Part shown: positions 1 through 39,310 of the stretch, piece by piece
How the letters are laid out: each line of letters starts with the position of its first letter
Numbering within the stretch: position 1 is the stretch's first letter
Assembly (NCBI GenBank): GCA_021817735.1
Contig: JAKAFX010000007.1
Location: 1-39,310, forward strand
Length of the DNA stretch: 39,310 nucleotides
Reading direction: 5' to 3'
Origin: Thermoplasmata archaeon
GTDB taxonomy: Archaea; Thermoplasmatota; Thermoplasmata; Thermoplasmatales; Thermoplasmataceae
Made by a program: the position numbers and the translations under genes
The notes under the pieces: generated by a model
What the model saw: the letters and a program-made list of their open reading frames with translations, nothing else
The model's database searches: none
What the model was told of the DNA's origin: nothing

Positions 1-1
1 C

Positions 2-1177
2 CCATGGCTCGTGAGACTGAACCCAAATATCCGTTACAAGACTAGAGGAAACGGGGCTGTTGTTGTTGAAATTGGAAGGCCAGGCGAAGTGGATTCTGCA
101 GTCCTTGAAGAACTGCCAGACGAAGAATATTATGAAGCATTTCAAGGAGTCATTGAATTCGTACTCGACCTTGTTTCCAGGTACTCAGTGACATCGGATA
201 ATACGAATCCCGGGGTGGTGTTCTCCAGGAGAAAACTTCCTGGTAAGCTTTACAGGGACGCACTATACAGGGAGATCTCCATTGACGAAGTGAAGGAACT
301 GTTGAAAACAGAAGGTGCACTTTACCACACAGGAGGAAATGGGAGAGGAATCATCGGGGCATCGGCCGCAATAGCATGGCCTGGATCCAGGCATACATAT
401 GAAGCCATCAATTATTTCTATCCGCACGGTAGACAAAGAGGATTGGACGAAAAGATGTCCATAGCAGGAGAGGTCAATATGGCCCGCGGGACATTTGACT
501 CCATTGATAATCGTAACAGGAGGGCAGCCATTTTCCCAAAAGAGAGGACTCCTGTGGTTTATGGGATCAGGGGGATAGACCCGGAAAGCATCCAGAAAAT
601 TGCTGAATACATTAACACGAAATATTCCATTGAAAGCGAGATGATCACCGTTTTCAAGAGTAACCAGGGTACTGATGATCATATCGTGAGCGATCCGGTA
701 GTGCTCGACGAGTTGGGGTCCTACTCGGTAAGATGCAGGGTGGCTGAAGTTCCCCACTCGGGAAATGGAGGGCACTATTTTTTTAAAGCAATGCACAAAG
801 GTGAACCAATCAACTTTGCTGCTTTCGAGCCAACCAAGGAATTCAGGTCGCTGGTCAGGCGGCTTGTTCCAGGGGATCTGATGGTTGGATTTGGTTCATA
901 TCTCGACAAGACCATCAACCTCGAGAGGCTGAGCCTTGAGTCAGCTGCTGTTGTTTACATGAGGAATGCGCCGCAATGCAGCAAATGCAGAAAACCCATG
1001 TCCAACCACGGTTCTGGTGATTTCAGGTGCAGGTCATGCGGTACGGCTGATCACATTCCAAGCTATTCCAAGATCGAAAGGGACCTCCTGGAGGGTGATT
1101 ATGAAGTGCCAGTTTCTGCGAGAAGGCACCTGTCGATGCCGCTTGTCCTGAAAGAGGGGGGAAGACTGCGTATATGA
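2..1177 (+). CDS. tiaS: tRNA(Ile2) 2-agmatinylcytidine synthetase (TiaS), 5' end truncated by window edge
   Basis: Frame is open to the left edge. Motifs RLNPNIRYKTRGNGAV, FDSIDNRNRR and a C-terminal zinc ribbon CSKC...CRSCG are TiaS-like. ATGA overlap with the next gene. Confidence 0.9.
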   Translation, partial: PWLVRLNPNIRYKTRGNGAVVVEIGRPGEVDSAVLEELPDEEYYEAFQGVIEFVLDLVSRYSVTSDNTNPGVVFSRRKLPGKLYRDALYREISIDEVKELLKTEGALYHTGGNGRGIIGASAAIAWPGSRHTYEAINYFYPHGRQRGLDEKMSIAGEVNMARGTFDSIDNRNRRAAIFPKERTPVVYGIRGIDPESIQKIAEYINTKYSIESEMITVFKSNQGTDDHIVSDPVVLDELGSYSVRCRVAEVPHSGNGGHYFFKAMHKGEPINFAAFEPTKEFRSLVRRLVPGDLMVGFGSYLDKTINLERLSLESAAVVYMRNAPQCSKCRKPMSNHGSGDFRCRSCGTADHIPSYSKIERDLLEGDYEVPVSARRHLSMPLVLKEGGRLRI

Positions 1178-1617
1178 TCTGCATCACCGGGGTACCAGGA
1201 ACTGGGAAATCTACCATTTGTCGTATGCTGAACAACGAAGGAATTGAATGCACTCCTCTCGATCAGGTGGCACGTAATTCTGGATGTATCGATGGCGATT
1301 CTGTCGATATAGATTGCCTCCGCTCATGTGTTAATGGCGATCAAGGTTGTGTAGAATCACATTACTCGCATTTACTGAAATGCGATCGTGTCATAATCAT
1401 GACAGCCAGCGAAGACCAACTTGTTTTGAGGCTAACCCATAGGGGCTACACCCTTGAGAAGATCGACGAGAATATTGCAGCCCAGAGAGCAGATACGATA
1501 TATTATGAAGCACTGGAGGGTCTCCCGTCATCCAGGATATTCAGGGTTTCAAATGACGATGGAATGCTGGATGCTGCATATCAGAGGGTAAAGGCAATTA
1601 TATCAGGCAAGGTTTAA
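1174..1617 (+). CDS. Putative adenylate kinase, Fap7/KAD6-like
   Basis: N-terminal P-loop ITGVPGTGKST, short about 147-aa kinase; start overlaps tiaS stop (ATGA). Confidence 0.82.
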   Translation: MICITGVPGTGKSTICRMLNNEGIECTPLDQVARNSGCIDGDSVDIDCLRSCVNGDQGCVESHYSHLLKCDRVIIMTASEDQLVLRLTHRGYTLEKIDENIAAQRADTIYYEALEGLPSSRIFRVSNDDGMLDAAYQRVKAIISGKV

Positions 1618-1642
1618 TAATCCGTCAATTCCTTTAACCGGC

Positions 1643-2245
1643 ATGGAACAGAGCAAGCGTCCCGGCCAGGAATACGCACAGCGGCTCTCAAGCCCATTCA
1701 TGCGCTTTAAGCCTGACGCTATTTCAGCAGCTTCGCTTGTCATAGCATTCGTATCTGCGTTCCTTTATTTTCTTGGTGGGTTTTACCTCATCCCAGCAGT
1801 AATCGGGATAATTGTCGCTTCTTTTTTCGATGCAGTGGATGGGGAAGTTGCAAGAAGAAGAAATCTGCAGTCTCTCAGGGGGGATTATGTTGACCACGTG
1901 ATAGACAGGTATGTCGATGTCGCCCTGATCCTTGGGATAGGCTTCAGCCCGTACGGGAATCCTGTTGTGACCGTCTTCGCCCTGAGCGGGATAATGCTCA
2001 CCTCGTACCTGGGCACACAGGCCCAGGCAGTTGGCCTAAAGAGGGACTATGAAGGAATCATGGGCAGAGCAAACAGGCTGGTCATGATCATAATAATGGG
2101 GATTGTGCAAATCATCCTCCCTGCAAGTTACCCAATATACTGGTTGAACTTGACGCCGAGCCTCGTGCTCCTGCTCATTCTGGCCATTGGCGGACATGCC
2201 ACTGCTGTAAGAAGGGTCTACAGAGCCTTGGAAAAGCTCAAGTGA
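1643..2245 (+). CDS. CDP-alcohol phosphatidyltransferase (archaetidylinositol phosphate synthase-like)
   Basis: DAVDGEVARRRNLQSLRGDYVDHVIDRYVD matches the CDP-OH-PT motif DGxxAR...G...D...D; multiple TM segments. Confidence 0.88.
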   Translation: MEQSKRPGQEYAQRLSSPFMRFKPDAISAASLVIAFVSAFLYFLGGFYLIPAVIGIIVASFFDAVDGEVARRRNLQSLRGDYVDHVIDRYVDVALILGIGFSPYGNPVVTVFALSGIMLTSYLGTQAQAVGLKRDYEGIMGRANRLVMIIIMGIVQIILPASYPIYWLNLTPSLVLLLILAIGGHATAVRRVYRALEKLK

Positions 2246-3604
2246 TCAGTGCTTTAATGCACCCATTACCTTTTCCATGAGGCGCCTTGCATCGCCTTCG
2301 TCCCTCGTATTGACATAAACCCTTACTATGGGCTCTGTTCCTGATGGCCTTATAAGCGCCCAGCCTTCGTCAAAGAATATCTTGAGCCCGTCTGTTTCAT
2401 CACGCCTGCACGCAGGAAATGAATCAACAGCAAGCTTTCTCATCTTATTCCAGGGTTTACCTTCTGTCTCGATGGATTTCTTGAGCAGGACGTACCTGGG
2501 AAGTTCTCCAACAAGGGTTGAAAGTGGCTTGCCAGTCTTTGCCATTATGTCCAGTATTTTGGCTACAGTCATCCCCCCATCCCTGCAGTACTGGTTATCC
2601 CCGATTATCACTCCGCCATTCTCTTCACCACCAAGCCTTGCTTGCCTCTCTATCATTGTCCGTGCCACGATTGGGGCCCCCACTCTGGTCTTTACAAGAT
2701 TTAGAGATTTCTCTCGGCATACTTCGTCGATAATATCTGAGGAACTTACCGGTGTGACTATGGTATCCCCGCTTCCTGCCATATGTTTTATCACTAGTGC
2801 AAGGGTATTTTCACCTTCAACAAAGTTGCCTTTCTCGTCAATGAAGACTGCCCTGTCGGCATCACCATCATGAGCAACACCGAGATCAAATCTTCCAGAT
2901 TTCATTACCTGCATAAGTTCGGCCAGGTTCTCGGGCCTTGGTTCGGCATTTCTCGAAGTGAAAAGTCCATCAGGATTGGAATTGAGGGATACTACCCTGC
3001 AGCCAAGCCGCGTGAGCAGGGCTGGTGAAGTGCTGTAAGCTGCTCCGTTGCCGGTGTCAATTACCACTTTGAAATGCCTTGATCGGATCCTGTCAGCATC
3101 CACTAGGGACACAAGATTCTCTACATACCTTTCACCCTGATTATGGTCCCTAAGGAGCGTTCCGATGCCAGTCCACTCCGATTTCCTGAAGGTGGAGGAG
3201 AAGTAGAGTTGCTCGATCGCAGCTTCGTCTTCGCTCCTCAATTCTGTACCGTCTGAATCGATGCATTTGATGCCGTTGAACTGTGGGGGGTTGTGAGATG
3301 CCGTGATGACCACCCCGAACCTGCCAGTGTTCTTGCAGTAAAGCTGGAGTGCAGGAGTTGGTATTACGCCGAGGTCCACTACGTTCTTCCCAGTGGACAT
3401 GATTCCAGCAGAGACCGCAGACCCGACGAAATCACCTGAACGTCTTGTGTCACGGGCCAGGGCTATAATCTCACCCTTTGCAAAAGAACCTATTGCAGCA
3501 CCTATTCCCGAGCAGAAACTGAAAGTCAGGAGCTCGTTTGGAATTCCTCGAATGCCATTGGTTCCAAATAGCTTCCTGGATTCACCACTTTTTCTCTCTG
3601 ACAT
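2246..3604 (-). CDS. Phosphoglucosamine mutase / phosphohexomutase (likely start MSERKSGESRKLFGTNGIRG; the ORF itself extends to 3643)
   Basis: FGTNGIRG N-terminus, TASHNPPQFNGIK catalytic Ser loop, DGDADR metal loop, RPSGTEPIVRVY C-terminal phosphate loop. Confidence 0.92.
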   Translation of the reverse strand: MSERKSGESRKLFGTNGIRGIPNELLTFSFCSGIGAAIGSFAKGEIIALARDTRRSGDFVGSAVSAGIMSTGKNVVDLGVIPTPALQLYCKNTGRFGVVITASHNPPQFNGIKCIDSDGTELRSEDEAAIEQLYFSSTFRKSEWTGIGTLLRDHNQGERYVENLVSLVDADRIRSRHFKVVIDTGNGAAYSTSPALLTRLGCRVVSLNSNPDGLFTSRNAEPRPENLAELMQVMKSGRFDLGVAHDGDADRAVFIDEKGNFVEGENTLALVIKHMAGSGDTIVTPVSSSDIIDEVCREKSLNLVKTRVGAPIVARTMIERQARLGGEENGGVIIGDNQYCRDGGMTVAKILDIMAKTGKPLSTLVGELPRYVLLKKSIETEGKPWNKMRKLAVDSFPACRRDETDGLKIFFDEGWALIRPSGTEPIVRVYVNTRDEGDARRLMEKVMGALKH

Positions 3605-3754
3605 CGTTCTGGTGATAATCTGCCGCATTATAATTTCATTCACAATGAACCTGCCCTGGTTACCCGTTAAGTTTCTCTGTGTACTATAGTATATAAAGAG
3701 CGGTTGAGGCTAGAATCGTAAAAAGCCTATTACTTTACAAGCCTTACCTGAGTT

Positions 3755-4264
3755 ATGGGCATAAGTTTCGGCTCTGAGTGCTACATTTCTCCAAGTTCCG
3801 TTTTTTCAGGTCAAGTCAGCATAGGTAACAGGGTTGCGATACTCCATAATGCGGTTCTCAGGGGGGACTACAACCGAATTGAGGTAGGAGACGACAGCAA
3901 CGTCCAGGATAACGTGTCAATACATGTCGAAAGGACGAACCCCTGCTTAATTGGGAAAGGCGTTTCCATAGGTCATAACGCAATCGTACATGGTTGTGTG
4001 ATCGAGGATAATGTGCTGATTGGCATGGGTGCAATAATAATGAATGGTTCCAGGATTGGAAAGGGTAGTGTAATTGGTGCGGGGACGCTTCTCACGACTG
4101 GGTTCACATGCCCTGAAAATTCTCTTGTGGTGGGCAGTCCAGGAAAGATAATCAGGAGCGGGCAGGACATCGCAGATATGGCTAGAAAAAACGCAGACTC
4201 CTACTCCACTCTTAGGCAAAGATATATCTCAGGCGAGTTTGATGTAGTAATTGGCCATCGATAG
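3755..4264 (+). CDS. Gamma-carbonic anhydrase-like left-handed beta-helix (hexapeptide) protein
   Basis: Hexapeptide repeats, VQDNVSIH, IGHNAIVHGC, IGMGAIIMNGSRIGKGSVIGAG. Confidence 0.88.
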   Translation: MGISFGSECYISPSSVFSGQVSIGNRVAILHNAVLRGDYNRIEVGDDSNVQDNVSIHVERTNPCLIGKGVSIGHNAIVHGCVIEDNVLIGMGAIIMNGSRIGKGSVIGAGTLLTTGFTCPENSLVVGSPGKIIRSGQDIADMARKNADSYSTLRQRYISGEFDVVIGHR

Positions 4265-4333
4265 TTAAATTAGAGTTCGGACAATGATAGCCATGTTGAC
4301 TGATTCCTGCATCACTGAAGGGGATGGTTATCC

Positions 4334-7300
4334 ATAGCAACTGAGGGTTCTTCAAGGCAGAGCAGAGTATCTAAGAAGATCTCATCAATCATATACGACA
4401 TCAACTACGCTGATCAGGAGCAACCTTTCGACAAGAACTTCCATAAGCTTCAGGAGAGCCTTGAGGCTTTTGTCAAGTCCGGAGAAGACAAGCCAGACAG
4501 CAACCTGGTAGAGTCCATTAAGCTATTTTTCGAGAACCAGTCCATTGCAACGGACAAGAAAGTCAGGATCATTGACATCCTGAAGAAAAGCCAGAACCTC
4601 AATTTTCTCGCAGTCGTGCTCGAAGTTAACCTCTTCATAAGTTCTGGGCTGAAAAAGGAGGCTTTTGACAGACTGGTCACGGATCCAAGGTTCCGGACTT
4701 ACGATGGAACGGTGAACATGCTTGCTGGTTCTCTCTCCTCTGACGATGATTTCCCAAGGGGTGCCACATTTCTGTCAGAACTAGGAGTCTTCAGAGAAGA
4801 AATCTTTCTGAAGACGCTTGAGCTGACCCAGGACCCAGCATTCTGGGAAAAGATAACCAACAACTTCAAGATCTCAGGGAAGAACGCAGATTACCTGGAT
4901 TTCCTGGAGTTCAAGCTGATCCATCTCCGGAACAACTCTACCCTTCAGGAATTTGTAAAAGCGCTCTCTGAAGAAGGAGATTGCCAGAAGGTCACAGAAA
5001 AACTTGCACCTCTGCGCATCGACCGGATCACGGAAATAGATGATCTCCTGAGCCTTGCCAAATTGTTTGAACATTGCAAGGATTTTGAAAATGCACTGAA
5101 GGCAGCCAGGGGAGCTATGGCAAACGACCCAACACGATTCGAGTCCAGGCTGAGCCTTGCAAGGATACTCTCGGTCATTGGGCGGGATGCAGAGTCATAC
5201 AAGATCCTGCAGGAACTCCACAGGGACTATCCAGACAACAAGGAAGCGCTGAAACTCTTGGTACAGGAAGCATATGCCTGCGGCGAGTATGGACAGTTCA
5301 TGCAATTTGTCTCCGAGATGCGGCCCGGAGACGTCTCACTTTCTGACTTGGAACACAAGATCGACTCCGAAATAAGGGAATCAAGGTATGACGACGCAGA
5401 GAGAGATATAAGGGAGGTTCTGAGCAGCTACCCGATCGACCTTAACGTTATTCGGATGAAACTTAAGCTTGAGATAACGCTCGGAAAGGAAAGCGAAGCA
5501 ATGGAAACAGCGAAACAACTCCTTGCTATCGACCAGAATGACCGGGAGGGTGCCGAATACATACTCAGAGGGCTATATGAGAGGAAAGAATTTGCGCAGT
5601 TTATTGAAACATTTCAGCAGATAGGTTATCGTTCTGAAGAAATAATCTCGATGTTCGCTGCGGCACTACTTAACACAGGTGATTTGAGGGAAGCCACAGA
5701 CGTAATGAAATCTTCACCTGGCATACTTTCAAGAGGGCAGTTCTTAGACGCTGTTTTCCGGAACTGCAGGGTAGAAAATAGCCTCCTTGAGATAGAAACT
5801 GCCACAGGATCAATGAGGGAACATTCCAGAAATTTTGACATAGTTTCAGATTTTCTTAGGGGTTTCTCCGTATTCGATTTATCTGAACTAGTAAAGGCAG
5901 CGAATGGATCAGCATCAGTGGCTATTGGATGGATAGCGTGTCTCGTGGGGATAGACTTCAAGTCAAGATCCGTACCAGGAGAACTTGAGGAGATGATGTC
6001 TAAGCCTATTTTTGCTGGACTGAGAATACTCACAAAGACGATCATGGATATATACGCTGGAAACTACAGGGAGGACATCAGGGACTCAGCATTCTTCATG
6101 TATCCAGTCAGCACTGTTTTACTTGATCTGGGCAGGATTAATGATGCCCAGGCAAAGATCGAGGAGTCATACGACAAGAGAAATCCGGATCCCTTCTATT
6201 TCTACGTAACGTCAAGGCTTCAGGCTTCCTTGAATGATTACGCAACTTCCTTAAAATCTATAAGGAAAGCAATTTCTACACTGAGAAACAACAAGTTTAT
6301 CAATCACTCCGTGGAAATTTCTCTCAAGGCAGAAGATCGCAACTCCCTGATTTGGTCTTTGGGTGAGCTAAAGGAAATGGGAAGGACGGAAGGATTTCCC
6401 GCGGGTCCAGTTTACCAATATGCTGACAGGAATAAGGACAACCAGGTACTGCAACTGGCTTTCGAGGTACTTGAACACGTTGATAGCAATGATGTATGGG
6501 TAAATCGTACAAAGAGGGACTGGTTCCTGCAGAGTGGCATGGATAATGAGGCAATGCCGCTCTCCGTGAGGATCGTAAACAGCAAGGACCTAAAACCGGA
6601 AGACATTTCACTGCACTCAGACATCCTGGTTAAATTGGGAAGAGCGGAAGATGCCGCTGATTTCTTGGAATCAAGGGCAAGCCAGGATCAGGATCTGATG
6701 ATAAAGCTGGCAGGCATATTGATGCAACTTAAGAGGTTTAGTGATGCTGCAGCCTGGTATTCAAAACTCGATCTGTCCGCAGCTTCAAGGGCAACTCTAT
6801 CTCAGATGTGCGTCGCCCTGATGGAAACCGGCGATTTCACCAGGGCAAGGGCTCTGATAGATACCTACAGCCTGGGTAGTCTCATGCTTGGGAAACTCTA
6901 CCTCAAGTCTAGGAACACTGCTGGCGTCAAGACCGTCCTTGCAGACCTGGACATATCTGACGCATTACAGGCCGAACTTGTCAACGAAATAGCTATCGAG
7001 ATGTTCCAGAATAGCGAAGTGAGGTCAATCATAATAGAAATCTACAAGAAGACTGGGTCAACTGCGCTGGGAAATACTATTGCTGGCCTTCTTGAGAATT
7101 CCGGGAAACTGGAAGAAGCAGTGGCCATAAGGAAAGCCATATACAGGAAACATCCCGAGGACTTCCAGAACCTTTGCAGGCTGGCGGATGACTACACAGA
7201 GCAGAAGATGTTCAGCGACGCAGTCACTCTAATAAGAAAATGGCTGAAATCATATGGAGATAGCAAGGACTTTGGAAAAGTGCTGTCCAAACTCATTGAA

Positions 7301-8029
7301 CTTTATTTCAACAAAGGATTCCATGAAGAGGTTATCTCGGTATTCGAGTCATTCAAGGAGGTTCCGGATTCAAAAACCCTATTGCATGTGGTGAGAAGTT
7401 ACATGGAGATCCAGGAATACGAGACTGCCGACTCCCTTCTTGGGAAATACCAGGATGTTCTCATCGACACCGATCTCTATAAGGAACTAACTGAGGAAAT
7501 GGCACTCAGAAAGGACTTCTTCGAGATAGTCAACCTTACCAGAAGGCTGCTGATGACAGAGTTCAAATTGGGTAGAACACTGGAGGCGCCAGAGGCGGTA
7601 TCCCTAGCGGAGATCCCCATAGATAAGGTTGACCTAGTTTACCAGTTCCTTGGCGAGACACAATACTTTGAGGACGTAAATGAAAGCAAGTACGAGATGC
7701 TTTCTGCTGAAACAATCCAAAGGGCTGTAAAGAGGAAGAACCTTACATCTATCCACGAACTGAAGATCAACATTGTGTACGGTGTTATGCAGCGCCCCAA
7801 TGTCCTGGTGGCGAAGAACATATATCTCTACGTGAAAAACGCAATCGAGAAAAGATGGAAAATTTCAACTGAGAACCAGGAACTCAACAGGCTGCTTAGG
7901 ATCGCCCTGAAGGCTGGTCTAAAGGCAGAGCCATTGCAGGTGGCTTATGAACTGGGAATAGGAATCACGCAGGCTATGAAAGTCATCACTCTGATGGAAC
8001 ACGTGGCGAGAATCGGCGGCGGGTCCTGA
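4334..8029 (+). CDS. Giant TPR-repeat protein; listed ORF starts at GTG 4616, but coding-like sequence extends in frame to ATA at 4334
   Basis: 1137 aa of helical TPR-like repeats. Upstream in-frame peptide ATEGSSRQSRVSKKISSIIYDINYADQEQPFDKNFHKLQESLEAFVKSGEDKPDSNLVESIKLFFENQSIATDKKVRIIDILKKSQNLNFLAV continues the same style back to an in-frame TGA. Confidence 0.75.
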   Translation: MATEGSSRQSRVSKKISSIIYDINYADQEQPFDKNFHKLQESLEAFVKSGEDKPDSNLVESIKLFFENQSIATDKKVRIIDILKKSQNLNFLAVVLEVNLFISSGLKKEAFDRLVTDPRFRTYDGTVNMLAGSLSSDDDFPRGATFLSELGVFREEIFLKTLELTQDPAFWEKITNNFKISGKNADYLDFLEFKLIHLRNNSTLQEFVKALSEEGDCQKVTEKLAPLRIDRITEIDDLLSLAKLFEHCKDFENALKAARGAMANDPTRFESRLSLARILSVIGRDAESYKILQELHRDYPDNKEALKLLVQEAYACGEYGQFMQFVSEMRPGDVSLSDLEHKIDSEIRESRYDDAERDIREVLSSYPIDLNVIRMKLKLEITLGKESEAMETAKQLLAIDQNDREGAEYILRGLYERKEFAQFIETFQQIGYRSEEIISMFAAALLNTGDLREATDVMKSSPGILSRGQFLDAVFRNCRVENSLLEIETATGSMREHSRNFDIVSDFLRGFSVFDLSELVKAANGSASVAIGWIACLVGIDFKSRSVPGELEEMMSKPIFAGLRILTKTIMDIYAGNYREDIRDSAFFMYPVSTVLLDLGRINDAQAKIEESYDKRNPDPFYFYVTSRLQASLNDYATSLKSIRKAISTLRNNKFINHSVEISLKAEDRNSLIWSLGELKEMGRTEGFPAGPVYQYADRNKDNQVLQLAFEVLEHVDSNDVWVNRTKRDWFLQSGMDNEAMPLSVRIVNSKDLKPEDISLHSDILVKLGRAEDAADFLESRASQDQDLMIKLAGILMQLKRFSDAAAWYSKLDLSAASRATLSQMCVALMETGDFTRARALIDTYSLGSLMLGKLYLKSRNTAGVKTVLADLDISDALQAELVNEIAIEMFQNSEVRSIIIEIYKKTGSTALGNTIAGLLENSGKLEEAVAIRKAIYRKHPEDFQNLCRLADDYTEQKMFSDAVTLIRKWLKSYGDSKDFGKVLSKLIELYFNKGFHEEVISVFESFKEVPDSKTLLHVVRSYMEIQEYETADSLLGKYQDVLIDTDLYKELTEEMALRKDFFEIVNLTRRLLMTEFKLGRTLEAPEAVSLAEIPIDKVDLVYQFLGETQYFEDVNESKYEMLSAETIQRAVKRKNLTSIHELKINIVYGVMQRPNVLVAKNIYLYVKNAIEKRWKISTENQELNRLLRIALKAGLKAEPLQVAYELGIGITQAMKVITLMEHVARIGGGS

Positions 8030-8650
8030 GTGAACATAATTAATCAGTTTGACAGGGAGGAAGCCCGCGACATAGGGATCAGCGTACTTGCACTCTTTGT
8101 GGGAGTGTCTGTTATTATTTTCATGAGATATCCTAGGGGTATCTTTTCTACAGCCAACCTTGCATTTTTTAGTGTAGCGACCGCAGCAGTGACAGTGTTT
8201 ACTGGATTCCTCATACACGAACTCGCCCACAGGCAGGTAGCCAGGTACTATGGAGGAACAGCAAGATTCAGGAAATGGGATATCGGTATATTCATGGTAC
8301 TGCTAACCAGCCTTGTGGGCCTGCTTTTCGGAGCAACAGGGGCAGTTTACTTTTCCGGGGTTTACGATAGGAAACAGGTAGGGATAATCTCGATTTTCGG
8401 ACCGTTGACCAACATGTTCTCCGGGATTCTGCTGATTGTTGGTGCGCTCCTCGCTTCCGGGTCATACTTTATTTCAGGGATGCTTATGTTTGCCGGTCAG
8501 CTCAACCTGTGGTTCTGTTTATTCAACCTTATACCAGTATGGCAGCTTGACGGCGCAAAGGTCTTTGCGTGGAGCAGGGAGGTGTTTGTGGTCATATTCG
8601 CTGTAGCAATTCTTCTCTTCGTTCTCACATCTGGTTACCTGGTTTTCTGA
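8030..8650 (+). CDS. Peptidase M50 / site-2 protease family membrane protein
   Basis: HELAHRQVARYYGG (HExxH) and NLIPVWQLDGAKV (DG) motifs, multiple TM helices; GTG start directly follows the TPR gene stop (TGAGTG). Confidence 0.85.
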   Translation: MNIINQFDREEARDIGISVLALFVGVSVIIFMRYPRGIFSTANLAFFSVATAAVTVFTGFLIHELAHRQVARYYGGTARFRKWDIGIFMVLLTSLVGLLFGATGAVYFSGVYDRKQVGIISIFGPLTNMFSGILLIVGALLASGSYFISGMLMFAGQLNLWFCLFNLIPVWQLDGAKVFAWSREVFVVIFAVAILLFVLTSGYLVF

Positions 8651-8661
8651 ATGGGCAGGCA

Positions 8662-9015
8662 TCAGCCAAGAAACCAGGAGCGAGTCACATCATCTCTCAG
8701 CGGTGAAAGGAAGAATATGGTACTTTCTCCGATGTCAATGTTGTACTTTATCGAGAATTCGGCCTCAACCCTTCCTCCAAGGATGATTTCATGAGACTTC
8801 TTGAACCTGGCCCAAGATGGATCAGAGGGCTTGAGTATAACACCTATGAAAAACGGGGTATCAGATGCAACAAACGTGTTCCCCAGCAAAACGCTTGAGT
8901 TTTTTGATTCGGGAAATATGAGTCTTATCGTCACCTGTGGTAATTTCCAGGGATATGAAAAAGGTTCCACATTTGTGGCATAAACGGGGGGAAACCATAG
9001 TTCATCTTGAGCCAA
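8662..9015 (-). CDS. Hypothetical protein, possibly truncated at its N-terminus by the adjacent mobile element
   Basis: 117-aa ORF, open frame continues upstream to the repeat boundary at 9039; no family recognised. Confidence 0.45.
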   Translation of the reverse strand: MAQDELWFPPVYATNVEPFSYPWKLPQVTIRLIFPESKNSSVLLGNTFVASDTPFFIGVILKPSDPSWARFKKSHEIILGGRVEAEFSIKYNIDIGESTIFFLSPLRDDVTRSWFLG

Positions 9016-9038
9016 GGACGCCCGTATGCATTCAGGCA

Positions 9039-9467
9039 GCTATGCCGATATTGTTCTGCTGGAAATATCACATTCTTTTTTCTTGTCGACTCAGTAGTTT
9101 ACCGCATGGAATAGAAGTTCATACTGTTATACCCATTTTGGCATTACGGAATGATGTAATATGGGTATTACTGCTAGGAAAGAGATAAGGGCGAATGGTG
9201 CTGTGTACTACAAAGCATACGATGTGAAGCGTGTGAATGGAGAAGTTGTTCAGAAGTAATGGGATATATCGGCAAGTCACCCAACTCCACCAAGGAGATT
9301 GAACCCGGTGTCTTATTGCGCCATGTGGAAAAACTGGTGAAAAAAACAATGAGCTGGGAGGATATCAACAGTATACTGAAGAAGATGGGCACAGAATACG
9401 GTGCATGGCCTATCACCAGGATTATAATTAATCTCGCAAACTGTCCAGAGACGCGTGAAACATTTCA
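9039..9467 (+). repeat. 429-bp direct repeat, copy A (5' part of an IS transposase)
   Basis: Same sequence as 12853-13281 by reading; encoded ORFs in the track are identical between copies over the shared part (76 aa and 80 aa minus-strand ORFs; MGYIGKSPNSTKEIE... plus strand). Confidence 0.95.
9129..9168 (+). promoter_or_regulatory. Inverted repeat overlapping the transposase start codon: ATACCCAT-6nt-ATTAC-8nt-GTAAT-ATGGGTAT
   Basis: 8 bp + 5 bp perfect complementary arms with a 6-nt bulge; the right arm contains the ATG of MGITARKEIRANG. Present again at 12943-12982. Confidence 0.6.
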
Positions 9468-9812
9468 ACACCTGCCAATATACATGTTCCAGAGTTTGAT
9501 CTTTCCATCCCAGGAACTTATGTTTCAGGGTCAGGGGATACTTCAGAGCTGAATGCAAAGGCCTCAATGGTACAAAGGATAGATCTGTTAGGCGACATAA
9601 GTTTCTCACACAGAGCATAAGGCAAAATATCCAGGATCAGATCAATTGTGGAACATTTACATACGTTCATGAATAGGATGTTCCACTTTGCTCATGTCAC
9701 GATGATTAACAGTGCAGAGGGTAAGAGTAAAGACATACTTCACGCAATATGCTACAACATGATGAGGTCGCGCTATCTGGATCGGGTAGCGCGAGATATG
9801 GACATTTTTTAA
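9161..9812 (+). pseudogene. Decayed IS transposase (frameshift after VVQK; later fragments VPEFDLSIPGTYVSGSGDTSELNAKASMVQRIDLLGDISFSHRA and EHLHTFMNRMFHFAHVTMINS...)
   Basis: N-terminal transposase-like reading in two frames joined at TAATG; downstream transposase-like peptides interrupted by stops. Confidence 0.65.
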
Positions 9813-10264
9813 GGAAAAAAGGGAAAATACAGGTAAAACACCCATTATACAAGTAAAATAATTCGAATTAGGTCAATTTCTCAGTAAGATTGCCATTGAT
9901 CTAGGTATATTCTTAGGTTATGGGAAAACCTACCATGCTCTAACAAAACGGGGGGGGGTCGTGAAAAAGGTTATGATGTAGGTTTTTTGAAATCCTCAAT
10001 AATGGCAAATAGTCCAAGTACCTGTGAAACAACGGACAAACTACCCCTGAAAGCACTGTTCCGCATACTTCAGACTCTACTTTCAGCTGGAACAAATGGT
10101 CCCTTTCGACACATGAAAGAGCGGAGTCAAATGCCGGAGAATCTAAAATTGGGGTAGGAGTATGAATTGGCGAAACGGAACCCGAGGATAGGAATCATAA
10201 TGCGTCCTTCAAATTTTCCAATGGACTACTGCATTACATTACGTTAACGCACGGGCGAGGGTAT

Positions 10265-10972
10265 CTACGCCCCATGACCCGCGATTACTTCAAAGCTAAA
10301 GTAGAAACTAACTGGAGTGATGTTCTCGAGCACCCTGTATATGCCATATTCTTCGTATGTCAAGATGTTGAATGACAATGTATATGAATAGTTGCCTATT
10401 TGCGGGGTAAAAGAAAGGTTACCGTTATCCGACAGTACCACCGGATCGAAGTATTGAATTATTATGCTCTGGGGGTTTCCTGATGAGTTGTAATCTACAT
10501 TCATCTGTGGTCCTTTCAGTGGAAGTCCTTCAGTCGCATTCGAATTTCCGGTGAGATAGATATTATTGATAGAAGTTGAAAGTGCGCCATGAAATTCGGC
10601 ATAGGCACTTCCCTCTAAACATATCATAGAATAGATAAACAGCATAGTTGAGGATTTACTGACGCTTGGATTTCCTATATTGTGAAAGTTAGAAAGATTC
10701 ACGGTTCTGCAGAAATCATCGAAGGGAACATAGTACTCGGTAAAGTAGGTCAGACTTATCCCAGATACGTTTATGTGGATCACGCGAAAATCGAAATTAG
10801 CATTGGCATGTCCATCAATGTACCCAGACTTAATATGGCTTAAGTAAGAGTTTCTTGTAGTCATCAATGAGTACGATGCTGGAATATTAGTGAATACTGC
10901 AGGCAGTATCACGATCATCGCGACAGCCACCACAATGAACGAAAACAATTTCTTCTTTCTTCGTGGGATCAT
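10265..10972 (-). CDS. Secreted or membrane-anchored hypothetical protein (235 aa)
   Basis: N-terminal MIPRRKKKLFSFIVVAVAMIVILPAVF signal/anchor; at least seven NxS/T sequons; starts 6 nt after the stop of the 609-aa gene, after GTGAGGAAAA. Confidence 0.75.
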   Translation of the reverse strand: MIPRRKKKLFSFIVVAVAMIVILPAVFTNIPASYSLMTTRNSYLSHIKSGYIDGHANANFDFRVIHINVSGISLTYFTEYYVPFDDFCRTVNLSNFHNIGNPSVSKSSTMLFIYSMICLEGSAYAEFHGALSTSINNIYLTGNSNATEGLPLKGPQMNVDYNSSGNPQSIIIQYFDPVVLSDNGNLSFTPQIGNYSYTLSFNILTYEEYGIYRVLENITPVSFYFSFEVIAGHGA

Positions 10973-10978
10973 TTTTCC

Positions 10979-12808
10979 TCACGAAACAGCTATGCCTATG
11001 GGTTCAAAGATCGTAAATCCCATTGTTGGGTAATTGTTACTGCTATCATACGGATAAGCAGCTTCTATATAATAATGGGAGGAGTATCCCAAATATTCAA
11101 GTACCGCGTTATTGGAATTATAGCTGCTTCCTGGACCATATCTGAACCCTATTTGTGCCTGAAAGGAAAACAAGTACACAGGTTTGTAACTTGGCCAGTA
11201 CCACGGGCCGTACTGATCGTTTAAGTATGTGAAGCCATTATCTCCAAACAAAGCACTGCTAGCATTGCCACCTGAATAAATCGTGTTAGTACTCGTTCCC
11301 CAAGAATAAGGCCCAGGGCTTTGAAAGAATATTGGCCCAAAGGCCGCCATGGCGATGGCGGCAGGTATTGTATCGGGATTGGTTGCGAAAGCAGCAGCCA
11401 TGGCGTAATAAAGCGACTCAGCATATGGCTGTCCGCTCCAGGAACCGTTATTTACCGCCTGCCATGATGCACTATTAAAATTCGTATCTAGCATATCTAA
11501 AGATGAACTATCGCCGATCGAATCCCCCCACCAATAGAACTTTTGTTCATAAGCCGATACCCAGTAATACTGCTTTGAAGGTTGCCCAAATCCCGTGGTA
11601 AATGTCATGAAATCTGATACAGATTGAGGCTCAGAAGTATTTGGGCCAGAGGCAACTTGCTCTACCACATCCCCGATGTATGACTGATCTGGAGTAAAAA
11701 CCTGGTAGTAAGTATATGTATCTGGCGGGTTAGATATCTGATTATTCCCATAACTTATTGGCATTGCGGTGAATATATTGATTGGATAACTTGGAAAACT
11801 AGAGTAGGCAACTCCATCGCCTTCAGGGCTCGAGGCTGCGAATCCGAGGTACGAGCCTGGTCGTGAACTCCAAGTAATAGATGCCGTAGAAATCCCGTAG
11901 ACCTCTTCAGACCCAATAAACGCTAAAGTATGGCTCTGGGAGACTATATAGAAATCAACTGTTGCTGAATAGTACCCCCCCATGCTTCCGATCTGAGCCT
12001 TCACTGTTATTGGGGTGTAAGCAGAAAATGTAGTTACTGTTGGCGAGCCTGTATATTCGTAATCAACACTACTTATTGAAACAGGCGTTGGCCCTCCTCC
12101 CCCTCCACATCCGCATATAACCATCAGCGGCTTCAGAACGGGATCAATGAAATACGAGGAATGACTGGATAATAATACAGGCCCGAAAGAGAGAGCAATT
12201 CTATTCCCAGATAAGGATGAGTTCAAGAGACCGTCTTCGAAAATAGGATACTGTGTCCTCCATGAAAGTTGGCTCGTTGAGTCACTTATTCTCCATACAT
12301 AGTTACTGATTGGAACAGGTCTGTTATAAACGCCGATAGCGTTCGTGTTCAGTTCAGAGTTTATGAATCCATGTTCAACAACATAATTGCTGTGTGGTTC
12401 ATTGATTGAATATATGGCGACAATCGTTCTGTTATTGGAATTATTGTTTTGAATTGAAAGGCTCATATCTAACTTATTTCCGTTTAGTGAATATATTTCA
12501 CCAACATCGAATCCATCTCCGAGAAGTTCAAGCCCAACTGTGTTCTGGACGGCATCGTTTTTCCTGACTATCTTCCGAAACATGAAATGGACTCTAACTA
12601 ATTTACCTTCATTTAGCTGGTAAAGATTCCACTGCTGTTCATAGTATAGGCCATTGGAGTAGATAGATGCTTTTCCTCCGTTAAAAAATATTCTAAAATT
12701 GCCGAGCGTGGTGTCATTTTTTGCCCCTGGTTGATGCGCATAAGAAAGTGATGGAACCGCTATTAATATCATTGAGAGGAATAAAATTACTATCGCCTTT
12801 CCATTCAT
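10979..12808 (-). CDS. Large secreted hypothetical protein (609 aa)
   Basis: Signal peptide MNGKAIVILFLSMILIAVPSLSYA; Tyr/Ser/Asn/Trp-rich extracellular-type composition; CGCGGGGGPTP linker separating two parts; own TATA box upstream. Confidence 0.78.
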   Translation of the reverse strand: MNGKAIVILFLSMILIAVPSLSYAHQPGAKNDTTLGNFRIFFNGGKASIYSNGLYYEQQWNLYQLNEGKLVRVHFMFRKIVRKNDAVQNTVGLELLGDGFDVGEIYSLNGNKLDMSLSIQNNNSNNRTIVAIYSINEPHSNYVVEHGFINSELNTNAIGVYNRPVPISNYVWRISDSTSQLSWRTQYPIFEDGLLNSSLSGNRIALSFGPVLLSSHSSYFIDPVLKPLMVICGCGGGGGPTPVSISSVDYEYTGSPTVTTFSAYTPITVKAQIGSMGGYYSATVDFYIVSQSHTLAFIGSEEVYGISTASITWSSRPGSYLGFAASSPEGDGVAYSSFPSYPINIFTAMPISYGNNQISNPPDTYTYYQVFTPDQSYIGDVVEQVASGPNTSEPQSVSDFMTFTTGFGQPSKQYYWVSAYEQKFYWWGDSIGDSSSLDMLDTNFNSASWQAVNNGSWSGQPYAESLYYAMAAAFATNPDTIPAAIAMAAFGPIFFQSPGPYSWGTSTNTIYSGGNASSALFGDNGFTYLNDQYGPWYWPSYKPVYLFSFQAQIGFRYGPGSSYNSNNAVLEYLGYSSHYYIEAAYPYDSSNNYPTMGFTIFEPIGIAVS

Positions 12809-12828
12809 AATGAAACTAACATTTCTCT

Positions 12829-12836
12829 TATATAAA
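12829..12836 (-). promoter_or_regulatory. Candidate TATA box (TTTATATA on minus strand) for the secreted-protein operon
   Basis: Located 21 bp upstream of the ATG at 12808, consistent with a leaderless archaeal transcript; lies inside the cassette, 17 bp from repeat B. Confidence 0.5.
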
Positions 12837-12852
12837 TCATTTTTGTTTTATC

Positions 12853-13281
12853 GCTATGCCGATATTGTTCTGCTGGAAATATCACATTCTTTTTTCTTGT
12901 CGACTCAGTAGTTTACCGCATGGAATAGAAGTTCATACTGTTATACCCATTTTGGCATTACGGAATGATGTAATATGGGTATTACTGCTAGGAAAGAGAT
13001 AAGGGCGAATGGTGCTGTGTACTACAAAGCATACGATGTGAAGCGTGTGAATGGAGAAGTTGTTCAGAAGTAATGGGATATATCGGCAAGTCACCCAACT
13101 CCACCAAGGAGATTGAACCCGGTGTCTTATTGCGCCATGTGGAAAAACTGGTGAAAAAAACAATGAGCTGGGAGGATATCAACAGTATACTGAAGAAGAT
13201 GGGCACAGAATACGGTGCATGGCCTATCACCAGGATTATAATTAATCTCGCAAACTGTCCAGAGACGCGTGAAACATTTCA
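12853..13281 (+). repeat. 429-bp direct repeat, copy B
   Basis: See copy A; divergence begins after GAAACATTTCA in both copies. Confidence 0.95.
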
Positions 13282-13733
13282 CATGAAAGGTGCAGAATTT
13301 TCTTGGGTGAGCTAAAGGTATACCTTAACACAAGTATACCAAAACATTTAACCCATGATGCAAAACTTGCGATAGGTCGTTATGACAAGAGGGAAACAAT
13401 GCTGCTCGCACAGAATCCTGAGGGCACGATACCGAGGACAAACAACATGGAGATATTCTTTAGGAAGTTGAGGAGGAACATGCGAAAGATATCCAGAAAT
13501 AATGCAACGGAGAAAATACTTGAAGAGAGTTGAGTCTAACTCGCACTCTTCCAGAATATATCCGATCCGGAATACAGAAAGATTGAGCCTGGCAATGCCG
13601 ATGTGAGAGCAGTTTTTTAAGGTATGGAAAACCATTCAAGAATAGACGAATGGCAAAGAAAAAGAAGATAGAGCTTGTTGATAATAAAACAAATAAACTC
13701 CATAGTGGTAATGCACCTCATATCCTATATTGA
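12975..13733 (+). pseudogene. Chimeric decayed transposase: copy B 5' part joined to the C-terminal remnant of a different transposase
   Basis: Downstream of the repeat: KVYLNTSIPKHLTHDAKLAIGRYDKRETMLLAQNPEGTIPRTNNMEIFFRKLRRNMRKISRNNATEKILEES, then FQN-like and KKKKIELVDNKTNKL debris, with stops and frameshifts. Confidence 0.6.
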
Positions 13734-13847
13734 ATAATAGGAAGGAAACAATATATCGATTAGGAGAAAATACTAGAAATAACAGTTACTGATGGGCATA
13801 GTCAGGCAGCCAAAACTTATATTAAAAGGCTAAATGTCCCGGAACAG

Positions 13848-13867
13848 AAAATGCCGAATGGCATTTT
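13848..13867 (+). promoter_or_regulatory. Perfect hairpin AAAATGCC-GAAT-GGCATTTT in the predicted 5' region of the zinc-ribbon/aEF-1beta operon
   Basis: 8-bp perfect stem, 4-nt loop; TATA-like CTTATATTAAAAG lies about 25 bp upstream. Confidence 0.45.
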
Positions 13868-13893
13868 GCGTGAACTGACAACTGGTGGATCGT

Positions 13894-14061
13894 ATGCTTG
13901 GAAAAGACACTTGCACATCATGTGGAACTGGACTGATAGATAAAGGATTCTCCATTTTCTCCTGCCCAAACTGCGGGGAAGAGACAATTGGAAGATGCAA
14001 GAATTGCAGGGAGCACTCAACCCCATACAAGTGTGTTAAGTGCGAATTCGTGGGGCCATAG
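13894..14061 (+). CDS. Small four-CxxC zinc-ribbon protein, HVO_2753-like (55 aa)
   Basis: MLGKDTCTSCGTGLIDKGFSIFSCPNCGEETIGRCKNCREHSTPYKCVKCEFVGP; missed in the ORF track because it is short; GGTGGA upstream; directly precedes aEF-1beta. Confidence 0.88.
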   Translation: MLGKDTCTSCGTGLIDKGFSIFSCPNCGEETIGRCKNCREHSTPYKCVKCEFVGP

Positions 14062-14067
14062 GGCTGA

Positions 14068-14343
14068 GTGAGAGAGTTGGGAGAAGTAGTTGTTGCTTTC
14101 AGGATACTCCCGGAGAACCCTGATGAGAGCATAGAGAAGCTTGCCGCACTGGTTAAAAGCAAGGTTGCGGGTAAATGCGAGATAAACAAGGTAATGACAG
14201 AGGAAATTGCATTTGGTCTCAAAGCCATAAGGCTTGAAATTATAGTTCCTGACGAGGAAGGGCTCATAGGAACCATCGAATCTGACATTGCATCAGTTGC
14301 TGGAGTATCACAGGTAGACACGGAAGACGTGACCCTTGTTTAG
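14068..14343 (+). CDS. Archaeal translation elongation factor aEF-1beta
   Basis: 91 aa, VVVAFRILPENPDESIEKL...EEIAFGLKAIRLEIIVPDEEG...VDTEDVTLV. Confidence 0.92.
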   Translation: MRELGEVVVAFRILPENPDESIEKLAALVKSKVAGKCEINKVMTEEIAFGLKAIRLEIIVPDEEGLIGTIESDIASVAGVSQVDTEDVTLV

Positions 14344-14349
14344 AACCAG

Positions 14350-15534
14350 ATGGATAGCATATTCATTTTACTGGTTGCGTACACTATATTTCTTTGCCTC
14401 ATAGCAATAGGGCTTATTGCACTGGCATCCATGGGTAGATTTCAGGAGGAACCTACCCCAAATTATGAACCCTCCACACTTGTCATTGTACCGTGTAAAG
14501 GGAAGGACTATTCCCTTAGAGAAAATCTTTTGTCATTGAAGAACCAGTCGTTCAGTAATTTCAAGGTGATTGGGGTAGTCGACTCAGAGGAAGATCCAGC
14601 GGTTGAAGAGCTTGTATATGCTGGAATAGACCACATGGTATCATACTTTGCGTGCTCAACATGCAGTGGTAAGGTTCGGGCAATAACATCTGCATTGATG
14701 AGTTACCCAAACTACCAAGTATACGTAATCGCAGATTCGGACATAACTGCAGGAAGTGACTGGCTGAAGTATATTGTGGGTCCGCTGAAGGACGACAAAG
14801 TTGGCATTTCTACAACTTTCCCGCGCTTCAAGCCGGTTGGTGGATTCTGGTCACATTTCAAGTCAGGGTGGGGAACCGTGGGAAGGGCTCTCATGAGGGG
14901 CAATGCCACAAGATTCGGCTGGGGTGGATCACTTGCCTTTAGGTCATCCTTGATGGATCGCGAATCACTTGAATTTTTCTCGCAATCTGTATCAGATGAC
15001 ACTTCCCTGACTAAGATTTCAAGCGAGAAAGGTCTCACAATAAGCTATTCGGAGCGTGCGGAGCCTGTGGTCAACAGCCCGGAAAATTTCAGGCAATTCC
15101 TGGAATGGTCCAACCGTCAGACGGCGCTTTCAATTTCTGCTAGCCCCAATGTGTTTTCATTTGGGGTGGTTTATTACTCTCTGGAAATTCTTCTTCTCAT
15201 TTCCGCGCCGATACTTGCTTACTTGGTAACGCCCTTTTTTCTTCTTCTTGTTATTCCGGAAGCGGTCAAGACCGTAAATCTGTCAAGGCAAATTCCCGAC
15301 TCACGACGATATGCTCCTTTGATTGATATTATTCTTCCATTCTTCTATCTGGCAAATCTCTTCAAAGCCCACAGAATGGAAAGGATTGTCTGGAGGGGAA
15401 GATCATATGCCCTGCAAAAGAACCGCAGTATTTCGATAAGTTCAACTAATGAAAATAATAATAATGCCGCAAACCATGCAATTGAATCGGCTTTGGAGAA
15501 TGATGGTGCAAGCAATGGATGGGGAGTGAAATAA
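14350..15534 (+). CDS. Membrane glycosyltransferase, GT2-like (ceramide glucosyltransferase-like)
   Basis: N-terminal TM, VIVPCKGKDYSLRENLLSLKNQSFSNFKVIGVVDS, DSDI motif, C-terminal TM helices. Confidence 0.85.
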   Translation: MDSIFILLVAYTIFLCLIAIGLIALASMGRFQEEPTPNYEPSTLVIVPCKGKDYSLRENLLSLKNQSFSNFKVIGVVDSEEDPAVEELVYAGIDHMVSYFACSTCSGKVRAITSALMSYPNYQVYVIADSDITAGSDWLKYIVGPLKDDKVGISTTFPRFKPVGGFWSHFKSGWGTVGRALMRGNATRFGWGGSLAFRSSLMDRESLEFFSQSVSDDTSLTKISSEKGLTISYSERAEPVVNSPENFRQFLEWSNRQTALSISASPNVFSFGVVYYSLEILLLISAPILAYLVTPFFLLLVIPEAVKTVNLSRQIPDSRRYAPLIDIILPFFYLANLFKAHRMERIVWRGRSYALQKNRSISISSTNENNNNAANHAIESALENDGASNGWGVK

Positions 15535-15535
15535 A

Positions 15536-15880
15536 CTGTCTGTCCCATACAGGATCACGGTAAGGGTTACCGAGGAAACCATGCGCAAGCTTGAAGAGCT
15601 TGTTGAAAGTTATAATTTCGAAAGCGTTTCCGATGTGATAAGAAAAGCAATCGAAGAATTCATTGAGCGCAACAAGAAGAAGACAACAAAGGGTCCCGAG
15701 ATAAGGGTTACCAAGAATATCCTTGACAATCTTAATAAAGGTCTTACCGACGATTCTGGAATAACCATAGAAGACCTTGTCAGGGCAGTTCTTAGGGAAT
15801 ATACCTCTAACTTAATGAACAGGGAAATTGAGAAGCTGACAAAGGGGGAGTCCAACCCTGCGGATGATGAGGGAGAATGA
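15536..15880 (+). CDS. Tandem ribbon-helix-helix (CopG-like) DNA-binding protein; probable CTG start
   Basis: (M/L)SVPYRITVRVTEETMRKLEELVESYNFESVSDVIRKAIEEFIERN plus a second similar unit PEIRVTKNILDNLNKGLTDDSGITIEDLVRAVLREY. Listed ATG at 15581 would delete the beta-strand of unit 1. Confidence 0.75.
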   Translation: MSVPYRITVRVTEETMRKLEELVESYNFESVSDVIRKAIEEFIERNKKKTTKGPEIRVTKNILDNLNKGLTDDSGITIEDLVRAVLREYTSNLMNREIEKLTKGESNPADDEGE

Positions 15881-15918
15881 ACCTGCTTCTGGGCTTTAAG
15901 ACTCTTTGAGCTAGAGGA

Positions 15919-17553
15919 GTGCAGTCATACATGGTAGTCATACGAAGGAAGACCTCAGAAATAGAAGAGGCATTTGGAAGCAGTTTTCTCATGACACTGC
16001 GGGATTTCTCCAACATAATCGGTTTTAGCGTTGATATCGATGACGAAGTGAAAGTAGAACTCAATCCGGATCGTATTGATCTTGCGTCATTTCACTCCAT
16101 GAACAGGGCAATGAACCTCTTCTATCAAAGAAAGAACTCACCAATCCAGATTACCTGGAGCGGGAATCACCTGATGGATATCAGCAAGGAAACACTTAGC
16201 CTGAGGCCATTCATCATATATTTCGTTGCAAGGGGACCACCTCTTAGAGGCAAAATGCAAGACTTGATCGAATTCCAGGAAAGGATCCACAACTCCATTG
16301 GGAAGGACAGGAAAAAAGTGTCCATTGGGCTCCATGACTTGGACAGTATTCGCCCCCCATTCAGATACATTTCTTCCGATCTCGATTCTACGATTTTCAC
16401 AACCTATGACGGCCTTTCTGGGAGTATCAGGGAAATTATGGCGAGGCATCCCAAAGGTATCTCATATGCTGGCCTGATCGAGAGCAAGGACCGTGCCCCA
16501 CTAATCGTTGATTCCGAGGGTTCGGTGCTTTCGGTTCCACCTGTGATAAATGGGAACAAGTCGCTCGTGGGTTCTGGGACAAGCAATCTTTTTGTTGACA
16601 TCACAGGCACCGACTTCAGGGCCATGAGGGATGCCTTTTACCTCCTGATCGGAGAGCTTTCTTCGTATGGCTTCTCTATCTCGATCCCTGATCTGAATTT
16701 AACGAAACCTATGGAAACTTACCTCAGGGAATTCCACAACAGGGCAATTCAGCTTAATCTCAAGGAAATAGACCGCGTTCTTGGAGCCAGGTCAAGATCC
16801 GTTGATCCCGTCAATTCCCTGACGAGGATGGGCTTTCTTGTAAGTCAGGTAAGCCAGAAACTTGTCGTGATGGTTCCAGGGAACAGGATAGACATAATGG
16901 GTCCGGTTGATCTCATAGAGGACTACGCCAAGGCTGCAGGTTTTGACAACATTCCTGAGAAAGAACCGCAGATACCAACTTCCGGCAGCAGGCAAATTCT
17001 TACTAGAAACTCCGACTCACTGAGGAGCCTGGGGATAGGCATGGGTTTCCAGGAAGTCATGACGTTTGTTGTCACCACATCAAAATATTACAGAAGTAGA
17101 GAATATAGGGGTGGGATTAGTATCCTGAATCCAAAATCCGTGGACAATTCAGTTATAAGGGACAGGCTTTATCTCAACATCCTTGAACTTTTCTTCAACA
17201 ACAAGAACCGTGGATACCCTCAAAGGGTATTCGAAATTGGCTATGTGGTAGCAGACTCAGAGGAGGAGCAGAGAATCTGCTTCGGTTTAACAGGATCAAG
17301 GGCGTCTATCAACGACGCAAGGAGATATGCAGAGTATATTCTAAGGAGGATCTCTGGTAGAGAAATCAAATACCGGCAGGACACTTCCCCTGATTTCATT
17401 CCTGGGAGATTTACCCAGATATTTCTTGGGCAAGACGAAGTTGGCTTCATGGGTGAAGTGCATCCATCGGTTCTTGAGGAGTTTGAACTACAGATGCCTG
17501 CTGCATTTGTGGAACTATATGTTGACAAGATCTCAACAATCAAAGAGTCCTGA
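15919..17553 (+). CDS. pheT: Phenylalanyl-tRNA synthetase beta subunit (archaeal type)
   Basis: 544 aa; RGPPLRGKMQDL..., FVDITGTD, GNRIDIMGPVDLIEDYAKAAGFDNIP, FQEVMTFV. Confidence 0.92.
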   Translation: MQSYMVVIRRKTSEIEEAFGSSFLMTLRDFSNIIGFSVDIDDEVKVELNPDRIDLASFHSMNRAMNLFYQRKNSPIQITWSGNHLMDISKETLSLRPFIIYFVARGPPLRGKMQDLIEFQERIHNSIGKDRKKVSIGLHDLDSIRPPFRYISSDLDSTIFTTYDGLSGSIREIMARHPKGISYAGLIESKDRAPLIVDSEGSVLSVPPVINGNKSLVGSGTSNLFVDITGTDFRAMRDAFYLLIGELSSYGFSISIPDLNLTKPMETYLREFHNRAIQLNLKEIDRVLGARSRSVDPVNSLTRMGFLVSQVSQKLVVMVPGNRIDIMGPVDLIEDYAKAAGFDNIPEKEPQIPTSGSRQILTRNSDSLRSLGIGMGFQEVMTFVVTTSKYYRSREYRGGISILNPKSVDNSVIRDRLYLNILELFFNNKNRGYPQRVFEIGYVVADSEEEQRICFGLTGSRASINDARRYAEYILRRISGREIKYRQDTSPDFIPGRFTQIFLGQDEVGFMGEVHPSVLEEFELQMPAAFVELYVDKISTIKES

Positions 17554-17560
17554 CACGAGC

Positions 17561-18592
17561 CTAAATCAGCAATCTTTCCTTGATGGCCTCATACGTGAAC
17601 GGAAGCTTTGCTTTCTCCAAATAGGCCACGAGGGTTTCACGGTCAAATTTAACCTTGAAATCATAATGGCCAATGGATTCATCGAAGGATTCTGGAGAAA
17701 CACATCTCGTCCTAATTAACTTCCGGGCTGTTGAAAAGTCGAAATCTGAAAGTTCCCTGTCCCTCCACCGGCCTATTTCCTCAACTATTTCCCTCACACA
17801 CGTAGACCCCTCAGAACTGAAACTTTCAGATACGGCCACTGAACAACATGGGAGTGACCCCAGAAGTTCCCCATAAGATAGTATTTGGGCAAAATCTCCT
17901 GTTCTTTTCAGTTCTGTAACGTAAGGCTCCCAAATTGCAAGCCTACGAAACTTGCCCTTCCTGAATCCCTTCATTGCCAGGCACGGATCCTCGTATCTGT
18001 ATGATACTACCTCAGTGATGCCATGCGGGGCTTCACGGGCAAGAAGCAGCATGGATGAAGGCTCCGTGGTTGCTAGCAAATTGCCCACTGACTTTTCATT
18101 AGCAAGGAGTGCTGAGCCGGAAGATGCTATGAAGTCACAGAGGAAAATGTTGTTTCTGGTGAACGCGAACATGAGTTGAGCGACCACGGGTGCCATTGAG
18201 ATCTCTATTGTCCCATGACACTGATCATCAAGTAGGGCGGAGACGCCGTCGTACATATAGAAATCAGCCCGAATATGCTTTCTCCTGCAGTAGGAATTTA
18301 TTGCGAGAACAGCCCTGAAGTACTCCGTTGAGCGGAGCAATCCTATCCTGATAGATCCCTCGGTATATCTGGGGTAGTATCTTGGAAGCCAGATCCGGTT
18401 GGCCGGCCCCGAAGTCACCTCTCGGATGATCCTTCCTTCAGACTCCATATCTGAGAGCGTTTCTGAAATATGGGACTTTGAAAACCCTGAGAGAACCTCG
18501 AATTCATGTTGGTAAATGCCATCCTGCTTCCGTTTCCTTAGCTCAAACAGCAAAAGTCCCCTAGCATCCCTTTCCCGGGGTTTCCTGCCCAT
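17561..18592 (-). CDS. HTH regulator fused to a periplasmic-binding-protein-like (SsuA/NMT1-like) domain
   Basis: N-terminal winged HTH (GIYQHEFEVLSGFSKSHISETLSDMESEGRIIRE) followed by IRIGLLRSTEYFRAVLAINSY... resembling SsuA/TauA-type binding proteins; no signal peptide. Confidence 0.68.
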   Translation of the reverse strand: MGRKPRERDARGLLLFELRKRKQDGIYQHEFEVLSGFSKSHISETLSDMESEGRIIREVTSGPANRIWLPRYYPRYTEGSIRIGLLRSTEYFRAVLAINSYCRRKHIRADFYMYDGVSALLDDQCHGTIEISMAPVVAQLMFAFTRNNIFLCDFIASSGSALLANEKSVGNLLATTEPSSMLLLAREAPHGITEVVSYRYEDPCLAMKGFRKGKFRRLAIWEPYVTELKRTGDFAQILSYGELLGSLPCCSVAVSESFSSEGSTCVREIVEEIGRWRDRELSDFDFSTARKLIRTRCVSPESFDESIGHYDFKVKFDRETLVAYLEKAKLPFTYEAIKERLLI

Positions 18593-18829
18593 GCTGTGTC
18601 CATGTCACCGAGGCAGATATAAGTCTGTCGTCCTGAACGAATGTCTGGCAGGTGTCAGGAGAGCTCCTCATAATCTTTGAACGGAGTGCTCATTTAACTC
18701 ATTTGGGTGCAATTCAGGATTCCACGGTACACACTCAATGACTGAAGTTCAATTTGATCTTATCTGCAGAACACGGACAGCAAAAGGTTTAAATCGATTG
18801 CTCTATCATTATTTGAGTTAGGGCAAAAT

Positions 18830-19300
18830 ATGCATATAATCGAAACCAGCACTCCAGGTGACATAGTGGGACTTCTGGAGATCCTTGAAGATCATGGTTC
18901 CCCCATAGACATTGCGCGCCTTGATGACTCTCTGGATGAAGAGCGAACAACACTGATGAATCTTCTGAAGGATGCCGAGGCGCTTTCTCTGGTGGAAATA
19001 AAGAAGGGCGATGTCTCGCTGACTGCGATTGGACAGAAATTCCTGAGGGCCGACATTGAAGGCAGGAGACAGATCCTAAAAAAGCAACTCTCTGCTGTGG
19101 ATCCATTTCATTCCATAATTAATATGACAAGAGCGAAAAAGGAGAGCGAAATTACAAAGGAGGATCTCGATTCTCTAATTGAAACATCCTTTCCTTCAGA
19201 AGATAACGAAAAGACATTCCGGTCTATCATCAATTGGGGACGTTACAGCAAGATCCTTGAATATGACAGTTCCACTGAACTGATTACCCTGTATTACTAG
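18830..19300 (+). CDS. Stand-alone AAA-associated C-terminal domain-like protein (domain normally at the C-terminus of NitT/TauT ABC ATPases)
   Basis: DIVGLLEILEDHGSPIDIARLDDSLD...LLKDAEALSLVEIKKGDVSLTAIGQKFL...SFPSEDNEKTFRSIINWGRYSKILEYDSSTELITL; no ATPase domain. Confidence 0.65.
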   Translation: MHIIETSTPGDIVGLLEILEDHGSPIDIARLDDSLDEERTTLMNLLKDAEALSLVEIKKGDVSLTAIGQKFLRADIEGRRQILKKQLSAVDPFHSIINMTRAKKESEITKEDLDSLIETSFPSEDNEKTFRSIINWGRYSKILEYDSSTELITLYY

Positions 19301-19319
19301 TCAATTTTGCATCTCCAGG

Positions 19320-19346
19320 TCTTTTTTATCCATACTTTTTTTACTG
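19320..19346 (+). terminator. T-rich candidate archaeal terminator (CTTTTTTATCCATACTTTTTTTACTG)
   Basis: Two poly-T tracts shortly after the 18830-19300 stop codon. Confidence 0.45.
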
Positions 19347-19492
19347 TTTGACTGCTTTAAAATATTTTAGCTGTAAGAACACTATACAAACGAATAGTTG
19401 TTATAATCTAAGGGAGTGCCCGCAAATCGCCTGTTTTTATGTGTGCGTGGATGATCATGATACAAGTTAAATTTCGAGTCTCACCAAAAACA

Positions 19493-19500
19493 TTTAAAAT
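19493..19500 (+). promoter_or_regulatory. Candidate TATA box TTTAAAAT for the Rieske gene
   Basis: About 23 bp upstream of ATG 19520, consistent with leaderless transcription starting at MAEGEIKPDKGRRTFLK. Confidence 0.45.
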
Positions 19501-19519
19501 ACCTATGTATCAGGCATAT

Positions 19520-20257
19520 ATGGCTGAAGGTGAGATAAAGCCCGATAAAGGTAGAAGAACCTTTCTCAAGGCCATGATGGTTTTATCGGCTGGAATAGCG
19601 GCTGCGGGGGTTCTAAAAGGAGCCGCTACGGACATAATAACTCCGTTTTTTGGAATATCATCTTTCCCTACTCTCACAATAGTCGATACCACTGGAAAGC
19701 CAATCACGTACAATTCAATTCCCGTTAATACCCCAACTACTTGGTTATTCAACTACCCTCTGCAGGACGAGCCCAATTTTCTGCTGAACCTTGGGGATTC
19801 AAGCGGTGCGCCTGTTTCGGTTGGTCCCTACGACGTTCTGATCCCTGCCACAGGAGAGACTTACAGTTTCAAGGGTGGTGTCGGTCCAAACAACTCTATC
19901 GTGGCTTACAGCGCCATATGCCAACATCTGGGATGCATACCTCCAGAGATCCATTACTACCCACCAGGTCAACCCGTTCCTGGGACCGCATTTAGCGGTT
20001 CAAGCAACCCAGGATTTATTCATTGCTCATGTCACGGAAGCACGTATGATCCTCTCAAGGGAGCCAAAGTGATTACGGGCCCAACATCTCGGCCGTTGCC
20101 CAATACGGTGCTGAGCTATGATCAAACCACGGGTAAAATCTCAGCAGTTAAAGTTGTTGGACCTACGATATATGGAAAACCTTCAAATCTCTCAGGAGGA
20201 ACGCCATTTCCAAGCAATGCCACAACTACCGTGGTTACCAACACAGGAGAACCCTGA
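19520..20257 (+). CDS. Rieske iron-sulfur protein (listed ORF starts at 19439; MAEGEIKPDKGRRTFLK is the likelier start)
   Basis: RRTFLK Tat-like signal; CQHLGC and CSCHGSTYDP Rieske cluster motifs. Confidence 0.9.
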   Translation: MAEGEIKPDKGRRTFLKAMMVLSAGIAAAGVLKGAATDIITPFFGISSFPTLTIVDTTGKPITYNSIPVNTPTTWLFNYPLQDEPNFLLNLGDSSGAPVSVGPYDVLIPATGETYSFKGGVGPNNSIVAYSAICQHLGCIPPEIHYYPPGQPVPGTAFSGSSNPGFIHCSCHGSTYDPLKGAKVITGPTSRPLPNTVLSYDQTTGKISAVKVVGPTIYGKPSNLSGGTPFPSNATTTVVTNTGEP

Positions 20258-20275
20258 TAAGGAGGAATAACAGCC

Positions 20276-21967
20276 TTGGCAGAACATGAAAGCAAGATCA
20301 AGAAACTGGTTGTAAACGAATTCGGCGAGGATCCGCTCAAGATTAACGAACTGCCTCTGAAGAGGGTTCCAGACTATATGCGTGGCAAAGGAGGAATATG
20401 GTTCTGGACAGGCGCAATGATCTCAATCGCTTTTCTGTACCAAGTTGTGACTGGTCTCATTCTTCTTCTATATTACAATCCTGCGGATGCATACAACTCT
20501 ACTGAATACATTATCAACAACGTGCCCTATGGTGCCCTTATAAGCGCGACCCACTTGTATGGTGCCTATGCGATGATAGTCCTCGTATATATCCATATGT
20601 ATAGAAACTACTTCCACGCTGCTTACAAGAAACCTAGGCAAATCCAGTGGATTCTAGGGGTTATACTTCTTGCCTTGACCTTGGGAGTGGCATTCTTTGG
20701 CTATTCGATGCCTGGAGATGTACTTGCGTATGATGCAACCAACGTTGGTAGAGGCATAGCTGGTTCAATTCCAATGCTTGGGAACACCCTGGTTGCCATA
20801 GTATTCGGAAATGGGACAACCACGAGCCTTTTCCAGAGGATGCTTGGGCTGCATATTATCCTCGCGGGTCTCATCGGGCTACTTTTTGGCCTGCATTTCT
20901 ACCTCGCAGAGTCAAATAATATGATGCCAGGACTAAGGGAAGCAGGCTACAAAGCTCCAGCAGTAGAGAAGGACGACTCAAAATACCGCGAATGGTACCC
21001 GTACAACTTCGCGTTCATGATCCAGTTGTCTCTTTTCGTGATTGGATTCATAATATTAATCCCGTCCGTAATTGCCCTTCTCCCGAACGTTCCCACCCTT
21101 TTCTCGCCATTCCCAAGCGTTTCTCCAAGCAGTCCACTTGCAGCCTATGTCCCTCCGTATCCACCATGGTTCTTGCTTATGATATACAAGGCTGTAGATT
21201 TCTTCAACTTCACCGGACAGTATTCTTACCTAAATGCATATGGCCCCTTGATTGCAAACACTGTATTTGGAGGGATACCTCTGCTTTACTTTATCATCGT
21301 CCCCTTCATTGACAGGAGCAAAGACCTCCATCCCCTGTCCCGGCCCATAATAACTTCATTCGGTATTCTGGGAATCATATATATGGCAATTCTTTCGGCC
21401 TGGGGCGCATTGACGCCCGGAGTGCCGATACCTCCAACCACGGTCGCTATGGTGCTTGTTCCTCCTTTTGTAGTTGTCGTAGTGGGCATGATGGTTCTAA
21501 GCAGGCTTTATAAGGAGCAGAAGTTGACAGTGACTTCAGAGAAACTGCTAGGATCATTCGTGATATTTGCAGCGATACTGGTTTTTGCACTTGTTACCTT
21601 TGCGCAGAACATTTCAGCATTCCTTTACCATACTAGCGCACTGAACCTTGTTTCTACTATCTTCACAGGTGGTGTCACGATGTTTGCAGCTGTCGGAACC
21701 ATGAAAAGCGCAGACAAGTACACGGAGATGGAGAACTCTCCGCAAAACAAGAAAGAGAGACCCGTGAGAAAACCGGTTGGAATGAATCCAACGACTGCTT
21801 CCATAGTATCCGCTGTGCTGGTTGTAATATCACTGCTAATTCTTGTCCTGATAGCCCAGCTCAACCCAATAACTGGGGCTATGACCTTTGGAGTTGGAAT
21901 TGGCATCGATCTTATTATAGCCGGTATTGTGCTGCGGATATACAGGCTGACATACTACCATGAATAA
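20276..21967 (+). CDS. Cytochrome b / b6-like subunit
   Basis: 563 aa, many TM helices, GALISATHLYGAYAMIVLVYIHMYRNYF and MLGLHIILAGLIGLLFGLHFYL heme-ligand His pairs; TTG start. Confidence 0.9.
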   Translation: MAEHESKIKKLVVNEFGEDPLKINELPLKRVPDYMRGKGGIWFWTGAMISIAFLYQVVTGLILLLYYNPADAYNSTEYIINNVPYGALISATHLYGAYAMIVLVYIHMYRNYFHAAYKKPRQIQWILGVILLALTLGVAFFGYSMPGDVLAYDATNVGRGIAGSIPMLGNTLVAIVFGNGTTTSLFQRMLGLHIILAGLIGLLFGLHFYLAESNNMMPGLREAGYKAPAVEKDDSKYREWYPYNFAFMIQLSLFVIGFIILIPSVIALLPNVPTLFSPFPSVSPSSPLAAYVPPYPPWFLLMIYKAVDFFNFTGQYSYLNAYGPLIANTVFGGIPLLYFIIVPFIDRSKDLHPLSRPIITSFGILGIIYMAILSAWGALTPGVPIPPTTVAMVLVPPFVVVVVGMMVLSRLYKEQKLTVTSEKLLGSFVIFAAILVFALVTFAQNISAFLYHTSALNLVSTIFTGGVTMFAAVGTMKSADKYTEMENSPQNKKERPVRKPVGMNPTTASIVSAVLVVISLLILVLIAQLNPITGAMTFGVGIGIDLIIAGIVLRIYRLTYYHE

Positions 21968-22607
21968 TCTCAGGGTTGAAGGGTTCAACGACATAGTCTT
22001 CTGGCAGGAAAGTGGCATAGGAGTTATAGTCATAAAAACCTCCCAGGATTCTAAGGCCAGACCGGAATTATTCGAGGAACTGATCGTGGCTTTGACAACT
22101 GCTGCAACAGATGACAATGTAAAGGCTGTAGCCATTACAGGCATGAACAGGAACTTCCTGAAGGAGGTTGTGGGTGACAATGGATCAAGTGAGTTCAGGG
22201 AAAGGATGTTCAGGTTTACATCAGCCTATCTTTCAACGGTTTACTCACTGGAAAAGAATGTTTACGCCCTTGTAGGCGGGGACTCGACTGACATTGGCAT
22301 GGAAATTGCACTATCAGCTGACCTGGTACTGACCTCCGAAGGAGTCAGCCTAGGATTCAACCAGGGATGGAAATTCTGTTGTGGTGGATCTCTGACTGCA
22401 CTAAGGTTTCCTCTGCTATCAGCTTCCAAGGCATTATCAGGTAGAAATTGCGATATAGTTCTTCCGTCTGCAACTTTCCTTGATGCATCTAGGGAATTCA
22501 TACTGAAGGATCTGGGCTTCCCGCGGCACCTGATGAGAAGGCGCAGGATGGAAAATCTAAGGATATCACTTCTTGAGGAGAAAGAAGAATTTCTCAAGAC
22601 ACGGTAA
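21960..22607 (+). CDS. Divergent enoyl-CoA hydratase/isomerase (crotonase)-like protein
   Basis: ATTDDNVKAVAITGMNR-like segment and VGGDSTDIGMEIALSADLVLTSEGVSLGFN crotonase-fold segment; starts 8 bp inside the cyt b gene. Confidence 0.65.
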   Translation: MNNLRVEGFNDIVFWQESGIGVIVIKTSQDSKARPELFEELIVALTTAATDDNVKAVAITGMNRNFLKEVVGDNGSSEFRERMFRFTSAYLSTVYSLEKNVYALVGGDSTDIGMEIALSADLVLTSEGVSLGFNQGWKFCCGGSLTALRFPLLSASKALSGRNCDIVLPSATFLDASREFILKDLGFPRHLMRRRRMENLRISLLEEKEEFLKTR

Positions 22608-22608
22608 A

Positions 22609-23322
22609 TCACAACATGTTGTATGCAAATATCAGGGCAGCCGCTAGAAGGACCGTTGTAAGTGCGGCCAGCAGATTCACCTGCTCTTTGGTAATGAGCC
22701 CTTTATTTTCGGCAACTGCGCCAAGAACGCTGTCGACATTGGAGCCTATAAAACCCATAAGTGTAATGAAACCGACCATGTAAAACGAAATTGACTGCAG
22801 GAACAAGAGCGAGAAGGAAATTCCTATTATGAAACCTCCAAGCACTGCAGCGAGGGATCCGATCAGTGAGATTCCACCGTTCACCCCTGGTTCAACTCTC
22901 CTGAAATTAGTTATCATCACAGTCTTACTGTCCAGGAACCCTATCTCAGACGCAAATGTATCCGATCCTATTACGGCGAAGGAGACAGCAGCCAACATAG
23001 AGTACTGCAGGTAGTTAAAGGCATAATGGACATCAAATAGATTCACTATTGAAAGAATGCCAACTATTGCACCTGCATAAAGAACGTTTGATGTTCTACG
23101 TTCTCCGCTTTTACCTTCCTGCAGGTTCAGACTCTTCTTTCTCTTGAAGAACGCCTTAGTGGCTGCAAAAGAAGTGAGTGCAAAGATAATCATGAGAAGT
23201 AACCAGTATACCCCTCCCCCAATGCCAACAATTAAACCAAGAATAAGGGCAACAACAGAGCCCTTCAAATCAAAAACCTTGAAAAGGAAAGAAAGAACAA
23301 AAAGCACTATCAGGATAGTCAC
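22609..23322 (-). CDS. DUF92 family integral membrane protein
   Basis: Repeated TMs, GSDTFASEIG, RRVEPGVNGGISLIGSLAAVLGG, SNVDSVLGA. N-terminus may extend to about 23358 (see findings). Confidence 0.85.
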   Translation of the reverse strand: MTILIVLFVLSFLFKVFDLKGSVVALILGLIVGIGGGVYWLLLMIIFALTSFAATKAFFKRKKSLNLQEGKSGERRTSNVLYAGAIVGILSIVNLFDVHYAFNYLQYSMLAAVSFAVIGSDTFASEIGFLDSKTVMITNFRRVEPGVNGGISLIGSLAAVLGGFIIGISFSLLFLQSISFYMVGFITLMGFIGSNVDSVLGAVAENKGLITKEQVNLLAALTTVLLAAALIFAYNML

Positions 23323-23357
23323 AACAAGTACTATCTCTTCTGGATCGATGATATGTA

Positions 23358-24368
23358 TTACCAGCCTCTGTTCTGCAGTTTCATCTCTTCGCCCATATGC
23401 TCAACGTCGATTCCCGGCATACCAGCTAGGCCGCTCGAGACCTGACCGATGATCTCGTAGTCCTCAAAGTTCTCAACAGCATCAACAACCGCTTTTGCCA
23501 TTTCGTTTGGATCGCGTGACTTGAATATTCCGCTTCCCACAAAAACACCGTCAGCACCCATTTTCATCATCAGGGCACCATCTGCTGGTGTGGCAATGCC
23601 TCCTGCTGCAAAGTTAACCACGGGGAGTCTCCCTGCTTCCTTGATCTCCTTCAGGACCTCGACCATGGAGCTCTCTATTTTCTCAAGTCCTGTCCCGTAA
23701 AAAAGGCTATTCAAATCAACCTTGCTCTTGTCTCCGTAGACTTCTTCAGCGACCAGCTCTTTCTCCTTTAGATACGGCTGGCTCATCCGTGAAGCCATTA
23801 TCCTGAGGGTGTCATTGTCCGCGTTCTTTATCATTTCAATTCCTGTATTGACCGCCCACATGTGCCTAACTGCTTCTATTACGTTTCCTGTCCCTGCCTC
23901 TCCCTTTGTACGGATCATCGAAGCCCCTTCGAAAATCCTCCTTACTGCTTCAGAAACCGTCCTCGCGCCGCAAACAAACGGTATCTTGAACTCCTTTTTG
24001 TTGATATGGTAATAAGGATCAGCAGGAGTCAGTACCTCGCTCTCATCTATCATGTCAACGCCAATGGCAGAAAGGGTGTAAGCCTCAGATACATGGCCTA
24101 TCCTCACTTTTGCCATAACTGGAATGGTTACCGCCTCCATTATTTCCTTTATCTTCATGGGATCAGCCATTCGGGCGACTCCGCCAGCCATTCGAATATC
24201 GGCCGGCACTTTCTCAAGAGCCATCACTGCAACTGCTCCAGCAGCTTCTGCAACTCTTGCTTGTTCCACAGTGGTAACGTCCATGATGACGCCACCCTTT
24301 GTCATCTTGGCGAAGCCACGTTTGAGCAGGTCGTCGCCAGATTTCAAACTTGATAGATCAATCGGCAT
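23358..24368 (-). CDS. pdxS: Pyridoxal 5'-phosphate synthase subunit PdxS
   Basis: [85 protein letters not shown]. Confidence 0.97.
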
Positions 24369-24501
24369 TATTAGTCCCCTCTAAAATAGCCAGTTGGTAT
24401 AAATACATTCTTTGAGAAAACCTAGCCTATGAAACAAGGATTCCACCGCAAGATAACCTCCCTGTTGATTGACGTTAAATAATATTGTCGGATAGGGGTA
24501 A

Positions 24502-25503
24502 ATGCTTACCGAGATACAGGCCTTGCTGGAGTTCATTTACATAGTCGTGGCAGGTATCTTTGCTGGATTGCTAGGTGCAATGACCGGTTTGGGTGGAGGG
24601 ACCGTCCTGGTGCCCGTGCTTACAATATTCTTCCAGATACCTTTGATATTTGCCATAGGTGCAAGTCTTATCTCAACCATCGCGACGTCGGCGGGTTCAG
24701 CATCTGCTTATACAAAGCAGAAAATTGCAAACGTAAAGATTGGAATAGGGTTGGAGATGTCAACCACTGCCGGCGCAATTGTAGGTACTCTTACTCTCGC
24801 ATATTTTAATGGTCATGACCTTTTGTGGGCAATCTATGTACTTTTTGGCGTCGTGCTATTATTTTCTTTGATTCCATCTGTAAAGAAAACACTGGCAGAA
24901 CTTCCTCCTCCTACTGAGGGTGACTGGACAACGAGAATATTCCAGCTTCACGGCTCTTACTATGATCAGAGAATGAAGAAGACTGTGGAATATAACGGCG
25001 TCAGGTGGTGGGCGGGAGAGATAGTAATGTTTTTTGCAGGATTCATTTCCGGCCTTCTTGGTATTGGGTCAGGGGCCCTCAAAGTTCTTGGTATGGACTG
25101 GGCGATGAATCTCCCTATGAAGGTTACCACGACGACAAGCAATTTCATGATCGGGATTACTGCTGCCACTGGCAGTTCAATCTACTGGCATCTTGGCTAC
25201 ATACAGCCTTTCATTGCCGCTGCAACCGCAATTGGTGTGCTGATAGGGGCATTCCTTGGAGCAAAGCTTCTTATTAGAATTACAAACAGTAACATAAGGT
25301 GGCTCTTCTTCTCCATACTTTCCTTCCTTGGAGTCGAGATGATACTGGAAGGGTTGAAAGCAGACTCCCTGGTGTCAATTCCATCCGTCGTGATGATACT
25401 GATTTCAATGAGCGCCTCTGTTCTGGTAATCGTGCTGCTGTTTATCTATGTGAGGAAGCTGAGGAAAGATATTATCCGGAGGACTAGGAGTGAGGAACAA
25501 TGA
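24502..25503 (+). CDS. TauE/SafE-family sulfite/anion exporter
   Basis: GLLGAMTGLGGGTVLVPVL and GFISGLLGIGSGALKVLGMDWAMNLPMKVTTTTSNFMIGITA repeats. Confidence 0.9.
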   Translation: MLTEIQALLEFIYIVVAGIFAGLLGAMTGLGGGTVLVPVLTIFFQIPLIFAIGASLISTIATSAGSASAYTKQKIANVKIGIGLEMSTTAGAIVGTLTLAYFNGHDLLWAIYVLFGVVLLFSLIPSVKKTLAELPPPTEGDWTTRIFQLHGSYYDQRMKKTVEYNGVRWWAGEIVMFFAGFISGLLGIGSGALKVLGMDWAMNLPMKVTTTTSNFMIGITAATGSSIYWHLGYIQPFIAAATAIGVLIGAFLGAKLLIRITNSNIRWLFFSILSFLGVEMILEGLKADSLVSIPSVVMILISMSASVLVIVLLFIYVRKLRKDIIRRTRSEEQ

Positions 25504-25883
25504 AGTCCTTTGACCAGGAGGGTGTGACCAGCCTCATATTAAAGTCCGGCGTTGTAGTATCACTTTTTCTTATACTTTTTGGGACGATCCTCATCTTCAC
25601 GGTCAGGCATGCTGATCACCTGACTCTCTCCCAGATAGCAGACATCTACAGCACTACTATCATTAATTCCTCCCAGATAGGACTAGGGGATCTTCTCTCT
25701 GGTTCACTGAGTCTGGATGGAATCTACCTGATCTCCCTCGGGCTGTGGGTCCTCATATTTACCCCGATTTCGGTGGTGTTCGTGGGCCTCATTGACTTTG
25801 AACTGCAGAAAAACTATAGGTATGTGATAATGTCCCTTATAGTGCTTTTTAACCTTTTCTTTGCGATGCTTGTGATAGGATGA
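25500..25883 (+). CDS. DUF1634 family membrane protein
   Basis: Small 3-TM protein overlapping TauE/SafE stop (ATGA); GIYLISLGLWVLIFTPISVVFVG. Confidence 0.78.
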   Translation: MKSFDQEGVTSLILKSGVVVSLFLILFGTILIFTVRHADHLTLSQIADIYSTTIINSSQIGLGDLLSGSLSLDGIYLISLGLWVLIFTPISVVFVGLIDFELQKNYRYVIMSLIVLFNLFFAMLVIG

Positions 25884-25949
25884 ACCAAATTAGCTTGGAA
25901 ATTCAGTAAATCTTTATTATTTCTGAAACAATCACTTGCCGTTGGCAGA

Positions 25950-27392
25950 ATGCTCAACTTCGAAAGAGTCAAGGAAAAACATGCACCACCAGAGGAAAGG
26001 GTCAAGAGTTTTGAAATAGAACCAGTCCTTGGCTATACCGACGAGGAAGGGGTTGCTGAAGCGAGCCGGTGTATTGGCTGCAATATCTGTACCCAGGCCT
26101 GTCCTGCGAGCCTTGACATTGGGGGATACATAAGAAGCACGGCAGTTGGAGACCCTGCAGGCACAGTAAAGATCGTATTTGAGAATCTTCCATTTCCCGC
26201 CATCATTGGCAGGGTATGCACTCACTTCTGCGAGGACATCTGTGTCATGTATGATACTGGAGGGCCAATATCGATCAGGCATCTTAAGCGGTATGCTGCT
26301 GACAAGTTTTCGGATTATGGAAATATCTTGAATCTTCCCAAGAAGAATTTCATCAACAAACATGTGTCCATTATTGGTGCGGGACCATCGGGCCTTACCG
26401 CCGCGTTCTATCTTTCAATACAAGGCGTAAAGGTGACTATATATGAAGCGCTTCCTCAGCTTGGCGGGTTTATGCTCACAGGAATTCCACGTTACAGGCT
26501 ACCAAAAGAAGTCCTTGACAAGGAGATTGGATTCATAATCTCTCAGGGAGTGGAAGTCCATACAAACACAATCGTGGGAAGGGACATCTCCTTTTCGGAG
26601 ATAATGGAAAAATCTGATGCCGTGTATATGTCAGTCGGGACGCATAAGCCACGTATGACTGGAACTCCAGGAAGCAATACCAACGGCATCTATCATGCAA
26701 CGGAATTTCTTCAGAGGGTTTCCCTGGGAGAGAAGATTGACGTCGGGGAAAATGTCGTGATCATAGGAGGCGGATTCACGGCCAATGACTCATCGAGGAC
26801 TTCCCTGCGCTTGGGGGCCAAGAATGTATACATCCTTTACAGGAGGAGAGACATAGACAGGCCTGGATACCCTTCCATGAATGCAGAGGAGGAAATGGAG
26901 GAATCCGTGGAAGAGGGGGTTCATTATCTTTGGGAAGTGACTCCTTTTGAATATGTATCCACCGGTGGCAGGGTGACTGCAGTCAAATACTGGCATAACC
27001 AGATGGTTATTGAAGGCGGGGGAAGGGCAAGACCTATCCCGCAGAAAGACAAGGTCGAAACCATAGAGTGTGACCTGGTAATAGAGGCTACTGGACAGGA
27101 GACTGATTACTCCTTTATGGGCGATGATTACCTGAGGCAGCTCAGGCTCACGCCACAAGGTCACGTCATCGTTGATCGCAATGGCATGTCATCCATTCCA
27201 AAGCTGTTCAGCGGAGGAGACTCCACAAATGCATCGAAGGACCTTATTTCCGCGGTCAGGGATGCAGACACAGCCGTGCTGGGCATCCTTGAATTTCTTA
27301 ACGTAATGGATCAGATTACGGATGATAAACTACTTCCAGTTCTGGACAGGTGGAAGAAGTATTCCCCTTCAGCTGATAAGCGGATGGGATAG
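25950..27392 (+). CDS. Stand-alone glutamate synthase small-chain-like (GltD/SudA-type) FAD/NAD(P) oxidoreductase
   Basis: CIGCNICTQACPASLD, GRVCTHFCEDIC, IIGAGPSGLTAAFYLS, VVIIGGGFTANDSSRTSLRLG, LFSGGDSTN. Confidence 0.88.
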   Translation: MLNFERVKEKHAPPEERVKSFEIEPVLGYTDEEGVAEASRCIGCNICTQACPASLDIGGYIRSTAVGDPAGTVKIVFENLPFPAIIGRVCTHFCEDICVMYDTGGPISIRHLKRYAADKFSDYGNILNLPKKNFINKHVSIIGAGPSGLTAAFYLSIQGVKVTIYEALPQLGGFMLTGIPRYRLPKEVLDKEIGFIISQGVEVHTNTIVGRDISFSEIMEKSDAVYMSVGTHKPRMTGTPGSNTNGIYHATEFLQRVSLGEKIDVGENVVIIGGGFTANDSSRTSLRLGAKNVYILYRRRDIDRPGYPSMNAEEEMEESVEEGVHYLWEVTPFEYVSTGGRVTAVKYWHNQMVIEGGGRARPIPQKDKVETIECDLVIEATGQETDYSFMGDDYLRQLRLTPQGHVIVDRNGMSSIPKLFSGGDSTNASKDLISAVRDADTAVLGILEFLNVMDQITDDKLLPVLDRWKKYSPSADKRMG

Positions 27393-28721
27393 TTACTTTT
27401 CGATCGTGTCGAAGCCAGTGTAAGGAACAAGCACATCAGGCACCGTTATCCTTTTTCCTGAGCGATCCTGGAAATTCTCCATAATTGCCACCAACGTTCT
27501 GGTAGTAGCAAGTGCAGTGTTATTCAAAGTATGGACAAACTTGTTTCCATCCTTGCTCCGATACCTGATATTCAATGATCTCGACTGATAGTCGGTGTTG
27601 TTCGACGCAGATGCAACCTCGCGGAACTTTCCCTGGGATGGGAACCAAACCTCAATGTCGAACTTCCTTGCATTTAGAACGCTGAGTTCTGCAGAACAGA
27701 AATCTATGACCCTATATGAAAGTCCAAGCGACTGGTATATCTCCTCGGTGTTAGCCAATAGCTCGTTATGAAAGTCCTTGGAGTATTCTGGCTCGCAGAA
27801 TATGAACTGCTCCACCTTGTTGAAATTATGCACCCTGAAAATGCCCTTGGTGTCCTTCCCATGGGCGCCAGCTTCCTTTCTGAAGCAAGGCGAAACACCA
27901 CATACCCTGAGCGGCAGCTCCTTCTGCTCAAGGATCTCATCCCGAAGCATAGCGGCAATGGGGTGTTCGGAGGTCGCAATTAGGTAAAGATCCTCGCCTT
28001 CAATCTTGTAAAGAGACTCCTTGAACGTCTCAATGTCAGTTGCCCTTGCCATACTGTCATAATTCAGCATAAGTGGGGGCTCTACAACTGAGAACCCTCG
28101 TTGGGATAGGAAATCAACGGCGTAGTTCATCAAGGCAAGTTCAAGCTTGAACAGCCTGTTCTTGATAAAGTAGAACCTTGCCCCGGAGATCTTCCCCGCC
28201 CTTTCCAGGTCAACGAGATCAAGGTTTGCCTGCAGATCTACGTGGCTTAGTGGTCTGTAATCAATCTCGGTATACACACCCTTGTTCTCTGTTCTTGACA
28301 TGAATTCCCTTATGTCATCATGAAAGACGGAAGCGTTACCATTGAATTTCACAAAGGGGTTGTTGTCATCGCCCTTACATGTCCTGACTTCTGGGTCAAT
28401 AATATTGGGAATTAGCCTGAGCTTCTGATCCCTTTCAGACTCAATGCTTGTTACTTCCCTTTCCATCTCATCGATCTTGGCGTTCAGTACCCTGACCTGT
28501 TCCTTCAGCGCAAGGGGATCTTTCTTCTCCTTTACCGCCTTTGATATTTCCAGGCTAAGCACATTCTTGTCATGCTTTGTTCGGTTCAGGATAGACGTGA
28601 TCTCCCGCCACTTCTTATCGAGTTCAAAGAAACTCTCGACTAGGTCGCTCCCGTAACCTCTCGCCCTGCAGGAGTTCAGGAAAAGTTCTGGATCTTCCCG
28701 AAGCAGCTTTACGTCTATCAT
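27393..28721 (-). CDS. serS: Seryl-tRNA synthetase
   Basis: MIDVKLLREDPELF, LIATSEHPIAAM, CFRKEAGAHGKDTKGIFRVHNFNKVEQF, NTALATTRTLVAIMENFQ. Confidence 0.97.
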   Translation of the reverse strand: MIDVKLLREDPELFLNSCRARGYGSDLVESFFELDKKWREITSILNRTKHDKNVLSLEISKAVKEKKDPLALKEQVRVLNAKIDEMEREVTSIESERDQKLRLIPNIIDPEVRTCKGDDNNPFVKFNGNASVFHDDIREFMSRTENKGVYTEIDYRPLSHVDLQANLDLVDLERAGKISGARFYFIKNRLFKLELALMNYAVDFLSQRGFSVVEPPLMLNYDSMARATDIETFKESLYKIEGEDLYLIATSEHPIAAMLRDEILEQKELPLRVCGVSPCFRKEAGAHGKDTKGIFRVHNFNKVEQFIFCEPEYSKDFHNELLANTEEIYQSLGLSYRVIDFCSAELSVLNARKFDIEVWFPSQGKFREVASASNNTDYQSRSLNIRYRSKDGNKFVHTLNNTALATTRTLVAIMENFQDRSGKRITVPDVLVPYTGFDTIEK

Positions 28722-28802
28722 CCTGTGCAGATAGGCTCCATGAATATTAATCTATATTGCTAAATAGGACGGAGTTTTCCAAGCTTTCTGCAAGATTCTA
28801 TT

Positions 28803-29474
28803 CTAGTCGAGGCTTGAGTACGGAACTCCTCCATCATCATCTGCACTGGATTCACTGGTCTGGAATGGGGTAATGCCCCTGGTGTGGACCTTTACTGACG
28901 GCCTGTTTCTTGACTCCCTGTACGCGTTGAGCTGGAAGTTTCTGTTGTATGACTCAGATGCAACAATTTCGCGGTTGCGAAGTGAAGTGACGCTCCCTCC
29001 TACGTAACTAAATGTAAGGAGCTCAATTATTGATCCAGGAAAGATTACTGCGAATGTTAAGAAGAGCCCATAAGCGGTATACATGTCAGTTAGTATGTTC
29101 GAAGCCGCGACCAGTTTTGAGCTGGATAGAACTAGCACTCCTGAGGAAAAATAAGTGGCGGCATATGCGAGCGGGCCAGTCTTGAACGGAAGGAGGGCAA
29201 AGGTGAATATCATCAGTGCTGCGATCGTCACCATGGACGATATGATCCCCTTCATGCCATCCCCAGATCTCCTTCCAGAAAGGTATCCCGCAGTGGCAGG
29301 GCCCAGAATTGGGACCCACCATAGCATGAAGGTCAGGACTAGCGAGTAGATAATGCCCCTCGATTGGGAATAGCTGCTTGAGTTGATGATTGAATTCTTC
29401 TCACGTTCCTTCGCGATGTAGCGTCTTGTGGCCCTGTCATCAAACCTGTTTATTTTGGAGAATCGATTCATCAT
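28803..29474 (-). CDS. Hypothetical polytopic membrane protein with Gly-rich GPATAGYLSGRRSGDG loop
   Basis: 223 aa, about 4 TM segments, hydrophilic tails. Confidence 0.65.
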   Translation of the reverse strand: MMNRFSKINRFDDRATRRYIAKEREKNSIINSSSYSQSRGIIYSLVLTFMLWWVPILGPATAGYLSGRRSGDGMKGIISSMVTIAALMIFTFALLPFKTGPLAYAATYFSSGVLVLSSSKLVAASNILTDMYTAYGLFLTFAVIFPGSIIELLTFSYVGGSVTSLRNREIVASESYNRNFQLNAYRESRNRPSVKVHTRGITPFQTSESSADDDGGVPYSSLD

Positions 29475-29548
29475 CGTTGTCAGACATTATAAGATAAAAA
29501 AGATATTTAAACTTATTCCTTAAAATTAGATGAAAAATAGGAGATTAA

Positions 29549-30763
29549 TCAAGCTCCATATTTTTCAGATCTGTCTGACGCAGACATGAGCACATCCATC
29601 AAGTCGGTGCTCTTGAGACGAAGTGACCCACGGGTAGCCGAAACTTCGTCATATCTGGACACGCCATCCCTGTTCATTCCATCGCTGGCTATGAGCAACG
29701 GGACAGGATCGCCAGAATGCTCTTTGATGCTACAGGGTGTGCTGTGATCACCTGTAATGGCCACTACAATGTTATCAAGATGAGGAATGATCTGGCCGAA
29801 GGCCTTGTCAGACTCTTGAATAACGTCTCTCTTCAGCTCTGGTTTACCATCATGGCCAGCTATATCCGGAGCCTTTATGTTCACAAGAACAAAGTCTCTG
29901 GTTTCCAATGCCCTTAGAGCAGCCGCAATTTTCCCCTGGTAGTTAGTCTTGACAGTCCCGGTTGCACCCTCGTAATTTACAACATCAATTCCGGCAAGCC
30001 TGCAAATTCCAGAGATTAGTGGAATGCCGACAACACAACCTGCTTTAAGCCCGAACTTGTCGGGAAAACTATCTAGAGTTGGGGCTTTTCCCGCTCCTCT
30101 CAGCAATAGTTCTGTTGCAGGCAGGTTCCCAGACTGGGTTCGAGCTTTGTTGTACCCATGCGTCTTCAGTATTGGCCTTATTTTCTCAAGGTACTTATTC
30201 AGTACTTCGGCAGTGAAATCAGCCTCCGGAGCCAGGGCTCTGACATTCTCTGGCGACTTTCCTACAACATGTGGATCTGAGTCGGTTATCCGGTCTGATA
30301 GACCGGCACCGTGCATGACTAAAGCCGCCCTGTGTTCTACTCCATTCTTAACCATAAATTTGACGCCATCAATTTCAAGCGATATTGCCCTGCACAACTG
30401 CTCTGTTGATTCTGATATCCTTCCAGCCCTTCTGTCTTCAATTATGCCATCTTCATTCATATAGGCAAAATTGGCCCTGAAAGCGATGTCTCCAGGCATA
30501 ACTTCCATTCCCAGGCCCATGGCTTCAAAAGGGCCTCTCCCAGTGTAGACGCTGAAGGTATCATATCCTAGTATTGAGAGATGAGAAGTGTCAGAGCCGG
30601 ATCGTACTCCTTCCTTAACCGGGAACATAAGGCCATTCAATCCGCGTGATGCCAGATAGTTGAGGTTCGGCCTGTAAGCAGCTTGCAGGGCGGTTCTTCC
30701 TCCAAGTTCAGGATTGGGTCTGTCTCCCAGGCCGTCCATCACGATTACAAGGATTTTCTTCAT
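29549..30763 (-). CDS. apgM: Archaeal cofactor-independent phosphoglycerate mutase
   Basis: MKKILVIVMDGLGDRPNPELGGRTALQAA, GRGPFEAMGLGMEV, ITGDHSTPC, HDGKPELK. Confidence 0.95.
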   Translation of the reverse strand: MKKILVIVMDGLGDRPNPELGGRTALQAAYRPNLNYLASRGLNGLMFPVKEGVRSGSDTSHLSILGYDTFSVYTGRGPFEAMGLGMEVMPGDIAFRANFAYMNEDGIIEDRRAGRISESTEQLCRAISLEIDGVKFMVKNGVEHRAALVMHGAGLSDRITDSDPHVVGKSPENVRALAPEADFTAEVLNKYLEKIRPILKTHGYNKARTQSGNLPATELLLRGAGKAPTLDSFPDKFGLKAGCVVGIPLISGICRLAGIDVVNYEGATGTVKTNYQGKIAAALRALETRDFVLVNIKAPDIAGHDGKPELKRDVIQESDKAFGQIIPHLDNIVVAITGDHSTPCSIKEHSGDPVPLLIASDGMNRDGVSRYDEVSATRGSLRLKSTDLMDVLMSASDRSEKYGA

Positions 30764-30923
30764 GTTACGGAATCCGGGCTGCGTCTTTTAACCTTTATGA
30801 CAGGTTTTTATGGAAGGATGGATGTCTCAGCGTACACGATTATAGAGTTCGCGGCAGCAAACAGGAGCCTGTATCAATAGTTCAGTGCGTATAAGAAAAA
30901 CCTGATGGATAAATCTGAGTAAG

Positions 30924-30930
30924 TTATATT
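30924..30930 (+). promoter_or_regulatory. Candidate TATA element for mcm
   Basis: TTATATT about 27 bp upstream of the ATG at 30954. Confidence 0.35.
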
Positions 30931-30953
30931 GGCAGGAACCTCATTTCTATGGC

Positions 30954-33638
30954 ATGATTTCTTTCACCGATCAGACCTCTGAAGAGATTAAGAATTCCTG
31001 GGGGGTCATTTTCTCAAGATTCGGATATGACGAGAAGATTAATGCCATTAGGGAATTGTATCCTGAGAGGAGATCAATCTACATATCCTACAGGGATATT
31101 GCTGACTACAGCAACGATTTTGCTGACAGCCTTCTCACTTCTCCAGAAGAATTCCTCGCTTTGGGTCAAGAAGTTATTACAGCTGACTGGCCTCCATTCA
31201 AGAGATCGGATTCCAAGAGGGTCAACATAAGGTTAAGTGATCTTCCTGAAAATGAAATAAGGGTTGATATCCGTGAAATTAGGGCCCAGCACATTGGCAA
31301 ACTCATCAGCATCACAGGAATCATTAGAAAGAATACCGAGGTCCTTCCAAGGCTTCAGAATGCTGCTTTCCAATGCTCCCAGTGCAGCCATGTGAACATG
31401 GTTTCACAGGTTAGGGGAAGAGTGGAAGAACCAGTTATCTGTGAGGCGTGCGAGGCTGAAAGGCCGAAGGTAAGGTTCAAGTTACTGCCAAACGAGTCTG
31501 AATTTGTGGACATAGAGAAGATTGAAATACAGGAGAACCCGGAGACCATTGAGGGAGGTGCACAGCCCCAGAGGATAACGGTCATCGTGGAAGATGACCT
31601 TACAGGAAATCTCTTTCCAGGAGACCGCGTGACTGTGCAGGGGATCCTTGTATCCGAGCAGAAGAAGACGGGCAATGTTCCCCTCACCGAATTCAACATT
31701 TACGTATATGGAAACAACTACTACAAGGACAACAGGGAAATTGGCGACGTGGAAATAAGGCCAGAAGACGAAAGAGAAATTATCGCACTTTCGAAGCTGC
31801 CGGATATCTTCGATAGGTTTGTCCAGTCAATTGCGCCAACAATATACAACTACGAAGTGATCAAGAAGGCCCTTGTCCTCCAGATGTTTGGAGGACTACG
31901 AAAGACAATGAAGGACGGTACTGCCATGAGGGGGGATATCCACATTTTCCTGATAGGCGATCCAGGTACCGCAAAATCACAGCTTCTCCGATACATGACG
32001 GAGATTTCACCGAGGGGAGTTTTTGCTTTCGGCAAGGGTTCCAGTGCTGCTGGTCTCACTGCCGCAGCAGTGAGGGATGATTTCGGTGAGGGCAGGTGGA
32101 CTCTGGAAGCAGGGGTACTTGTTCTTGCAAATGATGGCCTGGCAGCAATAGATGAACTTGACAAGATGGATCCGGGCGATGTATCATCCATGCACGAGGC
32201 AATGGAACAGCAGTCTTTCCACAGGGATTCCGTAATTGAGGTAGACGGAGAGCAGGTGAAAATAGGTCCCTTTGTAGATACACTAATAGAAACCCATGGA
32301 GACCGTGTGAAGGAAGGCATCGACTGCGAGGTGCTTGAACTCCGTGGGCACAGGATACTATCATCAGACCTGAACCAATGCATCGAGGAAGACATCGTAC
32401 AGGTAAGCAGGCACCTGGCTCCGAGTTACATGCTGCGGATTTTCCTTCAGGACGGGCGAAACGTATGCGTTACGGAGAACCATCCTGTATGGGTGTTGAA
32501 AGAAGGGCGCGTAACAAGCATCCCCGCAGGGAAAGTCGCACCAGGAGACATGGTTCCAGCTGTTGCAATTATTCAGTCCAAAATTGATTCAACCGGAATG
32601 CTTGCAGAAAGAGGACCGGGATATGCGAGCTCACAAACCTCTCTGGAGATGGAAGAGCACTATGATACCATAGCTTTTCTCCCAATACACAGGATCGAGA
32701 CTGAAGAGTATGCAGGAAAATGGGTGTATGATGTTGGGGTGAACAGGACCAGAACAATAGTCACTGGCGGGATAGCGATACACAATTCCATAACAATTTC
32801 CAAGGCAGGGATTATGGCAACGCTGAAATCGAGATGTTCGGTGCTTGCAGCAGGAAACCCAAAATTTGGTCGCTATGATCCTTCCTTGATGCTAATAGAC
32901 CAGACCTGGCTTCCGCTTCCGCTACTCTCGAGGTTTGACGTTATATTCAGGGTGGTAGATGAGCCACAGGTCAGCAAGGACACGAAGCTGGCTGATCACA
33001 TACTTAATGCGCATCGTGTGGGAGAGATCTACAGAAAAGGTGAAGTTGAAAGGAAAGACGTGGAAGAGCAGAACGAAGATGACCTGAACTATATCCCAAG
33101 GATTCCAAAGGAGACCGTCAGGAAATACGTTTCCTATGCCAGGAGTAAGATCTTCCCGGTTATGACCCAGGAAGCAATAGACAAGATCAGGAACTACTAT
33201 GTTAAGGTCAGGAACAACTCAAACGAGAGGATGAGAATAACTGCAAGGCAATTAGAATCTGTTATCAGGCTCTCAGAAGCGAATGCAAGGGTCAGGCTCT
33301 CGGGAACGGTAACTGCAGCAGATGCGGATCAGGCAATATCAATAATCAAGCATTACCTTTCCGAGGTAGCAACTGACAGCGAGGGCAAAGTGGACGCAGA
33401 CATAATCAATACCGGCATCTCAAACAAGCAGCGTGGAGAGATGGAACAGATTTTCATGATGATAAAGACTCTGTGCTCCAAGGATCAGAAAGACGGGGTT
33501 GCGGATTCGAGCGAACTTGAGGCGGAGGCAAAGTCAAAGGGGATAAGTGAACTGAAGGTCAGATCCATCGTGGACAAGCTCAAGGCCCAGGGAATGATAT
33601 ATGAGACCTCATCTGGCAAGCTCAAGGCGATCACCTGA
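30954..33638 (+). CDS. mcm: MCM replicative helicase, interrupted by an intein
   Basis: LIGDPGTAKSQLLRY (Walker A), LAAIDELDKM (Walker B), LLSRFDVIF (Arg finger). Confidence 0.97.
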   Translation: MISFTDQTSEEIKNSWGVIFSRFGYDEKINAIRELYPERRSIYISYRDIADYSNDFADSLLTSPEEFLALGQEVITADWPPFKRSDSKRVNIRLSDLPENEIRVDIREIRAQHIGKLISITGIIRKNTEVLPRLQNAAFQCSQCSHVNMVSQVRGRVEEPVICEACEAERPKVRFKLLPNESEFVDIEKIEIQENPETIEGGAQPQRITVIVEDDLTGNLFPGDRVTVQGILVSEQKKTGNVPLTEFNIYVYGNNYYKDNREIGDVEIRPEDEREIIALSKLPDIFDRFVQSIAPTIYNYEVIKKALVLQMFGGLRKTMKDGTAMRGDIHIFLIGDPGTAKSQLLRYMTEISPRGVFAFGKGSSAAGLTAAAVRDDFGEGRWTLEAGVLVLANDGLAAIDELDKMDPGDVSSMHEAMEQQSFHRDSVIEVDGEQVKIGPFVDTLIETHGDRVKEGIDCEVLELRGHRILSSDLNQCIEEDIVQVSRHLAPSYMLRIFLQDGRNVCVTENHPVWVLKEGRVTSIPAGKVAPGDMVPAVAIIQSKIDSTGMLAERGPGYASSQTSLEMEEHYDTIAFLPIHRIETEEYAGKWVYDVGVNRTRTIVTGGIAIHNSITISKAGIMATLKSRCSVLAAGNPKFGRYDPSLMLIDQTWLPLPLLSRFDVIFRVVDEPQVSKDTKLADHILNAHRVGEIYRKGEVERKDVEEQNEDDLNYIPRIPKETVRKYVSYARSKIFPVMTQEAIDKIRNYYVKVRNNSNERMRITARQLESVIRLSEANARVRLSGTVTAADADQAISIIKHYLSEVATDSEGKVDADIINTGISNKQRGEMEQIFMMIKTLCSKDQKDGVADSSELEAEAKSKGISELKVRSIVDKLKAQGMIYETSSGKLKAIT
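32214..32786 (+). other. Mini-intein (191 aa, Ser1, C-terminal HN, +1 Ser) within MCM
   Basis: Host MEQQ|SITISKAGIMATL is split by SFHRDSVIEVDGE...VCVTENHPVWV...KWVYDVGVNRTRTIVTGGIAIHN; block B TxxH and terminal HN|S present; too short for a LAGLIDADG endonuclease. Confidence 0.93.
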
Positions 33639-33943
33639 TGACAGGGATAGTGATGAACGTCTCTTCCATCAGGGGTGAAGTAATGCTTGCTGCAGCAGAT
33701 GAAGAGGTAGTGGGCAAGACACTTAGGGAGAAGAACTTGCACCTGACAGTGGATAGGAGATTTTACGGGGAAGCAAGGGTTTCCGACGAGACCTTTGTTT
33801 CATCTCTCAGGATCTGCACCATCGCAAATCTCGTGGGGAAAAGGGTTATAGAGCTGGCAATAAGGGAAGGCTTTGTGGATCCGGACAATGTGATCACGAT
33901 TCAGGGTGTCCCTCATGCCCAGTATGCAAGGCTCTCAGCTTGA
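33638..33943 (+). CDS. DUF424 family protein
   Basis: About 100 aa, LRICTIANLVGKRVIELAIREGFVDPDNVITIQGVPHAQYARL. Confidence 0.82.
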   Translation: MTGIVMNVSSIRGEVMLAAADEEVVGKTLREKNLHLTVDRRFYGEARVSDETFVSSLRICTIANLVGKRVIELAIREGFVDPDNVITIQGVPHAQYARLSA

Positions 33944-33944
33944 T

Positions 33945-34610
33945 ATGGAAAGCAAGGTAGTCTCCGTTTTCAATTCGATTTCAGACAAGTATGACCTGAT
34001 GGACTTCATAATGAGCTTGGGGATGGACCAGTCCTGGAGAAGGCAGATGGTGAAGTTACTCTCTCCTGCACCTGGCAGCAATATACTGGACTGTGGATCG
34101 GGAACTGGCAAGCTTGCTATTCAGCTGAGGAAGAAATGCAGGGACTGCAATTTGACTTGCCTTGATATTACACAGAGCATGTTCAGGACAGAAAAGGTTC
34201 CAGGGGCAAGATTCGTGGTCGCATCAGCCGAAAAACTCCCGTTTGAGGATTCCTCGGTAGATTATGTCACCTCGGCATTCCTTACCCGCAATCTTGGCTC
34301 AGCAGAAACCTATTTTTCAGAGGTCAATCGTGTGCTCAGGAGAGGTGGGAGGTTCGTTAATCTGGATATATACGAGCCGCCACATGGGTTTTTCCAGTCA
34401 GTCTTCTCGGCATATTTCCACAGGTTAATTCCCCTTATCGGGGACTTTCTAACGTCCTCAAAATCATACTCATACCTCTCCAGTTCAGTAAGGGCTTTCC
34501 ATTCGCCTGAAGAGATCTCGGCCATGATCCGCGAAGCAGGGTTAAGGCAAATATCAGTTCACAAAAGAATGCTTGGCATAATCAATATACATCTTGCAGA
34601 AAAGGCATGA
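33945..34610 (+). CDS. UbiE/Coq5-like class I SAM methyltransferase (start likely ATG 33945)
   Basis: VFNSISDKYDLMDFIMSLGMDQSWRR, ILDCGSGTGKLA, VTSAFLTRNL. Confidence 0.88.
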   Translation: MESKVVSVFNSISDKYDLMDFIMSLGMDQSWRRQMVKLLSPAPGSNILDCGSGTGKLAIQLRKKCRDCNLTCLDITQSMFRTEKVPGARFVVASAEKLPFEDSSVDYVTSAFLTRNLGSAETYFSEVNRVLRRGGRFVNLDIYEPPHGFFQSVFSAYFHRLIPLIGDFLTSSKSYSYLSSSVRAFHSPEEISAMIREAGLRQISVHKRMLGIINIHLAEKA

Positions 34611-34887
34611 TCCCGAGGGTGGGTTTATCTAAATCACTTCTTGATGCACTTTGATTTCACGAATATTCTTCATATTTGCCTTCATACTTTATTTCCATAT
34701 CAATCGAGATACGAAAATACCAGAAATCAATCAAGCATTATTCATCATGAGATCCTGTTTTCCGTTGGCATCAGTTGCATATCAGGTCAAGTGGGTGACA
34801 GCAAATCTCAGAGAGACAGGATGGGAAAATATGCAAGGTCACTAGTTTCATTAATTATTCTATTCACCCACATAATAGACACTAATG

Positions 34888-34895
34888 TATAAATA
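34888..34895 (+). promoter_or_regulatory. Candidate TATA box TATAAATA for the trp operon
   Basis: 29 bp upstream of the GTG start at 34917. Confidence 0.5.
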
Positions 34896-34916
34896 TGATA
34901 CTTCCATATCTAAGAT

Positions 34917-36173
34917 GTGCTCAAGTCTCAGGAAGATGAGGTAATACCGCAGAACTGGTACAACATCGTTCCAGATTTGCCTGAACCACTCCCTCCGCCG
35001 AGAAGTGATGATGATCAAAACTCATCTATAGAGCTTCTTAACCGAATTATACCGAAGGAACTCCTCAGGCAGGAATTCACGTTCAACAGGTATGAACGGA
35101 TCCCGGACGAGGTCAGAGAAAAGTACGAGATGATCGGGCGGCCAACTCCTTTGTTGAGGGCCGTTAATCTGGAGAAACTGCTTGGATACAGCGGTAAGAT
35201 CTTTTATAAATACGAGGGAGCAACGATTACCGGATCCCACAAGATCAACACTGCGATCCCACAGGCATACTATGCCAGGGAGGAAGGAATCTCAGAGGTG
35301 GTAACGGAAACAGGCGCCGGGCAGTGGGGTACAGCCACAGCACTTGCATCTGCCCTGTATGGACTGAAATCCAAGGTATTCATGGTCAGGGTGAGCTTCG
35401 ACCAGAAGCCCATGAGAAAGGCAATAATGAATGTATATGGCACAGAAGTGGTTCCCAGCCCTTCCTCTGAGACTTCATATGGAAGGTCAGTTCTCAGCCA
35501 GGATAGGAATCACCCAGGATCACTGGGAATAGCAATAAGCGAGGCCGTGGAATATGCGCTTGACACCGGCTCCAGCTACATGCTTGGAAGCGTGATGAAC
35601 TCAGTGATAACCCATCAGAGCATAATCGGCCTTGAAACCAGGAAACAGCTTGAAATAATGGGGGAACAGCCTGACGTGATGGTGGGATGCGTAGGGGGAG
35701 GAAGCAACTTTTCGGGGTTTGTATTCCCATTCGTTGGCGAATCTCGCAACATTGAAATGATAGCATCCACGGCCATCGAAGTGCCGAAGTTCAGGGACGG
35801 TGAGTACAAGTACGATTTCATTGACTCAGCCGGCATCCTGCCACGGCTAAGGATGTATTCCCTTGGTGCAGGTTTTGTACCTGATAGGATATACGCCGGG
35901 GGCCTGAGATATCACGGTGCAGCTCCTGCCCTGTCTCTGCTTGTTAAAAGGGGAACAATCACACACGATGAAGTGCATGAAAATGAAGTTATAGATGCCC
36001 TGAAAATCTTTTCAAGAACACAGGGGATAATTGCTGCGCCAGAATCTGGGCATGCCATTGCCTCAGCTATAAGATACATCAGGAGTAATAAGGAATCTCG
36101 GAAGACCATTGTCATAAACATCAGCGGACACGGGCTCATGGATCTAGGCATTTTTTCCAAGCGGGTGACCTGA
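34917..36173 (+). CDS. trpB: Tryptophan synthase beta chain, TrpB2 type
   Basis: WYNIVPDLPEPLPPPR N-terminal extension, GSHKINTA PLP lysine, ETGAGQWG, CVGGGSNF. Confidence 0.95.
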   Translation: MLKSQEDEVIPQNWYNIVPDLPEPLPPPRSDDDQNSSIELLNRIIPKELLRQEFTFNRYERIPDEVREKYEMIGRPTPLLRAVNLEKLLGYSGKIFYKYEGATITGSHKINTAIPQAYYAREEGISEVVTETGAGQWGTATALASALYGLKSKVFMVRVSFDQKPMRKAIMNVYGTEVVPSPSSETSYGRSVLSQDRNHPGSLGIAISEAVEYALDTGSSYMLGSVMNSVITHQSIIGLETRKQLEIMGEQPDVMVGCVGGGSNFSGFVFPFVGESRNIEMIASTAIEVPKFRDGEYKYDFIDSAGILPRLRMYSLGAGFVPDRIYAGGLRYHGAAPALSLLVKRGTITHDEVHENEVIDALKIFSRTQGIIAAPESGHAIASAIRYIRSNKESRKTIVINISGHGLMDLGIFSKRVT

Positions 36174-36902
36174 ATGAACATCATTCCTTATTTTACTCTC
36201 GGGTTTCCGGACGACGGAACGCTTCAGGCTGCTGTGAGATCTGCCGCCGAGAATGGAATCAGAATGATCGAACTTGGATTTCCCAGTCAAGATCCTAAGT
36301 ATGACGGTCCCGGCATAAGGAAGACTCATGCAGGCAACAGAGCTTCAATGGATGCGTTCGATCCTAGTATTCTCTCCATACTCAGAGAACATGGGATCAG
36401 CTATTACGCCCTCCTTTACTATTCAGAAATACATGATTCCCTGGACAGGAAGTTATCCAGGCTGAAAGAGCTGGGGTTCAGTGGAATCATACTCCCGGAT
36501 CTTCTCATAGACTTTTTCGGAGAGAGCAGGGAAGTAATCCTGCACATTCAGGCTCAGTCACTTGAATTGATCCCATTCTTCACCCAGGCTACGCCAGATG
36601 CGGTCATTAGTGATGTCTCGCAAATGACAAGTTCCTGGATATACTACGGACTTCAACCCTCCACAGGGATCATCGTCCCACTGGATCTTGCATCGGTGAC
36701 GCAGAGGGTGAAGGCATTACTCCCTGGAAGAGACGTCGTTTACGGATTCGGCATTCGCGGAACCGAGGATATCAAGATGCTGAGGTCAATGGGGGCATAC
36801 GGTGCAGCTGTTGGATCACTGTTTGTAAAGTACCTTGGGTCCGGGGACGTTGAATCCATTTCAAGAATATTGAGTGAAATGGAGGTCGCTGCCAGTGCAT
36901 GA
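36174..36902 (+). CDS. trpA: Tryptophan synthase alpha chain
   Basis: IPYFTLGFPDD, IELGFPSQDPKYDGP, YGFGIRGTEDI, GAAVGSLFVKYL. Confidence 0.93.
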   Translation: MNIIPYFTLGFPDDGTLQAAVRSAAENGIRMIELGFPSQDPKYDGPGIRKTHAGNRASMDAFDPSILSILREHGISYYALLYYSEIHDSLDRKLSRLKELGFSGIILPDLLIDFFGESREVILHIQAQSLELIPFFTQATPDAVISDVSQMTSSWIYYGLQPSTGIIVPLDLASVTQRVKALLPGRDVVYGFGIRGTEDIKMLRSMGAYGAAVGSLFVKYLGSGDVESISRILSEMEVAASA

Positions 36903-37947
36903 ACTTCTTTCGAAGGTGATAACGGAGAAAAACCTGTCAGCGGCAGAAGCTGAAATCATCATGAGACACATGGTTCAAGGGGAGCACACGACAACAGAAA
37001 AGGCGGCTTTCCTATGTGCCCTCAGAATTAAGGGTGAAACACCGGAGGAGATAGTTGGATTTTCCAAGGCCCTGAAAGCATTCGCCTCCCTTGAAAGGAT
37101 TCCTGGGGTGAGTGATATCGTTGGGACTGGCGGGGATGGTCACGGGACAATAAACGTGAGCACTGCAGCAGCAATCAACGCAGCATCATTGGGCGTCAAG
37201 ATAGCGAAGCACGGGAACCGGGCAGTCACAAGCAAGATGGGAAGCGCAGATTTCCTCGAGCGTCTTGGCTATGAATTCCAATTCACCAGCGAGGAAGGGG
37301 AAAAACGGCTGAAGAGTTCAAACTTTCTTTTCATACTCGCTCCTGCCTTCAATAGGAGCTTCTCGGTATTTTCCGAGGCGAGGAAGCGACTCCAACTCCC
37401 AACCATATTCAATCTTATGGGACCGATAACAAATCCTGCAGACCCTGATATTATGGTCATAGGATCGAAAAGCCCGGACTTCGTTCAGACTTACGCTAAT
37501 GTTCTTAGGGCAACCGACAAGAGGGGTATGGTCATAGTGTCGTCAGATGGTATGGATGAGATTTCTCCGTATGGGACAACGCTAGCCTACGAGTCCCTGG
37601 ACACCGTGAGATCCTACATGATAAGGCCGGAGGAAATCATGGGAAGGGAATTGACCTCCAGGATCTCCATAACGGGCAATGATGCGGAGGAAATATTCAG
37701 GAAGAACCTGAAAGGACTTTCTGGAGAGAACCCTGACTGTGCCCGGTTTATTGCACTGAACACATCGCCGATTCTGATGCTGAACGGCTTATGCGCCGAT
37801 CTCAGCGAAGGATACGAGATCGCGGTGGAAAACATTCTGAGCGGGCGGGCAATGCGACATCTGGGAAAGATAATTCCCGGATTTGAAGGAGGAATAATCG
37901 ATGACATTCAAGCCACTGGTAAAGGTATGCGGAATCAAGCTGTATGA
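36895..37947 (+). CDS. trpD: Anthranilate phosphoribosyltransferase (likely start GTG 36895, VHELLSKV; listed ORF start 36874)
   Basis: DIVGTGGDGHGTINVSTAAA, KHGNRAVTSKMGSADFLERLG, NLMGPITNPA. Confidence 0.95.
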   Translation: MHELLSKVITEKNLSAAEAEIIMRHMVQGEHTTTEKAAFLCALRIKGETPEEIVGFSKALKAFASLERIPGVSDIVGTGGDGHGTINVSTAAAINAASLGVKIAKHGNRAVTSKMGSADFLERLGYEFQFTSEEGEKRLKSSNFLFILAPAFNRSFSVFSEARKRLQLPTIFNLMGPITNPADPDIMVIGSKSPDFVQTYANVLRATDKRGMVIVSSDGMDEISPYGTTLAYESLDTVRSYMIRPEEIMGRELTSRISITGNDAEEIFRKNLKGLSGENPDCARFIALNTSPILMLNGLCADLSEGYEIAVENILSGRAMRHLGKIIPGFEGGIIDDIQATGKGMRNQAV

Positions 37948-38494
37948 GGATGCTGAAATGGTGATGAGATACAATCCTGACATGCTTGGAGTTGTTCTTG
38001 ATCCCTCGGTGCCGAGGGCTGGCGACGAATCCCTGATAAGGAGAATGGCAGGGCTTGGGGCTGAAAGGGTTGGGGTATACACATCCATCGATCAGATCAG
38101 GTCCAGCCCCCTTCATGAGGACATAGTACAGCTGCATTTCGATCATGGGGCAGACGACATAGCCCTGGTGCATGAGACCGGGCATAAGGTGATGTCTGTT
38201 ATCAGGTACACCACGCCAGACGAGATTTTCGGCAAGTACGATGAGCTCAAGGCAAGCGGGGCAGAGTTCGTACTGCTGGAGAAGAAGGACGGCATCGCAA
38301 CCGCTGGAAGGGCGCTTTCCATCCTTCTTATGGAGACAGACATGGGTATATCTGGGAAGATCTCACCTGATAACATACAGTACTTGCTCCAGTTCCTGCC
38401 TGCAATGGTGGATCTCAGCAGTTCCCTGGAGGCATTTCCGGGAAAGAAGGATCCATCCAAGGTGGAAGAGTTTTTCAGGAGGCTGGATAGCTGA
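37901..38494 (+). CDS. trpF: Phosphoribosylanthranilate isomerase
   Basis: LVKVCGIKLYEDAEMV; 47-bp overlap with trpD; C-terminal VDLSSSLEAFPGKKDPSKVEEFF. Confidence 0.9.
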   Translation: MTFKPLVKVCGIKLYEDAEMVMRYNPDMLGVVLDPSVPRAGDESLIRRMAGLGAERVGVYTSIDQIRSSPLHEDIVQLHFDHGADDIALVHETGHKVMSVIRYTTPDEIFGKYDELKASGAEFVLLEKKDGIATAGRALSILLMETDMGISGKISPDNIQYLLQFLPAMVDLSSSLEAFPGKKDPSKVEEFFRRLDS

Positions 38495-39310
38495 AAAACC
38501 CTCTTTATTTAAAGGTTGTAGAAGAATTCGAGAAACTCGGGAACTTTGCCTATTTCTGCAAGTTTGACAGGGAAACGCGAAAGTCAGGAGATGAGACGCT
38601 CATATTGTCCGGCACCCCTCCAATAGAGGTATATGACGATGCGGGCTCAGCACTGGAAAACATCTTGGGCGTTGTTGCGGGAAGGAGCCTTGAATCGGGG
38701 GCGACCGTCCCAGTATTCTTCACCTTTGATTACGTAAAATCAATTTACCCTGACCTCGGCATAAGATCTTCAACATGGCCCCAGGTGGCCGCCCTGGTTC
38801 CAACAAAAACACTTCATGGGCAATACGTCAGGAGCAATGTTCCCGGCAAATATCGTTACGACCGAACGGAAGATGTTTCTGTGAACCTGAATATTGCAGA
38901 GGCGATCCACCGGATAAGAAACGGGGAGCTTCTTCAAGTTGTACTGTCAAGCAGGGTCCAGCTGGCCAGCTATGATTTCGGAAGAGCACTCAAGGCATTC
39001 ATGGAAATGGATAGTTCCCTTTACGTCTTCCTGTACAGGTTCGGGAATTTCACCATAATTGGCAGCTCACCTGAAAACCTTGTTACTGCAGAAGCGGGAA
39101 AACTAAGAATTTACCCCATAGCTGGCAGCAGGCCAAGGGGTAGGAACGAGGAAGAAGACATCCGACTTGCCGGGGAATTAATGAACGATTCCAAGGAGTT
39201 GTTGGAACACCGGATGCTGGTTGACCTGGCCAGGAATGATCTCGGGAAAGTCTCGGTTCCAGGGTCAGTGAAGGTAACAAGCAGCATGGAGGTCCAGAAG
39301 TTCCGGACAG
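38491..39310 (+). CDS. trpE: Anthranilate synthase component I, 3' truncated by window edge; probable CTG start
   Basis: Manual translation: (M)[24 protein letters not shown]...[12 protein letters not shown]...[29 protein letters not shown]...[17 protein letters not shown]. Not in the ORF track (no stop in window, non-standard start). Confidence 0.92.

Follow-up and report, generated by a model that had tools for sequence, protein, structure and literature searches.

A putative secreted-protein operon within a probable decayed composite-transposon-type insertion in a Thermoplasmata archaeon

Introduction

The window analysed here, a stretch of 39,310 nucleotides from a Thermoplasmata archaeon, contains two identical 429-bp direct repeats that bracket a two-gene operon. 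This arrangement raises the question of how the operon came to lie between the repeats, and whether it is still mobile. The initial annotation, made from the sequence by eye, considered composite-element capture or integration of a circle, and also suggested a reversible cassette and an undescribed mobile module. We compared the repeats, their flanks and the intervening DNA with 76 other genomes of the family, which are designated by G numbers below.

Results

The repeats are fused relics of two insertion sequences

Base-by-base comparison of 9039-9467 with 12853-13281 revealed 429 identical bases out of 429 at a spacing of 3814 bp, and divergence was abrupt at both ends, which bears out the original observation. 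The host assembly, a 1.38-Mb draft in 99 contigs, contains only these two copies. The biological start of the repeat is 9040/12854, where an insertion sequence that we call IS-A begins (CTATGCC); the preceding G at 9039/12853 is a chance match and, in the left copy, is the final base of a target duplication. On the right, the repeat stops precisely at the CA that terminates an inverted repeat of IS3 type, the outer end of a second element, IS-C. Each copy is a fused relic comprising the left end of IS-A and a 49-bp IS-C terminal repeat; beyond it, the left copy runs into a relic of a third element, IS-B, and the right copy into the remainder of IS-A. The unusual repeat is explained by nested IS decay rather than by a new element, and the IS debris suspected between the repeats is real and was assigned to IS types. 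A MITE was also considered for the repeat and rejected, its ends coming from two different IS families and neither copy having a duplication of its own.

The left end of IS-A, with the frameshifted start of its first ORF, occupies 9040-9428 on the forward strand and is 66-77% identical to IS-A of G012, G004, G011, G018, G015 and G006. An identical second copy at 12854-13242 is the start of a complete but internally deleted element, the right part of which (13282-13801, forward strand) comprises a transposase C-terminal pseudogene and the right terminus and is 73-77% identical to IS-A of G004 and G012. Positions 88-390 of the repeat match the start of the 2.1-kb IS-A present in many family members, and 13303-13684 matches its end in the same genomes; the stretch 12854-13801 is one full-length, internally deleted IS-A derivative with both termini. 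IS-A encodes a DDE transposase, for which the matches to NCBIfam IS256 (E=1.5e-7) and Pfam MULE (E=0.0014) both lie below the cut-off. In G004 and G015, intact 2.1-kb copies begin and end in inverted repeats (CTATGG...) and are each flanked by a perfect 8-bp duplication of the target (TCACCGTA and CTTCTGTA); these two relatives combine the terminal inverted repeats with a target duplication in the 8-9 bp range typical of the IS256 family. The CTATG terminus is common to them and to the window element, and the right terminus of the latter, CTATGCCCATCAGTAACTGTTAT at 13801, is close to the right end of the G004 copy. With these comparisons, an archaeal IS of IS256/MULE-like type has both its ends and its target duplication defined.

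The IS-C terminal repeat lies at 9419-9467 (outer end 9467) and, in its second copy, at 13233-13281, both on the forward strand, and shares 80-86% identity with the ends of 1390-bp IS3 elements from G031, G029, G008 and G025; full-length IS-C is found in G031 and G029. These relatives carry IS3-type orfA/orfB and TG...CA inverted repeats, and their orfB, scored as a partial sequence, falls just under the NCBIfam IS3 cut-off. Only this single type of 49-bp end, and no other part of IS-C, is present in the window. About 10 bp of it also belong to the region homologous to IS-A. This junction (9419-9432) falls within a short stretch, GGATTATAATTAA, that both elements share, as if a deletion between short homologies had joined them.

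IS-B is represented by its right part, an IS5-type transposase relic at 9468-9935 (forward strand; 67-73% identity to IS-B in G021, G032, G003, G010 and G029), and by an inverted left-end fragment at 9957-9997 (reverse strand; 81-83% identity to the 5' ends in G021 and G010). Its left truncation falls exactly at the IS-C end (9467/9468), and its right terminus, at about 9935, is degenerate, the IS-B termini being placed approximately. An intact relative matched NCBIfam transpos_IS5_4.

The insertion extends beyond the right repeat

The block 9040-13801 begins and ends in IS-A termini (CTATGCC...GGCATAG), reading CTATGCCGATATT at 9040 with its reverse counterpart at 13801. Directly outside both termini lies the same 8-mer, TCAGGCAG, at 9032-9039 and at 13802-13809; the chance of an exact 8-mer match at two fixed positions is about 1.8e-5. 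In the genus-mate G001 (contig C29) both flanks are joined, with about 36 unaligned bases against 4.8 kb in the window, at an empty site that is diverged and in which the 8-mer itself is not conserved. Given the IS-A ends, the flanking duplication and the joined flanks in G001, the whole of 9040-13801 is an insertion. The repeats do lie where the initial annotation had placed them, but the right limit of 13281 proposed for the cassette does not hold, as the element continues to 13801. The insertion site has a small reverse-strand ORF (8662-9015) on one side and a Zn-ribbon/EF-1-beta/glycosyltransferase cluster on the other. No further copy of the complete unit was found at a second site in the 77 genomes of the family, and the 4.2-kb unit had no match in plasmid records.

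The cargo is an operon with an orthologue elsewhere

The operon is encoded on the reverse strand and has all the parts initially ascribed to it, namely two genes, signal peptides and its own TATA box. Gene 1 (10979-12808) encodes a 609-aa secreted protein with a signal peptide and a 79% identical orthologue in G002, and gene 2 (10265-10972) a 235-aa secreted or anchored protein with a 68% identical orthologue in the same genome. A TATA-box-like sequence at about 12828-12836 is centred about 24 bp upstream of the start codon, a spacing that fits a leaderless archaeal transcript. Calculated against G002, where dS is near saturation, dN/dS is about 0.09 for gene 1 and about 0.11 for gene 2; values this near 0.1 indicate that both genes are under purifying selection. 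As promoter and coding sequence have been kept, the operon is predicted to be probably expressed. Between the repeats lie just the two ORFs of the operon and relics of IS; no integrase or replication gene was found there.

In G002 the orthologues are adjacent and in the same order, at a different chromosomal locus and with no such repeats. G001 has a distant (27%) homologue of the large protein, followed by a short secreted gene of its own, between methyltransferase and GTPase genes. Distant homologues are scattered through the family and expanded in parts of it. G090 contains at least five paralogues of the large protein (including L122, L129, L132 and L133), a lineage-specific expansion. A Cys-x-Cys-Gly5 motif (CGCGGGGG, CACGGGGG) is common to the large proteins, even between the 27%-identical copies (L018 and L016; 10979-12808 in the window).

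Neither operon protein matched Pfam or NCBIfam, or any solved structure in the PDB by sequence, and the large protein had no match in viral contigs. AlphaFold, run on a two-sequence alignment, gave an unusable model (mean pLDDT 28). From the signal peptides, the operon would encode a putative pair of secreted or surface proteins.

Discussion

A decayed composite-transposon-type insertion is the probable origin

The block 9040-13801 probably arose as an insertion of the composite-transposon type, which carried a resident operon, was later trimmed at an IS-C end and has decayed. Two direct copies of an internally deleted IS-A, already bearing the IS-C end, would have flanked the resident two-gene operon. 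An IS-A transposase, acting in trans or before the decay, would then have used the outermost IS-A termini and joined the unit to the intergenic TCAGGCAG, duplicating it. The termini and the duplication are present in the window, and we infer from them that the unit moved as one. The left IS-A copy would subsequently have lost its right part by a deletion running from the exact IS-C end into IS-B; the junction of this deletion is seen in the sequence, and an IS-C-linked mechanism may have produced it.

The outer termini, the target duplication, their counterparts in the intact IS-A copies of G004 and G015, the empty site, the full-length right arm, the identities of the relics, the displaced operon and the purifying selection on both its genes argue for this origin, and composite-element capture is the part of the initial proposal that the IS-A termini at both outer ends, the 8-bp duplication and the empty site in G001 support. 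Of the hallmarks of a composite transposon, the block exhibits two IS copies around a cargo (9040-9428, incomplete, and 12854-13801), outer termini bracketed by a target duplication and a target that is empty in a relative, G001; the unit at another site and a functional transposase in an arm were not found. Given that the transposase in the arms is broken by a frameshift, an internal deletion and stops, the block is at most a defunct composite transposon. No intact transposase and no recombinase lies within 9040-13801, and the source of transposase was not seen, as no intact IS-A, IS-B or IS-C was found in the 85%-complete host assembly. This missing source speaks against the composite reading, as do the lack of an inner terminus on the left arm and the end of the repeat at the IS-C terminus, which neither transposase alone explains. 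The composite reading is nevertheless the most economical, and its order of events is tentative.

IS256-family composite transposons, such as Tn4001, consist of two IS copies that flank a cargo and generate an 8-bp target duplication. The block resembles them in its two IS copies around a cargo, its 8-bp duplication and a transposase with a weak IS256 match. In contrast to them, its arms are direct, internally deleted and devoid of a working transposase, the left arm lacks an inner end, and the cargo is a resident archaeal operon rather than resistance. IS3-family elements give rise to adjacent deletions, and the left arm likewise stops at the exact end of an IS3-type terminus, beyond which the DNA is unrelated. 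However, just 49 bp of that element survive in the window, so that an IS-C-linked deletion would have depended on a transposase supplied in trans or on a copy that was once intact. In the pseudo-compound transposons and translocatable units of IS6/IS26, recombination between direct IS copies releases a circle with one IS copy (PMC7986276). The cargo between direct IS copies, the outer 8-bp duplication and the conceivable release of a circle are common to the window and these units, whereas the IS in the window is IS256/MULE-like, with no active transposase and no evidence of circles. In the part of the literature searched, composite transposons had no direct precedent from Thermoplasmata, which is a weak negative.

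Alternative origins and present mobility

The chief rival to a composite insertion would produce the same final sequence. A lone IS-A derivative (now 12854-13801) may have been inserted first at TCAGGCAG, and operon DNA carrying the same 429-bp relic integrated later; we regard this order as possible but unlikely. In the later step, itself similarly tentative, a circle or other DNA would have entered by single crossover, or by gene conversion, inside the relic. Taking out 3814 bp does leave a single coherent IS-A derivative, complete with its two termini and the target duplication. The repeats are identical, and their extent, which begins at an end of IS-A and stops at an end of IS-C, fits neither IS by itself, as expected if homology rather than transposition set the limits. 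Because the left arm has no inner terminus, a unit that transposed as a whole looks no different from a resident IS-A that received the operon afterwards. The donor, however, would need the same relic, including its internal deletion junction, which occurs nowhere else in the assembly or in the 76 other family genomes, and neither a free circle nor a replication gene was seen. The other mechanism put forward initially, in which a 3814-bp circle integrates by a single crossover, is possible but requires more assumptions than composite capture.

It is possible, though improbable, that the loop 9468-12852 was misthreaded through the repeat by the assembler and really lies elsewhere or forms a free circle, with a single IS-A relic at the locus. 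The window comes from a fragmented draft, the two related operon-bearing assemblies have SPAdes-style contig names and are probably short-read, and an exact repeat of 429 bp approaches or exceeds what read pairs usually resolve. The outer context, in contrast, is right, since the outer flanks agree with the synteny of G001 and carry the matched target duplication.

Under either origin, the operon could be lost by recombination between the two repeats. We nevertheless consider it very doubtful that the repeats act as a natural on/off switch, in which homologous recombination would excise the operon as a 3814-bp circle and leave populations mixed for a surface trait; at present the repeats are no more than passive substrates on which homologous recombination could act. 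Least credible of all is a surface cassette that is reversible and selectable, being gained and lost through the repeats. An intact operon under selection does lie between identical direct repeats, but these are IS relics, a dedicated recombinase was not found, and the relatives show no copies with flanking repeats.

The suggestion of an undescribed mobile module is not supported: the repeats are what is left of known IS types, whose transposases are broken here, neither a recombinase nor a replication gene was found, and the operon is an ordinary chromosomal one that occurs repeat-free at another locus in a sister species. A piece of DNA carried by decayed jumping genes is ordinary gene movement, and nothing shows present autonomous mobility. 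What the locus offers is a secreted-protein operon under purifying selection at a new position in a composite-transposon-type insertion, in uncultured acidophilic archaea.

Related assemblies and other features of the window

The related assemblies are the Thermoplasmata archaea DBS1-1.bin48 and FK3.bin88, and the host is grouped in the genus of the former. Over 10.3 kb, a contig of FK3.bin88 and the operon-bearing contig of DBS1-1.bin48 share 99.91% identity (L016/L017; G002 C5 and G024 C149); as FK3.bin88 is filed under another genus, its contig is probably mis-binned. Elsewhere in the window, the gene for the replicative helicase MCM (30954-33638) is interrupted in frame by an intein-like insert of about 180 aa, which shows a weak Intein_splicing match and apparently has no homing endonuclease.
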